DNA of 64,000 nucleotides from an uncultured Hyphomicrobiales bacterium (GTDB lineage: Bacteria > Pseudomonadota > Alphaproteobacteria > Rhizobiales > Beijerinckiaceae), in NCBI GenBank assembly GCA_903847605.1, contig CAINED010000078.1:1-64000 (forward strand), in the 5' to 3' direction. The notes below the pieces were generated by a model that saw nothing but the letters and a program-made list of their open reading frames with translations, made no database searches and was not told the DNA's origin. Of the stretch, positions 1 through 64,000 are shown in pieces (the first letter of the stretch is position 1; each line of letters starts with the position of its first letter). A program made the translations under genes and the position numbers.

Positions 1-108
1 GCCGACGTGTTCGATTACATCGAGAGATTCTACAACACGGTCCGCCGGCACTCGACGATCGGCTATCTCAGCCCGGTTGAGTTCGAACGGAAGGTAGGAT
101 TAGCTTAA
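1..108 (+). mobile_element. IS3-family transposase OrfB, 3' end only
   Basis: Frame 1 is open from the window edge to a TAA at 106-108 and encodes about 35 residues with the pattern FYNTVRRHSTIGYLSP. This is the very C-terminal part of the integrase (rve) core of IS3-family transposases, just after the catalytic glutamate region. The 5' part lies outside the window, so it cannot be said whether the element is intact. Family knowledge: OrfB is normally made as an OrfAB fusion by -1 frameshifting. The family assignment is firm; the exact IS name is not attempted. Confidence 0.85.
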
Positions 109-139
109 CTGCCCGTCCACGAAACCGGCAGCAGGCCAA
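109..139 (+). repeat. Probable right end of the IS3-family element
   Basis: Directly after the transposase stop the sequence CCCGTCCACGAAACCGG is followed by GCAGGCCA. This resembles the terminal inverted repeats of several IS3-family elements. The left copy is outside the window, so the repeat cannot be paired and the exact boundary is an inference. Confidence 0.4.
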
Positions 140-267
140 ACAGTGCTTTGAAGTGCTTTGAGCATCTATTGTTGGACTGCTTTCGCATTACATTTGCGAA
201 ATCTTCGCGGCGGCGCTTTCAATTGTATTTGGCTTGGAACGAGTCAGGTCGCATCAAATGTGGCGCT

Positions 268-316
268 GCCCCTCATCCGCCCTTCGGGCACCTTGTCCCC
301 GCACGCGGGGAGAAGG
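268..316. repeat. Rhizobial-type intergenic palindromic element
   Basis: Starts CCCCTCATCCGCCCTTCGGG and ends CGGGGAGAAGGG. It contains two nested hairpins, GCCC-TTC-GGGC and CCCCGC-ACG-CGGGG. This kind of REP-like element is common between genes in Rhizobiales. It lies just downstream of the 3' end of the minus-strand methyltransferase gene and could act as a transcript end or stabiliser there. Confidence 0.6.
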
Positions 317-327
317 GAAGTATGAGC

Positions 328-930
328 CTAGTTCTTTCTGAAAACCACACTCAGATTATTGGCGGGCATTGGCACAGTTTCCGCCGGGCCAAAACCATGG
401 CTCGCCGCCAACTCTGCGACATCCTCGACGTAGCGCAGTCCCCATTCCGCGTTGCGGCTTTTCAGACTCTGATCGAAGGATTCATTGCTCAACGCCGTTT
501 CGACGCCTTGTTGACGGTAAGGGCCGTAGAGATAGAGCGGCGCGCCCTTGGGGAGCATTTCGCCGGCGTGTTTCAAAAGGCCTTGAGTCGCCGCCCAGGG
601 CGAAATGTGGATCATGTTGATGCACAGGATGGCATCGGCTTTCGCAACCGGCCAGTTCGGGGCGGCAGCGTCGAAGAGTAACGGCGGGCGGATGTTCTGC
701 AGGCCCTCATGCTCTGCCCACGCAGCGATGCTCTCGACAGCCTTGGGATCGGGATCGGTCGGCTGAAATGATAGATCGGGCAAATGCCGAGCGAAGTGCA
801 CGATATGCTCGCCGGAGCCGCTGGCGATTTCGAGCACCACCCCCGACTTCGGCAAGATGCGCCTGAGTATTTCGAGGATGGGATCGCGATTGCGTTCGGT
901 CGCCGTGTAATAGAGCCGCTTGTCGGTCAT
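328..930 (-). CDS. DUF938-family SAM-dependent methyltransferase
   Basis: A 200-residue protein with a class I SAM-binding motif, VLEIASGSGEH at residues 32-42, then an acidic turn around PTDPDP and the conserved stretches CINMIHISPW and LYLYGPYR. This set matches the DUF938 family, cytosolic proteins assigned to methyltransferases by fold but without a known substrate. Length is normal for the family. It stands alone, between an IS remnant and a divergent hydrolase gene at 1000. Function beyond methyltransferase is unknown. Confidence 0.8.
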   Translation of the reverse strand: MTDKRLYYTATERNRDPILEILRRILPKSGVVLEIASGSGEHIVHFARHLPDLSFQPTDPDPKAVESIAAWAEHEGLQNIRPPLLFDAAAPNWPVAKADAILCINMIHISPWAATQGLLKHAGEMLPKGAPLYLYGPYRQQGVETALSNESFDQSLKSRNAEWGLRYVEDVAELAASHGFGPAETVPMPANNLSVVFRKN

Positions 931-999
931 CAGGGACTCGCCTCCTTGCCGCGCCGGGGCTTATGGTGTCGGCGTACCAACTAGGTTGCCGCCAAGACG

Positions 1000-1680
1000 A
1001 TGTCCACCACGCCCCCCAATCCCTACGGCTTTCCCCAATATGTCATCGACCGCGTCATGGCCAAGCGCGGGCGGCTGACCGTCTTCGACCGGTTCGAACC
1101 GGCGCGCACGGCGTTGCTGGTCATCGACATGCAGAATTTCTACGTCGGCGAGATTGCTTCGGTCGTGAACATCATTCCCAATATCAACGCCATCGCGGAG
1201 CGTCTTCGTTCGCTCGGCGGTCTTGTCGTCTGGGTCGGCATGAGTGCAGGCGAAGATGGGACGAGCCGCTGGAGCATCTATCACGATCATTTCTTCACGC
1301 GGGAAAAAGGCGCCAATCACCGCGACCAGCTTTCGCCCGGACATAAGGGCCACGAATTCCATTCCGCGCTCGACATCCGCGGCAGCGACAACATCGTCTA
1401 CAAGAGCCGCTTCAGCCCATTCATCGCGGGCGCTTCCAACCTGCAGGACGTGCTGAATGCGCGCGGTATCGACAGCCTCATCGTGACGGGCACGGCTACT
1501 AACATGTGCTGCGAAAGCGCCGCGCGCGACGCCATGATGCTCGACTACAAAGTCATCATGGTGTCCGACGCCAACGGCGCCCGTTACAACGAGGATCATC
1601 TGGCGGGACTCACGAGCTTCTACCAGAGTTTTGGCGATGTGCGCACGACGCGCGAAGTGCTCGATGAAGTGTTGACGTAG
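1000..1680 (+). CDS. Isochorismatase-family cysteine hydrolase
   Basis: A 226-residue cytosolic protein of the isochorismatase fold. The catalytic triad is visible: Asp43 in LLVIDMQN, Lys135 in VYKSRFSPF and Cys170 in TATNMCCES, with the cis-peptide region before the Cys conserved. Family members hydrolyse amides or vinyl ethers such as isochorismate, N-carbamoylsarcosine, maleamate and nicotinamide. Without a biosynthetic neighbour the substrate cannot be named; given the catabolic genes elsewhere in the window an amide or ureide is more likely than isochorismate. A palindromic repeat follows directly downstream. Confidence 0.85.
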   Translation: MSTTPPNPYGFPQYVIDRVMAKRGRLTVFDRFEPARTALLVIDMQNFYVGEIASVVNIIPNINAIAERLRSLGGLVVWVGMSAGEDGTSRWSIYHDHFFTREKGANHRDQLSPGHKGHEFHSALDIRGSDNIVYKSRFSPFIAGASNLQDVLNARGIDSLIVTGTATNMCCESAARDAMMLDYKVIMVSDANGARYNEDHLAGLTSFYQSFGDVRTTREVLDEVLT

Positions 1681-1694
1681 CTCGTGATGGTGTT

Positions 1695-1785
1695 GTCATC
1701 CCGGCCGAGCGCGGCGAGAGCCGGGATCGCTAAGTAAAACGTTCTTCCCGTGCGATCCCGGATCGCCTTCGGCGTCCGGGATGAC
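1695..1785. repeat. Dispersed palindrome, GTCATCCCGG family
   Basis: The outer arms GTCATCCCGG (1695-1704) and CCGGGATGAC (1776-1785) are perfect inverted repeats; inner copies of GATCCCGG add further pairing. A related element lies at 48702-48794. It sits between convergent genes (ends at 1680 and 1805), where such repeats often serve as bidirectional transcript ends. It may also be a non-autonomous mobile palindrome. Confidence 0.7.
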
Positions 1786-1804
1786 AATCTCGACATCCCA
1801 AGTT

Positions 1805-2818
1805 TCAATCCGGCTTGATCGCGGCGATAGCCTTTTCCACGATCTGCGGCGTCGCCGCATAGTATCCGCGCACCATGGTCGCGACGTCTTCGCCATTCAT
1901 CGGGCTGAGATCGATATTCGCTTTCTTGGCATGCGCCCTGAATTCCGCATCGTTCATCGTCGCCATGAAGGCTTTGCGCAGGGCTTCGACGCGATCGACA
2001 GGCGTTTCCGCAGGCGCGGCAAAGGTGCGTCCCAGCGTTTGCGTGCCGAAGACGAGATCGACGATCTGGCGCTGTTCCTCGGTCTTCACGTATTTGTCGA
2101 TATGCGTGACATCGCCGAGTTCGGGCAGCGGTTTGGCGGACAGCTGCAGCATGATCTTCATCTGACCGCTGTCGAGCACGTCCTTCCAGAATGAAGTCAA
2201 CGTGGAAACAGGCAGGCCGCAAATGCCCTGCACTTCGCCGTTCTGCACGGCCAGCTTCACGCTGGCCGAACCCTTGTAGCCATAAACGATGTTGAGCTTC
2301 GTGCCGAAGAGGCGGTTGAGCGCACGGCCGGACTGGCCGATCGGCCCCGTTGCGCCTACGGCGCCCAATCGAATCTCGCGCGAAAAAACATCGTCGAAGC
2401 TTTTCAATCCCGCCGTTGTCGCAAAGGCGCAGGCGGCCGCGCTCTGCTCCATATTGCCGATCCAGTGAAATTTTGCGGCCTCATAGCGCGCGGCCGTGTT
2501 GCCGAAGAGGCGTTCGACGATGACGTTCTGCGAGAACGTGCCAAGCACCGTGCCGTCTTTCGGCGCGATGTTGTAGAGCCAGTTCGTGCCGGTGACGCCG
2601 CTCGCGCCGGGCATGTTCTGCACGATCACACGGGGATTGCCGGGAATATGTTTTCCGAAATAGGGCATCAGCGCACGCGCGTAGATGTCGAAGCCTGTGC
2701 CGGGTTCATGGCCGACGAGCAACGTCAGCGTCTTGTCCTTGTAGAATTCGGCGGGCGATTGCGCGTGTGCCGGCAAGGCAGCCGCCGCCACGATGATGGC
2801 CATTGTGAATTTGCGCAT
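1805..2818 (-). CDS. Tripartite tricarboxylate transporter (TctC/Bug) periplasmic binding protein
   Basis: A 337-residue protein with a Sec signal peptide ending at AHAQ (about residues 1-20). Typical TctC/Bug features follow: KTLTLLVGHEPGTGFD near the mature N-terminus, VIVQNMPGASG, and IRLGAVGATGPIG. These proteins bind carboxylates or other small acids and hand them to TctAB membrane proteins. No tctA or tctB is nearby, which is usual for the large Bug family. The dehydrogenase upstream at 2852-3841 is co-oriented (33-base gap), so the pair may be co-transcribed and act on a 2-hydroxy acid. Confidence 0.85.
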   Translation of the reverse strand: MRKFTMAIIVAAAALPAHAQSPAEFYKDKTLTLLVGHEPGTGFDIYARALMPYFGKHIPGNPRVIVQNMPGASGVTGTNWLYNIAPKDGTVLGTFSQNVIVERLFGNTAARYEAAKFHWIGNMEQSAAACAFATTAGLKSFDDVFSREIRLGAVGATGPIGQSGRALNRLFGTKLNIVYGYKGSASVKLAVQNGEVQGICGLPVSTLTSFWKDVLDSGQMKIMLQLSAKPLPELGDVTHIDKYVKTEEQRQIVDLVFGTQTLGRTFAAPAETPVDRVEALRKAFMATMNDAEFRAHAKKANIDLSPMNGEDVATMVRGYYAATPQIVEKAIAAIKPD

Positions 2819-2851
2819 GATGCCCTCCCTGCGTGCAGCCGTCGCTATATT

Positions 2852-3841
2852 TCAGACCTTCGCGGCCTGTCTTTCCTGCAATTCCGGAACCGGCGTGACC
2901 GGCGGCTTGCCGGCCGCGCAGGCCTCGATGTTATCGCGAATGAGTTCGAACTTGCGAATGGCCGTCTCGGGCGACTGTCCCGCGATATGAGGGGAGAGCA
3001 GCAGGTTCGGCGCGTCGAACACCCATGCGGGAACGTCCGGCTCGCCTTCAAGCACATCGACTCCCGCGCCTGCGATCTCGCCTGCATTCAAGGCATCGAC
3101 AAGCGCGCGCGTATCGACGACGGAACCGCGCGATACGTTGATGAGATAACCCTGCGGGCCCAGCGCTTTCAGGACATCGGCATTGACGATGTGAAAGGTC
3201 GCCTTGCCACCGGGGCAGGCGATGAAGAGATAGTCGCACCATGCCGCCATATCCGCGAGCTCCTGGAAATAGCGCCAGTGCGGATGACGCGGCTTGCGGT
3301 TGTGATAGCCGATTTCCATGTCGAAGGCGGCGACGCGCCTGGCGAGTTCGAGGCCGATGCTGCCGAGGCCGAGAATGCCGAGTTTCTTGCGGAAGATGAC
3401 GGGGCGCGGATCGGCCGCGTGCCAGATCCCCTGACGGGCCTGGCTGTTGCCGACAACGATGCGGCGCGTCATCGCCAGCATGAGCGCAAGACCATGTTCG
3501 GCGACGCAGAAGGAGTTGTTGCCTGCGCCGTGACTCACATGGATGTCGCGCGCGAAGGCAGCGTCGAGATCGACGCTTTCATAACCGACGGCGAAGGCGT
3601 GGATAACTTTCACGTTCGGCAAGAGCGCGATTTCATTCGCCTTGAGGCCGACAAGGCCGGTCGTCACGACGGCGTCGATCTCGCTGCCGCGGTCGCGCAG
3701 GAAATCGAGACGTTCCTTCTCGTCGAATATCTTGTGCGTCGTGTAGGATGCATCGAGCGAGCGCTCGACATAGGGGTCCATCTCGCGCGTCAGCAATACG
3801 CGAATGTCCTTGCGATTTCGATTCTCAAAATCCTCCCGCAT
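2852..3841 (-). CDS. D-isomer-specific 2-hydroxyacid dehydrogenase
   Basis: The protein has 329 residues from the ATG at 3841, which has AAGGA 8 bases upstream; the frame stays open further upstream but there overlaps the neighbouring lyase gene. The NAD-binding motif LGLGSIGLELA and the catalytic set Arg in INVSRGSVVD, Glu in VLEGEPD and His in LLSPHIAGQ are all present. It should interconvert 2-keto acids and D-2-hydroxy acids in the cytosol with NAD(P)H. It lies 11 bases downstream of the MetC-type lyase gene and 33 bases upstream of a TctC-type binding protein gene, so a three-gene unit is likely. Confidence 0.87.
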   Translation of the reverse strand: MREDFENRNRKDIRVLLTREMDPYVERSLDASYTTHKIFDEKERLDFLRDRGSEIDAVVTTGLVGLKANEIALLPNVKVIHAFAVGYESVDLDAAFARDIHVSHGAGNNSFCVAEHGLALMLAMTRRIVVGNSQARQGIWHAADPRPVIFRKKLGILGLGSIGLELARRVAAFDMEIGYHNRKPRHPHWRYFQELADMAAWCDYLFIACPGGKATFHIVNADVLKALGPQGYLINVSRGSVVDTRALVDALNAGEIAGAGVDVLEGEPDVPAWVFDAPNLLLSPHIAGQSPETAIRKFELIRDNIEACAAGKPPVTPVPELQERQAAKV

Positions 3842-3852
3842 TTTCTTATTCC

Positions 3853-5043
3853 TTATTTCATGGCGTTTTTCAGCGCCGCAAAGCCTCGATCCAGATCGGC
3901 CTTGAGATCGTCGATATGTTCGAGGCCGATCTGAAGCCGCAAGGCGGGGCCGCCGGGATTCCATTGCGTTGCCGTGCGATAGGGTTTGCAATCGAAGGGG
4001 ATAATCAGGCTTTCATAGCCGCCCCAGCTATAGCCCATGGCAAAGAGTTCGAGCGCGTCGAGCAGCGCATCGACGGCGCTGTCGGGAGCGGGATGAAGGA
4101 TAATAGAAAAGAGCCCTGATGATCCCGAGAAATCGCGCCGCCAGATGTCATGTCCGGGATGGGAGGGCAGGGCGGGGTGCAGCACTTCCTTCACTTCGGG
4201 CCGGGTTGCGAGCCAGCGCGCCATTTCGAGGCCCTGACGTTCCGCTTCGCGCAGGCGCAATTCCATCGTGCGCAATCCGCGCAAGGCGAGGAAAACATCT
4301 TCCGGGCCCGGCGTCATCGCGAAGAGGTCGTAAACACGGCGCAGTTTCGGCAACCATTGCGGCGTGGCGGACACGAGACCGAGCAGGATATCGGAATGGC
4401 CGGACAGATATTTGGTGCCGGCCTCGATCGCGAGGTCGACGCCGCGCTCGTGCGGGGGGAAGAAGATCGGCGTTGCCCATGTATTGTCCATGATGACGCA
4501 AATCTGTTGCTCATGCGCGACTTGCGCGATGGCCGGCACGTCGTTCATCTCGAAACTTTGCGAGCCCGGCGCTTCCAGCACGATCGCCGTTGTGTTCGGT
4601 CGAAACAGGTTTGCGACGGAGGCGCCCGCATAGGGATCGAAATAGCTGGTTTCGACGCCCATAGGTTTCAGAAAACCTTCGCAGAAGTTGCGGGTGGGCC
4701 GATAGGCGGAGTCGGTCACGAGAATATGATCGCCTGCTTTCACCGCGGCCATCAGCGCCAAGGTGATCGCTGCGAGGCCCGAAGGGGCGATGACGGTGCC
4801 GGCTGCGCCTGACAATTCGCTCCACGCATTCTCGAGCGCCTCGGTCGACGGCGTGCCCTTGGTGCCGTAAACGAAACGCATCGTGCCTTTGCGAATGGCG
4901 GCGGCATCGGGATAGATCACCGTAGAACCCCGGTAGGCCGGCATGTTCACAAAGCCGAACTGTTCTTCGGGATTTCGCCCGGCATGAGCCAGAAGCGTGC
5001 GCGTCTTGAGCTTTTGGCGCGTTTCCTTGCTGATTTTCGTCAT
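3853..5043 (-). CDS. metC: Cystathionine beta-lyase / Cys-Met metabolism PLP enzyme
   Basis: The protein has 396 residues from ATG 5043; an upstream in-frame ATG exists, but the family N-terminus (KTRTLLAHAGR) begins shortly after this one. Cys/Met-metabolism PLP features: YGTKGTPSTEALENAW, the PLP-contact APSGLAAITLA, VIMDNTWATP, and the Schiff-base lysine in GTKYLSGHSD. The GHSD motif after the lysine and YSWGGYESL near the C-terminus favour cystathionine beta-lyase, which splits cystathionine to homocysteine, pyruvate and ammonia. It is divergent from aapJ. Some homologues are broad C-S lyases, so metC is probable rather than certain. Confidence 0.82.
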   Translation of the reverse strand: MTKISKETRQKLKTRTLLAHAGRNPEEQFGFVNMPAYRGSTVIYPDAAAIRKGTMRFVYGTKGTPSTEALENAWSELSGAAGTVIAPSGLAAITLALMAAVKAGDHILVTDSAYRPTRNFCEGFLKPMGVETSYFDPYAGASVANLFRPNTTAIVLEAPGSQSFEMNDVPAIAQVAHEQQICVIMDNTWATPIFFPPHERGVDLAIEAGTKYLSGHSDILLGLVSATPQWLPKLRRVYDLFAMTPGPEDVFLALRGLRTMELRLREAERQGLEMARWLATRPEVKEVLHPALPSHPGHDIWRRDFSGSSGLFSIILHPAPDSAVDALLDALELFAMGYSWGGYESLIIPFDCKPYRTATQWNPGGPALRLQIGLEHIDDLKADLDRGFAALKNAMK

Positions 5044-5153
5044 GGAATCTTTGAATTTCCGTGGTCTGGCGAGAAATTCAGGTTGGGCAAGGCAGCGGGT
5101 GAGGTCAAGCATGCATTCGATGGAAAAAGGCGCGAATTTTGCTTCAACAAGCC

Positions 5154-5182
5154 TTGACCGGGAGGTGAAAACTCACTGGAAT
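5154..5182 (+). promoter_or_regulatory. Candidate sigma70-type promoter of aapJ
   Basis: In the 214-base divergent gap between metC and aapJ, TTGACC (5154-5159) is followed after 17 bases by TGGAAT (5177-5182), which matches four of six positions of the -10 consensus. It is the best box pair I saw facing aapJ and would give a leader of about 70 bases. Computed by eye only. Confidence 0.35.
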
Positions 5183-5257
5183 GACATAAAATTCAATCAG
5201 GGGCCGACAACGCGTCCACTTCGGATGCGCGTCGGAGACATTCGAAGGGAGTTCGTC

Positions 5258-6301
5258 ATGAAAAAATCTGTTGGCTACGTATTCGCGGCGGGGATGGCCG
5301 CCGTCATTGGATCCGCCGCGCCGGCGCTCGCGCAGACTCAACCAGCGAAATCGCCGACGCTCGAGAAGACTCTCAAGGCGGGCGCGCTTTCCTGCGGCGT
5401 GAATCCCGGCCTCGCAGGCTTCGGCATGCCCGACGACAAGGGTGTATGGGCGGGTCTCGATGTCGATCTTTGCCGCGCCGTGGCGGCCGCGATCTTCAAC
5501 GATCCGAACAAGGTCAAGTTCATCCCGATGACCGCGAAGGATCGCTTCTCGGCGCTGCAGACCGGCGAAATCGATGTGCTCGCTCGCAACGGCACATGGA
5601 CGATGCAGCGCGAAGCGGAACTGGGCCTCCTGTTCCCGGTGACGAATTACTACGATGGTCAGGGTTTCATGGTGCGCCGCAAGCTCAACATCACATCGGC
5701 GCTCGAACTTTCACAAGCCTCTGTCTGCGTACAGCAGGGCACGACGACCGAACTCAACCTCGCGGACTTCTTCCGCGCCAACAACATGAAATACGAGGTT
5801 ATCGCCTTCGCGACATCGAACGAGGCGGTGAAAGCCTATGACTCCGGCCGTTGCGACGCCTACACCACCGACGCGTCAGGCCTCTATGCCGAGCGCGTGA
5901 AGCTCACCAATGCTGCGGAACACGTCGTTCTGCCCGAGATCATTTCGAAGGAGCCGCTCGGACCCGCAGTCCGCCAGGGTGACGATGTCTGGTTCAACAT
6001 CGTGAAGTGGGCGCATTTCGCGATGGTCAATGCAGAGGAACTCGGGGTCACCAGGGCGAATGTCGACGAGCAGTTGAAATCGACGAAGCCGGAAGTGCGC
6101 CGCCTGCTCGGCGTCGAGAACAAGTATGGCGAATTCCTGGGCATTCCGAACGACTGGGCCTATCGAATCGTCAAGCACGTCGGAAATTACGGCGAATCAT
6201 TCGACCGCAACCTCGGCGCTGGCTCGCGTCTGCGTATCGAGCGTGGCGTCAACCGGCTCTGGACCAAGGGCGGCATCATGTATGCGGCGCCGGTGCGTTG
6301 A
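5258..6301 (+). CDS. aapJ: General L-amino acid ABC transporter, periplasmic binding protein
   Basis: The start at 5258 is chosen because AAGGGAG lies 6 bases upstream and the protein then begins with a clean Sec signal peptide (MKKSVGYVFAAG to ALAQ, about 25 residues). The 347-residue product contains LKAGALSCGVNPGLAGF, FIPMTAKDRFSALQTGEIDVL and DAYTTDASGLYA, typical of the AapJ/BztA branch of family 3 solute-binding proteins. It captures a broad range of L-amino acids for the AapQMP channel. It is the first gene of aapJQMP; the permease gene follows after 93 bases. Confidence 0.93.
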   Translation: MKKSVGYVFAAGMAAVIGSAAPALAQTQPAKSPTLEKTLKAGALSCGVNPGLAGFGMPDDKGVWAGLDVDLCRAVAAAIFNDPNKVKFIPMTAKDRFSALQTGEIDVLARNGTWTMQREAELGLLFPVTNYYDGQGFMVRRKLNITSALELSQASVCVQQGTTTELNLADFFRANNMKYEVIAFATSNEAVKAYDSGRCDAYTTDASGLYAERVKLTNAAEHVVLPEIISKEPLGPAVRQGDDVWFNIVKWAHFAMVNAEELGVTRANVDEQLKSTKPEVRRLLGVENKYGEFLGIPNDWAYRIVKHVGNYGESFDRNLGAGSRLRIERGVNRLWTKGGIMYAAPVR

Positions 6302-6394
6302 CGGGCCGGGCGGCAGAGAGATGACCGCCACGGGCGGCATTCACTTTGACGATTGCGCAGGGCATCGGCGCGTTCTGCAACAGTGGGTGCGCCC

Positions 6395-7813
6395 ATGAGC
6401 GTCATTGGCGATAGCGGCCGTCCGCCGCCGCCTTCGCGTCGCAAGGTCGACGTGAAGGCGTTGTCCATCCAGTTCGGCCTGTCGTTGCTGCTGGTATGGC
6501 TGGCATGGGAAGCGGTCGGCAATGTCGCCGAGAACATGCGCGCCCGCAATATTCCCACGAGCTTCAACTTCCTTGGGGCGACGGCCGGTTTCGACATCAA
6601 CCAGTCGCTGATCAGTTATTCGGCGACATCGACCTATGGCCGCGCTTTCTTCGTCGGCCTTTTGAACACATTGGCGGTCGCAGCCATCGGCATTGTCTTC
6701 GCGACGATCATCGGCTTTATTGTCGGCATCGCGCGGCTGTCACAGAACTGGCTCGCCGCGAAACTCGCGACTATCTATGTCGAGGTTATTCGCAACACGC
6801 CGCTGCTGCTGCAATTGTTCTTCTGGTATACGGCTGTCCTCGCGCCGCTGCCGGGGCCGCGACAAACGCTGTCGCTCCCCGGGCTGAGCTGGCGCATGCC
6901 CGAGGTTGGAGCGCTGATGGCGGCGGCCGTCGCCGGCAGTTTCGGCTTTCTGCTGTTCGCTTTCGTACGCCGCCAGCTGCGGCGCACCAACCTTTCGATA
7001 CCCGCCTATGCCGCCGCCGCCGTATGCACGGTCGCTGCGTTGCTGTTTGCAACGCTGGGGCCCAAAGTTGTTGGTCTCGGCGTTTCCTCGGGATTCTTCG
7101 ACCTTTATACAGGGGCTTATGTTTTCCTGAACAATCGCGGCCTGTTCGTGCCCGCGCCCGTTCTCGGCGATGTCGGTTTCCGGCTTTTGATCGTGATCGG
7201 CGCAAGCCTGTTGGGGGCGATGGCATTCGCCTATTGGGCGAAAGCGGCGCGCGAGGAGCGCGGCCTCATCTTCCCTGTTGGCTGGATATCGACGGCCATC
7301 GTCGTTCTGCCCGCGCTGGTCGTTCTCTGGCTGGGAAGCCGGTCGCTGGCTCTGGACTATCCGCAACTGCGCGGCTTCAATTTCAATGGCGGCGTGCGCA
7401 TCTATCCCGAGGCCTTCGCGCTGGTGCTCGGCCTGTCGCTCTACACGGCATCCTTCATCGCGGAGATCGTGCGCGCCGGTATCTTGTCGGTTTCCAAAGG
7501 ACAGACCGAAGCCGCTTCCGCGCTTGGTTTGCGCCGCACAGCGACACTCAAGCTTGTCGTCATTCCCCAGGCGATGCGCGTCGTCATTCCGCCGCTGACG
7601 AACCAGTATCTCAACCTCACCAAGAATTCCTCGCTCGCCGTGTTTATCGGCTTCCCGGAGCTCGTACAGGTGTTCGTCGGAACGGTGCTCAACCAGACCG
7701 GCGCGATGATCCAGATCATCTCGATCACGATGGCCGTCTATCTCGTGATTTCGCTCGCCACATCCATCGCGATGAACATGTTCAACAAGCGCATGGCGCT
7801 GGCGGAGCGCTGA
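6395..7813 (+). CDS. aapQ: General L-amino acid ABC transporter, permease
   Basis: The 472-residue product from ATG 6395 (a GTG at 6383 is an alternative) is an inner-membrane permease with about eight hydrophobic segments and a large central insertion, as in AapQ/BztB. The ABC permease signature is near the C-terminus: the EAA-like loop SKGQTEAASALGLRRTATLKLVVIPQAMRV, read here in parts as TEAASALGL and LVVIPQAMR, followed by NQYLNLTKNSSLA. Its TGA is directly followed by the ATG of aapM, indicating translational coupling. Confidence 0.92.
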   Translation: MSVIGDSGRPPPPSRRKVDVKALSIQFGLSLLLVWLAWEAVGNVAENMRARNIPTSFNFLGATAGFDINQSLISYSATSTYGRAFFVGLLNTLAVAAIGIVFATIIGFIVGIARLSQNWLAAKLATIYVEVIRNTPLLLQLFFWYTAVLAPLPGPRQTLSLPGLSWRMPEVGALMAAAVAGSFGFLLFAFVRRQLRRTNLSIPAYAAAAVCTVAALLFATLGPKVVGLGVSSGFFDLYTGAYVFLNNRGLFVPAPVLGDVGFRLLIVIGASLLGAMAFAYWAKAAREERGLIFPVGWISTAIVVLPALVVLWLGSRSLALDYPQLRGFNFNGGVRIYPEAFALVLGLSLYTASFIAEIVRAGILSVSKGQTEAASALGLRRTATLKLVVIPQAMRVVIPPLTNQYLNLTKNSSLAVFIGFPELVQVFVGTVLNQTGAMIQIISITMAVYLVISLATSIAMNMFNKRMALAER

Positions 7814-9133
7814 ATGAGCGACGCGATCCGCACCTCAACTCCGATCTTCGTTCGCGAAAGTATGACGGCCGACCGTGCGCCGCCGGTGTCGAATGCGGGT
7901 CCTGCGGCGTGGATCAGGGACAATCTTTTCCCGACGCCATTGTCGTCCGTCATCACGCTTCTCGCCCTGCTCTTTCTGGCATGGGCGTTACCTCCGCTCG
8001 TGCGCTGGCTCTTCATTGACGCGATCTGGAGCGCGCCGAATGGCGATCTCTGCCGCGCGCCGGGGGCAGGGGCGTGCTGGGCCTATGTGTGGCAGAAGCT
8101 CGGCTTCTTCATGTACGGCTCCTATCCGCGCGAGGAAGTCTGGCGCGTCAATCTCGTGCTTCTCTCGGGCGCTGCGCTCGTGGTGTGGATGCTGTGGCCC
8201 GATGCGCGCGGCCGCGGTGGCGCGGCGCTGGCCTTTTTCACTGTCTATCCCGTGCTGGCCTTTGGCATCCTGACGGGCTCTGCGCCCTTTCCGACGCGCT
8301 GGCTGCCAACCAGCGGCACAGGGCAATTGCTGTGGGCGTTCCTCTATGTGGTCCTGATCGCGGGTGCGGGCACGCTTTTCTACACGGGCCGTCTTACTGC
8401 GCTGGCGATGGCGATGATCGGCTTCGTCGCCTGGGCGGAGATTGGGGCGTGGTGGCCGACGCTCGGGCTCAGCCACGTCGGGACAAATCTCTGGGGCGGG
8501 ATTTTCGTCAGCCTGCTCGTGGCGACGGTCGGTATCGTCTTTTCCCTGCCGATCGGCATCGTGCTGGCGCTGGGGCGGCGTTCGCAAATGCCGATCGTGC
8601 GATTCCTCAGCGTGCTGCTGATCGAATTCGTGCGCGGCGTGCCGCTCATCACCGTGCTTGTCATGGCGAATACAATGCTGCCGCTGTTCGTGCCGCAGGA
8701 CTGGTCGCCCGACCGTTTGCTGCGTCCTTTGATCGGCGTTGCGCTGTTCTCGGCTGTTTATATGGCGGAAGTCGTGCGCGGCGGATTGCAGGCGATTCCG
8801 AAGGGGCAATATGAAGGCGCCATGGCCGTCGGCCTGTCGTGGTGGCAGATGATGCAGCTCATCGTCTTGCCGCAGGCTCTGGTGACGGTCATTCCGGGCA
8901 TCGTCAATTCCTTCATCGCGCTGTTCAAGGATACGACGCTTGTCGCCATCGTCGGCATTTTCGACTTCCTCAAGGCCGTGGAGACAGCGCGCCTCGATCC
9001 GGTCTGGGCAGGACCGAGCATATCGACGTCAGGCTATGTCTTCGCGGCATTCTTCTATTTCGTCTTCTGCTTCGGCATGTCGCGATATTCCCTGATGATG
9101 GAGCGGCGCCATGCCGCCGGCCGCAAACGATAA
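7814..9133 (+). CDS. aapM: General L-amino acid ABC transporter, permease
   Basis: A 439-residue membrane protein, partner of AapQ. The N-terminal half holds extra hydrophobic segments with a periplasmic loop ([20 protein letters not shown]), as in AapM/BztC. The C-terminal half carries the conserved [14 protein letters not shown] and the EAA loop [25 protein letters not shown], visible as [13 protein letters not shown]. AapQ and AapM form the heteromeric channel through the inner membrane. The gene starts on the base after the aapQ stop and its 3' end overlaps the most upstream start of aapP. Confidence 0.92.
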
Positions 9134-9917
9134 AGGCGTAGCCATGGTCGCCCCGGAACTTCTGAAACCCGCGCCGCTCACAAGTCCGGTCGCCGTCGAG
9201 ATGACGAAGGTCAACAAGTGGTATGGCAATTTTCACGTGCTTCGCGATGTCGATCTGGAGGTCGCGCGCGGCGAAAAAATCGTGATCTGCGGGCCATCGG
9301 GTTCGGGCAAGTCGACTTTGATCCGCTGCATCAACCGGCTCGAGGAACATCAGGAAGGGCGCATCGTCGTCGATGGCGTCGAACTCACCGACGATCTCGG
9401 GCGCATCGACGAAATACGCCGCGATGTCGGCATGGTCTTCCAGCATTTCAACCTGTTTCCGCATCTCACGATTCTGGAAAACTGCACGCTTGCTCTGATC
9501 TGGGTGCGCCGCATGCCCAAGCGCGACGCGGATGAAATCGCGATGCATTATCTCCGGCGCGTGCGTATTCCCGAACAGGCGGACAAATATCCGGGGCAAC
9601 TCTCGGGCGGTCAGCAGCAGCGCGTCGCCATTGCGCGTGCGCTTTGCATGTCGCCGAAGATCATGCTGTTCGACGAGCCAACCTCGGCGCTCGATCCTGA
9701 AATGGTGAAGGAAGTTCTGGAAACGATGGAGCGGCTGGCGTCCGACGGCATGACCATGCTGGTCGTGACACATGAAATGGGGTTCGCGCGGCAGGTCGCG
9801 GATCGCGTGATCTTCATGGATCGCGGCGAAATCGTCGAAATGAACGATCCCGAGAGCTTCTTCACGAATCCGCGACATGAGCGCACGAAGCTGTTTTTGG
9901 GACAGATATTGCGATAG
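9111..9917 (+). CDS. aapP: General L-amino acid ABC transporter, ATPase
   Basis: The product has up to 268 residues. Walker [11 protein letters not shown]-loop [12 protein letters not shown] signature [15 protein letters not shown], Walker [16 protein letters not shown] and the switch histidine in VVTHEMGFA are all intact. It drives amino acid uptake at the cytosolic face of AapQM. Two starts are possible: ATG 9111, overlapping aapM by 23 bases, or ATG 9144 with AAAGG 7 bases upstream; the first is given. The sequence around [17 protein letters not shown] is typical of AapP. It ends the aap operon. Confidence 0.93.
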
Positions 9918-9949
9918 GTTGTCACCGGCTGGGATTATGGGAGCCGCGC

Positions 9950-10240
9950 ATGAAAGTCTTCATCGCCGCCATTTTTGTTTGCGCTTTGCCTGCGACTGCT
10001 CTGGCTCAAGCCCGGCCCGAGACGACGCGGATGAGCTGCGCCGCCGCGCAATCTCTCGTTTCGCGCGCGGGCGCGATCGTTCTCAGTACGGGCGGTCCGA
10101 CGTTCGACCGCTTCGTGCGCCATCGCGGCTTCTGCACGCCGAGCGAACGTACGGAGCCTGCCTTCGCGCGGACGCTGGACAATCCGCAGTGTTATGTCGG
10201 CGACCGCTGCCTCGAGAAGACCAACGAATTCGATCCGTGA
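9950..10240 (+). CDS. Small secreted four-cysteine protein, paralogue of the 11247 product
   Basis: A 96-residue protein with a Sec signal peptide (MKVFIAAIFVCALPATALAQ). The mature part has four cysteines, in MSCAAAQ, GFCTPSE, NPQCYVG and DRCLEK, suggesting two disulfides. GGGAG-like spacing is provided by GGGAG before the ATG. The pattern C-x(n)-LV-x-GA-x-V-x-STG-x(2)-T-x-DR-x-V and DNPQCxVG is shared with the protein encoded at 11247-11552. Function unknown; such small periplasmic proteins are widespread in Rhizobiales. Confidence 0.75.
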   Translation: MKVFIAAIFVCALPATALAQARPETTRMSCAAAQSLVSRAGAIVLSTGGPTFDRFVRHRGFCTPSERTEPAFARTLDNPQCYVGDRCLEKTNEFDP

Positions 10241-10241
10241 C

Positions 10242-11090
10242 TCAATCGAGAAATTCTTTGGTCCAGCGCGCGTAGTCGTCGTCGCGTGTGACGTCTTTCA
10301 TGAGCTTTGCCGAGGCCAGAGTTGGCAGCGCCACGCCGTCGCGCTGCGCCTGCATGGTCTGGCGTATCGCCTCGACCGCAGCCATGAAGGGCTGATGGCC
10401 CATGAGCGCAATGCGCACGCCATGCGCCGCGAGAAACATTGCGTCGTCGATGTCCTTGCCGATGGCGCCGAGCAGGAGCGGAATACGCGCGACTTTGCCG
10501 AAGGCTTCGACTTCCGCCTGGCTTTTCAAACCCGTCAGAAAGACGCCGTCGCAGCCTGTGTCCTGGTAGGCGCGCAATCTTTCGAGCGCATCCTCAAGCC
10601 CGGTCATGGCGACAGCGCCGGTACGCGCGAAAATCTTCAGCGATGGATCGCTGCGCGCGGCAAGCGCCGCCTTCACTTTCCCCAAGCCTTCCTTCAACGG
10701 CAACGGCCGCGCGGCCTCGACGCCGAACGGGCGCGGAAGATCGGTATCTTCAATGGTGAGGCCGGCAACGCCGGCCGCTTCCAACTCCTCCACCGTGCGC
10801 ATGACGTTGAGCGCATTGCCGTAGCCGTGGTCGGCGTCGCAGATCAAAGGAATCTGGCTGGCGCGGCAGATGCGCCGCGCCTGCGCGGCAAACTCCGTGA
10901 GCGTCAATAGAATGATATCGGGCGCGCCGAGAACGACGAGAGAGGACACCGAGCCCGCATACATGCCGGCTTCGAAGCCGATGCTCTCAGCGACGCGCGC
11001 CGAAATCGGATCGAAAATCGAAACCGGACGGATGCATTGATCGCCGGAAAGAATTTTGGCGAGGCGGGCGCGGGCAGGTGCAGGGTTCAT
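10242..11090 (-). CDS. Isocitrate lyase / PEP mutase superfamily protein, oxaloacetate-decarboxylase-like
   Basis: A 282-residue alpha/beta-barrel protein; ATG 11090 is chosen because the family N-terminus (ARLAKILSGDQCIRPVSIFD) starts there. The PEP mutase/isocitrate lyase motifs are seen as SIFDPISARVAESIGFEAGMYAG, LICDADHGYGN and GLTIEDTDLPRPFG (each given in part). The metal-binding DADHGYGN and the EDT motif, in place of the lyase KKCGH loop, suggest the oxaloacetate decarboxylase-like or carboxyphosphonate-type branch rather than isocitrate lyase. It stands convergent to the small secreted gene at 9950, separated by one base. Confidence 0.78.
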   Translation of the reverse strand: MNPAPARARLAKILSGDQCIRPVSIFDPISARVAESIGFEAGMYAGSVSSLVVLGAPDIILLTLTEFAAQARRICRASQIPLICDADHGYGNALNVMRTVEELEAAGVAGLTIEDTDLPRPFGVEAARPLPLKEGLGKVKAALAARSDPSLKIFARTGAVAMTGLEDALERLRAYQDTGCDGVFLTGLKSQAEVEAFGKVARIPLLLGAIGKDIDDAMFLAAHGVRIALMGHQPFMAAVEAIRQTMQAQRDGVALPTLASAKLMKDVTRDDDYARWTKEFLD

Positions 11091-11246
11091 CGGGTCCGAT
11101 TTCTTTCTGTTGCGACCAGCGCAGCATCGCACGTCCGGGCGGGGAGGGGGAAGGTCGCAGCCTGTGCGCGGCGACACATTGCTTCGAAGCCTGTTGGCGC
11201 ATGATCGTGCCAAGTGACCCGCAACCCGCTTGCGATGGAGACCGAC

Positions 11247-11552
11247 ATGCAAAAGCCGATCCTTACCCTTCTCGCCGCTTCGTTCATGGCCGCTGCCGCA
11301 TCGAGCGCCGCGCAGGCGCAGGCGCGTCCCTTTTCTCTGGGACTACGTTGCGGCGATGTCGCCAATCTCGTGTCGCTGAACGGCGCGCGCGTCATCTCCA
11401 CGGGCGATGGAACCTATGACCGCTACGTCGCGGCGCAACGCTATTGCGCGCGCGGCGAGACGACCAAGCCGGCGTGGATACCGACTGCGGACAATCCGCA
11501 ATGCTTTGTCGGCTATACCTGCGAGCCCGTGTACGGCCGCGACCGGCGTTAG
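11247..11552 (+). CDS. Small secreted four-cysteine protein, paralogue of the 9950 product
   Basis: ATG 11247 is preferred because GGAG lies 7 bases upstream and a standard Sec signal peptide follows (MQKPILTLLAASFMAA to AQAQ). The 101-residue product has mature cysteines in LRCGDV, RYCARG, NPQCFVG and YTCEPV. It aligns along its whole mature length with the product of 9950-10240, with identical runs such as DNPQC and STG. Function unknown. A palindromic repeat begins on the last base of its stop codon. Confidence 0.75.
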   Translation: MQKPILTLLAASFMAAAASSAAQAQARPFSLGLRCGDVANLVSLNGARVISTGDGTYDRYVAAQRYCARGETTKPAWIPTADNPQCFVGYTCEPVYGRDRR

Positions 11553-11599
11553 AGCATGTCCCGAAAAGGTTGAATGACTTTTTCGATAAGGACATGCTC
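11552..11599. repeat. Palindrome with GAGCATGTCC arms
   Basis: GAGCATGTCC (11552-11561) and GGACATGCTC (11590-11599) are perfect 10-base inverted repeats; the inner segments CGAAAAGG and TTTTTCG extend the pairing. It lies between the convergent genes ending at 11552 and 11613 and overlaps the first stop codon. Elements of this shape are frequent between genes in Rhizobiales. It could end transcription from both sides. Confidence 0.75.
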
Positions 11600-11612
11600 C
11601 ACTAGCAAGTTT

Positions 11613-12251
11613 CTAGAACCCGATCATGCCGACGCGCGTTAGCGTCACTTTCGCCATGACGCGCGCGGCATTGACGAGATGCCAAGCCGTATAGGCCTCG
11701 GTAAAACTTTCGTTCGACGACATGCCGTCGACGGGCACAATGACGTCGAAGCCGCGCAGCGCCGCCGAGGCGCCCGTATGCAGCACGGTGGTGTGCGCGG
11801 CGGTGCCCGTGAGGATGACGGCGGTAATGCCACGCGCCTTCAGATCTTTTTCGAGATCGCTGTTGACGAATTTGTCCGGACCCAGCGGCGGCAACACGGG
11901 CTCGCTGTCACGCGGCGCGATGCCGGGCATGATGTCGGCACGCGAGGTGTTCGCGACGGCGACGGAATAGATCACGGCCATGTTGCGGGCGCGCGCTTCG
12001 GCCAGCAATTTGGCGAGGCCGGGGATATTGGCCGCGCAGCGCGGGCGGCGCTCCTGCGAACAGGTCTGCGTGGTGAAATCGAACAGCAGCAGCGCGGTCT
12101 TCGCGGGGTTGATCTTCGCGGCTTTGAGCGCGGGAGCAGGGGGCAGTTTCACCTCGCTCCACTGCTCGATGACATTGTCGGCCATGGCCGGCGCCGGCAG
12201 CGCCAGTGCTATCGCCGCGGCGAATATCTTTCCGAGAATCCTGGCGCGCAT
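11613..12251 (-). CDS. Secreted isochorismatase-fold protein lacking the catalytic cysteine
   Basis: A 212-residue protein with a Sec signal peptide (cleavage near AMADN, residue 24). The isochorismatase fold is supported by LLLFDFTTQ with Asp58, DKFVNSDLEKDL with Lys127, and ILTGTAAHTTVLHTG. The position of the nucleophilic Cys (the C of T-x-x-C in active relatives, Cys170 of the protein at 1000) is Thr155. Asp and Lys are kept but the nucleophile is not, so amidase chemistry of the usual kind is unlikely. Role unknown, perhaps binding or a different reaction in the periplasm. Confidence 0.8.
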   Translation of the reverse strand: MRARILGKIFAAAIALALPAPAMADNVIEQWSEVKLPPAPALKAAKINPAKTALLLFDFTTQTCSQERRPRCAANIPGLAKLLAEARARNMAVIYSVAVANTSRADIMPGIAPRDSEPVLPPLGPDKFVNSDLEKDLKARGITAVILTGTAAHTTVLHTGASAALRGFDVIVPVDGMSSNESFTEAYTAWHLVNAARVMAKVTLTRVGMIGF

Positions 12252-12383
12252 GAAATCCTCCCCGATCCCCCGCCAGCTTGCCGCTGGCTGGAGCGAACTA
12301 TAAGGCCGCGCTTGCGGGATGGCGAGGGTTGCGGGCGCGGCGGGGCTTCTCTAAAGCCGGGGCCTCATTCTCCGGGCTGAAAC

Positions 12384-13265
12384 ATGCAGGTTTTCCAGAT
12401 CTTGTTCGACGTGGTGGCGCCGGTCTTTCTGGTCGCGCTCGTCGGCTATCTCTGGGCGCGCTCCGGACACAAGCTCGATTCCGCCTTTGTGGCGCTGCTG
12501 GTCAACACGATCGCGACGCCCTGCCTGATCCTCGACACGCTGCTGCGCACGGGCGTGACGGCGTCCGCACTGAGCCAGATGGCTGGTGTGGCGGCCGTCA
12601 CGATGACGGTCACCTTCATTGCCGCATGGCTGCTGCTGAAGGCTATGGGCCTGCCGGTGAAGACCTATCTGCCGTCGCTGACATGGTCGAACGCGGGCAA
12701 TATGGGCCTGCCGCTGTCGCTTTTCGCGTTTGGCGAAAAGGGCCTGTCGCTGGCCATCGCCTTCTTCACGGTTTCCTCGCTGTCGAACTACACGGTTGGT
12801 CTCGGTGTCGCGGCGGGCGGCCTATCCTTTCGCGAGATCCTGCGCATGCCCATCGTCTATGCGATCGGATTGGCGCTCTTGCTCATCATGACGGGCTGGC
12901 AGTTGCCGCTGTTTGCCGGACGCGCGGTGCAGCTTCTGGGCGGCATAGCCGTGCCGCTGATGCTGCTTTCGCTCGGCTATGCGCTGGCGACGCTAAAGTT
13001 CGACTCGCCGGGTCTCAACATCTTTCTTTCTCTCGCGCGGCTGATTGGCGGCTTCGCCATCGGCTGGGGCGTTGCGACGCTGTTCGGTCTTGATGGCGTT
13101 GCGCGCGGCGTCGTCGTCATCCAGAGCGCGATGCCGGCAGCGGTGCTGAACTATCTTTTCGCGGCGCGCTACGGCAACGATGCGCAGGAAGTCGCAGGCT
13201 TCGTCGTCGTCTCGACTGTTTTGGCGATGTTCTTCCTGCCGATCTTCTTGTGGACGGTCGTGTGA
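12384..13265 (+). CDS. AEC-family (auxin efflux carrier type) transporter
   Basis: A 293-residue inner-membrane protein with about ten hydrophobic segments. The two-repeat layout of the AEC family is visible: VAPVFLVALVGYLWAR at the N-terminus, NTIATPCLILDTL in the first crossover, and TWSNAGNMGLPLSLF. Bacterial members export or import malonate, malate or other small acids. No malonate decarboxylase or lactate gene is nearby, so the substrate is open. It is transcribed alone, away from the secreted isochorismatase-like gene. Confidence 0.85.
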   Translation: MQVFQILFDVVAPVFLVALVGYLWARSGHKLDSAFVALLVNTIATPCLILDTLLRTGVTASALSQMAGVAAVTMTVTFIAAWLLLKAMGLPVKTYLPSLTWSNAGNMGLPLSLFAFGEKGLSLAIAFFTVSSLSNYTVGLGVAAGGLSFREILRMPIVYAIGLALLLIMTGWQLPLFAGRAVQLLGGIAVPLMLLSLGYALATLKFDSPGLNIFLSLARLIGGFAIGWGVATLFGLDGVARGVVVIQSAMPAAVLNYLFAARYGNDAQEVAGFVVVSTVLAMFFLPIFLWTVV

Positions 13266-13266
13266 G

Positions 13267-13788
13267 TTACTTGCCTCGCACGGCAGGCGTGTCCCATCGC
13301 GTTTCGTCCTGCGGCAGTTTCGCCTTGTAGATGCGGCCCCAGCCTTCGCCGGGATCGACCGCGCCGCTACGGCAACGCAGGGCCGACAAAAGCTTTTCGC
13401 CGCGCTCGATGGCGATGCCGTCCATCTCGCGGCCGCGATAATAATCGCTGTAGAGCGTGTAGCTGATGTCGCCGATTTTGAAGCGGATATAATCGGTGCC
13501 GCCGCCGCTGTAGCCGGTCACGCCGCCGACATAGGAAGCCTGCGGCTTTGCGCCATCTTCGGGATAGCTGAGTTCGATCTTCTTGCGCGTGCCGAAGCGA
13601 TAGATCAGCGCGCCCTCGTTTTCGCTTAAGTTCGCGCTGGCGCAGAGCGAAGCGATCTTGCCGCCGGTCGAGCAGGACCATGCCGGGACTTCGCCGGGTT
13701 TGCAGAGGTTCGGGCGCGTGTCGGCAGCCGCTACGGGCAGGGCGGCGGACGCGATCAGCAGGGAGGTGGCGATGAGGAATGAGCGCAT
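13267..13788 (-). CDS. Hypothetical secreted protein, cysteine-containing
   Basis: A 173-residue protein with a Sec signal peptide (MRSFLIATSLLIASA, cleavage near VAAADT). Mature cysteines sit in NLCKPG, WSCSTGG, SLCASA and LRCRSG. The middle part is rich in beta-type sequence (ALIYRFGTRKKIELSYP, YIRFKIGDISYTLYS). I do not recognise a family. It is convergent with the AEC transporter gene (one base apart) and probably periplasmic or outer-membrane associated. Confidence 0.65.
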   Translation of the reverse strand: MRSFLIATSLLIASAALPVAAADTRPNLCKPGEVPAWSCSTGGKIASLCASANLSENEGALIYRFGTRKKIELSYPEDGAKPQASYVGGVTGYSGGGTDYIRFKIGDISYTLYSDYYRGREMDGIAIERGEKLLSALRCRSGAVDPGEGWGRIYKAKLPQDETRWDTPAVRGK

Positions 13789-13927
13789 GGCGGGCTTCTA
13801 GCGATGCTGGCGGGCGCGCGTGTGCGCTGGCGCACAGGGCAAGCGCCGATAACCCGCGACGCTTTCGCGTCCGGGGTGAACTTCATTTCAGTGCGCCTTT
13901 CTAAATGAGAGAGGCGCGGGATGCCGG

Positions 13928-14419
13928 ACATTCTCCCGCTTCCGGGAAAATGTTGGGTAGAAGAACCGAAAGCGCGGAGAATCTCCGGCACCCGGCGGCG
14001 TATATCGCTTGCGCAACACACGCCGATTTTTCGCGCGGAGTTTTAGGCTTGCTTCGCATGTCCCCTGGATGGCTCGCACTTACTTCCATCCACTCTTGCC
14101 GATGACCTCTTCCCGGTATGCTCGATCCGTTTCCGCAAATCGGAACCCGGCCCGTTGCGAACCGCCTTGCGGGCGGCGCGCGGAAGAACTCCCGAACTGT
14201 TCCCGCCGGCACTGTGACGGGAAGGACCACACGACTTGGGCCACCATGACGAGCGCTGCGTGACGGCGCTGCAATCATGGCCTCCGCTCCCGGCCCGCCC
14301 GCTCTCACGCAAGAGCAGACCCCTCAGGCTGTAAGGCCGTTAGGCCGGGACGCGCGCAGTGTGCGGGACGCTTGGGGGGAGGGGGAGAAATTGTGGCGGC
14401 TCGCCACAATGTTTTTTTT
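13928..14419 (+). ncRNA. Candidate structured non-coding RNA in a gene-free region
   Basis: No convincing gene lies in 13789-14480. Read on the + strand it holds a run of hairpins: ACATT-c-TCCCG-CTTC-CGGGA-a-AATGT (13928-13953); TGGATGG/CCATCCA (14066-14072/14086-14092); CCGCC/GGCGG (14162-14176); TTCCCG/CGGGAA (14200-14205/14218-14223); CCATGA/TCATGG enclosing AGCGC/GCGCT (14244-14280). It ends in a strong intrinsic terminator (14390-14419). The flanking gene on the left is on the minus strand and higB starts further right, so the terminator must end a transcript born inside the gap. Not matched to tmRNA, RNase P, SRP or 6S motifs. Exact ends are unknown. Confidence 0.45.
14390..14419 (+). 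terminator. Intrinsic terminator
   Basis: ATTGTGGCG (14390-14398), loop GCT, CGCCACAAT (14402-14410), then G and eight T (14412-14419). A 9-base perfect stem plus a T8 tract on the + strand is a textbook Rho-independent terminator. It precedes higB by 61 bases, so it insulates higBA from, or ends, an upstream + strand transcript. Confidence 0.85.
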
Positions 14420-14451
14420 GCGGGGTCGGAGAGGGCGCGGCCCTTCTTGAC

Positions 14452-14468
14452 GATACGCGGTACGTATC
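14452..14468. promoter_or_regulatory. Probable HigA operator upstream of higBA
   Basis: GATACG-CGGTA-CGTATC is a perfect inverted repeat with 6-base arms, ending 12 bases before the higB ATG and overlapping a TTGACG (14447-14452) and TATCAT (14465-14470). Toxin-antitoxin operons are usually repressed by their antitoxin at such a palindrome over the promoter. The palindrome is seen directly; binding by HigA is inferred. Confidence 0.6.
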
Positions 14469-14480
14469 ATAACTTGAGAC

Positions 14481-14768
14481 ATGATCCGCAGCTTTGCCGA
14501 CCGGGCGACGGAGCGATTTTTCGAAGATGGCCTTTGCCCGGCGCGCTGGCGCGCCTTCGAGCAATCGGCCTATCACAAGCTCGACGTTCTCGCGGCGGCG
14601 ACTTCGCTGGACGATCTGCGCTCGCCACCGGGCAACAGGCTTGAAATGCTGAAAGGCGACCGCAAAGGGCAGTGGAGCATCAGGATCAACAGGCAATGGC
14701 GCATTTGCTTCCACTGGACCGATGAAGGTCCGGAGGACGTCGAAATCGTCGACTATCACAGGGGTTGA
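14481..14768 (+). CDS. higB: HigB-type toxin of the RelE superfamily
   Basis: A 95-residue basic protein beginning MIRSFADRATERFFEDG and ending in RINRQWRICFHWTDEGPEDVEIVDYH, the pattern of HigB (plasmid maintenance killer) toxins. These cut mRNA in the ribosomal A site. Residues expected to act in catalysis lie in the C-terminal strand (QWRICF, DYH). It precedes the antitoxin gene, the reverse of most toxin-antitoxin pairs but usual for higBA. Its stop lies 2 bases before the higA ATG. Confidence 0.9.
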   Translation: MIRSFADRATERFFEDGLCPARWRAFEQSAYHKLDVLAAATSLDDLRSPPGNRLEMLKGDRKGQWSIRINRQWRICFHWTDEGPEDVEIVDYHRG

Positions 14769-14770
14769 AC

Positions 14771-15052
14771 ATGGCGCGCATCCGCTCCCATCCCGGCGAA
14801 ATTCTGAAACACGAATATTTGCTGCCGCTCGGCCTGAGCGCTCGGGCACTGGCGGGCGAACTTGGCGTTCCCGCCAATCGCCTGACGGAAATCATTCGCG
14901 GCCGGCGCGATGTCAGCGCCGACACGGCCATTCGTCTGGCGCGCTATTTCGGCACCGACCCGCGCTTCTGGCTGAACATGCAGGCGGCGCATGATCTGTC
15001 GAAAGCGGAAGCGCAGAACGATTATAAGGGCGTGAAGCGAAGGGCGGCGTGA
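14771..15052 (+). CDS. higA: HigA-type antitoxin, XRE-family
   Basis: A 93-residue protein from ATG 14771; an in-frame TTG at 14765 overlaps the higB stop and is a less likely start. It starts ARIRSHPGEILKHEYLLPLG, the HigA signature, followed by a helix-turn-helix SARALAGELGVPANRLTEII and RRDVSADTAIRLARYFG. It neutralises HigB by direct binding and should repress the operon at the palindrome at 14452-14468. It is the only DNA-binding regulator seen in the window. Confidence 0.92.
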   Translation: MARIRSHPGEILKHEYLLPLGLSARALAGELGVPANRLTEIIRGRRDVSADTAIRLARYFGTDPRFWLNMQAAHDLSKAEAQNDYKGVKRRAA

Positions 15053-15060
15053 GCTACAAG

Positions 15061-15175
15061 ACCCTCATCCTGAGAGGCCGTGTAACGGGCCGTCTCGAAG
15101 GAAGAGGGATTGGCGCGAGCACCCTATCCCCTCGTCCTTCGAGACGCGGGCTGCGCCCGCTCCTCAGTATGAGGG
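15061..15175. repeat. Intergenic palindromic element, CCCTCATCCTGAG family
   Basis: Begins CCCTCATCCTGAGAGGCC and ends GCTCCTCAGTATGAGGG, with inner segments CGTCTCGAAGGA and TCCTTCGAGACG in inverted orientation. This element type is common in Rhizobiales intergenic DNA. It separates higA from the convergent HNH-like gene. Confidence 0.65.
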
Positions 15176-15257
15176 GAGAGAGTAACTTTGGCGCGAACAT
15201 CGAGTGCGTGACGCACCTGATGAGAAGTGGTGCTCACAATATCAACTTCACATTTTC

Positions 15258-16088
15258 CTATTTTGCAAAACGACCAGAAATTGTCGCAGTGATCCTGTAT
15301 GGGTCTATGGCTTCGGCGACAGGCTTCAACTCGCCGGGTACATGCACGGGAACATCCTCATTTAAAAGCTTTGATCCGTCTGCACTGGTAATCAGAGTGA
15401 ATAGTAAGTTCTTGTGAAAAAAAGCTTGGAACAACCCACCTTCGAAATCTGTCGCCAGGCTCATCCGATACTCAAATTGGCCCTCGCTGTTCCACTTGCC
15501 TTGCCTCAGAGATTCAATGTCGTTGAAAGCTATTTCAAGATGCGGAGCTCGATTTAATGCAAAGTCTACTTGGTTATGAATCGACACGATTGCCCCTCCA
15601 TCGGTAGGCAGAGGCCGTCCCAAAAATTTGTAATGAAAGGCAAATGCCAATTTAGCGCCAAACAGTTGGCAGTGCATACGAGCGTTTGACCCAAATGTCA
15701 GCAGGTGGAAGTCGTCTGAGCCCAATGCAGCGCGAATTTGCCTTTTTATTATCTTATCGCCAGTACGCGGGCCCACCATTTCTTGGAATGTGCCTTTTGA
15801 ATTGTTGTGAACCGCTTGAACAAGCTTACAGAAATCAGGGGCATCAACAATTTGCTCGGATTGATAGCTGGTTCTGCTCAATAGAGCCGTTACTTGCTCG
15901 CTTTTACTCGAAATTGAATTACAGGATTTGCAAGCTGGAAAAACGAAGTCGTCAGGTCGACTCCGCTTTATAAAGAATACTCTACTTGGGACATGGTCCT
16001 CGGTCTCTGCCAGTCGAATTCCACCGCAGAAGCAGCAATATGGGTGCTGGCGAAAAAACCTTTCTTTGCGTTTTTTTCCAGCACCCAA
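15258..16088 (-). CDS. HNH-nuclease-like protein, probably acquired
   Basis: The product has 276 residues if it starts at TTG 16088 (GAGG 10 bases upstream); a GTG at 16136 overlaps the 3' end of nrdJ. Near the N-terminus CCFCGG, about 12 residues on EDHVPSR, then FPACKSCNSISS form a zinc-ribbon HNH-like motif (Cys-x2-Cys, Asp-His, Cys-x2-Cys-Asn). The rest is not recognised. The gene is clearly AT-richer than its neighbours and uses codons such as TTT and AAA freely, which points to horizontal transfer. It follows nrdJ on the same strand. Nuclease activity is inferred from the motif only. Confidence 0.65.
   Translation of the reverse strand: MGAGKKRKERFFRQHPYCCFCGGIRLAETEDHVPSRVFFIKRSRPDDFVFPACKSCNSISSKSEQVTALLSRTSYQSEQIVDAPDFCKLVQAVHNNSKGTFQEMVGPRTGDKIIKRQIRAALGSDDFHLLTFGSNARMHCQLFGAKLAFAFHYKFLGRPLPTDGGAIVSIHNQVDFALNRAPHLEIAFNDIESLRQGKWNSEGQFEYRMSLATDFEGGLFQAFFHKNLLFTLITSADGSKLLNEDVPVHVPGELKPVAEAIDPYRITATISGRFAK
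16041..16087 (-). terminator. Long hairpin just after nrdJ, overlapping the HNH-like gene
   Basis: TGGGTGCTGG (16041-16050) and CCAGCACCCA (16078-16087) are perfect 10-base inverted repeats around a 27-base A/T-rich loop whose A7 and T6 runs can pair further. On the minus strand it begins 24 bases after the nrdJ stop. It may end most nrdJ transcripts, yet it also lies in the first codons of the HNH-like gene. There is no long T tract right after the stem, so terminator function is only probable. Confidence 0.5.
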
Positions 16089-16110
16089 ATGAGTTTGCCT
16101 CGACCTAGAC

Positions 16111-19100
16111 TCACGAACACCCCGTCGTGCTGCCACACGTGTCGCACTTCAAACACGTCCCGTTCCGCACCAGCGTAAAGTTCTGGCACTCGGTGCAGGC
16201 CTCGCCGACATAGCCTTTCATGCGCGCCAGCGCGCGCTTGTCGGCCATGTCGTCACGCTTGGGAGTTGCCGCCGCATGCGTGCCTGCGGGCATGAAGTCG
16301 AGCGCGTCGATTCCGGCCGAGCCGCCGTCGCGATAGGCGGTGACTTCCGTTTCGGCGGGGCGCGCGTAGCTGACGACTTGCGTCGCCGCGCCATGGGTGC
16401 CGGTTGCCTTGCCCTGAATGAGCATGAGCCGGTCCTGCTTGCCGCGCACGAAGCCGGAGGAGACCAGCGGCGTTGCCGATTGCGGGGAGGGCGCATCCTC
16501 GCCGCCGAGTGCGGTGGAACCGATTTCCGGCGGCATCGCATGGGCGAGATCGTTGCGGCCGAGATAGCTGATGGCGAGTTCGCGGAACACGTAGTCGAGG
16601 ATCGACGTGGCGTTCTTGATCGCGTCATTGCCCTGCACGAAGCCGGCCGGCTCGAAGCGCGTGAAGGTGAAGGCGTCGACATATTCGTCGAGCGGCACGC
16701 CGTACTGCAGGCCGACCGAGATGGCGATGGCGAAATTGTTCATCAAGCTGCGGAAGGCCGCGCCTTCCTTGTGCATGTCGATGAAGATCTCGCCGATGCG
16801 GCCGTCCTCATATTCGCCGGTGCGCAGATAGACCTTGTGGCCGCCGACGACCGCCTTCTGGGTGTAGCCCTTGCGGCGATCGGGAAGACGCTCGCGCTCG
16901 CGCATGCGCTCGACACGCTCGACGATGCGCTCGACGATCTTTTCCGAGACCGCAGCGGCGCGCATGGCGGCCGGGGCGCGGATCAACTCCTCGACGGCGT
17001 CATCATCCTCGTCGTCCTCGTCGGAGATGAGTTGCGAGTTCAGCGGCTGCGACAGTTTCGAACCGTCGCGATAGAGCGCATTGGCCTTGAGGCCGAGACG
17101 CCAGGAGAGCATGTAGGCGTTCTTGCAATCCTCGACGCCCGCATCGTTGGGCATGTTGATCGTCTTGGAGATCGCGCCTGTGATGAAGGGCTGCGCCGCC
17201 GCGAGCATGCGGATGTGGCTCTCGTCGGAGAGGTAACGCTTGCCGGTGCGACCGCAGGGGTTGGCGCAATCGAAGACCTTGTAATGCTCCATCTTGAGAT
17301 GGGGCGCGCCTTCGAGAGTCATCGCGCCGCAGACATGGGTGTTGCAGGCCTCGATCTCGGCTTTCGAGAAGCCGAGGAAGGAAAGAAGCTCGAACGCCTG
17401 ATCATCCATCTTGTCGGCGGGCACTTTCAGCACGTCGCGCAAAAAGTCTTCGCCGATCGTCCACTTGTTGAAGACGAACTTGATGTCGAAGGCGGACGCC
17501 AGCGACTTCTCTAGCATGTCGAGTTTTTCGTCGGTGAATCCGCGCGCACGCAAGGTCGTGTGGTTGATGGCGGGGGCCTGCTTCAGGCTCGCGTGTCCTA
17601 CCGCGTAGGCTTCCATCTCGGCGATTTCCGAGGGCTTGTAGCCGAGCACCTTGAGCGCTTCCGGCACGGCGCGGTTGATGATCTTGAAATAGCCGCCGCC
17701 GGCGAGCTTCTTGAACTTCACGAGCGCGAAGTCCGGCTCGATGCCCGTGGTGTCGCAATCCATCACGAGGCCGATCGTGCCGGTCGGCGCGACCACGGTC
17801 GTTTGCGCATTGCGATAGCCGTGCTGTTCGCCGCCGGCGAGCGCGCGATCCCACGCGGCTTTGGCGCGGGCCGCGAGATCGGCGCCATTGTCGCCGAGGC
17901 GCGTCAGCGTGCCGTGATCGAGAGGCACCGGCAGGACGGCCAGCTTTTCGTAGCCCTCGCCATTGCCATAGGCGGCGCGGCGATGGTTGCGGATGACGCG
18001 CAGCATGTGCGGCGCGTTGCGCTTGTAATCGGGGAAGGGACCGAGTTCTTTCGCCATCTCGGCAGACGTCTCGTAGCAGACGCCGGTCATGATCGCGGTG
18101 AGCGCGGCGGTGATGGCGCGGCCTTCGTCGGAATCATAGCCGAGGCCGGAGGTCATCAGGAGGCCGCCGACATTGGCGTATCCCAATCCGAGCGTGCGGT
18201 ATTCGTAGGAGAGTTTGGCGATTTCCTTGGAGGGGAATTGCGCCATCATCACCGCGATTTCGAGCACGACGGTCCACAGGCGCACCGTGTGTTCGTAGGC
18301 GGCAAGATCGTAGCGGCCCGTCTCGACATCGCGGAACTGCAGCAGGTTCAGCGAGGCGAGGTTACAGGCGGTGTCATCGAGGAACATGTATTCGGAGCAG
18401 GGGTTCGACGCGATGATGTCGCCTGCCGCCGGGCACGTGTGCCAGTCGTTGATGGTGGTGTGAAACTGGATACCGGGATCGGCCGACGCCCATGCGGCAT
18501 AGGCGATCTTGTCCCAGAGGTCGCGGGCCTTGAGGGTTTTGTGGACCTTGCCGTCAGTGCGGCGCAGGAGCTGCCAGTCGCCGTCGTTCTCGACTGCGCG
18601 CAGGAAGTCGTCGGTGACGCGAACCGAATTGTTCGAGTTCTGGCCGGAGACGGTGAGATAGGCTTCGGAGTCCCAGTCGGTGTCGTAGGTGTCGAACTGG
18701 ATGTCGACATAGCCCTGCTTGGCGAACTGGATGACGCGCTTGATATAGTTGTCGGGCAGCTGGTCGCGGCGCGCAAGCTTGATCGCCTTCTTCAGCACCG
18801 GGTTCTTCTCCGGGTTGAAGCAGTCGTCGCCCGAGCCTTCGCAGTTGACGCAGGCCTTCATCACGGCCTGCATGTGCTTCTTGACGATCTTCGAGCCGGT
18901 GACGAGGGAGGCAACCTTCTCCTCCTCCTTCACCTTCCACGAGATGTAGTTCTCGATATCGGGATGATCGACATCGACGACGACCATTTTGGCCGCGCGG
19001 CGCGTGGTGCCGCCTGACTTGATCGCGCCCGCCGCGCGGTCGCCGATCTTGAGGAAGGACATGAGGCCCGAGGACTTGCCGCCGCCCGAGAGCTTCTCGT

Positions 19101-19824
19101 TCTCGCCGCGCAGGCGCGAGAAGTTCGAGCCGGTGCCCGAGCCATATTTGAACAGGCGCGCCTCGCGCACCCACAGGTCCATGATACCGCCCTCGTTGAC
19201 GAGATCGTCAGCGACCGACTGGATGAAGCAGGCGTGCGGCTGGGGATGTTCGTAGGCGCTCTTCGATTTCGTCAGCTTGCCGGTGAAGGGATCGACATAG
19301 AAATGGCCCTGTCCGGGACCATCGATGCCATAGGCCCAGTGCAGGCCGGTGTTGAACCATTGCGGCGAATTCGGCGCGGCGATCTGCTTGGCGAGCATGT
19401 AGCACATCTCGTCGTAGAAGGCCTGCGCGTCCTCCTCGGTGTTGAAGTACTTGCCTTTCCAGCCCCAGTAGGTCCACGTGCCCGCGAGACGGTTGAAGAC
19501 CTGCGTCGCCGTGGTTTCGCCGCCGTAGCGCTTCTCCTTTGGCAGGGCTTCGAGCGCGGCTTCGTCAGCCACCGAGCGCCACAGAAAGGAGGGGACGTCG
19601 TTCTCCTCGACCTTCTTCAGGATGGCGGGCACGCCGGCCTTGCGGAAATACTTTTGCGCGATGACATCCGACGCGACCTGCGACCAGCTTGCGGGCACGT
19701 CGATGCCGTCGAGCAGGAAGACGACCGAGCCGTCGGGATTGCGGATTTCACTTTTGGCCTTGCGGAATTCGAGTTCCGCATAGGGCGACTGACCTGCTTT
19801 GGTGTAGCGACGTTCGATCCGCAT
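16111..19824 (-). CDS. nrdJ: Adenosylcobalamin-dependent ribonucleoside-diphosphate reductase (class II)
   Basis: A 1237-residue enzyme reducing ribonucleotides to deoxyribonucleotides with AdoCbl as radical source, independent of oxygen. Start ATG 19824 gives the usual [14 protein letters not shown] 19830 is two codons upstream. Key parts: [15 protein letters not shown], the long insertion with [18 protein letters not shown], the active-site [21 protein letters not shown] region (thiyl-radical Cys in NPCSE), and [22 protein letters not shown]. The C-terminus has the TSCPD-type zinc segment ([16 protein letters not shown]). Length matches the long alphaproteobacterial form. No nrdAB or nrdE gene is in the window. 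The leader is long and GC-rich; I saw no cobalamin riboswitch or NrdR box. Confidence 0.96.
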
Positions 19825-20535
19825 ATTCATCCCCGAATTGGCGCAGGCGCACGTCCTGCGTGAGGCCACGCTCGGCCCCGTCCCCCAGTTTGATTGTCCC
19901 TGAAACCTCGGCCGCCGTTACCGGCCTTTGCGGCCCGTCCGGCGTCCTGAAATCGTTTACGCGCGCTGTTGCCGTCTGTTGGCGGGCAGCCCGTCCGGGC
20001 GGCAGTTCAGCGTTAAGGAGAGAGTGCGGCGATTTCGGACGTTCGTCAAGATTTAGTATTGTGCTTGACGCGATACCGCAAAATGTTGTGGGGCGGCTGT
20101 GGAAAGCAGGGAATCGGCATCCGCTTAAGCCAAGTGTCTGACGAGTCGCGATTTTCGGCAAGAGGGCAACGCGGGCTTCGCCATAATTTCGGGCGAATCG
20201 GGCGGTTACCGCCTGTTAACAGTGTGCAGAACTTGTGGGACTTCCAAGGCCGGGACCCCAGCCCTTGTTGATGGCGGTGGATTTCGACGGGCGCTCGTTA
20301 ACAGGCGCACGCCCGCCTTTTCAGCGGTTTGGCGAGGGAATCGCCGGGCGCGGTTGTCTTTCGACGCGAAGACGCGCGGCGGTTGAAAATTCGGCCCTGC
20401 AATTTGCCGCAGCACCCATTTTGCCGACTGGACTTCGCCCGGCGGCGCGGCCATAGTCCGCCGCGCTTCGGGCGGCCTGCGCCGCATCGCACCATTCTCT
20501 AGGCGATCCATTGGACGCCTGTTTCGGACGCCGAC
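19825..20535. other. Divergent intergenic region between nrdJ and the NDUFA12 gene
   Basis: About 710 bases without a convincing gene. It must hold the promoters of nrdJ (minus) and the NDUFA12 gene (plus). GC-rich stretches near nrdJ (19860-19990) can form hairpins, for example GGCCTTTGCGGCC. A perfect 11-base inverted repeat lies at 20210-20220 and 20297-20307 (separate entry). I saw no B12 box, no clear NrdR site and no RNA gene motif. Confidence 0.6.
20210..20307. repeat. Spaced 11-base inverted repeat CGCCTGTTAAC / GTTAACAGGCG
   Basis: CGCCTGTTAAC at 20210-20220 and its exact complement GTTAACAGGCG at 20297-20307 are 76 bases apart. The left copy is itself part of the palindrome CTGTTAACAG (20213-20222). 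It could be a pair of sites for a dimeric regulator serving nrdJ or the NDUFA12 gene. This is seen directly; any function is a guess. Confidence 0.4.
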
Positions 20536-20943
20536 ATGAAATTCCTGCTGCAGTTCTTCACCTGGTGGAGCGGCCAGACGCTCAATACGCGATTCCATAC
20601 ATGGCGGAATGGCGAAAAGGTCGGCGAAGACCAGTTCGGCAACGTCTATTACCGCACGATAGGCGGCAAGATCGACCCGGCTCTCGGCTTCGAGCGCCGC
20701 TGGGTGATCTATAACGGCCAGAGCGAGGCTTCCATGGTGCCGCCCGGCTGGTATGGCTGGCTGCATCACACGTCCAACACGCCGCCGACGCAGGAAAGCT
20801 ACACGGCGAAAGAGTGGGAAATGCCGCATATTCCCAACATGACCGGCACGCCGGAAGCATGGCGTCCGCAGGGTTCGATGCTCAAGAGCGGCGTGCGTCC
20901 TGCGGCGACCGGCGACTATCAGGCGTGGACGCCAGGCTCGTGA
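20536..20943 (+). CDS. NADH:ubiquinone oxidoreductase subunit NDUFA12
   Basis: A 135-residue protein of the NDUFA12/B17.2 family, an accessory complex I subunit shared by alphaproteobacteria and mitochondria. Characteristic stretches: FFTWWSGQTLNTRFHTWRNG, DQFGNVYYRT, ERRWVIYNG, and PPGWYGWLHHTSNTPP with EMPHIPNMTGTPEAWRPQGS near the end (quoted in part). It sits on the matrix-like cytosolic arm of complex I. The next gene starts on a GTG overlapping its stop codon. Confidence 0.94.
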   Translation: MKFLLQFFTWWSGQTLNTRFHTWRNGEKVGEDQFGNVYYRTIGGKIDPALGFERRWVIYNGQSEASMVPPGWYGWLHHTSNTPPTQESYTAKEWEMPHIPNMTGTPEAWRPQGSMLKSGVRPAATGDYQAWTPGS

Positions 20944-21263
20944 GATTTTTCCCTCGCGCTGCGGCTGCGCTGACCCTTCCGCTCGTCTTCGCCGCCGCCC
21001 CGGCCTTCGCCCAGCCACGCGGCGACGCCTTCGCGGCGGCTTGCATGACCCGCAACAACATGACGGCGGCCATCTGCGCCTGCCAGTCGAAACTCGCGCG
21101 CGCCAATCTCGACCGGCGTGAGCAGCAGGCGGCGCTTCTGGCGCTGCGCGGCGACAAGGAAAACTTCGGCAAGCAGGTGCGTGCGATGGGGCAGGCGAAG
21201 GCGAAAACCTTCGAAGGCAAGATGGCGCGGCTTGGCCAGCAGTCCCGCGCGCAGTGCAAGTAG
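20940..21263 (+). CDS. Hypothetical secreted protein downstream of NDUFA12
   Basis: A 107-residue protein with a GTG start overlapping the NDUFA12 stop by four bases (GTGA), so translation is coupled. The Sec signal peptide (MRFFPRAAAALTLPLV to AFAQ) gives a mature protein of about 80 residues with cysteines in AACMTRN, AICACQS and AQCK, and a basic, helical character. I do not recognise a named family. Coupling with a complex I subunit gene is notable but does not prove a shared role. Confidence 0.65.
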   Translation: MRFFPRAAAALTLPLVFAAAPAFAQPRGDAFAAACMTRNNMTAAICACQSKLARANLDRREQQAALLALRGDKENFGKQVRAMGQAKAKTFEGKMARLGQQSRAQCK

Positions 21264-21280
21264 GCTAGGGTCAGCCCGAG

Positions 21281-21778
21281 TTACGCTCCCGCTGGCGTGC
21301 AGCGCCGCAACTCGAACATTTTCGCCATCTGCTGGCGCTTCGAGCCGGTCGGCGCTTGCAGGCCCTTCTTCGGATCGCGCATCTGCACGTCGCGCAGGGA
21401 AATGGAATCGCCGGATACCGTCAGCGTGATCGTGATGGTCGTTTGCGATAGCTCCTCGATTTTCTCAGCCGAGCGCGCCTCCAGCATCATGCGGGCGGAA
21501 GGTGCGAATTCGATTTCAATCGCCGATCCCTGGATTTCCATGGCGCGCACGTCGAGCACGTTGATTTCGCGGTTTTTGGAGCTCTGCACGAGCCGCTTGC
21601 GATCGAAACGCAGGGTGGGGCCGGAGCAATCGGCCCTGGCGCTCGCCAGACGCCATTGGCCCGCCAGCATGGGATGAACGGCCTGTTCCTCTGGTGTTTT
21701 CGGCTTGCAGGCCGAAATGGCAATGCTGAGCGCCGCCACGACAGGCAGGCCGATCCGGGCAATCACGACGCGCTCCAT
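21281..21778 (-). CDS. Hypothetical lipoprotein
   Basis: The protein has 165 residues from ATG 21778. The N-terminus is a lipoprotein signal: hydrophobic GLPVVAALSIAI followed by the lipobox ISAC at about residues 21-24. The rest carries GQWRLASARADCSG, a pattern of conserved beta strands and a C-terminal MFELRRCTPAGA. No family recognised. The frame stays open far upstream but that part overlaps the + strand DUF2155 gene and is not coding. It is convergent with the secreted gene at 20940. Confidence 0.65.
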   Translation of the reverse strand: MERVVIARIGLPVVAALSIAISACKPKTPEEQAVHPMLAGQWRLASARADCSGPTLRFDRKRLVQSSKNREINVLDVRAMEIQGSAIEIEFAPSARMMLEARSAEKIEELSQTTITITLTVSGDSISLRDVQMRDPKKGLQAPTGSKRQQMAKMFELRRCTPAGA

Positions 21779-21979
21779 GCGATCATTATTTCCGCCAACG
21801 CTAGGCGCGAAACCTGAACAAAGTTTCACCGCCCGCCCCGCCGGCCATGTTCCCGCCGGGATTTTGGGGCAGTGAGGCTGCCTCATCGCGGGCTGACGTT
21901 TGCGCGGGGTTCGTGGTAAACAGCGCCGGGGAATGTGCCGCGGGAATCGCCTGCAGGGCGCGTACGAGGTCAGGATTTC

Positions 21980-22762
21980 ATGCAACGGTCGATTTTTTCG
22001 CTGTTTTCGGGCGCGGCTGCGGGCGCTTTCGCCGTGCTGGCGTGCGGGCCCGCGCTGGCCGACAAGATCAAGCATCCCGTCGCCATTTTCGCCGGGCTCG
22101 ACAAGATCACGGGCCGGATCATCTCTTTCGAGGTCACCGTGGACGAGACCGTGCAGTTCGGCTCGCTGCATGTGACCCCGCGCGTCTGTTACACCCGCCC
22201 CCTGACCGAAGCCCCGCATACGACAGGGTTCGTCGAGGTCGAGGAGGTCGAGAAGGAAAACCAGTACAAGAAGATTTTTACCGGCTGGATGTTCGCAGCC
22301 AGCCCCGGCCTCAGCGCCGCCGAGCACCCCGTCTATGACGTGTGGCTGACCGACTGCAAGGGCGGCAAGGAAGTCATCAAGGAAGTTCGCGCCGTCGAGG
22401 AAACGCAGCCGGACGGGCGTCCGATCACCTCGGCCCCGGTCACGGTCGGCCCCGCAGGCCGGCAGCCCGATCTCCAGCCCGGAAACCAGCCGCAGCGTCC
22501 GGGGCGGCCCGGCCGCGACCAGACCCTCCCGGGCGGTCCCTTGCAGGCGAACCAGCCGCCGCCCGCCGCTTTCCCCCCCGGACAGCCACTTCCGCCCGCC
22601 GCCATTCAGCCGCGGCCCGGGGCGCCGATCCCGCCGGCGGCCATTCCGCAGCAGCGGGCGCAGGACCAGCGGCGCGCGCCGACGCAATCCTTCTTCCCGC
22701 AATTCCCGACGCGTCAGGCGCCAGCCTCGTCCCAGCGCGACAACAGCTATACTTCCAACTGA
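21980..22762 (+). CDS. DUF2155-family secreted protein
   Basis: The protein has 260 residues from ATG 21980 (AGGA upstream). It has a Sec signal peptide to about ALADK, then the DUF2155 core: HPVAIFAGLDKITGRI, FGSLHVTPRVCYTRP and HPVYDVWLTDCKGG with two cysteines. The last 100 residues are a proline/glutamine-rich low-complexity tail with repeated PPAA and PGQP elements. In Rhizobiales this gene regularly lies between the NDUFA12 and aat genes, as here. Function unknown; periplasmic. Confidence 0.88.
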   Translation: MQRSIFSLFSGAAAGAFAVLACGPALADKIKHPVAIFAGLDKITGRIISFEVTVDETVQFGSLHVTPRVCYTRPLTEAPHTTGFVEVEEVEKENQYKKIFTGWMFAASPGLSAAEHPVYDVWLTDCKGGKEVIKEVRAVEETQPDGRPITSAPVTVGPAGRQPDLQPGNQPQRPGRPGRDQTLPGGPLQANQPPPAAFPPGQPLPPAAIQPRPGAPIPPAAIPQQRAQDQRRAPTQSFFPQFPTRQAPASSQRDNSYTSN

Positions 22763-22798
22763 TCTGCGCTATCCTTCCTTCCCGAATGGAGGAATGGC

Positions 22799-23632
22799 AT
22801 GACAACGACAGTGGCCGTGATCGCGCCGGGCATGATGGGCGCGGGAGTCGGCGGGCGTCTGGCCTCGAAAGGCGCACGCGTCGTCACCTTGCTGGAAGGG
22901 CGCAGCGCCGCAACGCTGGAACGCGCCGCCAAGGCCAACATGCAGGGCGTGCGCGAGGCGGATGTCGCCGAAGCCGACATCGTGCTCTCCATCGTGCCGC
23001 CGGGCGAGGCGCTGGCGCTGGCGCAAAGACTCGCGCCGTACCTGGCGAAATCCGGCAAGAAGCCTGTTTATGTCGACTGCAACGCGGTCAATCCCGAAAC
23101 ATCTGTCGATGTGGGGCAGGCGCTCGCCGGAACGGACTGCGGCTATGTCGATGGGGGCATCATCGGCGGGCCGCCGCGCGAGGGCTTTAGCCCCGTGATC
23201 TACGTTTCCGGCCGCGAGGCGGAGAAGGCGCTGGCGCTGAACGAATTCGGCGTCACCTTCCGCAAGCTCGACGACGTCATCGGCACCGCCTCGGCGCTCA
23301 AGATGTGTTACGGCGGCATCACCAAGGGCGTCACCGCCATCGCAACGACGCTGGCGCTCGCCGCGAGCCGTCACGGCATCGCCGATGCGCTGCGCGCCGA
23401 AATGGCGGCGAGCCAGCCCAATCTTCTCGCGCATTTCCAGCGTTCCGTGCCCGACATGTTTTCCAAGGCCTGGCGCTGGGTGGACGAAATGGAAGAGATC
23501 GGCGTTTTTCTCGGCGATCGCGAGGAGCGCGACATCTACGAGGGCATCGCCGGGCTCTACGATCGCCTCGCGAATGACTATGATGGCGGCAAGGAAGAGA
23601 TCGAGGCGCTGGCGATGTTTTTCAGGAAGTGA
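22799..23632 (+). CDS. 6-phosphogluconate-dehydrogenase-like NAD(P)-binding oxidoreductase (DUF1932)
   Basis: A 277-residue cytosolic protein. The Rossmann motif is IAPGMMGAGVGGRLASKG near the N-terminus; the beta-hydroxyacid dehydrogenase substrate region is DGGIIGGPP, and the catalytic-helix region is ALKMCYGGITKGVTA, with lysines where the family has them. The C-terminal half fits the DUF1932 helical domain. The substrate is unknown. It lies between DUF2155 and aat, where most relatives have nothing, so it is an insertion into a conserved block. Confidence 0.82.
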   Translation: MTTTVAVIAPGMMGAGVGGRLASKGARVVTLLEGRSAATLERAAKANMQGVREADVAEADIVLSIVPPGEALALAQRLAPYLAKSGKKPVYVDCNAVNPETSVDVGQALAGTDCGYVDGGIIGGPPREGFSPVIYVSGREAEKALALNEFGVTFRKLDDVIGTASALKMCYGGITKGVTAIATTLALAASRHGIADALRAEMAASQPNLLAHFQRSVPDMFSKAWRWVDEMEEIGVFLGDREERDIYEGIAGLYDRLANDYDGGKEEIEALAMFFRK

Positions 23633-23647
23633 GTAGCCGGTTCGCAG

Positions 23648-24679
23648 TTATTGTACGGTCTTGCGCAACAAGACCGTGTTGTCGAAGACGAGATTGATCG
23701 TCCATATCCAGCGGCTGCCGGCAAAGGCTTCCGGGAAACGGTAGTAGGCGGGAAGGCCCAAGATGCCGACATCCTGATCGGTGTATTCGAAAGCGCGCGG
23801 CCATTTCGAATCGTCGAACGTGCGCTGCATCCAGCCTTCAGGGATTGGATAATGAACGGCGTAACATTTGTCCTGACATGTCGGGAGCTTGGCATGCGGA
23901 TGGATGCGGCCGAGTTGCGATGTGTCGTGGATGGCGCCGTATTCGGTAACCTCTGACGGCGAATTGAGTGGGCCAATATAAAACGACTGCGCCTTCCAAG
24001 AACTGTCGGTGACCGTTCCATCCGAGAAGCGCGCGATGAATCCGCCATCGCCGGAATGCCAATCGTTCTTCAGGAACACTTCCATGCCAAGACCGAGTTT
24101 GTCTTCCCAGTCCTGCGCAAGAACCGCAATCGTATAAGGCTTCTTCACGCGGAAACGCACCACATGAGAGTTGAAAGGAGTGAAGGGCGTGGCATCGACG
24201 CCCAGCAGCCTGCCGTTCACATAAAGCTCGAAGTAATTGTCAGCGACCATAAAGCCGGTGACGACTTCGCCATCGTTGTCGATGTCGATCACGGCGATCT
24301 TGCTCAAATCGACTTCCGCAAAATTGCGCGGCGTGACGCCGTTGCATTCGTTGTAGAGGTCTGGAAGTTTTGGCGCCGATTGATAATTGTTCGAAACCGG
24401 GACGGTAAGTGTCGCGCCATTCTGCGATGTAATTTCGCCCATCGGATTCTTGCGCAGATTCATTCCGGGCGCCGGGAACTTGCAGGGGGCGAGGTCTTCA
24501 ACTGTCGTTCGCGCGAGGCCTTGCGTGATCATGCGTTGCGGCGGCGGGTTGACGTCGGGCAGGGGCAGTTTCGAAGGCGGGCGAGGGCGCGGCGGCTCTT
24601 GCTGCGCGCTGCCGGCCCCCGAAACTAAAGTAATGAGAACTGCGCCCAATGCACGTGCGAGGCCGGACTTCATAGCCAT
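23648..24679 (-). CDS. Hypothetical secreted protein with galactose-binding-like features
   Basis: The protein has 343 residues from ATG 24679 (GGGGAGA 7 bases upstream). A signal peptide ends near GSAQQ and is followed by a proline-rich linker (EPPRPRPPSKLPLPD). The later part has alternating beta strands with FDDSKWPRAFEYTDQDVG and DNYFELYVNGRLLG, patterns seen in galactose-binding-like jelly-roll domains of glycoside hydrolases. Calcium-like DIDNDGEV is present. No catalytic motif seen. It is convergent to the oxidoreductase gene and probably extracellular or periplasmic. Confidence 0.65.
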   Translation of the reverse strand: MAMKSGLARALGAVLITLVSGAGSAQQEPPRPRPPSKLPLPDVNPPPQRMITQGLARTTVEDLAPCKFPAPGMNLRKNPMGEITSQNGATLTVPVSNNYQSAPKLPDLYNECNGVTPRNFAEVDLSKIAVIDIDNDGEVVTGFMVADNYFELYVNGRLLGVDATPFTPFNSHVVRFRVKKPYTIAVLAQDWEDKLGLGMEVFLKNDWHSGDGGFIARFSDGTVTDSSWKAQSFYIGPLNSPSEVTEYGAIHDTSQLGRIHPHAKLPTCQDKCYAVHYPIPEGWMQRTFDDSKWPRAFEYTDQDVGILGLPAYYRFPEAFAGSRWIWTINLVFDNTVLLRKTVQ

Positions 24680-24736
24680 GAACGTATCTCCCCAATCGCG
24701 CAAGCGTAACAATTGGGAATAGCTCTTGTAAATTGC

Positions 24737-25417
24737 CTATGCTGTTTCGGTACGCAGAATTTCCTGCGCCTCTCTTCCGCTCATCCTCTTGTCCTTCGGC
24801 CAGCGCAGGAAATCGGCTTGCAGGCCGAGCGCCGCGTCGAGGCGGCGATGGTATTCGTCGCGCGAGATTTCGATGGCGCCGAGCGTTGCAAGATGCGGCG
24901 TCACGAATTGCGTATCGAGCAGCGCAAATCCGCCGTGAATGAGCCGCGCGGCGAGATGCACGAGCGCGACCTTTGACGCGTCGGTCGCGCGGTGAAACAT
25001 GCTCTCGCCAAAAAACGCGCCGCCGATGCTCACGCCATAAAGGCCGCCGACGAGATTGTCGGCGTCATCGTAGCATTCGACCGTGTGCACGAAACCGAGG
25101 TGATAGAGCTGGCGGTAAAGCGTGCGGATGCGGTCGTTGATCCATGTGTCGCGCCGCCCTTTGCCGCGCGCCGCGCAGCCCTCGATCACCCCGTCGAAAT
25201 CGCGGTCGACATGCACGGCGAAGCGATCCGAGCGCACGACTTTCGCGAGCGAGTGCGAAACGACGATGCCATCGAGCGGAAAAACGCCGCGCTCCTCGGG
25301 ATCTACCCAGAAGAGGTTCGGATCGTCCTTGCTCTCGGCCATCGGAAACATGCCGATCGAATAGGCGCGCAGCAAAAGCTGCGGCGTAATCGGGGGCTGG
25401 TTCGCGGGCGAGGACAT
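24737..25417 (-). CDS. aat: Leucyl/phenylalanyl-tRNA-protein transferase
   Basis: The protein has 226 residues from ATG 25417. Family motifs are complete: [55 protein letters not shown] (in part), [18 protein letters not shown] and [16 protein letters not shown]. It transfers Leu or Phe to N-terminal Arg or Lys of proteins, making them N-degron substrates for ClpS/ClpAP. It is followed upstream by accC on the same strand, after a 190-base gap filled with a palindromic repeat. Confidence 0.95.
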
Positions 25418-25453
25418 GGGGGGAAGAATAGCAGGGGCGGGCGGGCGCTGCAT

Positions 25454-25590
25454 CCTTCCCCTTCAGGGGAAGGTGTCAGCCGCAGGCTGACGGAAGGGGT
25501 TAGACACGAAGTTTAGTGGGGAGCTTAGCCGCGCATCTGCGCGACTTACCCCATCCGGCGCTACGTGCCACCTTCCCCTGAAGGGGAAGG
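25454..25590. repeat. Palindromic element between aat and accC
   Basis: Both ends carry the 20-base self-complementary unit CCTTCCCCTTCAGGGGAAGG (25454-25473 and 25571-25590). Inner inverted segments include GTCAGCCGCAGGCTGAC and CGCGCATCTGCGCG. It resembles the elements at 40368-40490 in layout. It interrupts what would otherwise be a continuous accBC-aat transcript. Confidence 0.75.
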
Positions 25591-25605
25591 ACGGCATTAC
25601 CGCAC

Positions 25606-26955
25606 TTACTCCATCCCGCCGGTCGCCAGAAACTTCTCGAGCCAGTGGATGTTGTAGTCGCCGTTCTGAATGTCGGCGTTGCGCACCAATGTGCGAAAGA
25701 GCGGGATCGTCGTGTCGATGCCGTCGACGATGAATTCGTCGAGGGTGCGGCGCAGGCGCATGAGGGCTTCGGTGCGGCTGCGGCCGTGGACGATGAGTTT
25801 GCCCACGAGGGAGTCGTAGTTCGGCGGGATCGTGTAGCCCTGATAGACGGCGCTATCGACGCGCACGCCGAGGCCACCGGGCGGATGGTAATAGCTGATC
25901 GTGCCGGGCGAGGGGCGGAAGGTCGCGGGATGTTCGGCGTTGACGCGGCATTCGATGGCGTGGCCGGAAAAGCGCACGTCGTCCTGCGTGATCGTCAGCG
26001 GCGATCCCGCCGCGATCTTGATCTGCTCGTTCACAAGGTCGATGCCGGTGTTCATCTCGGGGACGGGATGATCGACCTGGATGCGCGTGTTCATCTCGAT
26101 GAAATAGAAGCGCCCGTCCTCGTATAAAAACTCGATGGTGCCGACGCCGAGGTATTGCAGGTCCTGCATCGCCTTGGCGACGACAGCGCCGATCTCCTCG
26201 CGCTCGCTGGCGTTGAGCGCGGGCGAGGGGCCTTCTTCCCAAACCTTCTGATGGCGGCGCTGCAGGGAGCAGTCGCGTTCGCCGAGATGAATGGCGTTGC
26301 CGCGCCCGTCGCCCAGAACCTGGATCTCGATGTGCCGCGGCTTTTCGAGATATTTTTCGAGATAGACGGCGTCGTCGCCGAAGGCGGCCTTGGCTTCCAT
26401 GCGCGCGGTGGAGAGCGCATCGGAAAGATCGGCTTCGCTGCGCGCGACTTTCATGCCGCGGCCGCCGCCGCCGGCAGCCGCCTTCACGAGAACGGGAAAG
26501 CCGATATCTTTAGCGACGCGCATGGCCTCGTCGTCATCGGTGATGCCGCCTTCCGAGCCCGGCACGCAGGGGATGCCGAGGCGGCGCGCCGTGCGCTTGG
26601 CCTCGATCTTGTCGCCCATGATGCGGATGTGATCGGCCTTGGGGCCGATGAAGGCGATCTTGTGCTCGGCGCAGATATCGGCGAAGCGCGCGTTTTCCGA
26701 GAGGAAACCGTAGCCGGGATGGATGGCGTCCGCGCCCGTGATCTCGCAGGCGGCGAGCAAGGCGGGAATATTGAGATAGCTTTCGCGCGCGGCGGGCGGG
26801 CCGATGCACACGCTTTCGTCCGCGAGCTTGACATGCATGGCTTCGCTGTCGGCAGTCGAATAGACGGCGACGGTCGCTATGCCGAGCTCCTTCGCGGCGC
26901 GCATGATGCGCAGCGCGATTTCGCCCCGGTTCGCGATGAGGATTTTTTCAAACAT
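25606..26955 (-). CDS. accC: Acetyl-CoA carboxylase, biotin carboxylase subunit
   Basis: The protein has 449 residues from ATG 26955 (MFEKILIANRGEIALRI). ATP-grasp features: KAAAGGGGRGMKVAR (glycine-rich loop), HIEIQVLGDG, ERDCSLQRRHQKVWEEGPSP, EFLYEDGRFYFIEMNTRIQVDHPV (in part) and the C-terminal AEHP. It carboxylates biotin on AccB with bicarbonate and ATP, the first half of malonyl-CoA synthesis. accB lies 7 bases upstream on the same strand, so the two are co-transcribed. Confidence 0.97.
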   Translation of the reverse strand: MFEKILIANRGEIALRIMRAAKELGIATVAVYSTADSEAMHVKLADESVCIGPPAARESYLNIPALLAACEITGADAIHPGYGFLSENARFADICAEHKIAFIGPKADHIRIMGDKIEAKRTARRLGIPCVPGSEGGITDDDEAMRVAKDIGFPVLVKAAAGGGGRGMKVARSEADLSDALSTARMEAKAAFGDDAVYLEKYLEKPRHIEIQVLGDGRGNAIHLGERDCSLQRRHQKVWEEGPSPALNASEREEIGAVVAKAMQDLQYLGVGTIEFLYEDGRFYFIEMNTRIQVDHPVPEMNTGIDLVNEQIKIAAGSPLTITQDDVRFSGHAIECRVNAEHPATFRPSPGTISYYHPPGGLGVRVDSAVYQGYTIPPNYDSLVGKLIVHGRSRTEALMRLRRTLDEFIVDGIDTTIPLFRTLVRNADIQNGDYNIHWLEKFLATGGME

Positions 26956-26962
26956 CGCGGCG

Positions 26963-27457
26963 CTACTCGATGACCAGCAAGGGCTGGCCATATTCGACGG
27001 GCTGACCGTCCTCCACGTGGATCGCGATGACCGTGCCGCCGCGCGGCGCGACGATGTCGTTAAACGTCTTCATGGCCTCGACGAGCAGGATCTTGTCGCC
27101 GGCGGCGACGACGCTGCCGATTTCGACGAAGGGTTTCGCGTCCGGGCTGGGGCGGCGATAGGCGGTGCCCACCATCGGCGATTTCACGGTGCCCGGATGA
27201 TCGCCGCTCTTGGGCGCGCCGGTCGCGGGCGGAGCGCCGGGGGACATGGACATCGACGGGGCAGGGGCGGCTACAGGCGCGGCCATCGGCCCGGACGCCA
27301 GCGTGACGTGCTGAACGGGCGCTTCGCGCTTCACTTTGATGCGCAGGCCGTCATGCTCGACTTCGATGCCGCTCAACTGCAGGCGCGAAACGATCTCCGC
27401 GAGCTTTTCAATCAGCGCGGGATCGATGCCGCTTTTGCCGTTGTCATCCTTGCTCAT
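26963..27457 (-). CDS. accB: Acetyl-CoA carboxylase, biotin carboxyl carrier protein
   Basis: A 164-residue protein with an N-terminal helical domain ([20 protein letters not shown]), a Pro/Ala-rich swinging linker (about residues 58-90) and the biotinyl domain [17 protein letters not shown] and [10 protein letters not shown], whose lysine is biotinylated. It carries the carboxyl group from AccC to the transferase. It lies between aroQ (3 bases upstream) and accC (7 bases downstream), forming aroQ-accB-accC. Confidence 0.97.
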
Positions 27458-27460
27458 GTG

Positions 27461-27910
27461 TCAGCTCTTCTTGTTGGCCTCGCCGAGCGCGCAAAGCGCA
27501 TCGAATGCGAGGTCGTAGGATAGAACGCCAAAGCCCTGGATCGTGCCTATGGCGACAGGGGCGATGTGCGAGTGATGGCGGAAACGCTCGCGCGCATGGG
27601 TGTTGGAGAGATGGACCTCGACCACCTGCGCGCCCGATCCCTTGATCGCGTCGCGCAGGGCGACGGAGGTGTGGGTATAGGCGCCGGCATTGAGCACCAC
27701 GCCCGCCCCGGCCTTTGCCGCTTCCTGAATCCAGTCGACGAGGTCGCCCTCGTGGTTCGACTGGCGGAAGACGAGTTCGACCTCACGCGAGCTGGCGCGC
27801 TGGGCAAGGCGCTGCTCGACATCCGCGAGGGTCGTGCGGCCATAAATTTCCGGCTCGCGCGTGCCGAGCAGGTTCAAATTCGGGCCATTGAGGACGTGGA
27901 TCGCTTTCAT
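27461..27910 (-). CDS. aroQ: Type II 3-dehydroquinate dehydratase
   Basis: The protein has 149 residues from ATG 27910 (a GTG two codons earlier is possible). Type II features: VLNGPNLNLLGTREPEIYG with the catalytic Tyr, FRQSNHEGDLVDWIQEA, NAGAYTHTSVALRDAI and VHLSNTHARERFRHHS with the catalytic His region. It dehydrates 3-dehydroquinate in the shikimate pathway. It heads the aroQ-accB-accC unit, an order common in alphaproteobacteria. Confidence 0.96.
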   Translation of the reverse strand: MKAIHVLNGPNLNLLGTREPEIYGRTTLADVEQRLAQRASSREVELVFRQSNHEGDLVDWIQEAAKAGAGVVLNAGAYTHTSVALRDAIKGSGAQVVEVHLSNTHARERFRHHSHIAPVAIGTIQGFGVLSYDLAFDALCALGEANKKS

Positions 27911-28248
27911 GCACACGACTGTCTGTGCCGCCGGAAGCCCGGCTGCGGAAAGCGCGTCTTCTAGACTGCTTCATCCCAACGGGAAAGGGCCGGTGGGCAA
28001 TTGCTTCTGAATTGAGGCGAAGCCTGTTGATATCGTTGCCATTTCGGAAGGCGAGACGCGACGTTTTCAGGCTGCAGAAAATGGCGCAAAGATGTTCCCG
28101 ACATTGCCTGTTGTGCGGCGGACGGTTTTTCGTCTATTCGGCTGCTGACCGTTTTGGTTGGCTTCACGGACTGATCCAGAGCAAGGCACGCAGCCGAAGA
28201 AGCCGGAATTCTCCAGTTGGGTTTGTTTTACGCGGAAAAGGGGGGAAC
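27911..28248. other. Divergent intergenic region aroQ / FAA hydrolase
   Basis: About 340 bases between divergent genes. Lower GC than the surroundings between 28010 and 28200. It should hold the promoter of aroQ-accBC on the minus strand and that of the hydrolase gene on the plus strand. A strong purine-rich ribosome site (AAAAGGGGGGAAC) stands before ATG 28249. I saw no palindrome or RNA gene motif. Confidence 0.5.
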
Positions 28249-29157
28249 ATGAGTTACAAACTTGCGACCTATCAGTCGGCTGACGGGCCGCGCGCCGCCA
28301 TGGTTCTGGGCGATCGCGTCATCGATATCGCCAAGGCCACGCGCACGAAGGCCGACGAAAGCGTCGCCGGCATCTTCATGGACTGGACGAAGGCGAAGGC
28401 GCGGCTCGACGCTCTGGCGAAGCGGCAGGGCCTAAAGGGCCAGCCGCTGTCCAAAGTGAAACTGATGGCGCCGATCCCGCTGCCGGGCGCGATCTATTGC
28501 GCGGGCTCCAACTATTCCGACCATTCCGCCGAAATGGCGCGCGCGCAGGGCCGCGAGCCGCCGCCGGATCCGCACACGCTGGGCCAGCGCTCCTGGCATT
28601 TCATCAAGTCGCCGCGCGCCGTGACCGGGCCGAACGCGACGGTGAAGCGTCCCGAGAAGTGCCAAAAGCTCGACTGGGAAGTCGAGCTTGCCGTCGTCAT
28701 CGGCCGCAAGTGCAAGGACGTCTCGGAGAAGGACGCGATGAAATATGTCGGCGGCTACATGGTGGCCAACGATCTCTCCGGCCGCGACCTCGGCGACCGC
28801 AAGGGATTGCCGGCAGCCTTCGCCTTCGACTGGTTCGGCCACAAGTCCTTCGACGGTTCATGTCCGATGGGGCCGTGGATCGTGCCCGCCAAGGACATCA
28901 AGGATCCGATGAACCTGCGCCTCGAACTCGATGTGAACGGCGTTTCCAAGCAGGATTCGAATACCGGCAAGATGATCTTCAACATCGTCGAGCAGATCGC
29001 CGATCTCTCCTCGAAGATCACGCTGTGGCCGGGCGACATCATCATGACCGGCACGCCGCATGGTGTCGGCAATGGCCGCGGGGAATATCTGCAGCCGGGC
29101 GATGTCGTGAAGGCGCGCGTCGAGGGCATCGGCGAGATCGTCACGAAGATTGCTTGA
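28249..29157 (+). CDS. Fumarylacetoacetate hydrolase-family protein
   Basis: A 302-residue cytosolic protein. FAH-fold landmarks: IYCAGSNYSDHSAEM, the metal-binding WEVELAVVIGRK (Glu-x-Glu), MVANDLSGRD and the C-terminal GDIIMTGTPHGVG. This family hydrolyses or decarboxylates ring-fission products such as acylpyruvates, 2-oxohept-3-ene-1,7-dioate or fumarylacetoacetate. A pentenoate-hydratase-like gene is convergent downstream. It shares the fold and the same motif order with the product of 39456-40358 but differs clearly in its N-terminal domain. Confidence 0.86.
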   Translation: MSYKLATYQSADGPRAAMVLGDRVIDIAKATRTKADESVAGIFMDWTKAKARLDALAKRQGLKGQPLSKVKLMAPIPLPGAIYCAGSNYSDHSAEMARAQGREPPPDPHTLGQRSWHFIKSPRAVTGPNATVKRPEKCQKLDWEVELAVVIGRKCKDVSEKDAMKYVGGYMVANDLSGRDLGDRKGLPAAFAFDWFGHKSFDGSCPMGPWIVPAKDIKDPMNLRLELDVNGVSKQDSNTGKMIFNIVEQIADLSSKITLWPGDIIMTGTPHGVGNGRGEYLQPGDVVKARVEGIGEIVTKIA

Positions 29158-29166
29158 GGCGAATTG

Positions 29167-29235
29167 TGAGTAGTGAGTAGCGAATAGAGAAGAGTGGCGA
29201 CATTCTACTCGCTATTCGCCACTCGCTATTCGCTA
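29167..29235. repeat. CTATTCGC-type intergenic repeat
   Basis: GTGAGTAGTGAGTAGCGAATAG on the left is inverted on the right as two copies of CTCGCTATTCGC. The right end overlaps the stop codon of the minus-strand gene at 29233. Position between convergent genes fits a transcript end or a mobile palindrome. Confidence 0.65.
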
Positions 29236-30081
29236 CCCAAAACCGATCGTCACGCCTTCCAGCGCAATCCCCTCGATTTTCGTCATCCATGTCTCGCCGG
29301 GCTTGACCGGGAAGGCGCGCGTAAGAACACCAGTGGTGACGATTTCGCCCGGCGCGAGCGGGGGATTGTGTTTGTCTTTCGCGAGCATCTCGACGAGGGC
29401 CTTCAGCGCCTTCAGGGGCGAGCCCAGCACGTTTGCGCCCGTGCCACGATCGATTTCTTCGCCGTCGCGATAAAGCGTGATCCTGAAAGTCGCTAGCTGC
29501 TCCACGAGCTTGTCGAGATCGAACTCATTGCTTGAGTGATGCGCGCCGATGCGCAGCGCGGCATGCAGGCCTCCGCAGGCGACCGTGTCGGCGGCGGTGA
29601 ATTTCCAGCCGGGATAGATCGACTGCACGATTTCGCAGCCATGGGAAATCCACGCGATGTTCGAGAGCATTTCATGCTCGCTCATGTCCGGATGCAAGGG
29701 CTCGGCGATGCAAAGCTGTATTTCGGGCTCGATGAGGGGTTCGACGAATTCCTCGAGAAAAATCTTGCTGCGGTTGTAGTCGTCGCAGGCGCGCACGCGT
29801 TCCTCGAACATGTCGCCCCAAATCGGTTCGAAGACCTGATACTCGTCCCAGATGTTGGTGTTGGTAAAGCCGATCTTGCGGCCGACGTGCTTCTCCCCGC
29901 GCGCATGGCGCATGGCGCGGAGCTTCGCTATGGAGCGATAGGCCATCGCATTGTCGAAGCCTTCGATACGCTTCGAAAAGGGTTCGATCTGCTTGCCGGT
30001 ATAAAGCGTCTCGAAAACCTCGCGGGCGATGGCGGACGATTGCGAAGGTTTCGCGGGCGAGTGCGTGTCGGCGGCGCTCAT
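29233..30081 (-). CDS. 2-keto-4-pentenoate hydratase / 2-oxohepta-3-ene-1,7-dioate hydratase family protein
   Basis: A 282-residue protein of the hydratase branch of the FAH superfamily. Landmarks: GRKIGFTNTNIWDEYQV, EPEIQLCIAEPL (metal-binding Glu-x-Glu region), WISHGCEIVQS and the end GEIVTTGVLTRAFPVKPGETW (in part). Relatives add water to 2-hydroxypenta-2,4-dienoates made in meta-cleavage pathways. It may act together with the ring-cleavage dioxygenase at 38192 and the hydrolases at 28249 and 39456. The downstream end overlaps a repeat. Confidence 0.82.
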   Translation of the reverse strand: MSAADTHSPAKPSQSSAIAREVFETLYTGKQIEPFSKRIEGFDNAMAYRSIAKLRAMRHARGEKHVGRKIGFTNTNIWDEYQVFEPIWGDMFEERVRACDDYNRSKIFLEEFVEPLIEPEIQLCIAEPLHPDMSEHEMLSNIAWISHGCEIVQSIYPGWKFTAADTVACGGLHAALRIGAHHSSNEFDLDKLVEQLATFRITLYRDGEEIDRGTGANVLGSPLKALKALVEMLAKDKHNPPLAPGEIVTTGVLTRAFPVKPGETWMTKIEGIALEGVTIGFG

Positions 30082-30135
30082 GGTCCCTCCAGAGTTCCCG
30101 AGCGCTCGACTATAGCATGAACCTGCGGGCCTGAT

Positions 30136-30981
30136 CTATTTCGCCAGAAACTCCAGCACGCCCTTCTCGCTGGCTTCGCGCGTCTGGCCCGCGACGGGCA
30201 TATCCCAGTACTGCACGTTGGGCAGGCACTCTTCCAGATAGCGCGCGGCCGAGGTCGCGTGGTTGTCGTCATTGCCGGGCACGACGAGGGCAGGGAGGTC
30301 GCATTGCATCAGGTCTTCGGGCTCGGCTCCCGGCGCTGTGTCGCGGTCGAAGAGGGTGCGGATCATGCCGGCGCAGAGCGCGCGGTAACGCGCATTGTCG
30401 AGTTTCACGTAATCGGCGGTGAAGGCCGCATCGTGTTTCAGCACGGAAGCCCAGGGGCCGCCGCGCGGATCGGCGTTGAAGGGCTTTCCGGTTTCCTTCA
30501 CGAGATCGGCGACGGCCTGCAGACCGTTCGCCTCGACGAAGGCGAGATGCTGCGCCATGCGCTGATGCGATGATATCCGGTATTTCGCGCCGCCGACCGG
30601 CCACCACAGGATCATCTTGTTGACCCGCTCGGGCGCGGCAACGCCCATGGCAGCTACGGGACAGCAGCCCATGCAGCCGCCCATAATATGCGCCTTGTCG
30701 ATCTTCAGATGATCCATGAGCGCGACGGCGTGCGTGACGAAGTGGTCATAGGTGACGCGCTCGATGCGCCCGCCCGACTGGCCGCATTCGCGCCGGTCGA
30801 AGACGATGCAGGTGTAATGCTGCGTAAGCCACTCCAGCGGTTTCACCTTGGCGTAGATGCCGAGGGCCGACCATTGCTCGATGGTGGCATTAAAACCGCC
30901 CGGCGCGAACATAAGCAGCGGCGGGCCGTTGCCCAAAACTTCGTAGCGGGTGGAAATGCCGTCACAGGTGGCGAAGGGCAT
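30136..30981 (-). CDS. Alpha/beta hydrolase with cysteine at the nucleophile position
   Basis: A 281-residue alpha/beta hydrolase: oxyanion region MFAPGGFN, CIVFDRRECGQSGG before the elbow, then the nucleophile elbow IMGGCMGCCPV. The usual Gly-x-Ser-x-Gly is Gly-Gly-Cys103-Met-Gly, so the nucleophile is Cys, as in dienelactone hydrolases. An acidic pair follows in PGNDDNH, and no His is found in the last 40 residues where the catalytic base usually lies. It is 4 bases from the PanB-like gene, likely the same transcript. Substrate unknown, plausibly an ester or C-C bond of a ring-fission product. Confidence 0.8.
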   Translation of the reverse strand: MPFATCDGISTRYEVLGNGPPLLMFAPGGFNATIEQWSALGIYAKVKPLEWLTQHYTCIVFDRRECGQSGGRIERVTYDHFVTHAVALMDHLKIDKAHIMGGCMGCCPVAAMGVAAPERVNKMILWWPVGGAKYRISSHQRMAQHLAFVEANGLQAVADLVKETGKPFNADPRGGPWASVLKHDAAFTADYVKLDNARYRALCAGMIRTLFDRDTAPGAEPEDLMQCDLPALVVPGNDDNHATSAARYLEECLPNVQYWDMPVAGQTREASEKGVLEFLAK

Positions 30982-30985
30982 GAGA

Positions 30986-31798
30986 TTACCCCTTGATCTG
31001 CTTGCCGGCGCGGCAGTCTTCGGCGAGCGCTTTGAAGGCGTCGATGGTGCCCTGCGCCGTGTTGAAATAGGTGTCCGTCTTGGAGCCGATCCACTTCTCG
31101 CCGATGCCGAGAACGGTCTGGGCGAGGCGCACGCGGCCGTCGAGCCATGGGCCGCCGCCGAAGCCGCCGATGCACGGGATTTTCACCGCTTCCGTCACGG
31201 CCTTGCCGGCGACGGGGCCGGAGTTGGTGAAGTCGAGGGCGACCGCGCCGCAGGCTTCCAGCATCCTGGCTTCCTCGACCAGCTTTTCGGCGGCTTCCGA
31301 CATCGCGACGGCGGCGGCCGAGTTCTGGGCGGAATAGGGGATGCCGTATTTCAGCGCCGTCTGCGGCGTGAGGCCGAACTGCGCGAAGACGGGGATGCCG
31401 GCCTGCGCCATCTCCTTGATGATTTCAGGGTGGTTCGCGGCGGCGTCGACCTTGATCATGTCCGCCCCGCCTTCCTTGACGATGCGCACGGCGGCTTTCA
31501 TGGCGCTGGACAGGCCTTCCTGCACGGGGCCATAGGGCATGTCGCAGGAAACGACCATGCGCGAGGTCGCGCGGCGCACCGCCTTGCAGCAGACGAGGAT
31601 TTCATCGAGCGTCACCTGCAGGGGATTGTCGTGGCCCCACAGGTTCGCGCCGACGCTGTCGCCGATCGAGACGAAATCGAGGCCGGCGAGATCGGCAAAG
31701 CGCGTTGTCGGGAAATCCCAGGCGACGACGCCGATGCTCTTGCGCCCGTCGCGCTTCATCTGCTGCAACAAGGGGATGGTGATCTGTTCGGCGGACAT
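30986..31798 (-). CDS. PanB-like (ketopantoate hydroxymethyltransferase family) protein, divergent
   Basis: The protein has 270 residues from ATG 31798. The PanB fold is clear from VSIGDSVGANLWGHDNPLQVT (in part), CDMPYGPVQEGL and IPVFAQFGLTPQTA. Against the classical enzyme the segment after the catalytic lysine reads MIKVDAAAN rather than KIEGG, and the loop at the first Asp differs. It may therefore be a paralogue with another substrate, perhaps within the catabolic genes, rather than the pantothenate enzyme. panC is not present. It shares a transcript with the hydrolase at 30136 and is divergent to the SecY-like pair. Confidence 0.78.
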   Translation of the reverse strand: MSAEQITIPLLQQMKRDGRKSIGVVAWDFPTTRFADLAGLDFVSIGDSVGANLWGHDNPLQVTLDEILVCCKAVRRATSRMVVSCDMPYGPVQEGLSSAMKAAVRIVKEGGADMIKVDAAANHPEIIKEMAQAGIPVFAQFGLTPQTALKYGIPYSAQNSAAAVAMSEAAEKLVEEARMLEACGAVALDFTNSGPVAGKAVTEAVKIPCIGGFGGGPWLDGRVRLAQTVLGIGEKWIGSKTDTYFNTAQGTIDAFKALAEDCRAGKQIKG

Positions 31799-31953
31799 TG
31801 TGCCTCCCGGGGCATTTGTTTTGCTCGTGGTGCTTTTGCATCGGCGCGGGAATGACGTCAATTGTGGCGACGGCGTTTGCTATCGCACATTGGATGGAGG
31901 CATACAGGTCTAGGCTGCACTTGATTGGGTGCTTGCTGGAAGACCTTGGGATC

Positions 31954-33123
31954 ATGACGATTGAGAATAAGGCCGCAATTTCCGACGAAGTGGTGACGCC
32001 GGCCTGGTATGCGAGGGCTGATTTCAAGCGTCGCGTTCTGATAACGCTGGCCGCTCTGGCCTTGTACCGGATAGCGGAAAATATACCGTTGCCTGGCATC
32101 GAACTGCCGTACTGGAAGGCCGCGCAGGCGAAGGAAAGTCTGTTCACGCTGATGTTCGCCCCGGATGACGTCTCCGAGCTTTCGATTATGGCTATGGGCG
32201 TGATGCCATTATTGATCGCGTGCGTCGCCTTCGAATTGCTTCGGTTGTGTGCGCCGTCGTTCTGGCACTGGCTCGAAGCAGCGCCCAAACGGCGCATCCG
32301 CGCGCAGGGCGCGCTTTATGTTTGCGCGCTCTTTTGGGCAGCATGGCAAGCTCCATCCGTCGCTGACGAAATACCGAATATAAACTCAGCGGACGATTTC
32401 TGGAGCTTTGTCATGATCGCCTCACTTATTGGCGGCGTTGCGCTTTCCATCGGGCTTGCGACATGGATCAACAGGGCGGGACCCGGGTATGGGATCTGGG
32501 TAGTTGCAGCCTTCGTTTATTGCAGCGATGGATTGAACAAACTTGAAGCTTCTGTGGTGCTACGCGATGCAACCGCCATCGAGCATGGCCTTATCTTCCT
32601 CACTTTCGTTGTATGCGCGGCTGTGATCGTAAAGATCGAGAGGGCACGGGGGTATTCCGGTGAAGCGGCGTCTGTCATGAATCCCGGAGGTTTCTGGCCG
32701 CCGCTCATGGCTTATCTGCTCGCAATGTGGATTGCAGCCATAGGACATGTTCTTGTCTATCCGTTTTTCGGCACAGACTATATCCTGGCTGCAAATTCCA
32801 TAGAGCGATCCATCCGTTTCGGGGCAAGCGTGGTGTTGTCCGGTCTGTTCTTTTGGCGCTATGAAGCAATTGCTCGCAAGCACGGAACATATGCTGGCTC
32901 TGCCGGGCTGGCGCCCGACTGGGTGAAGTGTTGGATCCTGTTCAGCGCAATGTTCCTGGCCGAATTTTTGCTGGGGTATTTTGCAAGGTTGTCGCCTTTG
33001 ATTGCTTCGGCAAAGCTGGCATTGATCGTCATCACTATTTTGCGCATCGCGAGCGTCAATCGCGGCCCGGTCGCCGAAGGTGACAAAACTCACAGCGGGC
33101 ATTCGCGACTCGCGCGACAATGA
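31954..33123 (+). CDS. Divergent SecY-like membrane protein, first of a tandem pair
   Basis: The protein has 389 residues if it starts at ATG 31954; the frame is open further upstream. It is a multi-spanning protein whose order of motifs follows SecY: FKRRVLITLAALALYRIA then IPLPGIE (44-50), as in SecY IPIPGID; LSIMAMGVMP (76-85), as SecY ALGIMP; WINRAGPGYG (171-180), as SecY ITERGIGNG; and NPGGFWPP (243-250), as SecY TM7 N-x-x-G-x-x-P. The region between TM8 and TM9, where SecY has its long ribosome- and SecA-binding C5 loop, is short. Canonical SecY is about 440 residues. No secE or secG is near. It is 28 bases before its paralogue. Function unknown. Confidence 0.72.
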   Translation: MTIENKAAISDEVVTPAWYARADFKRRVLITLAALALYRIAENIPLPGIELPYWKAAQAKESLFTLMFAPDDVSELSIMAMGVMPLLIACVAFELLRLCAPSFWHWLEAAPKRRIRAQGALYVCALFWAAWQAPSVADEIPNINSADDFWSFVMIASLIGGVALSIGLATWINRAGPGYGIWVVAAFVYCSDGLNKLEASVVLRDATAIEHGLIFLTFVVCAAVIVKIERARGYSGEAASVMNPGGFWPPLMAYLLAMWIAAIGHVLVYPFFGTDYILAANSIERSIRFGASVVLSGLFFWRYEAIARKHGTYAGSAGLAPDWVKCWILFSAMFLAEFLLGYFARLSPLIASAKLALIVITILRIASVNRGPVAEGDKTHSGHSRLARQ

Positions 33124-33151
33124 AGCGGCAGATTTTCCAAGGAGGCGCATT

Positions 33152-34270
33152 ATGTCAGACTTTGTCGCAAGCGAGACCCCCGCAGCCACCTGGCTGGCCA
33201 GCGCAGAATTCCGGCGGCGCTTGCTCGTCACCTTTTTGGCGCTCGCTGCCTTTCATCTCGGGCAGTTTCTGCCACTTTACGGCGTAAACAACGATGTGTG
33301 GCGTTCGATTTCGGCGGATGCGTCCGTGGCGAGCAGCGCTGGCTTGTCGCGCCTGTCGATTTTCTCTCTGGGCATCACGCCTTTCCTCAGCGCCGTATTG
33401 ATCTGGGAAGTCTTGCGTCTGTGCATTCCGCCGCTGCGCCGTTGGGTCAATCGTTCGGACGAGGCGCGGACTGCGGTTCAACGCATCATCATCGGCGTTG
33501 CCTTGCTGTTCGCCATGTTTCAGGCGCGCGGCGTGACTGTCGCGATGACGCAGATCGACGGATTGGTGACCGCGCCCGAAACGATCTTTCAGCTAGTCGC
33601 GCGCACCGAAATGATCGGCGGCGCGCTCATCTGCATCTGGCTGGCGCGGGTGATCGACCGGCACGGGCTTGGCTCGGGCCTGTTGCTGATGCTGGCGACG
33701 ATGGCGGGCGTTCAACTCGCCAATCTCTTCTCGGAACTCGGACAGACTTCCGCCATGGGCCGGACGCCTGAGGGCTATGGCTATCTGATCGCGCTCTATC
33801 TCATTCTCAGCATCGGTGCGCTGCTGTTGATGGACCGCCGGCGGCTGATCGGGGAGAGCGAACATCGTTTCAATCCCGGCGGTCCCTGGCCGATCCTGTT
33901 GGGGACAGCCGGATTCTCGGTGATGTTTTTGGGCTTTGCGCTGGCGGTGTATGGCTTGGGCTTCCGGGTGAGCCTTCCGGACTCCCTGCCGCAAATCGGT
34001 TTGGCCGTCATCGCTGTGCTGACGATCGTGTTCGGAGTGCTTTTTGGATTGGCCCAATGGGACGAGAGCGGGCGGACGGGTTCCGCGCAACGCGCCCTGT
34101 TGCAAGGCGCCGCCGCCGGGGCGGTTCTGGCGGCGATCTGTCTGGCCGGGCAATTCCTGCTTTATGCCGGCGAGTTGCCCATGCTTCTGGAGGGCGCCAA
34201 CATCGCCATCCTCGTGGTCGCCATCCGCCGCATTTTCGAGCCGCCCGCCGCGCTTGCCAATCCGCTTTGA
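33152..34270 (+). CDS. Divergent SecY-like membrane protein, second of a tandem pair
   Basis: A 372-residue protein with a strong ribosome site (AGGAGG before ATG 33152). The same SecY landmarks appear: EFRRRLLVTFLALAAF, LPLYGV (40-45), RLSIFSLGITPFLSA (67-81), VIDRHGLGSG (167-176) matching SecY ITERGIGNG, and NPGGPWP (241-247). About ten hydrophobic segments. Later loops are shorter than in SecY and the C5 loop signature is lost. It is a paralogue of the preceding gene and certainly co-transcribed. The pair might form a heteromeric pore or a non-translocating relative. No partner such as SecE is seen. Its family relation to SecY is inferred from motif order, not from a search. Confidence 0.72.
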   Translation: MSDFVASETPAATWLASAEFRRRLLVTFLALAAFHLGQFLPLYGVNNDVWRSISADASVASSAGLSRLSIFSLGITPFLSAVLIWEVLRLCIPPLRRWVNRSDEARTAVQRIIIGVALLFAMFQARGVTVAMTQIDGLVTAPETIFQLVARTEMIGGALICIWLARVIDRHGLGSGLLLMLATMAGVQLANLFSELGQTSAMGRTPEGYGYLIALYLILSIGALLLMDRRRLIGESEHRFNPGGPWPILLGTAGFSVMFLGFALAVYGLGFRVSLPDSLPQIGLAVIAVLTIVFGVLFGLAQWDESGRTGSAQRALLQGAAAGAVLAAICLAGQFLLYAGELPMLLEGANIAILVVAIRRIFEPPAALANPL

Positions 34271-34341
34271 CGTCAAAAGCCAAGCCGTATAACGACGCTG
34301 CCTGACGCGAGGCCATGCTCGCATTTCCCGTGGAGGCAGCC

Positions 34342-35484
34342 ATGAACCGCAGCACGTCGAAAATTCTCACCACCCATGTCGGCTCGCTGCCCAACCTCGT
34401 CGAACTCGACGAGAAAGCCGCGAACTACGATGCAACCCTGCGCGCGGCTGTCGGCGATGTCGTCGCGAAGCAGCGCGATCTCGGCATCGATATCGTCAAC
34501 GAGGGCGAATACACCAAGGGCGGCGACTGGCTGTCGTTCGTGGAAAGCCGCTTTTCCGGTTTCGAGGCGCGGGATTGGCCGGAGGGCGAGAAGCCCTTGC
34601 TGGCGCGTGGAAAGGACCGGGAGGATTTTGCGGCTTTCTATCAATACGCGGCCGAGAAGGGCATTCTGTTTTTCAATCCCGGCGGGCAAATCCAGCACGC
34701 CAAGCGCAAGATCTGGGTCTGCACCGCGCCGGTGAAATATTCCGGACAGGAAGAGCTGAAGCGCGAGATCGAGATTACGAAAGCGGCGGCCGGGACAGAC
34801 AACGTGTTCCTGACGTCGACCGCGCCGGCGAGCATCGAGCCCTACAGGCGCAACGAATTCTACAAGACCGAAGAAGAAATGCTGTTCGCGCTCGCCGATG
34901 CGCTGGCGGTGGAGTATCGCGCCATCGTCGAGAGCGGGCTCATCCTGCAGATCGACGACGCCTGGCTGCCGGCGCTTTGGGATCGCATCGGCATGCAGAT
35001 GGGCATGGAGGCTTTCCGCAAATATTGCGCGGTGCGCGTCGATGCGTTGAACCATGCGCTAAAGGGGCTGCCCGAAGAGCGCGTGCGCTATCACCTGTGC
35101 TGGGGTTCATGGCACGGGCCGCACGCCTACGATCTCGAACTCAAGCACATCGTCGATCTCATGCTCGAAGTGAAGGCGCAGGCCTATCTGATCGAAGGCG
35201 CGAATGCGCGCCACGATCACGAATGGCAGCTTTGGGAAACAGTGAAACTGCCGAAGGACAAAATCCTGATCCCCGGTGTCATCGCCCACGCGACCGACAC
35301 GATCGAACATCCCGAACTCGTGGCGCAGCGCCTGCAGCGCTATACGAGCGTCGTCGGACGCGAGAACGTCATTGCCGGCGCAGACTGCGGCTTTGGCGGG
35401 CGTGCGCATCCGCAGATCGCCTGGGCGAAGCTGAAGGCGATGTGCGAGGGCGCCGAGATCGCCAGCCGCAAATTGTTTGGCTAG
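34342..35484 (+). CDS. Cobalamin-independent methionine synthase II-like (MetE C-terminal) protein
   Basis: The protein has 380 residues from ATG 34342 (GGAGG 6 bases upstream). It corresponds to the C-terminal, zinc-binding barrel of MetE. Ligands are visible as His and Cys in RYHLCWGSWH, Glu in YLIEGANARHDHEW and Cys in AGADCGFGGR. The N-terminal pterin domain of full MetE is absent. Such stand-alone proteins are thought to use other methyl donors or demethylate small molecules; the substrate is unknown here. It precedes a NitT/TauT-type transporter on the same strand with 108 bases between. Confidence 0.8.
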   Translation: MNRSTSKILTTHVGSLPNLVELDEKAANYDATLRAAVGDVVAKQRDLGIDIVNEGEYTKGGDWLSFVESRFSGFEARDWPEGEKPLLARGKDREDFAAFYQYAAEKGILFFNPGGQIQHAKRKIWVCTAPVKYSGQEELKREIEITKAAAGTDNVFLTSTAPASIEPYRRNEFYKTEEEMLFALADALAVEYRAIVESGLILQIDDAWLPALWDRIGMQMGMEAFRKYCAVRVDALNHALKGLPEERVRYHLCWGSWHGPHAYDLELKHIVDLMLEVKAQAYLIEGANARHDHEWQLWETVKLPKDKILIPGVIAHATDTIEHPELVAQRLQRYTSVVGRENVIAGADCGFGGRAHPQIAWAKLKAMCEGAEIASRKLFG

Positions 35485-35592
35485 ACTGTCCCCAGGGACA
35501 GCGCGGCGCGTCAATGACGGGCCGTGCGAGAAAGAGTGGCAAGCGGACGATCCGCTTGTCCGCCGGTTGGGACACACCCTCGGAGGGGAAAC

Positions 35593-36561
35593 ATGACTGT
35601 ATTTCGCAAGACGCTGGCGGCCTGCGCCGCGGCTATGACGCTCGTTTTCGCGCCGGTCACGCAGGCGCAGGAGAAATTGCAGATCGTGATCTTCGGCTGG
35701 CCGTCGCTTGGCGCGATCCTGCCGCCTGTTATCAAGGCGCACAAGCTTGACGCCAAGCTCGGCATGGACGTCGAATTCGTCGAGCGTACGCCCGACGCCT
35801 ATACGGCGCAGTTCAATTCCGGCGAGTTCAAGGTCGGCGGCAGCGCGGCGCTGCTGACGGTGGGACTTGCGGACATTCGCGGCGTGAAGGTGTCGTATCT
35901 CTTCAACATCTTCGATTTCTACGGCACCATCGTCACATCGACTCCCGAAGTCAGAACGCTGAAAGACCTCGAGGGCAAGACGCTTGCCGCCGCGCGGGCC
36001 ACAACGAATTTCATCATGGCGAACTGGTTCGCGGCGCAGCAGGGCCTCGACATGAAGAAAGTGTCGGTGGTGAACACGGCGCCTGCGGGTCTTGTCGGCT
36101 ATGCGCTCGCCAATCGCGCCGAAGGCATCCAGGTGTGGGAGCCGGCGCTGACGACGCTGCGCGCCAAGAACCCCAATATCCGCGTACTCGATCTCGACAT
36201 CGCCAATCAGTGGACGAAGTTCGCTGGCAGCGCCAACGTGCCTTATCTGGGCCTCGCCGCGCATATCGACTGGATTCAGAAGAACCCGGCGAGCGTGACA
36301 AAGCTGTGGCAGATGCACAAGGAAGCCGCGGACTGGCTGCAGGCCAACCCGGACGCCGCCGCGAGGGTTATCTTGCCGAAAGGCAGCGCCGAAGACATCA
36401 GCGGCCTCGTGGCGCTCATCAAGGCGAACGACAGGCTCGGCCTCAACATGAAAAGGGCCGGCGATATCCGCAAGGAAATCGAGCAGGTCTACAAGGCCGG
36501 CCGCTCCATCGACTATTTGCCGAGCGATCCGTCGGCCGCGTCGATCTACGCGGGCAAGTGA
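35593..36561 (+). CDS. NitT/TauT-family ABC transporter, substrate-binding protein
   Basis: The protein has 322 residues from ATG 35593 (GGAGGGG upstream), with a Sec signal peptide ending near TQAQE. It has the SsuA/TauA/NrtA-type layout: mature start KLQIVIFGWPSLGA, EFVERTPDAYTAQFNSGEFKVGGS, DLEGKTLAAARATTNF. It binds an unknown anionic or aromatic compound in the periplasm. It is followed after 8 bases by its permease and then the ATPase gene, a complete importer. Confidence 0.85.
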   Translation: MTVFRKTLAACAAAMTLVFAPVTQAQEKLQIVIFGWPSLGAILPPVIKAHKLDAKLGMDVEFVERTPDAYTAQFNSGEFKVGGSAALLTVGLADIRGVKVSYLFNIFDFYGTIVTSTPEVRTLKDLEGKTLAAARATTNFIMANWFAAQQGLDMKKVSVVNTAPAGLVGYALANRAEGIQVWEPALTTLRAKNPNIRVLDLDIANQWTKFAGSANVPYLGLAAHIDWIQKNPASVTKLWQMHKEAADWLQANPDAAARVILPKGSAEDISGLVALIKANDRLGLNMKRAGDIRKEIEQVYKAGRSIDYLPSDPSAASIYAGK

Positions 36562-36569
36562 CGGCGTAA

Positions 36570-37361
36570 ATGGCCGCTGGCAAGACGAAGTTTACGAACA
36601 CGGGGATCGGCAAGGCGCTTGTCGTCGCCCTGCCTTTCGTGGTGCTGGCGTCGATCTGGGAGGTCGCCTCCTGGAACGTGCCGAAATTCCTGGTGCCGCC
36701 GGTTGCCGACATCTTCTGGCGCACGCTTGAAATCATCATCGACTTCAGCCTCCTCAGGGATGTGCTGGCGACGGCCGGGCGCATCATGGCGGGCCTAGTC
36801 GGCGCATTCGTGGTTGGCGGGCTGCTCGCCGTGGCGATGCAGAAATCGGCGATCGCGGATCGCTTTCTCGGGCCGGTGCTGAATTTTTTTCAGGGCATTC
36901 CGGCGTTGAGCTGGGTCGTCTTTGCGATCATCTGGTTCAAGCACATCGAGGCGCGCATTCTCTTCATCATGGTGGTGACGGCGCTGCCCGCCTTTGCGTT
37001 TCAAATTCTCGGCGCGTTGCGCGCCATGTCGAAGGATCTCTTCGAGATGGTGCTGTCCTTCCGCCCGTCGCGAATGAAGATGTTCCGGGTGATGATCCTG
37101 CCGTCGATCCTGCCGGAAATCCTGACATCGTGGCGCGTGAACATCGGCAATGCCTCGCGTGTCGTGGTGGTGGCCGAACTCGTCGGCGCGACAGGTGGCG
37201 TCGGCTACAGATTGCTCGAACAGCAGCAGAAGTTCGACATGGCGGGCGCCATGGCCTGGACGCTGCAACTCGTGATCTTCGTTCTTGTCACGCAGCAGAT
37301 CATCAATCTCATCGAGACCTGGGCATTCAAGTACCGCGCGCAGTCGGAGCGTTCGCTGTGA
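36570..37361 (+). CDS. NitT/TauT-family ABC transporter, permease
   Basis: A 263-residue membrane protein with six hydrophobic segments. The SsuC/TauC signature is present: LNFFQGIPALSWVVFAIIWF (in part), the EAA-type loop LRAMSKDLFEMVLSF with MILPSILPEILTSWRVNIG, and VVVAELVGATGGVGYRL. It forms the homodimeric channel for the binding protein at 35593. Its TGA overlaps the GTG start of the ATPase gene by four bases. Confidence 0.88.
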   Translation: MAAGKTKFTNTGIGKALVVALPFVVLASIWEVASWNVPKFLVPPVADIFWRTLEIIIDFSLLRDVLATAGRIMAGLVGAFVVGGLLAVAMQKSAIADRFLGPVLNFFQGIPALSWVVFAIIWFKHIEARILFIMVVTALPAFAFQILGALRAMSKDLFEMVLSFRPSRMKMFRVMILPSILPEILTSWRVNIGNASRVVVVAELVGATGGVGYRLLEQQQKFDMAGAMAWTLQLVIFVLVTQQIINLIETWAFKYRAQSERSL

Positions 37362-38089
37362 GCGTGGAAATCCATTTCGACGGCGTCTCCAAGTATTTCG
37401 GCGATTTCTGCGCGGTCGAAAATCTTACCCTCGACATCACGCGCGGCGAGATGGTGGCGATCCTCGGCAAGACCGGCTGCGGCAAATCCACCATGTTCAA
37501 CATGGTCTCGGGCCTGCAGGAGCCGTCCTCTGGCTCGGTGCGCGTGCAGGGACGCGATCCCTTTCGCGAGTTCGACTGGTTTCGCGGCAAAATCGCCATC
37601 GTCTTCCAGAACGACCGGCTGTTGCCGTGGCGAACGGCGGTCCAGAATGTCGAACTTGGCCTCGAAATGCTGGATGCGCCGCCCGCGATCCGCCGCGAAA
37701 AGGCCATGGGATGGCTCGCGCAGCTCGGCCTCAAGGGGCACGAGAACGATTATCCGCACGCGCTCTCCGGCGGGATGCGCCAGCGCGTGTCCATCGCCCG
37801 CGCCTTCGCCACGGACGCGCCGATCCTGCTCTGCGACGAGCCGTTCTCGGCGCTCGACGAAATCACGGCCAACAGGCTGCGCGACGAGTTCGCTGCGCTC
37901 GTCGCGGAGAACGGCAAGACCGCCGTCTTCATCACCCATTCCATTGGCGAGGCGCTCAAGATCGGACGCCGGATCGTCGTGCTGCGCCGGCCCGCGCGGA
38001 TCGCCCTCGACGAAATGCCGCCTGCGAACATGAGCCGGGACGAGGCCGACGCCATCCGCGACCGGATACAGGCCGTGCTGTCCGAGTGA
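37358..38089 (+). CDS. NitT/TauT-family ABC transporter, ATPase
   Basis: A 243-residue ATPase; GTG 37358 overlaps the permease stop (GTGA) and gives the normal family N-terminus (VEIHFDGVSKYFGDF). Walker A GKTGCGKST, Q-loop VFQNDRLLPW (the RLLPW is typical of this family), signature LSGGMRQRVSIARAFA, Walker B ILLCDEPFSALDE and the switch His in FITHSIGEA are all intact. It completes the importer 35593-38089. A ring-cleavage dioxygenase gene follows after 102 bases, hinting that the importer takes up an aromatic compound. Confidence 0.9.
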   Translation: MSVEIHFDGVSKYFGDFCAVENLTLDITRGEMVAILGKTGCGKSTMFNMVSGLQEPSSGSVRVQGRDPFREFDWFRGKIAIVFQNDRLLPWRTAVQNVELGLEMLDAPPAIRREKAMGWLAQLGLKGHENDYPHALSGGMRQRVSIARAFATDAPILLCDEPFSALDEITANRLRDEFAALVAENGKTAVFITHSIGEALKIGRRIVVLRRPARIALDEMPPANMSRDEADAIRDRIQAVLSE

Positions 38090-38191
38090 GATTTTGCTGA
38101 TTTTGCTCACGCAACAGGCGTGCGCGCCGGCGTGTTTTCAGGTAAAAGGCCTTCATTCGCCCGCCGGAAGCGCGGGAAGCGGGAGGCATTG

Positions 38192-39421
38192 ATGGCTGAC
38201 GATGTGAAACTGGCGCAGGCCGAAAAGTTCGATGTGGGCGGCGTCGAGATGCTCAGGCCCTTCTGCATCCGTCGGCTCGGACATTTCGGCATAGATGTAC
38301 ATGACGTCGAGATTTGCCGCGATTTCTACGAGCGGTTGATGGGCATTCGCGTCGCCGATCCGCTCGATCTTGGCGGCCGCCTGCCTCCGGAGGAGAAGGA
38401 CGCACACGGCTCGACGGTCGGCTATTTCATGCGTCACGGCACGGACCACCACTCCTTCGTCATCTTCCCGCGCCGGGTGCGCCAGCGGATCATGGGCAAG
38501 CGCGCCGAGGACATGACCGTCAACCAGATCACTTGGCAGGTTTCGAGCCTGCGCGAAGTGGTCAGCGGCAACAGCTGGCTCAAGGACCGTATTCGCGTGG
38601 TGCGTACCGGCCGCGACATGCCCGGCTCGAACTGGCATTTTTATCCCGTCGACCCGGCGGGCCACACGAACGAGCTCTATTACGGCATCGAGCAGATCGG
38701 CTGGGACGGGCTATCCAAGCCCAAGCTCATGCACCGCAAGCATTACGACAAGCCGCCGGAACTGCCGCACCGCTCGGAACTGGCGGAGATCGAGGAGGGT
38801 ATCGCTGCCGGCGTCGATATCCGCACGGGCGTGCGCCCGATCGAGCGCCTGCCGGAAACCCACGATGTCGGTGGCATCCTCATGGGCCGCCCGTTCAAGG
38901 TGGTGAAAATCGGGCCGGTCCGCATCTTCGTGCCGGACATGAATGAAGCGCTGGGCTTCTATCGCGATACGCTGGGACTCACAGTGACGGAAGAGGTCAC
39001 CTACAAGGGCCACACCTGCTACTTCCTGCGCGCCAATACGGAACATCATTCGCTGGCGCTTTATCCGAAGGCGCTGCGCGCCGAACTCGGCGTCTCCGAG
39101 CATACGAGCCTTCTCTCCATCGGCATGCAGGTCGGCTCCTACGAGCAATTGGTGCGCGCGCGCGCCTTCCTGAAAGAGCAGGGGCAGAAGATCGTGACCC
39201 TGCCGCAGGAGCTGTTCCCGGGCATCGAGCACAATGCCTTCGTGATCGATCCCGATGGTCATCTCGTGCAGCTCTATTTCGCGATGGAGCAGGTGGGGTG
39301 GGACGGCAAGCCGCGTCCTGCGGCGCTGCGTCCGCGGATCGACAACGAAAATTGGCCCGAAAAGCTTGTGGCTAGCTCGACAGCCTATGCGGGAGAGGTT
39401 TATCTCGGGCCGTGGAATTGA
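38192..39421 (+). CDS. Two-domain VOC extradiol ring-cleavage dioxygenase
   Basis: The protein has 409 residues from ATG 38192 (GGGAGG upstream). It holds two vicinal-oxygen-chelate modules. Module 1 (about 28-165) carries a full set of candidate metal ligands: His31 in LGHFGIDV, His in DHHSFVIF and Glu in HTNELYYG. Module 2 (about 235-370) has EHHSLALY but VRIFVPD in place of the first His and GHLVQLYF with Gln in place of Glu. The enzyme should open a catechol or hydroquinone-type ring with O2 and Fe(II). An FAA hydrolase gene follows after 34 bases, the expected next step. Confidence 0.83.
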   Translation: MADDVKLAQAEKFDVGGVEMLRPFCIRRLGHFGIDVHDVEICRDFYERLMGIRVADPLDLGGRLPPEEKDAHGSTVGYFMRHGTDHHSFVIFPRRVRQRIMGKRAEDMTVNQITWQVSSLREVVSGNSWLKDRIRVVRTGRDMPGSNWHFYPVDPAGHTNELYYGIEQIGWDGLSKPKLMHRKHYDKPPELPHRSELAEIEEGIAAGVDIRTGVRPIERLPETHDVGGILMGRPFKVVKIGPVRIFVPDMNEALGFYRDTLGLTVTEEVTYKGHTCYFLRANTEHHSLALYPKALRAELGVSEHTSLLSIGMQVGSYEQLVRARAFLKEQGQKIVTLPQELFPGIEHNAFVIDPDGHLVQLYFAMEQVGWDGKPRPAALRPRIDNENWPEKLVASSTAYAGEVYLGPWN

Positions 39422-39455
39422 TGACATCGAACTAACAGACAGAAGGAAAGCATCC

Positions 39456-40358
39456 GTGAAGTTTCTGACGTACAAGGCTGGGAAAAATTTCAAGGTTGGC
39501 GTTCTCGATGGCGACAAGGTTCTCGACCTTGCCAAGGCCTCCGAGAAGTTCGGCAAGGCCGTTCCGGGCACGATGCGCGAGATCGTGGCGTCGGGCTCGA
39601 AGGCTGTGAACGCCGCCAAGGCGCTTTTGAAGGCGGCGCAGAAGGAGCCGAAGGGCCTCTTCACCGACGTCGCCAAGGTGAAGATCGCCGCGCCGTTGCA
39701 AGACCTGCGCAAGAACGTGTTCTGCGTCGGCCGCAACTACAAGGCGCATATCGAGGAAATGGCCCACGCGATGAACCGCGAGGTCAGCTATCCCAAGGTG
39801 CCGGAATTCTTCTCCAAGCCGCCATCAACCGTCGTCGGGCACGAGGACGATGTGAAGGCCCATGCCAAGCACACCAAGCAGCTCGACTATGAAGTCGAAC
39901 TCGGCGTCATCATCGGCAAGGGCGGCACGGACATTGCCGCGGCCAACGCGCTCGACCATGTCTTCGGCTACACGGTCATCAACGACGTGACGGCGCGCGA
40001 TGCGCAGCGCGCGCATGGCCAGTTCTTCAAGGGCAAGAGCTTCGACACCCATTGCCCCATCGGCCCTGTCATCGTGACCAAGGACGAGTTCGGCGACCCG
40101 GCGAACCATCGCCTGACGCTGAAGGTCAACGGCAAGATCCGCCAGGATTCCTCGACCTCGGACCTCTATCACAACGTGCCGAAGATCATCGAGGCGCTGT
40201 CGTGGGGCCTAACGCTCGAGCCGGGCGACATCATCGCCACGGGAACACCCTCGGGCGTTGCAGCAGGCATGAATCCGCCGGCCTTCATGAAGAAGGGCGA
40301 TACGGTTGAAGCAGAGGTCGAGGGTATCGGCGTTCTGCGCAACAAGATCGTGGATTGA
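39456..40358 (+). CDS. Fumarylacetoacetate hydrolase-family protein
   Basis: A 300-residue protein starting at GTG 39456 (AAGGA 8 bases upstream; the frame extends into the dioxygenase gene but that part is not family-like). FAH landmarks: VFCVGRNYKAHIEEM, LDYEVELGVIIGKG with the metal-binding Glu-x-Glu, VINDVTARDAQ and GDIIATGTPSGVA. It likely processes the product of the ring-cleavage enzyme encoded just upstream, in the cytosol. A long palindromic repeat follows its stop codon. Confidence 0.88.
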   Translation: MKFLTYKAGKNFKVGVLDGDKVLDLAKASEKFGKAVPGTMREIVASGSKAVNAAKALLKAAQKEPKGLFTDVAKVKIAAPLQDLRKNVFCVGRNYKAHIEEMAHAMNREVSYPKVPEFFSKPPSTVVGHEDDVKAHAKHTKQLDYEVELGVIIGKGGTDIAAANALDHVFGYTVINDVTARDAQRAHGQFFKGKSFDTHCPIGPVIVTKDEFGDPANHRLTLKVNGKIRQDSSTSDLYHNVPKIIEALSWGLTLEPGDIIATGTPSGVAAGMNPPAFMKKGDTVEAEVEGIGVLRNKIVD

Positions 40359-40367
40359 GTGGCAATA

Positions 40368-40490
40368 CCCTCCCCCTTGTGGGGAGGGTCGACGCTGCGA
40401 AGCAGCGGCGGGGTGGGGGTTGCGCCGAAATTGCAATCGATCCGTTTGTGCGACCCCCACCCCTAAATCCCCTCCCCACAAGGGGGAGGG
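40368..40490. repeat. Long palindromic element after the FAA hydrolase gene
   Basis: CCCTCCCCCTTGTGGGGAGG (40368-40387) is the exact complement of CCTCCCCACAAGGGGGAGGG (40471-40490). Inner arms GGGGTGGGGGT and ACCCCCACCCC add further pairing, so the whole 123 bases can fold as one long stem. It lies within a run of co-oriented genes and may cut or stabilise the transcript before the amidohydrolase gene. Confidence 0.85.
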
Positions 40491-40551
40491 GACTTGAATC
40501 CCGGATCGGCTCCGCCGTCCGTGATCACATCGCACTGACAGGGAGCCTGCC

Positions 40552-41568
40552 ATGACAATCGATATGCACGCGCACTGGATGCCCGAAAAGATGGTCGATG
40601 CTCTTCGTCAGCGCAGCGAAATTCCGCGCATCGAAAAGCGCGACGACGGCAAGGAGTATCTGATCTCCTCCTTCACGCCGACGTTGATGCCGGGCCGCGA
40701 GGATATCGAGACGCGCATTGCCGCCATGGATCGCAACAATGTGCGCAGCGCTGTCCTGTCGCTGACCGGCGTCTATGGCATCGAGCGGCTTCCCATCAAG
40801 GACGCTCTGCCGCTCTGCCAGGTTTATAACGATGCGGTCGCCGAAGCCTGCGCCGCGCATCCCGGCCGGCTCTATGCTTTCGCTGCTTTGCCCTGTTCGG
40901 ACATGGGCGCGATGGTCGAAGAGTTCAATCGCGTGATGAAACTGCCGGGCATAGTCGGCGGCCTGCTGCAGGGCGATGGCTTCCTGTCGCGCAAGCGCGC
41001 GGAAATGTATCGTCCGCTGTTCGAAGCTGCGAACAAGGTCAACGCGGTCTTCCTCGTGCATTACGGCAAACTGCCGAACGATCCGGAAGCGCCCAAGCCC
41101 GACACGTCCGACAACGCGCATTCGCGCGTCGGTACGCTCGACATGCAGTCGCGCATCTCCTCGAACATGCTGACGTTCTGCATGACGGATTTCCTCGAAC
41201 TGTTCCCGAACGTGACGGTGCTCTCGCACAATCTCGGCGGCAACATTCCCTTCGAGGTCGAGCGCCTCGATCACCGCTCACTGATCGATCGCCCCAACGA
41301 CGTGTTGCCCTCAAAGCGCATCCGCGATGCACGCGTCATCGTCGACTGCAATTCGCTCGGCGCGAAGTCGATCGAGATGGCCTATGACGTCTATGGTCCC
41401 GGCCGTATTGTTTACGGCTCCGATGGCACCGATTTCGGCATGGACTGGACCAACAAGGCCATCTCCGATGCCCGCATTCCCGACAGCGAAAAGGATTCGA
41501 TCCGCTTCGGCACAGCGCTGCGTGCTCTGACACGCGCCGGCGTGCAGATGTCGATGGCGGCGGAGTAA
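40552..41568 (+). CDS. Amidohydrolase-family protein, ACMSD-like decarboxylase/hydrolase
   Basis: A 338-residue TIM-barrel metalloprotein. The metal ligands are visible: His-x-His in MTIDMHAHWMP (residues 6 and 8), His in VFLVHYGKLP, His in VLSHNLGG and Asp in VYGSDGTDFGM. The pattern is that of the ACMSD / gamma-resorcylate decarboxylase branch, non-hydrolytic decarboxylases or hydratases of aromatic breakdown. It follows the dioxygenase and FAA hydrolase genes and probably belongs to the same pathway. The exact reaction cannot be told from motifs. Confidence 0.83.
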   Translation: MTIDMHAHWMPEKMVDALRQRSEIPRIEKRDDGKEYLISSFTPTLMPGREDIETRIAAMDRNNVRSAVLSLTGVYGIERLPIKDALPLCQVYNDAVAEACAAHPGRLYAFAALPCSDMGAMVEEFNRVMKLPGIVGGLLQGDGFLSRKRAEMYRPLFEAANKVNAVFLVHYGKLPNDPEAPKPDTSDNAHSRVGTLDMQSRISSNMLTFCMTDFLELFPNVTVLSHNLGGNIPFEVERLDHRSLIDRPNDVLPSKRIRDARVIVDCNSLGAKSIEMAYDVYGPGRIVYGSDGTDFGMDWTNKAISDARIPDSEKDSIRFGTALRALTRAGVQMSMAAE

Positions 41569-41592
41569 GTTTGAGGGCATGGGGGAGTTAGC

Positions 41593-42000
41593 ATGAAGGT
41601 GAGTATCCGGCGCGCGGCTGCGCTCGCAGCGGCGTCAATCGTCTTGTGCGTCGCGAGCAGTTCGTCCTTCGCGCAGCAGCGCAAATGGGGCGCTGTCGCC
41701 TATACATCGGGCGCGGTCAACTACTACTCACGCTGGAATCACAATTCGGAATCCGAAGCCTATGCAGAAGCAATGAGGCGATGTGGCGAGCGCAATGCCG
41801 GGCGCTGCGAGATCCAGACATTTTCAGGCGACAATTGCCTCGGACTCGTTTCGGGTATGCGTGGCGGCAACCGCTATGCCTATTGGACCCGCAACGCCGG
41901 TTTCCAGAGAACACGGCAAGCGGCGCAGAATGCCTGCACCACGCAGGGCTATCAACCCTGCAACATCCGCACGATCGTCTGCGCTAACGGCATGCACTGA
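41593..42000 (+). CDS. DUF4189-family secreted protein
   Basis: A 135-residue protein with a Sec signal peptide (ending near SFAQQ). The DUF4189 pattern is seen: KWGAVAYTSGAV, SEAYAEAMRRCGERNAGRCEI and CLGLVSGMRGG, with six cysteines in the mature part, the last in NIRTIVCANG, likely three disulfides. Small periplasmic proteins of this family are of unknown role. It is transcribed away from the amidohydrolase by 24 bases on the same strand and converges on an acyl-CoA dehydrogenase gene. Confidence 0.82.
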   Translation: MKVSIRRAAALAAASIVLCVASSSSFAQQRKWGAVAYTSGAVNYYSRWNHNSESEAYAEAMRRCGERNAGRCEIQTFSGDNCLGLVSGMRGGNRYAYWTRNAGFQRTRQAAQNACTTQGYQPCNIRTIVCANGMH

Positions 42001-42015
42001 CCTGAGCGGGATTGC

Positions 42016-43182
42016 TCAATAGGACTTGGGCAGTCCCAGCGCTTTCTCTGCGACGTAATTCAGGATCATGTGCGGACTGACAGGCGCGATGCGCGGGATG
42101 AGCGACTCGCGCAGATAACGCTCGACATGAAATTCCTGTGCGTAGCCCATGCCGCCGAGAGTCATGACGGCAGTCTGACACGCCTCGAAGGCGGCTTCCG
42201 CCGCGAGATATTTGGCAGTGTTCGCGGCAAGCCCGCAGTCTTCGCCGGTATCATAAAGAGCCGCGGCTTGCATCGCCGCGAGATTGGCGGCTTCGATCTG
42301 TATCCAGCATTTGGCAAGTGGGTGCTGGATGCCCTGGTTCTGGCCGATCTTGCGATCGAAGACGATACGTTCGTTCGCGTAAGCTGCCGCGCGCCGCAAG
42401 GCTGCGCGGCCGATGCCAACAGCTTCCGCTGCGATCAATATACGCTCGGGATTAAGACCGTGCAGAATGATGCGAAAGCCATCGCCTTCAGGCCCAACGC
42501 GATCTTCAACGGGAATGCGCAGACCGTCGATGAACAACATGTTCGAGTCGATGGCATGGCGGCCCATCTTTTCGATTTCGCGGACTTCGACAAAGCGCCT
42601 GTCGAGTTCAGTGTAGAATAGCGAGAGACCATCGGTTTTACGCGTAACGCTCTCGATCGGCGTCGTGCGCGCAAGGATCAGCATTTTGCGGGCGACTTGT
42701 GCTGTCGAAATCCAGATCTTGCGTCCCGTAAGCACATAGTGATCGCCATCGCGGTGGGCTTGCGTGCGGATGCGCCCGGTGTCGAGACCGGCATCGGGCT
42801 CCGTAACGGCAAAGCAGGCCTTATGCTCGCCGCGTATCAGGGGCGGGAGTATGCGCGACTTCTGTTCGTCCGTACCGAAAACGACAACGGGATTGAGGCC
42901 GAAGATGTTCATGTGCACGGCCGATGCGCCGCTCATGCAGGCGCCGGATTCCGCAATCGTGCGCATCATCACCGCGGCTTCGGCGATGCCTAGACCGGAG
43001 CCGCCGAATTCCTGGGGCATGGCGATCCCTAGCAAGCCCGCATCGGCAATGGCGCGATAAAAGCTTTCGGGAAAGTCGCCGCTGCGGTCTATGTCCAGCC
43101 AATAGCCATCGGGAAAATTCGCGCAGATACGCTCGACGAGGTCGCGGATTTCGCGTTGCGTTTGCGAAAGCGTTTCGAGCAT
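42016..43182 (-). CDS. Acyl-CoA dehydrogenase
   Basis: The protein has 388 residues from ATG 43182 (GGAGAG upstream). The flavoenzyme fold is clear: ALLGIAMPQEFGGSGLG near the N-terminus (in part), CFAVTEPDAGLDTGRIRT, WISTAQVARKMLI, DRKIGQNQGIQHPLA and the end LGGMGYAQEFHVERYLRES. It oxidises an acyl-CoA at the alpha-beta position and passes electrons to ETF. It is a paralogue of the product of 48804-50000, sharing the same C-terminus GLPKSY. The iron alcohol dehydrogenase gene lies upstream on the same strand (30 bases). Confidence 0.9.
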   Translation of the reverse strand: MLETLSQTQREIRDLVERICANFPDGYWLDIDRSGDFPESFYRAIADAGLLGIAMPQEFGGSGLGIAEAAVMMRTIAESGACMSGASAVHMNIFGLNPVVVFGTDEQKSRILPPLIRGEHKACFAVTEPDAGLDTGRIRTQAHRDGDHYVLTGRKIWISTAQVARKMLILARTTPIESVTRKTDGLSLFYTELDRRFVEVREIEKMGRHAIDSNMLFIDGLRIPVEDRVGPEGDGFRIILHGLNPERILIAAEAVGIGRAALRRAAAYANERIVFDRKIGQNQGIQHPLAKCWIQIEAANLAAMQAAALYDTGEDCGLAANTAKYLAAEAAFEACQTAVMTLGGMGYAQEFHVERYLRESLIPRIAPVSPHMILNYVAEKALGLPKSY

Positions 43183-43212
43183 GAACTCTCCGGAATTTGG
43201 CGGCGCCAAAAC

Positions 43213-44325
43213 TCAGCCCACCGCTTCCTTCACAAATCCCGCAATCTCCTCGCGCGTCGGCGTGTAGGGCGAAGTCAGGTTGAAGCGGTTCTGCCATGTG
43301 GAATCCACGGCTTCCTCGAAATTCGCGATCGCGCCGTAGCCGTAGGATGAAAGCGTTTTCGGCAGGTCGAGCTTTTCGTTGAGCGCAGAGATGGCGTCGG
43401 AGACGCGGGAACGCGGCTCGAGGCCGAGGGCATCGGCGATGGCGCGCATCTTTTCGGGCACGCGCGCTTCGGCAAGGCGCATCGCCGGCGGCATGGCGAT
43501 CGCGACGAGCGTGCCGTGGTGAAATCCGCGATCCCCGAAGACGCCCGCGAACGCATGAACGGGACCGAGGCCCTTGTGGATGCCCGCGCCGCCGGCGACA
43601 GCCGCCATCAGCATGTCCGCGCGGGCCTCGCGGTCGTTGCCGTTCTTGTAGGCGCGCACGACGCTGCCATGGGCGCGCTTCATCCCCTCCAGCACGAAAC
43701 CGTCGATGAAGGGCGAGGGCGTCTTGGCGAGAAAGCCTTCGATACAATGCGAAAGGGCGTCGATGCCCGTCGCCGCCGTGAGGCGCGGCGGCAAGGTCAG
43801 CGTGAGTTCGGGATCGCAGATGGCGACGCGCGGGATCGACATCAGGCTCGCCGTCCCGACGGCGCGCGTCGTCGCAGTCGGGTGAATGCCGCTGCCGGTC
43901 GAGACTTCGCTGCCCGAGCCGGCCGTCGTCGGGACAGTAACGATGGGCGCGAGCACGAAGTTGATGCGCTCGGGATGGCCCATGTACTCGGCGACCGGCT
44001 TGCCAGATACGACGCAAATCGCGGCCGCCTTCACGGTGTCGATCACCGACCCGCCGCCGAGCGCGACAAAGCCATCGCAGTGATTGTCGAGATAGGCCTT
44101 GGCTGCAGCATCGACGCCTTCCGCCGTCGGATTTTCCGGCACATCGGGATAGACGAAGAAATCGACGCCGGGGTTGGACTTCACGACATGATCGATGGCG
44201 CCGGCCGCCTTCAGCCCCTTGTCCGAAGCGAGCATCGGCCGCTTCACGCCGAGCCAGCCGAGTTCCTGGTCAAGCTTCGCGATGGCGCCGAAATCGAAGA
44301 CGATCTTGGGCAGATGAAATTGCAT
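43213..44325 (-). CDS. Iron-containing alcohol dehydrogenase
   Basis: The protein has 370 residues from ATG 44325 (MQFHLPKIVFDFGAI). NAD-binding ALGGGSVIDTVKA and the metal region TGIDALSHCIEGFL, with further His in RGFHHGTLVAIAMPP, mark family III iron-dependent dehydrogenases. It reduces an aldehyde or ketone or does the reverse. It is related to the maleylacetate reductase at 56661 but its sequence at the substrate site differs. It precedes the acyl-CoA dehydrogenase gene in one transcript and is divergent from the ABC permease at 44420. Confidence 0.88.
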   Translation of the reverse strand: MQFHLPKIVFDFGAIAKLDQELGWLGVKRPMLASDKGLKAAGAIDHVVKSNPGVDFFVYPDVPENPTAEGVDAAAKAYLDNHCDGFVALGGGSVIDTVKAAAICVVSGKPVAEYMGHPERINFVLAPIVTVPTTAGSGSEVSTGSGIHPTATTRAVGTASLMSIPRVAICDPELTLTLPPRLTAATGIDALSHCIEGFLAKTPSPFIDGFVLEGMKRAHGSVVRAYKNGNDREARADMLMAAVAGGAGIHKGLGPVHAFAGVFGDRGFHHGTLVAIAMPPAMRLAEARVPEKMRAIADALGLEPRSRVSDAISALNEKLDLPKTLSSYGYGAIANFEEAVDSTWQNRFNLTSPYTPTREEIAGFVKEAVG

Positions 44326-44419
44326 GCGGCGTTCTCCCGGGCTACCTGTTCGCTTCTCGACAGCGGCGTTATCGCCCTGTCTTATGCGGGGTGGGGACGG
44401 TTGAAAAGGCAGCGCAGCC

Positions 44420-46144
44420 ATGCCGGGTATTGATGGGTTGCGCCAGCGTGCGGGCCGCTATCTTCCCGCGCTCCTTTTCGCCCCGCTCCTATGGCTGGTT
44501 TTCGTGCCGGTCGCGATCCTCATCGTCAGCGCCTTCAAGCCGACCGGATTCCTGTTCGATCCCGGTTACACTGCAGATCATGTGCGCGATGTCTGGCTGA
44601 CGGGCGAGATCTGGCGTCTGATCTGGCAATCCCTGATCTTCGCGGCGGGCTCATCGGTTCTGGCGCTGTTCGCGGGTGGATTTCTCGCCTGGCTGACGGA
44701 GCGCACGGATGTGCCGGGCGCGGGCGCGATGCGCGCGGCCATGCTGCTGCCGATGGCCATGCCGCCCTTTCTGCTGGCGATCGGCTGGATCATGCTGGCG
44801 AGCCCGCGCACCGGGGCGCTGAATGCCGCCGCGATGAACTGGTTTGGGCTGAGCTTCGCGCCCTTCAACATCTACAGCATGGGCGGCATGATTTTCGTCG
44901 AGGCGCTGGCGCTGACCCCCTCGGCCTATCTCATCATGGCGCCGGCCTTCCGCATGATCGACGCCAATCTCGAGGAAGCCGCCCTGATGGCGGGCGCAAG
45001 CCGCTGGCAGGTTCTGACACGCATCATCCTGCCCGTGATGACGCCAGCCATCGCGGGCACAGCGATCTATCTTGTCGTCATCAGCCTCGTTGTCTTCGAT
45101 GTGCCGGGCACGATTGGCATTCCCGCCGGCATCAAGCTGCTGGCGACACATGTCTACGATCTCCTGAACCACGCGCCGACCGGCCTGCCGGATTATGGGC
45201 CCATTGGGGCGATCGCGATGGGGATGATGCTGACGCTCGTCGTTCTGTCGCTCGTCTATCAGCGCATGATGAAACGGGCAGGGCGCTTCGTAACGGTGAC
45301 CGGAAAGGCCTCGCGCGCCCGCGCCTTTCCGCTCGGCGGCGCGCGCAAACTGCTGGCATGGGGCGTGTGGCTGTTTCTGGCTGTCACTGTCGCAGCGCCG
45401 CTGCTGGCGCTGGCGTGGACGAGCCTGCTGCCGTGGCAGATGCCGCTGAATGCGGAGAGTTTCGCGCAATTTACTTTAGCCAATCACGGCCTATTTCTGC
45501 GCGATCCGGCGCTGCTCAAGGCGATCTGGCATTCCCTCGTCATTGCCGTGGTCGCCTCGACGTTCACGGCAGTTCTGGCCTTGCTCACCTCATGGGCCGT
45601 CGTGCGGGCGAAGGCCCCGGGCGCGGCGCTGATGGACATTCTCGCCTTCCTGCCGCTCGCCTTTCCCGGCGTCCTGATCGCGACGGCGCTGATTTATGTC
45701 TATCTCACGGTCAAGCCATTCCCTGTTTATGGGACGATCTGGATCATCACGATCGCGCACGCGACTGTATATTTGAGCTATGCCTCGCGTGTGACAAATG
45801 CCTCTGTCGCGCAAATGCATCCGGAACTCGAGGAAGCTGCGCGGATGAATGGCGCAAGCTGGCTGCGGACAATGTTCAGGATCGTCGCGCCGCTGGCGCT
45901 GCCGGCGCTGGTGGCCGTGTGGATCTGGATTTTCGCGCATTCCCTGCGCGAACTCGGCGCGGCGCTGATCCTGCAGGGCGCCGACAACAAGACGGTGCCG
46001 ACGCTGCTCTTCGCCTACTGGACACAGGGGCAACCGACGAAGACCGCCGCTGTCGGCGTCTGGATGGTCATCGTGCTCGTCGCTCTCATCGCCATCGGGC
46101 AGGGCGTGCAGCGCTGGGCCAGCCAACGGCAGGCGGAAAGCTGA
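44420..46144 (+). CDS. Ferric-iron-type ABC transporter permease, two-domain
   Basis: A 574-residue membrane protein with twelve hydrophobic segments in two halves, the FbpB/ThiP-type duplicated permease. Each half has an EAA-type loop: NLEEAALMAGASRWQVLTRI (in part) and PELEEAARMNGASWLRTMF. It would form the whole channel by itself. A matching periplasmic protein is encoded at 47653, three genes downstream, but no ATPase gene is nearby. Substrate could be ferric iron, a polyamine or an organic acid. Confidence 0.86.
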   Translation: MPGIDGLRQRAGRYLPALLFAPLLWLVFVPVAILIVSAFKPTGFLFDPGYTADHVRDVWLTGEIWRLIWQSLIFAAGSSVLALFAGGFLAWLTERTDVPGAGAMRAAMLLPMAMPPFLLAIGWIMLASPRTGALNAAAMNWFGLSFAPFNIYSMGGMIFVEALALTPSAYLIMAPAFRMIDANLEEAALMAGASRWQVLTRIILPVMTPAIAGTAIYLVVISLVVFDVPGTIGIPAGIKLLATHVYDLLNHAPTGLPDYGPIGAIAMGMMLTLVVLSLVYQRMMKRAGRFVTVTGKASRARAFPLGGARKLLAWGVWLFLAVTVAAPLLALAWTSLLPWQMPLNAESFAQFTLANHGLFLRDPALLKAIWHSLVIAVVASTFTAVLALLTSWAVVRAKAPGAALMDILAFLPLAFPGVLIATALIYVYLTVKPFPVYGTIWIITIAHATVYLSYASRVTNASVAQMHPELEEAARMNGASWLRTMFRIVAPLALPALVAVWIWIFAHSLRELGAALILQGADNKTVPTLLFAYWTQGQPTKTAAVGVWMVIVLVALIAIGQGVQRWASQRQAES

Positions 46145-46158
46145 ACAGGAAACCCGAC

Positions 46159-46362
46159 ATGAGCGAATTATCAGAACGTCTTGATGGCCTCGAAATCCGC
46201 ATCGCCCATCAGGATCGCACGATCGCCGAGCTTAACGACGTCATCACGGAACAATGGAACAAGATCGCGGCGCTCGATCGCCAGGTCATGCGCCTGCGGG
46301 AGGAAATGCAGAACATGACGCCGGCGCGCGAAGCCCCGGAACCGCCCCCGCCGCATTATTGA
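46159..46362 (+). CDS. slyX: SlyX family protein
   Basis: A 67-residue protein. It begins MSELSERLDGLEIRIAHQDR, continues with a coiled-coil heptad pattern to about residue 50 (LNDVITEQWNKIAALDRQV) and ends in the conserved proline-rich PPPPHY. This is the normal length and C-terminus of SlyX, a small cytosolic protein of unknown function. It sits 14 bases after the permease gene, within a transporter/catabolic operon. Confidence 0.9.
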   Translation: MSELSERLDGLEIRIAHQDRTIAELNDVITEQWNKIAALDRQVMRLREEMQNMTPAREAPEPPPPHY

Positions 46363-46429
46363 GGGCAAAGCTTTTCCGTCCGTTCGCGGCGGGTTAGGAT
46401 CGCCGCAACAAGTCTCAAGGGAGGCCGCC

Positions 46430-47614
46430 ATGCGCATACCCAATACGAACGAAGACATTCTCGCCTCGAAGACCATGCGCGCCATTCCGCGACCGGTCGA
46501 CTACGGGCAGGCCAGCTTCACCGAATACACGCAGGCGCTCGACAATTTCCATCGCATCTTCGCGATCCGCACCGGCGAGCATGTGGTGATGCTGACCGAT
46601 CCATTGCTCGACCCGCGTGTCGTGCAGGCGGTGCAGGGCATCTGCAAGGCGCGTGGGGCAACCTTCATCTCCTATATGGGTGAAAGCACGCGCTATACCG
46701 AAGTGCCGCAGGAAGCGCGCGCCTTGCTGGAACGCGCCGACTTTGTCGTTTCGACATGGTTCGCCTCGGTCTTCGATCCCTTCTGCATCAATCTGCGCAA
46801 GACCAGGGGGCAGCGCTGGATCAAGATCACCTTCTTCCGCAATGTCGATCTCTGGAACACGCCGCAGGCTCGCTATCCCGTCGATATCGTCGGGGCGCTG
46901 GTGCGCGGAACGGCGCGCCTTTACCCCGAGAACGGACCGTTCGAGATGCGTATCACGGACCGGCGCGGCACGGATTTCCGGGTGCCCTTCAGTGCGGCGA
47001 TGCGCGACCAGATGAAACGCGACAACCGCTGGAAGGGCCAGTATTACGCCGACCAGCCCGGCTGCTATGTGCATTACATGGCGACGCACGGACCGAACAT
47101 TTACGACCCGATCATGCATGGCAACGATCCCAATTATAAGGTCGGGCTCAATGGCGTCATCTACGCGCAATGGGGCGTTGGCTTCGAGAAGCCATTCAAG
47201 GATCCGCCGGGCGTCGAATTCCGGGACGACAAGGTTGTCGCCATTCACGGCAAGAGCGAGGAAGCCGATATTCTCAGGCAGTTCCTGATTGGCGGTACGC
47301 TTGAGGAATTGGGTTGTGGCCATGTGCCCAAAGCGCCGCGCTTCGACATTTATCCCGCCGGCCCCAATTCACCGGGCGCGCTGCATTTCGGCATCAACGG
47401 TGTGCGCGAGAGCGAATTCTTCCGCCGCATCATGCCGAACTGGGAAGAACCGCATGTCCACATGGATCTCGTGACGTTCGACTCGACCGTCACCGCCGGC
47501 AACAACGCGCTGATCGACGAAGGCTTCCTGCTTTCGCTGCGCGATCCCGAAGTGATCGAAACGGCGCGCAAGTATGGCGATCCAATCGAGTTGCTGGAAC
47601 AGTTTCCGGTGTGA
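46430..47614 (+). CDS. M29-aminopeptidase / 2,5-dihydroxypyridine dioxygenase (NicX)-like protein
   Basis: A 394-residue protein. Overall layout is that of M29 aminopeptidases and their relative NicX: a nucleotide-like N-terminal half (AIRTGEHVVMLTDPLLDPRVV, VVSTWFASVFDP), then the metal-site half with GVEFRDDKVVAIHGKSEEAD, ELGCGHVPKAPRF, ALHFGINGVR and EEPHVHMDLVTFDST (His-x-His-Met-Asp). NicX opens the ring of 2,5-dihydroxypyridine; M29 enzymes cleave peptides. Place between a transporter permease and its binding protein favours a small-molecule catabolic role. Which of the two reactions it performs is open. Confidence 0.7.
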   Translation: MRIPNTNEDILASKTMRAIPRPVDYGQASFTEYTQALDNFHRIFAIRTGEHVVMLTDPLLDPRVVQAVQGICKARGATFISYMGESTRYTEVPQEARALLERADFVVSTWFASVFDPFCINLRKTRGQRWIKITFFRNVDLWNTPQARYPVDIVGALVRGTARLYPENGPFEMRITDRRGTDFRVPFSAAMRDQMKRDNRWKGQYYADQPGCYVHYMATHGPNIYDPIMHGNDPNYKVGLNGVIYAQWGVGFEKPFKDPPGVEFRDDKVVAIHGKSEEADILRQFLIGGTLEELGCGHVPKAPRFDIYPAGPNSPGALHFGINGVRESEFFRRIMPNWEEPHVHMDLVTFDSTVTAGNNALIDEGFLLSLRDPEVIETARKYGDPIELLEQFPV

Positions 47615-47652
47615 AGAAATTAGCTTCGCTAAACGATCAAGGGAGGGGAGAC

Positions 47653-48690
47653 ATGACCGAATTCACGAGACGCGGTGTGATGCAGGGGGGCGCACTCGCG
47701 GGCGCATCGCTGGCCTTTGGCGCGCGGCCGGCTTTTGCGCAATCGAAGGAATTGCAGGAACTCGCTGCGGCGGCTGCCAAGAAGCCGCCGGTCGTGTGGT
47801 CGGAGAGTTCGTCCGACGAGCAGATGAAGCCTGTCATCGACGCTTTCAACAAGCGCTATCCCGATATCAAGGTGCTGTTCATTCGGAACACAGGCGGCAA
47901 TACGTTGGCTGCGCGCGTCGTGCAGGAATCGCAGGCGGGAACGTCGCCTGCCAGCCTTTTAACCGGTGATCACCAGCAATTCGAAATCCTGCGCCAGCGC
48001 GGCCTTGTCGTCGAACGCGACTGGAAGCCGCTTGGCGTCGATGCAGCGATCACGCCGAAGCCGCATCTGATCGCCACATCCGCAGCCATCGCCGTTCTCG
48101 TGTGGAACAAGAACAAGGTGAAGGACGCGGACATTCCCAGGAATTATATGGACCTCGTCGATCCCAAATGGTCCGGCAAGGTCGGAAGCTGGGTGCGCGC
48201 GCCGAATATGGTGAGCCTTGCGAAAGTCGAGGGCGAAGCGAAGATACGCGACTTCACGCAGAAGCTCGTCGCCAACAAGGCGCGCATGTACGACTCGACC
48301 TATCAGCTTGCGCAGGAGATCGGCTCGGGCGAGATCGATGTCGGGCTCGGCCTTTATCACACCACGCTCGTCCCTTTAAACCAGGGCGCGCCATTGGCAT
48401 GGGGAGCAACCGATCCGCTGGGTGTTGCGACGATTTTCAGCGCCGTCGTCAGCAAGGGCGCCAACCCCGAGGGCGCGCAGGTGATGGCGGCATGGCTCGG
48501 AACGGCGGAAGGGGCGAACGCCTATGAAGCCGGCACAGGCCGCGGCAATCCCGCCGTCGCCGGTTCGAAGACCGCGGAAGTGGTAAAGGGACGGCGCACG
48601 TCGGAATTCACGATCGACGAGACGCCGACCTACATTCGCCTGCTTGCGGAATACAACAAGATCTTGTCGGACGGCCGCACGAGGAAGTGA
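47653..48690 (+). CDS. ABC transporter substrate-binding protein, family 1, Tat-exported
   Basis: The protein has 345 residues from ATG 47653 (GGAGGGGAG upstream). The N-terminus TRRGVMQGGALAGASLAFGA is a twin-arginine-type signal ending near AFAQS. The mature part fits ferric/organic-anion binding proteins: VVWSESSSDEQMKPVIDAFN (in part), PASLLTGDHQQFEIL, VLVWNKNKVKDADIP. It probably works with the permease at 44420. The separation of the two by slyX and the NicX-like gene and the missing ATPase gene are unusual. A repeat follows the stop. Confidence 0.82.
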   Translation: MTEFTRRGVMQGGALAGASLAFGARPAFAQSKELQELAAAAAKKPPVVWSESSSDEQMKPVIDAFNKRYPDIKVLFIRNTGGNTLAARVVQESQAGTSPASLLTGDHQQFEILRQRGLVVERDWKPLGVDAAITPKPHLIATSAAIAVLVWNKNKVKDADIPRNYMDLVDPKWSGKVGSWVRAPNMVSLAKVEGEAKIRDFTQKLVANKARMYDSTYQLAQEIGSGEIDVGLGLYHTTLVPLNQGAPLAWGATDPLGVATIFSAVVSKGANPEGAQVMAAWLGTAEGANAYEAGTGRGNPAVAGSKTAEVVKGRRTSEFTIDETPTYIRLLAEYNKILSDGRTRK

Positions 48691-48701
48691 CGTTTTGGGA
48701 C

Positions 48702-48794
48702 GTGATCCCGGACGCCGAAGGCGATCCGGGATCGCTTCGCAAGAAAAGCTAGCAAGACGATCCCGGATAACCGCTGCGCGGTTTCCGGGATGAC
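48702..48794. repeat. Dispersed palindrome, second GATCCCGG-family copy
   Basis: GTGATCCCGG (48702-48711) and CCGGGATGAC (48785-48794) enclose inner copies of GATCCGGGATCG and GATCCCGG. Its building blocks, including CGCCTTCGGCGTCC-type segments, match the element at 1695-1785, in part in inverted order. It lies between convergent genes ending at 48690 and 48804. Confidence 0.7.
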
Positions 48795-48803
48795 AGCGCG
48801 TAC

Positions 48804-50000
48804 TCAATAAGATTTCGGCAAGCCCAGAACGCCGTGGGCGATATAGGCAAGGATAAGGTTGGTCGAGATCGGCGCGACGCGCTGCATGCGTGCATTGCGC
48901 CATTTGCGTTCGACATCGTATTCCCGCGCGACACCGAAGCCGCCGTGCGTCTGCAGGCAGGCTTCTGCCGCATTCCACGCGGCTTCCGCCGACAATAGCT
49001 TGGTGAGGTTTGCTTCTTCACCGCAGGGTTGCCCGGCCTGATAGAGCGCGGCGCCCGTGCGCGCCATCAAGTCAGCCGAACGCCATTCCGCGTAAGCGCG
49101 CGCGAGCGGGAACTGTATTCCCTGGTTCTGGCCGATCGGGCGGTCGAAGACGATACGGTCTTTCGCGTACTTTACCGCCTTGTCGATGAAGAAACGCGCA
49201 TCGCCCAGAGACTCGTGCGCGACGAGAATGCGCTCCGAGTTCATGCCGTCGAGAATGATGCGGAAACCCTTGTCCTCCTCGCCGATGAGGTTTTCGACGG
49301 GTACCCGCATATTCTCGATGAACAGTTCGTTGGTCTGGTGATTGAGCATCGTGTCGATAGGGCGGATTGTCAGCCCATTGCCTTCGGCTTCGCGGATATC
49401 GACGAGCAGAACGGAGAGCCCGTCGGTGCGGCGCTTCAACTGATCGACGGGCGTCGTGCGCACCAGAAGCGTCATCAGGTCGGAGTGCTTTGCACGGGAA
49501 GTCCAGACCTTCTGTCCGTTGACGACGTAATGATCGCCCTCGCGCACGGCGCGTGTCTTCAGTTTCAGCGTATCGGAACCTGTTGTCGGCTCGGTGACGC
49601 CGAAAGACTGAAAGCGCAATTTTCCGGACGCGATATCCGGCAGGTACTTTTCCTTCTGGGCCTGCGATCCATGGCGCACCAGCATGCCCATCATGTACAT
49701 CTGCGCATGACATGAGGTGCCTTCGCAGCCCATGGCGTGAATTTCTTCAAGGATGACGCCGCCCGCGCGCAAGGGCAGGCCCGAACCGCCGTAACTCTCC
49801 GGGATCAGCGCCGAGAGAAATCCGGCGTCCGTGAGCGCCTGCACGAAATCGCCGGCATAATCGCCGGTGTCTTCCAGCCTGCGCCAGTATTCGCCGGGAA
49901 ATCTGGCGCAGATCGCGCGCACGGCATCGCGGATTTCAGGATAGTCCGTGCCGACCGGAACATTGGTCAGGCCCTCGGCCGCGCTCATATCATCCATCAT
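48804..50000 (-). CDS. Acyl-CoA dehydrogenase
   Basis: A 398-residue protein; ATG 50000 has GAGGA 8 bases upstream, though ATGs at 49997 and 49988 are also possible. Landmarks: FLSALIPESYGGSGLPL, FGVTEPTTGSDTLKLKT, VNGQKVWTSRAKHSDLM, FDRPIGQNQGIQFPLA and HGGFGVAREYDVERKWRNA. It oxidises an acyl-CoA using FAD. It is last in the minus-strand group with CoA transferase, MmgE/PrpD and lyase genes. It is a paralogue of the enzyme at 42016. Confidence 0.9.
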   Translation of the reverse strand: MMDDMSAAEGLTNVPVGTDYPEIRDAVRAICARFPGEYWRRLEDTGDYAGDFVQALTDAGFLSALIPESYGGSGLPLRAGGVILEEIHAMGCEGTSCHAQMYMMGMLVRHGSQAQKEKYLPDIASGKLRFQSFGVTEPTTGSDTLKLKTRAVREGDHYVVNGQKVWTSRAKHSDLMTLLVRTTPVDQLKRRTDGLSVLLVDIREAEGNGLTIRPIDTMLNHQTNELFIENMRVPVENLIGEEDKGFRIILDGMNSERILVAHESLGDARFFIDKAVKYAKDRIVFDRPIGQNQGIQFPLARAYAEWRSADLMARTGAALYQAGQPCGEEANLTKLLSAEAAWNAAEACLQTHGGFGVAREYDVERKWRNARMQRVAPISTNLILAYIAHGVLGLPKSY

Positions 50001-50029
50001 CTAGATTTTCCTCGAACTGCTTTCGGCGA

Positions 50030-51205
50030 TCAGGTCTTCCTGGCGCTTTCGGTCGACCCCAGGATTTCCTGCGTTTCCCGGCCGAGCGGCGGCGGGGCGT
50101 TGCGCAGCGGCGGGCGAGCGCCGTTGAATGACAGGGGCAGGCCCATCAGCGTCATGTCCGCATCGGGCGCTTTCTGCAACATCCCGAGCGCCTGCGTCTG
50201 CGGATGCTTTACGACCTGATCGATCGATTGCAATGGCGCGGCGGGAACATTTGCCCGTTCGAACACATCAACCCATGTGGAGACGCTGCGAGTCGCGATA
50301 ACCTTTTGCACGGCATCGTTGACGAGGCCGCGATTTTCCACGCGCTTCGGATTTGTTGCAAAGCGTTCGTCATCGAGCCATTCGGAATGGCCGACAGCTT
50401 CGGCGAGACGGCGGAAGAGATTATCGTTGCCCGCTGCAATCAGGATATATCCGTCATTGGCTTCGAACACCTTGTAGGGCGTGAGCCCTGGCGTCTGCGA
50501 GCCGAGACGGCCCGGCGCCTTGCCTGTGGCCTGATAGGTTGCGTTCGGCGCATTGGCCCAGGCGAGTGCTGTTTCGAACAAGGATGTATCGACCGTGCAG
50601 CCTTCGCCGGTCAGCGCGCGGCGATGCAGCGCGGAAAGTATGCCGATGACCGACCACAGGCCTGCGCCCTGATCGATGATGGAAACGCCGACGCGCACCG
50701 GCGCTTCGCCATCATTGCCTGTGACCGACATGATGCCGCCGAACGCCTGCATCAGCGGATCGTAGCCCGGCCGCTTCGACAGTGGTCCCGTGGTTCCGAA
50801 AGCGCCGAGGTTGCAGTAGATGAGGCGCGGGTTCTCCGCGCGCAATTCGGCGCCAACGCCATACTGCGAAACAAGGCCGGAGCGCATGTTCTGGACGACG
50901 ATGTCGGCTTTCTCGATAATGAAAGTACGCAGGGCCGCAAGCTGCTCGGGATCTTTCAGATCCACAGCGGCCGACTGCTTGTTGCGATTGACGGATTGAA
51001 AAATGGTCGCCGCGCCATTCCAGAAGGGCGGGCCCCATCGCCGCGCATCGTCGCCATGCGCGGGATTTTCGATTTTGATAACGCGCGCACCAAGATCGGC
51101 GAGAACTTGTCCCGCAAAAGGCGCTGCCACGGAATGTCCGAGTTCGACGACGAGGAGACCTTTGAGCGGCGCATCGGCAGGCGGGGCTGATTGTTCCTGT
51201 GACAT
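50030..51205 (-). CDS. Class III CoA transferase (CaiB/BaiF family)
   Basis: The protein has 391 residues from ATG 51205. Family landmarks: LLVVELGHSVAAPFAGQVLADLGARVIKIE (in part), FQSVNRNKQSAAVDLK, SKRPGYDPLMQAFGGIMSVTG with the catalytic Asp in GYDPL, and SQTPGLTPYKVFEANDG. It transfers CoA between acids through a glutamyl/aspartyl-CoA-type intermediate. It lies between the acyl-CoA dehydrogenase (29-base gap) and MmgE/PrpD (7-base gap) genes in one minus-strand transcript and probably activates the acid that this cluster degrades. Confidence 0.9.
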   Translation of the reverse strand: MSQEQSAPPADAPLKGLLVVELGHSVAAPFAGQVLADLGARVIKIENPAHGDDARRWGPPFWNGAATIFQSVNRNKQSAAVDLKDPEQLAALRTFIIEKADIVVQNMRSGLVSQYGVGAELRAENPRLIYCNLGAFGTTGPLSKRPGYDPLMQAFGGIMSVTGNDGEAPVRVGVSIIDQGAGLWSVIGILSALHRRALTGEGCTVDTSLFETALAWANAPNATYQATGKAPGRLGSQTPGLTPYKVFEANDGYILIAAGNDNLFRRLAEAVGHSEWLDDERFATNPKRVENRGLVNDAVQKVIATRSVSTWVDVFERANVPAAPLQSIDQVVKHPQTQALGMLQKAPDADMTLMGLPLSFNGARPPLRNAPPPLGRETQEILGSTESARKT

Positions 51206-51212
51206 GTCTTTT

Positions 51213-52589
51213 CTATTCCGCAGCCGCTCTGTTGATTGAGGATGCCGGCAGGTTGGCGATGTTATCGAGCGTTTCCAGCGACTGGAGGGTATCGAAGAGT
51301 TTCTTCGCCGCATCTTTTTCCAATGCGCCGGACGTGCAGTCCAGAAACTTTTCCCACAGTGTCTCGCGGTCGAGCGAGATGGCCTGATCGCGCGGCGCCT
51401 GCAATTTCAGCACGCGCGAGGAGCCGTCGCGCATGGTGAAGAGCAGGTCGTCGTCGGCTTCGCTGGTGAAAGACGGACGGTCGCGTTCGGGGTCGAGGTC
51501 GCGCGTCACCTTGCCCATGAGCGTGCGGACATCGGTGCGATTGACGAAGTTGTCATTGAGTTCGGCGAGCGTCGCGCGCCGCGCGATCACGGCCATCGCG
51601 ACAGCGAATTCTGCACTGAACTTGGCGTCGAGCGCGGATTTCGGATTCGTGTGCACGAGGGGAATGACGCGCGAGGGGCCGGTACGGAAGGAAACGGCGG
51701 CGATGTCGTCCGCCTTGAGATCGTTGTCTTTGGCCCAGGGCGTCAACGTGCTCAGGATGCGGTGCGTGCCATAGCACATGGGATAGAGTTTCACGCTGAC
51801 GCCGTGATCGACGATGTGCCAGGTCTTGCCGAAATGCGCGGGACGTTCGGCATCGACTTTTCCATGCGGCGAGACGGCCTGCAGAAAGCCGTTCTTGTGC
51901 TCGAAGATGTCGGGGCTGGCAGTCATGCGGGCTTGGGCATAGCGCGCCGACATCAGGCCAGCGGATGCGGCTGCCCCGGCATGGAAGGGCTTGGTCATGG
52001 TGCCGAAATTGGCGACGAGGCCGGCGGCCTGGGACGCGGCGATGCCGACCGCGCGCATGCTCGCTTCTGCGTCAAGACGCAATAATTTCGCCACGCCCGC
52101 CGCAGCGGCAATCGCGCCGAATGTTCCCGTGGGATGCCAGCCCTTGAGATGCTGCGGATCTTCGTCGTGCGATGCGAGTTCGCTCCAGACTTCGTAGGCT
52201 GTCACAAATGCCGTAATGAGATCGCGTCCCGACGCGCCTGTGCTTTCGGCTTGCGCAAAGATGGCCGGCGCAATGGCGACGCTCGGATGTGCAGGGTGAA
52301 AGGCTATGCCGACATCGTCGTAGTCATGCGCGTGGCCGGATGTGCCGTTGATGAGGGCGGCGGCGCGCGCGTCGGACCGTTGCCGGGAGAAGAGCACGCG
52401 CGACTCTCCGCTTGCGGAGACATTCTCGAACGAAGCGATCAGCCGGGTCACCGGTTCGTCCCGGCCCAGAATGGTGACGGCCGTATAGTCGCTGAGCGCA
52501 TTCTTGACTGCGCCGACAGCGTTCGTTGGAATGGCGTCGAATGACATGCCCGCGATGAAGTCGCCGATAGCGCGCGTGAGCTGGCCCAT
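51213..52589 (-). CDS. MmgE/PrpD-family protein
   Basis: A 458-residue all-alpha N-domain plus lid-domain protein of the MmgE/PrpD family: LINGTSGHAHDYDDVGIAFHPAHPSVAIAPAI (in part), GWHPTGTFGAIAAAAGVAKLL, GTMTKPFHAGAAASAGLMSA and YPMCYGTHRILST. Members dehydrate 2-methylcitrate or decarboxylate/isomerise tricarboxylic acids such as cis-aconitate. No prpB or prpC is near, so the methylcitrate cycle is unlikely. Clustering with a CoA transferase and an HMG-CoA-lyase-like enzyme suggests a branched dicarboxylic acid. Confidence 0.88.
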   Translation of the reverse strand: MGQLTRAIGDFIAGMSFDAIPTNAVGAVKNALSDYTAVTILGRDEPVTRLIASFENVSASGESRVLFSRQRSDARAAALINGTSGHAHDYDDVGIAFHPAHPSVAIAPAIFAQAESTGASGRDLITAFVTAYEVWSELASHDEDPQHLKGWHPTGTFGAIAAAAGVAKLLRLDAEASMRAVGIAASQAAGLVANFGTMTKPFHAGAAASAGLMSARYAQARMTASPDIFEHKNGFLQAVSPHGKVDAERPAHFGKTWHIVDHGVSVKLYPMCYGTHRILSTLTPWAKDNDLKADDIAAVSFRTGPSRVIPLVHTNPKSALDAKFSAEFAVAMAVIARRATLAELNDNFVNRTDVRTLMGKVTRDLDPERDRPSFTSEADDDLLFTMRDGSSRVLKLQAPRDQAISLDRETLWEKFLDCTSGALEKDAAKKLFDTLQSLETLDNIANLPASSINRAAAE

Positions 52590-52615
52590 GTGTCCTCCCT
52601 ATTTGTTGGCGCGCT

Positions 52616-53587
52616 TCAGGCGTTCCTGGCATCAACCCTTGCATCGCGCAATTTCTGCAAGGTTCCACCCTTCATCACGCAGCCTGGCAGCGGATGACCG
52701 ACGATGTCTTCGGCGAGAACAGCACATTCGATCAGGCGGTCGAGATCGACGCCGGTTTCGATGCCCATCTCATGACACATGAAGACGAGGTCTTCCGTGC
52801 AGACGTTGCCTGCCGCGCCGGCATTGCCCGCGAACGGGCAGCCGCCGAGCCCCGCAACGGCCGCATCGTAACGGGCTACGCCCATTTCGAGCCCGGCATA
52901 GGCATTGGCGAGGCCAAGCGCCCTTGTGTCATGCAGATGCAGCGACAGCGTGAGGTCCGGATATTTGTCGCGCACGGCGCCAACGACGCGCTTGATGGAG
53001 AGCGGCGTCGCCCAGCCCATCGTGTCCGCCAGCGAGAAGTAATCGAGCTTGATGTTGTTCTCATTGGCGATGTCGAGCACGACGCCGACGAGATCGACGA
53101 CGCGGCTGACGGGAATGTCGCCCTCGTAATTGCAGCCGAAGGCCGCCATCATGCCGCCGCGCACCACGGGCACGCCGAGTTCGAGATAGCGTTTCACCAT
53201 GGCGCGTTGGGAGTCGATCTGTTCCTCGATGGAGCGGTTCTGGTTGCGCTTGAGGAAACTGTCGGATGCTCCGACCGTGATCGTGCCCTTGATTTCCAGC
53301 CGCCCTGTCGCGCGCGCGCGTTCAAAACCTTGATCGTTGAGCCAAAGGCCGGTGTAGGCGACCCCCTCGCGAGGATGCATGCCGCGCACGACCTCTTCCG
53401 CATCCGCCATGCCCGGCACGCGTTTGGGGTTGACGAAGGAGACGACGACAATGTGATCGAGCCCGGTATCGGACAGCGCGTCGACCAGTTCGATCTTGCG
53501 CGAGGTGGCGATCGGCCCTTTCTCGATCTGGAAGCCTTCGCGGGGGCCTTCCTCCACCAGCATTATTTTCGTGGGCAAATCGCTCAT
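52616..53587 (-). CDS. HMG-CoA-lyase-like protein
   Basis: A 323-residue TIM barrel of the HMGL-like family. The C-terminal signature GLGGCPFAGNAGAAGNVCTEDLV (in part) is intact, as is HLHDTRALGLANA with metal-binding histidines. At the N-terminus the usual GPRDGLQNE reads GPREGFQIE, so the metal-contacting Asp is Glu. That may alter substrate choice; relatives cleave 3-hydroxy-3-methylglutaryl-CoA or similar 3-hydroxyacyl-CoAs. It is first in the minus-strand group 48804-53587 and divergent from the enoyl-CoA hydratase gene. Confidence 0.86.
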   Translation of the reverse strand: MSDLPTKIMLVEEGPREGFQIEKGPIATSRKIELVDALSDTGLDHIVVVSFVNPKRVPGMADAEEVVRGMHPREGVAYTGLWLNDQGFERARATGRLEIKGTITVGASDSFLKRNQNRSIEEQIDSQRAMVKRYLELGVPVVRGGMMAAFGCNYEGDIPVSRVVDLVGVVLDIANENNIKLDYFSLADTMGWATPLSIKRVVGAVRDKYPDLTLSLHLHDTRALGLANAYAGLEMGVARYDAAVAGLGGCPFAGNAGAAGNVCTEDLVFMCHEMGIETGVDLDRLIECAVLAEDIVGHPLPGCVMKGGTLQKLRDARVDARNA

Positions 53588-53718
53588 GGATTTTCCTTTT
53601 CGGGCGCTCGAGGGCCCGGCGTTTCATCGCCGGCAATCTTGCCTTTCGCAGCGCTTCTTGCAAGGAGTCCGCAACACCGGCGCACAAGGGCAGCGGCGGG
53701 CGCGAAAGAGGGCAGGGA

Positions 53719-54504
53719 ATGGCCGCCGACGATATCCTGAAGATCGAAACACGTGGAAAAGTCAGGCTTTTGACGCTCAATCGCCCGGAGCGGCGCAATG
53801 CGCTTTCGCGCGAACTCGGCAACGCCATCAGCAAGGCCGTCATAGCAGCCGACGCCGATAAGCATATCTACATGATCGCGATCACGGGCGCGGGCACGCA
53901 AGCCTTTTGCGCGGGAGCCGATCTCAAGGCGGCCCGCGAGCAGGACGAGTCGACCGGCGACTATCGGGGACCGCTGCACGAAGTCGAACGCGCCACGACG
54001 GAGGTGATCCTCGGGAGCCGCAAGCCAACGATGGCCATTGTCAATGGTCCTGCCATGGCGGGCGGCTGCGAACTTGCGCTTGCCTGCGACCTGCGCGTGG
54101 CCGCCGATCATGCCTTCTTCGGCCTGCCGGAAGCTAAGCGCGGCATGGGCGCACATTATGCCTCCGTCATCCTGCCGCAGATCATGCCGCCGGCGATCGC
54201 GCTGGAATGGCTCTACACCGGGCGGCGCATCGAGTTGAAGGAGGCCGAGCGCTGGGGGCTCGTCAACCGTATTGCGCCCTCCGACAGACTGATGGATGTC
54301 GCGATGGAACTCGCCGATGACATCACGGCCTCTGCGCCGCTGTCCTTGCAGCGGATGAAGCTGACTTATACGCGCGCCTTCAACCTGCCTCTGAATTCCG
54401 GATTGCGTCTCGATACCGGTCCCGATGTCTATGCCTCCGAAGATCGCAAGGAAGGCGCGCGCGCCTTTCTCGAGAAGCGCGCGCCACGCTGGGAAGGCCG
54501 CTGA
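53719..54504 (+). CDS. Enoyl-CoA hydratase/isomerase family protein
   Basis: A 261-residue crotonase. Oxyanion-hole motifs: GAGTQAFCAGADLKAARE and NGPAMAGGCELALACDLRVAA; the second acidic position region reads GLPEAKRGMGAHY. It adds water to, or isomerises, an unsaturated acyl-CoA. It leads a + strand unit with an acyl-CoA synthetase (TTG start 1 base after its TGA) and maleylacetate reductase, facing away from the lyase gene group with which it shares the 131-base promoter region. Confidence 0.9.
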   Translation: MAADDILKIETRGKVRLLTLNRPERRNALSRELGNAISKAVIAADADKHIYMIAITGAGTQAFCAGADLKAAREQDESTGDYRGPLHEVERATTEVILGSRKPTMAIVNGPAMAGGCELALACDLRVAADHAFFGLPEAKRGMGAHYASVILPQIMPPAIALEWLYTGRRIELKEAERWGLVNRIAPSDRLMDVAMELADDITASAPLSLQRMKLTYTRAFNLPLNSGLRLDTGPDVYASEDRKEGARAFLEKRAPRWEGR

Positions 54505-54505
54505 A

Positions 54506-56659
54506 TTGACAGAGAGCCAGCGCATCGCGGAACGGCTCGCGCCGCTTTTCACGCCGCAAAGCGTTGCGATCATCGGCGCGTCGTCGACGCCGTTCAAGCA
54601 CGGCAATGTCGCGCTGAAATATCTCGTCGCCGGCGGCTTTGCGGGTGCGATCTATCCGGTCAATGCCGGCGGAGGCGAGATCGAGGGGCTCAAGGCATAC
54701 AAATCGGTTCTCGACATTCCCGGCGATGTCGATTGCGCACTGTTTCTCATACCCGCCGCGGTGACGAACGCGACGCTGCGCGATTGTGCGGCCAAGGGCG
54801 TGCGCGCCGTTATTTTCGGCTCCAGCGGATTCGCGGAGCAGGGGACCGAGACCGGACGCGCCATACAGGCCGAGATGATCGAGATCGCGCGGGAAAGCGG
54901 CATCGCCATTCTCGGGCCGAATACCAACGGCATCTGGAACGCCAGCCACAACATGTCGCTCGGGTACAATACCTCGCATGGCGATGTGATGAAGCCCGGC
55001 AGCGTTTCCATCGCCGCACATAGCGGCGCGCTGATGAATTCCATCGCGCCGGCGCTGCGCGAATTCGGCGTCTCGCTGTGCAAATACGTGCCCGTCGGCA
55101 ACGAGGCGAATGTCGATCTCAACGACATCTTTGAATATCTGATCGGCGACAGGGGTACCCGCGTCATCGGGCTGATCATCGAGGGCATCGCCGATGGTCC
55201 ACGCTTTCGTGCGCTGGCTTATCGCGCGCGCGAAGCCGGCAAGGCTGTCGTCGCGCTGAAACTCGGAAAGTCGAAGGCGGGCGCAGCAGCGGCGCAGGCT
55301 CACGCCAGCCGCCTCGCAGGCAGCGCGCGCGCCTATGAAGCATTTCTGCGCGGTTGTGGCGTACTCCAGGTCGATGGCATCGAGTCGCTCGCGGGCGCCT
55401 GTGCGTTGCTGTCGAACGGCTTGCCGAGAAAGCCTGATGGCGATCCAGGCCTCGTCGCCCTCTCGACATCGGGCGGCGGCGCGGAACTCCTTGCCGATCA
55501 CGCGGACGCTGCGGGCATCACGCTGGCTGGCGATGGCGCGGGCTATTGGCCGGCGAGCGTGACGGAGCATTTTGCCAAGATTGCGGGCTCCGGCGTCATC
55601 CGAAATCCTGTCGATGCCGGCAATCTCGGTGGCGTGCCCAATATCGCGGAACTGCTTGCCGCCATAGAGGGGGAAAAATGCAACGGGCCGGTCGTGCTTT
55701 TTGCGCATCAATTGCCGCAAGAGGCGCGCGACCTGCTCGTTGCCAAGCTCCTGATCGAGCGACGCGTGCGCACAGAGGCGCCGGTCGTCTGCGTGTCGCC
55801 CGGCGGCTTGCGCGAAAGCGTGGCGCGCTTTTACGCTGAAAACGGCGTGCCCGTGTTTCGCGATACGAAGACGTGTTTCGATGTGTTGGAGTGTTACACG
55901 CAGGCATGCACAGAGCATCGGGACCACAAAGATGTTGCGGCGCTCTCTCATGCCACGCGCGATAGCGTCTCCACCATGCTTGCGAGACACGATGCACTGC
56001 TAACGGAAATAGATGCGGCTAAGGTCCTGTCGGCTGCGGGCGTTGCAATGGCGCCGTCGTTAGTCGCTACGTCCATTCACGACGCAACAGAGCGGATGAA
56101 AGGCGGCGGCGCATGGGTGCTGAAATGCATCGCGCCGGAGATCGCGCACAAGAATGACGCCGGGCTCGTCGCTACGAATATTTCCAACGCGGAAGGCCTC
56201 GCGCAGGCGTGGACAGCCATGGAGCGCAATCTTGCCAAGGCCGGAGCGGATCGTCCGCGCTGCTTGTTCCTGCTGCAACCCATGCTGGCTTCACGCGCGG
56301 AATTGATCGCTGGCGTCACACACGAGCCGGGGTTAGGGCATTTCCTTGTCGCAGGCATCGGCGGACTTCTCGCCGAGGCTATCGGTGAGATCGTGATGAT
56401 GCCGGTGACTTCTGATGTCCGGCAGATCGAGCAGGCGCTCGCAGCGAGCCGCCTCGCCAAAATGCTGGATAGCCTCGACCGCGATGGCGCTCCGGCAACG
56501 CGCGGGCTAGTCGCAACGCTTGCCGCCCTGCAATCTCTGACACTCGCCTTTCCGGACCGCATTCATTCGATCGACGTGAATCCGCTGCTCGTAGGCCGTG
56601 ATCATTGTACTGCGGTCGACGCGCTGATCGAACTTCACACCCCCAATTCGGGAGCCTGA
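54506..56659 (+). CDS. NDP-forming acyl-CoA synthetase (fused alpha/beta, succinyl-CoA-synthetase-like)
   Basis: A 717-residue protein. The start is set at TTG 54506 (GGGAAGG 8 bases upstream), one base after the enoyl-CoA hydratase stop; the frame is open further upstream but would overlap that gene by 80 bases. Domains in order: CoA-binding (SVAIIGASSTPFKHGNVAL), ligase CoA domains (SIAAHSGALMNSI; VALSTSGGGAELL), then an ATP-grasp domain from about residue 500 (GAWVLKCIAPEIAHKNDAGLV). It forms an acyl-CoA from acid, CoA and ATP with ADP release, in the cytosol. It shares the catabolic cluster with the CoA transferase. Confidence 0.87.
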   Translation: MTESQRIAERLAPLFTPQSVAIIGASSTPFKHGNVALKYLVAGGFAGAIYPVNAGGGEIEGLKAYKSVLDIPGDVDCALFLIPAAVTNATLRDCAAKGVRAVIFGSSGFAEQGTETGRAIQAEMIEIARESGIAILGPNTNGIWNASHNMSLGYNTSHGDVMKPGSVSIAAHSGALMNSIAPALREFGVSLCKYVPVGNEANVDLNDIFEYLIGDRGTRVIGLIIEGIADGPRFRALAYRAREAGKAVVALKLGKSKAGAAAAQAHASRLAGSARAYEAFLRGCGVLQVDGIESLAGACALLSNGLPRKPDGDPGLVALSTSGGGAELLADHADAAGITLAGDGAGYWPASVTEHFAKIAGSGVIRNPVDAGNLGGVPNIAELLAAIEGEKCNGPVVLFAHQLPQEARDLLVAKLLIERRVRTEAPVVCVSPGGLRESVARFYAENGVPVFRDTKTCFDVLECYTQACTEHRDHKDVAALSHATRDSVSTMLARHDALLTEIDAAKVLSAAGVAMAPSLVATSIHDATERMKGGGAWVLKCIAPEIAHKNDAGLVATNISNAEGLAQAWTAMERNLAKAGADRPRCLFLLQPMLASRAELIAGVTHEPGLGHFLVAGIGGLLAEAIGEIVMMPVTSDVRQIEQALAASRLAKMLDSLDRDGAPATRGLVATLAALQSLTLAFPDRIHSIDVNPLLVGRDHCTAVDALIELHTPNSGA

Positions 56660-56660
56660 C

Positions 56661-57719
56661 ATGGATCCTTTTGTCTACAATGCCGCGCCCGGCCGTGTCG
56701 TCTTCGGTCATGGGACGATGGCGCAGGTTGGCGCGGAGATGGAGCGCCTCGGCCTCAAGCGCGCGCTGGTGCTCACGACGCCGCAGCAGGATGCCGACGG
56801 ACGCAAGCTTGCTGAATTGCTAGGAGAGAAATGCGTGGGCACCTACGCCAAAGCTACCATGCACACGCCGCTCGCTATCACGGAAGAGGCGATGCAACTG
56901 GCGAAGACATTGAATATCGATTGCACCGTCGCGCTCGGCGGCGGATCGACAACAGGGCTCGGCAAGGCGATAGCCTATCGCACGGACCTGCCGCAGATCG
57001 TCATTCCCACCACCTACGCGGGCTCGGAAATGACAGACATTCTCGGCGAGACGAAGGAGGGCATCAAGACCACAGTGCGCAGTCCGAAGATACTGCCCGA
57101 GGTCGTGATCTACGATGTCGATCTCACGCTGGGATTGCCGACCAGCCTCAGCGCGACGAGCGGCATGAACGCGATCGCCCATGCCGTCGAAGCGGTTTAC
57201 GCCAGGGATCGAAATCCCGTGATATCGCTGATGTCGGTGGAGGGCATCCGCGCGCTGGCGAGCGCGCTGCCGGTCATCGTGAAGAATCCGCAGGACAAGA
57301 CGGCGCGTAGCGATGCGCTCTATGGCGCGTGGCTTTGCGGCGTCGCGCTAGGCGCGATCAGCATGTCGCTGCATCATAAACTCTGTCATGTCTTCGGCGG
57401 CAGTTTCGATCTGCCGCATGCGGAAACGCATACAGTCGTTCTGCCCCATGCGACGGCGTTCAATGAGGAGGCCGTGCCCGACTTGCTTGCGCCCGTCGCG
57501 CGCGCGCTCGGGACGCAGAAAGCAGGGCAGGGACTGTTCGATCTCGCGCAAAAGCTTGGTGCGCCTATAAGACTCGCCGACATCGGCATGAAGGCGGATG
57601 GTCTCGACAGGGCCGCGGACATCGCTACGCAATCGCCTTACTGGAATCCGCGTCCTTTCAGGCGTGAGAATATCCGCAAGGTGATGCAGGACGCCTTCGA
57701 CGGCGTCAGGCCTGGCTAA
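56661..57719 (+). CDS. Maleylacetate reductase
   Basis: A 352-residue protein beginning FVYNAAPGRVVFGHGT, the typical start of maleylacetate reductases. NAD-binding ALGGGSTTGLGKAIA, TTYAGSEMTDILGETKEG, SGMNAIAHAVEAVYA and SMSLHHKLCHVFGGSFDLPHAETH (in part; His-rich metal or substrate site) follow. It reduces maleylacetate to 3-oxoadipate, joining resorcinol, hydroquinone or chloroaromatic breakdown to central metabolism. The ATG lies one base after the synthetase stop. No intradiol hydroxyquinol dioxygenase is in the window. Confidence 0.92.
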   Translation: MDPFVYNAAPGRVVFGHGTMAQVGAEMERLGLKRALVLTTPQQDADGRKLAELLGEKCVGTYAKATMHTPLAITEEAMQLAKTLNIDCTVALGGGSTTGLGKAIAYRTDLPQIVIPTTYAGSEMTDILGETKEGIKTTVRSPKILPEVVIYDVDLTLGLPTSLSATSGMNAIAHAVEAVYARDRNPVISLMSVEGIRALASALPVIVKNPQDKTARSDALYGAWLCGVALGAISMSLHHKLCHVFGGSFDLPHAETHTVVLPHATAFNEEAVPDLLAPVARALGTQKAGQGLFDLAQKLGAPIRLADIGMKADGLDRAADIATQSPYWNPRPFRRENIRKVMQDAFDGVRPG

Positions 57720-57843
57720 ATTCGAGGCGAAGCCCGATCTTAGCTGGAAGCCCATCAGATGCGTGAGAGATTTGACAGCGTTCTGCGCGCAGGCGGATTG
57801 TTTCGCTCGACTGGACAAACTTATATCTCGCCGCGAGGCTGCA

Positions 57844-58323
57844 TCACCAGTCGTAATCCAGGAAAGTTTTTCCGGTTAGCTCGATGGCCTTGCCATCGCG
57901 GCTTACGCCAACAAGTGTCCCCGCGTCGTATTCTTCGCGTAGGGTAGCTTGGCCTGACGCAGTTCGTTGGATGGATTTCAGATAGCCGTTACGGTCGTAG
58001 AGATTCTCTTCCGTCCAAACAGGTTCGCCACCTTTTTTCAACAATTGCAGTTTGACGAGGCGGCCACCTTCAAACCATGCCGCATAGATGGGCCGGTCAG
58101 ATGACTGTGGCGGCCGACCATCGGTAATGAGGCCTTCGGGCTGGATAGGTCTGCAGACATGATTGATGGAGGCAAAATAATGCGGTCCGCCTTGTAACCC
58201 ACTGAATGTCTTACTAACGCCATTGACTTCCTGACAGTTTGCATACTTGTCGAAAAGACCCAAAGCCCATCCAGTTGACATCAAGCCAGCTATGAAAAGC
58301 GCAAACAAGAATAGCTTCTTCAT
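57844..58323 (-). CDS. Hypothetical secreted protein, tandem paralogue A
   Basis: A 159-residue protein with a signal peptide (MKKLFLFALFIAGLMSTGWA). It shares with the product of 58518-58994 the pattern GLFDK-x-A-x-C, GGPHYF, NHVC, QPE-x-LI-x-DGR-x-PQ, PIYAAWF, VKLQ and REEY; about half of aligned positions agree. Two cysteines, in YANCQE and NHVCRP. The C-terminal half resembles short antitoxin-like or MORN-like repeats (YDRNGYLKSIQR). Function unknown; probably periplasmic. Confidence 0.7.
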   Translation of the reverse strand: MKKLFLFALFIAGLMSTGWALGLFDKYANCQEVNGVSKTFSGLQGGPHYFASINHVCRPIQPEGLITDGRPPQSSDRPIYAAWFEGGRLVKLQLLKKGGEPVWTEENLYDRNGYLKSIQRTASGQATLREEYDAGTLVGVSRDGKAIELTGKTFLDYDW

Positions 58324-58517
58324 GATCAGGCCTTTCGATTTACCTGTCGTTGCAATAGTAGCGTGTTTATTCGGTTTAATTGAATTACTTCAGTATCTGC
58401 AAATAAAATGTGCGTAACAACACATCGGCAGAGCGCGGGGGCCCGCAGCGACGCCTTGGGCCTGTTTGTAAGCAAAACAAACGGGGTCTTGAATTCAGGG
58501 CGCAAGCGCGCACATAA
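58324..58517. promoter_or_regulatory. AT-rich gap between the tandem paralogues
   Basis: A 194-base gap, markedly AT-rich between 58340 and 58420 (TTTATTCGGTTTAATTGAAT and neighbours). It likely holds the promoter of paralogue A on the minus strand. No clear palindrome was seen. Confidence 0.4.
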
Positions 58518-58994
58518 TCAGTTCAGATTATTGATGCGGATGCTGTGTGTCTCCACGGGCTTTCCGTCACGAGTCATCCCGACAAGGATACCGTTTACAT
58601 ATTCTTCGCGGACCGTCGGAGCACCGGGCGTCATGCGCACCACCGATCGCAAGAGGTTATTTTGGTCAAATTGACTTTCCTCCAGCCAATCGGTCCGACC
58701 ACGTTTGTGGTACATCTGCAATTTGACAACGCTGCCGTTTTCATTGAACCAGGCTGCATAGATCGGCGGATATGATGTCTGTGGGGTGCGACCATCCGAG
58801 ATAAGCCTCTCAGGTTGCGCGGGCTTGCAGACATGATTGACACTCTCGAAATAGTGGGGCCCGCCTCGCAATTCGCTGAACACCTTACCGGCGCCGCCCG
58901 CTTCGGCACATGGCGCATGTTTATCAAACAGGCCCATCGCCGAGGCAATTGCGTGTGTTCCGGCTATGACCAGAAAAATAACCCACTTCTGCAT
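58518..58994 (-). CDS. Hypothetical secreted protein, tandem paralogue B
   Basis: The protein has 158 residues from ATG 58994 (GGAAAG 6 bases upstream); an open stretch further upstream lacks family similarity. It has a signal peptide (MQKWVIFLVIAGTHAIASA) then GLFDKHAPCAEAG, GGPHYFESVNHVCKP, DGRTPQTS and PIYAAWFNENGSVVKLQM, aligned without large gaps to paralogue A. Two cysteines are conserved in the pair. Recent or maintained duplication; function unknown. Confidence 0.7.
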   Translation of the reverse strand: MQKWVIFLVIAGTHAIASAMGLFDKHAPCAEAGGAGKVFSELRGGPHYFESVNHVCKPAQPERLISDGRTPQTSYPPIYAAWFNENGSVVKLQMYHKRGRTDWLEESQFDQNNLLRSVVRMTPGAPTVREEYVNGILVGMTRDGKPVETHSIRINNLN

Positions 58995-59211
58995 TATTTC
59001 TTTCCTGTTGAATGAAACGCCACAAGGGCGCGCCGCAATCCATATTTTTTCAAGTGCAATAATTTGCTTTCTACCAGAATGAGGTGCGGGAAGGCACACC
59101 AGAAGACGAGACGGTTCTGTGCAACGCGAGCCTCCGCCAAGTCTTCCCGGTGAAAAACCGCCCGTGCCTGATAGCCGTATGGCCTATTCCGCGCTAAAAG
59201 CTCCGGACAAC

Positions 59212-60873
59212 ATGGATTCACCGATGACCAAACCCAAAAATGTTCTCTGGATCATGGCCGACCAGCTGCGCTGGGACTATCTGTCCTGCTACGGCCACAA
59301 GACCCTGCAGACGCCGCATCTCGATGCTCTGGCGAAGCGCGGCGTGCGCTTCAACCGCGCCTATGTGCAGTCGCCGGTCTGCGGGGCGTCGCGGATGTCC
59401 AATTACACGGGCCGCTATTGCCGCTCGCATGGTTCGACATGGAATGGTTATCCATTGCGCGTGGGCGAGCCGACTCTCGGCGATCACCTGCGCCCGCTCG
59501 GCGTGCGTCCGGCCATCGTCGGCAAGACGCATATGATCCCGGATGTCGAGGGCATGAAACGTCTCGGTATCGACATCAACTCGACCATCGGCCTGCATAT
59601 CAGCGAATGCGGTTTCGAGCCTTATGAGCGCGACGATGGTCTGCATCCGCGCGGTTTCGATCCGGATCCCGATTACGATGCCTACCTCCGCCAGCACGGT
59701 TTCGAGGCCGACAATCCGTGGGAAGACTGGGCGAACTCGGGCTTCGACGAGAAGGGCGAGTTGAAAAACGGCTGGCTGCTGAAATACAGCCGGCTGCCGG
59801 CGCGCGTGCCGGACGAGCATTCCGAAACGCCCTACATGACCACGCGCGCAATGGACTTCATCAGGGACGCTGGCGAGCAGCCCTGGCTCTGCCATCTCTC
59901 CTTCATCAAGCCGCACTGGCCCTATATCGTACCCGCGCCCTATAACGACATGTACGGGGTGCAGGATATCCAGCCTGCGCAACGCTCGGAATCCGAGAAG
60001 CAGACAAATCATCCCGTCTTCGGCGCTTATATCCGCTCGCGCATTTGCGAGTCCTTCGCGCGTGACGAGGCGCGCGAGCACGTCATTCCCGCCTACATGG
60101 GTCTGGTGAAGCAGATCGACGACCAGATGGGCCGCCTGTTCGCTTTCATGGAGGAGCGCGGGCTCTTCGAGAATACAATGATCGTATTCACCAGCGACCA
60201 TGGCGATTATCTCGGCGACCACTGGATGGGCGAGAAGGATCTATTCCACGACCCTTCAGTGCGCGTGCCGCTCATCATCTACGATCCGAGGCCGGAAGCT
60301 GACGCCACGCGGGGCCATGTCAGCGAAGACCTCGTCGAGGGCATCGACCTTGCGCCGACATTTCTCGAATATTTCGGCGGCGCGCCGAAACCGCAGGTTC
60401 TGGAGGGGCGCACGCTCTCGCCCCTGTTGCACGGCAAGCCCATCAAATGGCGCGACGTCGCGATCTCAGAATTCGATTACGCGACGCGCGAGGCGCGGCT
60501 CGATCTCGGTCTCGACGAGAAGGACGCACGGCTCATCATGGCCTGCGACAAGCGCTTCAAATACTGGCACTGCGAGGGCTTTCGCCCGATGCTGTTCGAT
60601 CTGGAAAACGATCCGCTTGAGCTGAACGACCTCGGCGAGCATCCCGATTACGCGGATCAGCGCCATCGTCTGCGCGAAGCCATCTTCGAATGGGCGCGCC
60701 GCCATCACAACCGTTTCACGCTGACCCCGCAGCGCATCGACCAGATGGCCGGCAAGGAGCCGCCGGGTATTCTCATCGGCTTCTGGGACGAGAAGGAATT
60801 CGAGGATTATTTCGGCGCGCCCTTCGACAAGCGGCCGGTGAAGGATCCGCCTTACAAGCGGCGCGAAAGCTGA
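59212..60873 (+). CDS. Sulfatase-superfamily hydrolase (arylsulfatase / phosphonate monoester hydrolase-like)
   Basis: The protein has 553 residues from ATG 59212; ATG 59224 is equally possible. Alkaline-phosphatase-superfamily features: NVLWIMADQLRWDYLSCYGH with a metal-binding Asp, SPVCGASRMSNYTGR with the formylglycine motif Cys-Gly-Ala-Ser-Arg (fits C-x-P/A-x-R), LSFIKPHWPY and FTSDHGDYLGDH. The RWDYLSCYGH form is like phosphonate monoester hydrolases. No signal peptide, so it is cytosolic. Needs conversion of Cys to formylglycine. It leads a + strand run with the LigJ-like gene and a transporter. Confidence 0.87.
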   Translation: MDSPMTKPKNVLWIMADQLRWDYLSCYGHKTLQTPHLDALAKRGVRFNRAYVQSPVCGASRMSNYTGRYCRSHGSTWNGYPLRVGEPTLGDHLRPLGVRPAIVGKTHMIPDVEGMKRLGIDINSTIGLHISECGFEPYERDDGLHPRGFDPDPDYDAYLRQHGFEADNPWEDWANSGFDEKGELKNGWLLKYSRLPARVPDEHSETPYMTTRAMDFIRDAGEQPWLCHLSFIKPHWPYIVPAPYNDMYGVQDIQPAQRSESEKQTNHPVFGAYIRSRICESFARDEAREHVIPAYMGLVKQIDDQMGRLFAFMEERGLFENTMIVFTSDHGDYLGDHWMGEKDLFHDPSVRVPLIIYDPRPEADATRGHVSEDLVEGIDLAPTFLEYFGGAPKPQVLEGRTLSPLLHGKPIKWRDVAISEFDYATREARLDLGLDEKDARLIMACDKRFKYWHCEGFRPMLFDLENDPLELNDLGEHPDYADQRHRLREAIFEWARRHHNRFTLTPQRIDQMAGKEPPGILIGFWDEKEFEDYFGAPFDKRPVKDPPYKRRES

Positions 60874-60948
60874 AGCGCAGGCGCTGGACTTTTCTTGCGC
60901 TCTCTTTAGGTTGCGTGCCGACAGCAAGAACCCGATCTGGAGGAAACG

Positions 60949-61965
60949 ATGATCATCGACTGCCACGGCCATGTCAGCCCACCGACGCAGCTCTGGGCCT
61001 ACAAGGCGAGCATCATCTCCCATCGCGGCGCGCACGGACGCGGCGGGGTTCATGTTTCGGACGACGAAATTCGCGACGCCGTCGAAAAGAAGCGCTTCGA
61101 GGGCGGCGACAAGAGCCACATGGCCTTTCTCGACGAGGTCGGCACGGACATGCAGTGCATTTCGCCGCGCCCGTTCCAGATGATGACGTCGGAAAAGCCC
61201 TCGCGTCTCGTGCAATGGTTCACCGAGGAGACGAACAACATCATCGCGCGCCAGATCAAGCTCTATCCCAAACGCTTCGTCGGCGTTGCTGGCCTTCCGC
61301 AGGCCTCGGGCGAGCCGCTGGACATGGCGATCCGCGAGTTGGAACGCGCGGTGAAGGAGCTCGGCCTCAAGGGCTGTCTTGTCAATCCCGACCCCTATGA
61401 GAACAGTGGCCAGAAGGCGCCGCCGATGGGCGACCGCTACTGGTATCCGCTTTACGAGAAGCTGTGCGAACTCGACGTTCCCGGCCATATTCACGCGACG
61501 GGATCGCGCAATCCGGATCGCGAGCCCTATACGCTGCACTTCATCAACGAGGAGACGACGGCTGTCTATGGCCTGGTCAATTCCGATGTCTTCAAGGATT
61601 TTCCAAACCTGAAGATGATCATCAGCCACGGCGGCGGCGCGATCCCCTATCAGATCGGCCGTTTCGAGAGCGCTTCCGCCCGCAACACCAAGGCTCCGCT
61701 GTTCTCGCAGCGCCTGCGGAACCTCTATTTCGACACGGTGCTTTATTCGCAGGGCGCGCTGGAACTGCTGATCAAGACCGTGGGCGCGGACCGCTGCCTC
61801 TTCGGCGCGGAATGCCCGGGAGTCGGCGCAGCGCGCAATCCCGAGACCGGGCGCACCTACGACGACATCTCGCCGCTGATCCAGAAATTCGACTGGCTGT
61901 CCGCCGCGGACAAGCACGCCATCCTCGAGGGCAATGCGCGCAAGCTCTTCAAGATCGAAGGATAG
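60949..61965 (+). CDS. LigJ-like amidohydrolase (4-oxalomesaconate hydratase family)
   Basis: A 338-residue metalloprotein. His-x-His in IIDCHGHVSP, GCLVNPDPYENSG, MIISHGGGAIPYQIGRF, NLYFDTVLYSQGALELL and the C-terminal NPETGRTYDD and ILEGNARKLF follow 4-oxalomesaconate hydratase (LigJ) of protocatechuate 4,5-cleavage pathways closely. It would hydrate an oxo-dicarboxylic ring-fission product. LigK/GalC-type aldolase and LigAB are not in the window, so the exact substrate is unsure. It stands between the sulfatase-like gene and a branched-chain-type transporter. Confidence 0.83.
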   Translation: MIIDCHGHVSPPTQLWAYKASIISHRGAHGRGGVHVSDDEIRDAVEKKRFEGGDKSHMAFLDEVGTDMQCISPRPFQMMTSEKPSRLVQWFTEETNNIIARQIKLYPKRFVGVAGLPQASGEPLDMAIRELERAVKELGLKGCLVNPDPYENSGQKAPPMGDRYWYPLYEKLCELDVPGHIHATGSRNPDREPYTLHFINEETTAVYGLVNSDVFKDFPNLKMIISHGGGAIPYQIGRFESASARNTKAPLFSQRLRNLYFDTVLYSQGALELLIKTVGADRCLFGAECPGVGAARNPETGRTYDDISPLIQKFDWLSAADKHAILEGNARKLFKIEG

Positions 61966-62107
61966 GGCGGTAACAGGCAGGTGGGAAACTGCTCGCGATC
62001 AGGGTGGTTTCCGTGCTGTTGACAGCCATTTTAGGCTGTTTCAGAAACGTCACTGGGAAGTCGCTGGCGATATCGAGGGAATAGCGCCGGCCCGGAGGGA
62101 GAAAAAG

Positions 62108-63292
62108 ATGAGACGCATTCTAGCAGCAGTTGTCGGCGCGGCGATGCTGGCCGGAACGACTTTGGCTTCGGCCGAAGTCGTAAAGGTCGGCATTATCGCG
62201 GAGTTTTCCGGTCCGTTCGCCGTTTGGGGAACGCAATTTCGTCAGGCGATCGAGGCCTTCCAAAAGGTCAATGGCAAGACGATCGATGGGCACGAAGTTC
62301 AGTTCGTCTATCGCGACGTCGGAGGCGCCGATCCCGCGAAGTCGCGCGCTCTGGCTGAAGAACTCATTCTGCGCGAACGTGTGAAGTTCATCGGCGGGTT
62401 CGCGTTGACGCCAAATGCGCTGGCTGTTGCCGAAATCATCACTGAGGCGAAAATACCCACGGTCATTTTCAACGCTGCGACGTCCATCATCACGCGCAAG
62501 TCGCCCTATTACGTTCGAACCAGTATGACGGTGCAGCAGTATATCGATCCGCTGCCGACGTGGGCGGCGACCGAAGGCAAGATGAAGTCGGCTTACGTGC
62601 TGGTCAGCGACTATGCGCCGGGCCATGACGCCGAGGAAATTTTCATCAACAACTTCGAAAAGGCGGGCGGTAAGATCGTCGGCAAAGCGCGTATCCCGCT
62701 CAATGTCACGGATTTCGCACCCTACATCGAGCGTGCAGGAGGGTCGGGGGCAGAAGCCGTCTACATTTTCATGCCTGCGGGCGCACCCTCTATCTCGATT
62801 ATCCGGGAGTTCGCGAAACGCGGGCTGAAGGATAAGGGCATCAAGCTGCTCGCAGGCGGCGAGGTACAGGAAGTCTTCCTTCCAGCCATCGGCGACGACG
62901 TGGTCGGCACGATTTCATCGATGCACTATACGGAAACGAACACTTATCCCGAGAATATCGCCTTGCGGAAAACACTGATGGAAATGTTCGGAGCCAATGC
63001 CGTACCGGATATTGGTTCGGTCGGGGCGTGGGATGGGACCAAGCTGATTTACGATGCTATCAAGGCGCATGGTCCGAGAATCACTGGCGACCAGTTCGTT
63101 GCATTCGCCAAGGGGCGCAAGTGGGATAGTCCGCGCGGGCCGATCATGATCGATGCGCAAGAGCGCGACATCGTCCAGCAGGTCTATCTGCGCCGCGTCG
63201 AAAAGCGCGATGGCAAGCTCGTCAACATTGACTTTTTCAAGTCGGGCATGGTCAGGGATCCTTGGAAGATCGCCAATCCGAACGCGAAATAA
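62108..63292 (+). CDS. Branched-chain-type ABC transporter, substrate-binding protein
   Basis: The protein has 394 residues from ATG 62108 (GGAGG upstream), with a Sec signal peptide (MRRILAAVVGAAMLAG to ASAEV). Mature start VVKVGIIAEFSGPFAVWG and the layout FIGGFALTPNALAVAEII, DYAPGHDAEEIF belong to LivK-like family 4 binding proteins. Near the LigJ-like gene it more likely binds an aromatic or dicarboxylic acid than leucine. The permease gene follows after 39 bases. Confidence 0.88.
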   Translation: MRRILAAVVGAAMLAGTTLASAEVVKVGIIAEFSGPFAVWGTQFRQAIEAFQKVNGKTIDGHEVQFVYRDVGGADPAKSRALAEELILRERVKFIGGFALTPNALAVAEIITEAKIPTVIFNAATSIITRKSPYYVRTSMTVQQYIDPLPTWAATEGKMKSAYVLVSDYAPGHDAEEIFINNFEKAGGKIVGKARIPLNVTDFAPYIERAGGSGAEAVYIFMPAGAPSISIIREFAKRGLKDKGIKLLAGGEVQEVFLPAIGDDVVGTISSMHYTETNTYPENIALRKTLMEMFGANAVPDIGSVGAWDGTKLIYDAIKAHGPRITGDQFVAFAKGRKWDSPRGPIMIDAQERDIVQQVYLRRVEKRDGKLVNIDFFKSGMVRDPWKIANPNAK

Positions 63293-63331
63293 TCGCGGCG
63301 CAGGCAACAGGTCTTTCAAGTTGGGCTCTTC

Positions 63332-64000
63332 ATGTTGATTTTCACTATCCTGCTGGACGGGATCGCCTACGGGATGGTCCTGTTCATCATCTCGGTCGGG
63401 CTCACCGTCACGATGGGCCTCATGCGCGTGGTCAATCTCGCGCATGGGGCTTTTGCCATGCTCGGCGGCTATCTCGCCTCGGTGATGATAAGGCACTACG
63501 GCATTCCTTATGTGCCCGCGGCGTTTCTGGCGGCGATCGCATGCGGGGCGCTCGGCGGCGTTGCGGAACTGACGATCTACCGTCCGCTCTACCGCAAGGG
63601 CGAACTGGCGCAGGTGCTGCTCACCTTCGGCCTGATCTTCATATCGATTGCTGCGATGACGCTCATCTTCGGACCGCGTCCGATCGACGAGAGCATGCCG
63701 AAATGGCTCGAAGGTCTGGTCGACGTCGGGTTCCGGACCTATCCGACCTACCGTCTCTTTTTGATCGGAGTTGGAGCCGCGCTGGCGCTGGCGCTCTGGT
63801 TCATCATCGAGAGGTCTCTGTTCGGCGCACGCCTGCGCGCCGCGGTTGACGACCCCGGCATGGCGCGCGCCGTCGGCATCAATGTGAACCTGCTTTTCAC
63901 GCTGACCTTTGTCGGCGGCTGCGCGCTGGCGGGCTTCGGCGGCGCGATCGGAGCGGGCATCTTGCCGATCGATCCTTTCTATGCCTTGCGCTATCTCGTG
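63332..64000 (+). CDS. Branched-chain-type ABC transporter permease LivH, 3' end cut by window
   Basis: The 223 codons from ATG 63332 run to the window edge. Membrane protein with LivH landmarks: LLDGIAYGMVLFIISVGLTVTMGLMRVVNLAHGAF (in part), a hydrophobic series, GARLRAAVDDPGMARAVGINV (EAA-type loop) and GCALAGFGGAIGAG. It forms one half of the channel with a LivM partner expected downstream. The missing part is beyond 64000. Confidence 0.9.
   Translation, partial: MLIFTILLDGIAYGMVLFIISVGLTVTMGLMRVVNLAHGAFAMLGGYLASVMIRHYGIPYVPAAFLAAIACGALGGVAELTIYRPLYRKGELAQVLLTFGLIFISIAAMTLIFGPRPIDESMPKWLEGLVDVGFRTYPTYRLFLIGVGAALALALWFIIERSLFGARLRAAVDDPGMARAVGINVNLLFTLTFVGGCALAGFGGAIGAGILPIDPFYALRYLV

Follow-up and report, generated by a model that had tools for sequence, protein, structure and literature searches.

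A tandem pair of short SecY paralogues that lack the SecA- and ribosome-docking loops: a possible membrane-insertion channel of an undescribed kind

We describe two adjacent genes, A and B, whose products are SecY homologues by Pfam, by PDB sequence search and by predicted fold, and which belong to a set of short SecY paralogues that occurs sporadically and has so far been confirmed in two families of the order. The proteins of this set have lost the cytosolic loops with which SecY meets SecA and the ribosome, and they keep, most strictly in the members other than A, the hydrophobic pore ring and part of the polar pattern of the lateral gate. The pair may represent a type of channel for membrane insertion that is not yet described. 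Tentatively, and with a confidence that falls somewhat short of even, we read B and the short SecY set as a lateral-gate channel or insertase, derived from SecY, that does without SecA or ribosome docking.

The two genes lie on the plus strand of the window, the whole stretch of 64,000 nucleotides that was analysed, which is part of contig C78 in a genome of 92 contigs and 5.34 Mb. Gene A, the more diverged member, runs from 31954 to 33123 (ATG start, 389 aa; in-frame starts further upstream exist) and gene B from 33152 to 34270 (ATG start, 372 aa), which bears out the tandem, divergent SecY-like pair of the preliminary description. The 28-bp gap between them (33124-33151) contains AAGGAGG, a ribosome-binding-like sequence read directly at 33139-33145 on the plus strand ahead of the ATG of B, and a consensus scan of the gap found no terminator-like sites; the spacing of the two genes suggests that they are co-transcribed. 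Over 31500-34700, the consensus scan gave nine terminator-like sites against 4.0 expected and one promoter-like site against 1.2 expected.

Profile and sequence searches place both proteins in the SecY family. Each exceeds the gathering score of the Pfam SecY profile (PF00344; 32.2 bits), A with 35.8 bits (E 7.7e-9) and B with 63.8 bits (E 2.2e-17), and all 16 matches per protein in the PDB sequence search are SecY (best E 5.8e-11 for A and 7.4e-18 for B). The family match that had been proposed from motifs was thus recovered by profile. Aligned with one another, A and B share 27-28% identity across some 357 residues (90.2 and 91.8 bits), and each matches the canonical SecY of its own genome less well than it matches its sister (48.3 bits for A, 63.9 bits for B). 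Neither reaches the TIGR00967 cut-off for canonical SecY (253.6 bits; A 65.2, B 79.1). Four motifs, PLPG/PLYG, G-[IV]-[MT]-P, GxGxG and NPGGxWP, occur in both proteins in the order of SecY; this order had been noted before and stands, while the PxxG motif, which had been placed ahead of TM1, ends it.

The predicted fold agrees with the searches. The model of B gives 39 Foldseek matches at E <= 0.001, and these and the next two are all SecY or Sec61; other transporter folds were considered for B and rejected, the first non-SecY fold appearing only at E 0.3. In the predicted models the SecY fold spans most of the chain, a match that is not independent of sequence homology because the input alignments contain canonical SecY rows. 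Another transporter fold, which the preliminary description had named as one outcome that would count against it, was found neither by sequence nor by global fold. The model of A is poor in the C-terminal half, and at one hydropathy threshold A shows seven hydrophobic peaks to the ten of B. A different, seven-span topology for A was considered, and the low count was taken instead as weak hydrophobicity.

The long cytosolic loops have been lost. Short (27) and canonical (7) SecY sequences were aligned, with E. coli numbering taken from HMMER alignments, and the filled columns of each region were counted. In C5 (canonical 339-357), all 27 short sequences fill at most 4 of 19 columns, and A and B fill 4 each; in C4 (canonical 245-262), 25 of the 27 fill at most 5 of 18 columns, and A and B fill none. 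The earlier claim that both proteins have lost the long loops that contact SecA and the ribosome is borne out by these counts. By the same column count, the shortened TM6-TM7 region of B, from which the C4 loop is missing, comprises residues 228-247 (33833-33892, plus strand), and its shortened TM8-TM9 region, from which most of C5 is missing, comprises residues 301-318 (34052-34105, plus strand). The two C4 exceptions, L075 with 18 and L112 with 13 of 18 columns filled, are occupied by unlike sequence, which in L075 (5836-7059, genome G397) is an Asp/Ala/Pro-rich insert where the C4 loop would be. At the start of the plug (61-71), 26 of the 27 fill at most 3 of 11 columns, the exception being A with 7. 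The R357 column holds 22 gaps, three Arg and two Gly over the 27 short sequences, with a gap in A and, in B, an Arg within a short, ill-aligned remnant. Loss does not simply extend to the C-terminal tails, which vary.

The pore ring was kept. Three of its six positions are, we assume, I82, I187 and I408. The other three are I86, I191 and I278 of SecY (PMC4148884). Taken together, the six are bulky-hydrophobic in 98% of cells over the 27 short sequences (26 or 27 of 27 at each position), against a background of 67% in 130 other hydrophobic columns and 71% in 102 membrane-span columns with the ring counted. Random six-column sets were as hydrophobic in 0.03% and 0.05% of 20,000 draws, and the permutation P against the membrane-span columns was 0.0005 with columns treated as independent. 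Hydrophobic pore-ring positions do not by themselves show conduction.

The polar pattern of the gate was kept selectively. Of 58 polar positions that are invariant in the seven canonical sequences, three (R26, T30 and Q135) persist in 24 or more of the 27 short ones; as the sequences are related, the ring and gate counts are not independent events. Q135 corresponds to E. coli Gln131, in the gate at TM3, and is Gln in all 27 short and all seven canonical sequences (Gln124 of B; 33521-33523, plus strand). At the place of E. coli Gln93 in TM2, Gln is found in 7 of 7 canonical sequences and Glu in 26 of 27 short ones, namely Glu94 in A (32233-32235) and Glu86 in B (33407-33409), both on the plus strand; the sole exception is L034, with Arg, which we count against the insertase reading. 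A Trp at the start of TM7 (NPGGPWP; Trp246 of B, 33887-33889, plus strand) is new to the short set, being present in 25 of 27 where all seven canonical sequences have Ile, and the place of E. coli S87 is Ser, Thr or Asn in 24 of 27. Gln93 and Gln131, together with yeast N302, presumably correspond to the polar gating motif. N302 and a role of the polar gating motif in setting the hydrophobicity threshold are described in PMC3897919, which cites Trueman 2012, and a polar cluster that stabilises the lateral gate in PMC7427319.

Since pore and gate are kept and the docking platform is gone, the simplest reading is a core that handles segments without SecA or the ribosome. B would keep the ten-span clamshell of SecY, its hydrophobic pore ring and the polar pair of the gate, and would no longer offer SecA and the ribosome the cytosolic C4/C5 platform they act on. 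Short, hydrophobic or already-targeted segments could then be taken up and released sideways into the inner membrane with no motor, and the acidic gate residue (Q93 to E) would help release, as would the shortened plug in all but A. We infer polypeptide conduction or insertion, SecA-free working and, for the pair, contact between A and B. Against the insertase reading stand the lack of a linked substrate gene and of a second SecE, and the departure of A from the pattern, with Ala at I191, Ile at S87, 7 of 11 plug columns filled and a poor C-terminal half in its model. A would have arisen by duplication of the same gene as B. As it keeps more of the plug and has lost part of the ring and gate pattern, A could be either a degenerate partner of B that lacks a working pore or a copy in decay; partner or decaying copy is its most likely status, and two equal pore subunits are just one option. 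Selected paralogues that have the ring and gate but not the SecA/ribosome platform amount to a natural deletion experiment. They raise the questions of what the SecY core is capable of by itself and whether a docked motor is needed for lateral gating, and the Gln-to-Glu change conserved in the gate helix yields a specific, testable prediction on the gating threshold.

SecY is near-universal and mostly single-copy, and a single copy was also the rule among the genomes searched. In the genus, a second, short SecY was found in 6 of 51 genomes, the window's own counted (13 of 51 gave no SecY match). In the window's family, 9 of 298 genomes at least 90% complete carry a short SecY at a listed place (G000, G397, G398, G411, G413, G424, G174, G845 and G876; 15 of 298 gave no SecY match), and G853 has a second SecY match whose place was not given among the matches listed. 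A second family of the same order has a short SecY in 14 of 103 genomes. In a scan of 398 genomes from across the phylum, 2 pass a strict cut-off of E 1e-63, which would miss some diverged short SecY; both belong to the window's family. The family and phylum counts are lower bounds, since the scans scored a few candidates of each genome (at most five for the class, six for the family, and four for the order and phylum); the protein searches for orthologs took the best 8000 candidates by word sharing, so that their number is likewise at least that found and more orthologs are possible. Order scans with A or B alone gave further second matches in G143, G150, G173, G198, G349 and G376, and a class scan gave others in G453 and G524; given these, the short SecY set may extend past the two families. 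A contig scan for close relatives by name, run with B, returned a single locus, which matched 39 residues at 38% identity. One member of the tree, the G411 protein, is database entry P0011, named 'hypothetical protein [unclassified Beijerinckia]'. In the open-licence literature on SecY paralogues, additional secY genes and SecY-like proteins we found no description of the short SecY set, in keeping with the earlier remark that no characterised function was known. In G876, the short SecY frame (L113:964-2583) carries about 175 extra Arg-rich N-terminal residues, probably an upstream extension of the reading frame. Plasmid cargo was considered and rejected: of 72 plasmid records matching B at E <= 1e-3, none covers more than 80% of B, all are below 60% identity, and the gene name, where given among the best 20 of the 72, is secY. 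Plasmids of about 400 kb from Sphingomonas, Sphingopyxis and Arthrobacter (NZ_CP155752.1, NZ_CP076395.1, NZ_CP104273.1 and others) carry secY-annotated genes that match B weakly.

The pairing seen in the window does not appear to be general. Each of the 22 other short-SecY loci opened, in stretches of 9.7 to 15 kb, holds one such gene; among the loci opened, the window's genome is the only one with two, and A and B are the only tandem pair. The preliminary description had named a heteromeric relative of the translocon among its options, and the single gene at each of these 22 loci, whose genes are not close orthologs of B, suggests that an obligate heteromer is not the rule. We give little credence to a bolder version of the insertase reading, in which A and B assemble into a SecY-type insertase that is heteromeric and motor-independent, with a shared SecE or none, taking clients from solution or from YidC and carrying the new acid in the polar lock of the gate, with the single short SecYs as its homomeric version.

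The remaining Sec machinery of the genome is present once. SecE is normally required for SecY stability, and no SecE or SecG match falls within the window, as had been observed; one SecE over the cut-off lies on contig C84 and one SecG at C78:125378, both away from A and B. A single canonical secY (382 bits, 443 aa), separate from A and B, is present in the genome, as is a single SecA (one SecA_DEAD match). No second set of SecE, SecG and SecA was found in the genome. With one canonical secY and a single SecE, SecG and SecA, A and B are additional, and they may still share the genome's SecE and SecG. A regulatory paralogue would fit several of these observations: it would not conduct polypeptides, and would modulate SecYEG, YidC or SecE or act as a decoy by binding to them, like a pseudo-subunit. 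The core is retained though the docking loops are lost, a canonical translocon is present in the same genome, and the sporadic presence of the short genes suggests a non-essential modifier. However, the pore ring is conserved more tightly than the other hydrophobic positions, a constraint for which a modulator alone would have no need, and we consider this explanation unlikely, if a serious contender.

We regard as somewhat less likely still that the short genes are decaying duplicates under weak constraint, old copies of secY that still fold and do little, with A further along than B. In a tree that joins the 27 short sequences to 7 canonical ones, a branch with support of 100/100 has the short sequences on one side; A clusters with B and its two metagenomic orthologs (P0002 and P0003; 97/96) and has the longest branch. 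In a 40-row tree, 14 of 15 short SecY fall together (100/99) and the fifteenth, L034, falls beside the canonical side, a placement that the long branches make uncertain. Measured on relatives rather than on A or B themselves, dN/dS (Nei-Gojobori) of three short pairs is 0.19 (the closest pairs), 0.19 and 0.31, while the canonical secY genes in those genomes give 0.021, 0.023 and 0.022; more distant short pairs give 0.33 to 0.58 with dS near saturation. Selection acts on the short genes, but by this ratio it is nine to fourteen times less strict than on canonical secY. This relaxed constraint, the long branches and the patchy presence are what decay would produce, and A is more degenerate than B, with the longest branch, fewer hydrophobic peaks, a poor model and a GC3 of 0.63, the lowest of 17 genes between 24.7 and 41.6 kb, where the other 16, B included, range from 0.77 to 0.89. 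Yet dN/dS is well under 1, 12 columns (the initial Met counted) are invariant across the 14 sequences of alignment A2, and the short set has near-invariant Glu, Trp and Ser residues that canonical SecY is without. The place of the gene is also conserved at 14 of 14 loci in the second family, in a neighbourhood of serine hydrolase, purC and purQ (with purB too at 12 of 14), and this constancy indicates that the short SecY gene there was inherited in place.

Elsewhere the surroundings differ. The 23 loci, the window counted, have nothing in common except the short SecY itself, which led us to set aside neighbourhood as a guide to function; no substrate, signal or partner gene was linked to short SecY at them, and certain locus pairs of the window's family, such as L076 and L077, have further genes in common. 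A and B are bordered on the left by a panB-like gene (ketopantoate hydroxymethyltransferase by Pfam; 30986-31801, minus strand) and on the right by a cobalamin-independent methionine-synthase-like gene (Pfam; 34342-35484, plus strand), after which comes an NMT1/THI5-type ABC transporter. The methionine-synthase-like gene has six genome matches at E <= 1e-80, self counted. Around this right-hand neighbour, none of eight stretches from genus relatives contained A or B (tblastn, E <= 1e-8). In one of the eight alone, G428, panB also adjoins; there the right neighbour is 89% and panB 93% identical, the two lie 1.29 kb apart, and the best match to A or B has E 0.34. A and B were therefore gained at, or lost from, the window's site, and we favour gain. 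At the A/B site, G428 has two tandem small secreted-looking Arg/Tyr-rich ORFs (L204:6159-6500 and 6583-6975). That the short set is a channel repurposed for ions, lipids or small molecules seems improbable, for although the C4/C5 platform for polypeptide-delivering machines is gone and the gate helix and TM7 have each gained a conserved residue, an acid and a Trp respectively, no metabolic or transport gene occurs at all loci, the purine locus being constant in one family only, and gate Gln131 is present in 27 of 27.

Comparison with known SecY proteins sets the short set apart. It shares with canonical SecY (PF00344; TIGR00967) the ten-span fold, the PxxG at the end of TM1, the GIxP of TM2, the GxGxG loop, the pore ring and Gln131. 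However, A and B are 54 and 71 residues shorter than the 443-aa canonical protein of their own genome, lack C4 and C5, have Glu for Gln93 and, in B, a shortened plug, and no SecE or SecG of their own was found. SecY2 of the Gram-positive accessory Sec system is likewise a second, diverged SecY besides the canonical one, but A and B, at 31.9 and 41.5 bits, fall far below the TIGR02920 cut-off (249.6 bits), and their host genome has a single SecA. Ssh1, the second yeast Sec61, is ribosome-bound according to the title of its structure (2ww9), whereas the short set is without docking loops. The SecY paralogue of G143 is also a diverged SecY copy, of 403 aa, but it has C4- and C5-like loops, with GVAPGE for the canonical GIRPGE at the place of Arg357, and it sits on the canonical side of the tree on a long branch. 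This copy (L037:5970-7181, minus strand) lies directly downstream of canonical secY, and the gene after it is presumably adenylate-kinase-like.
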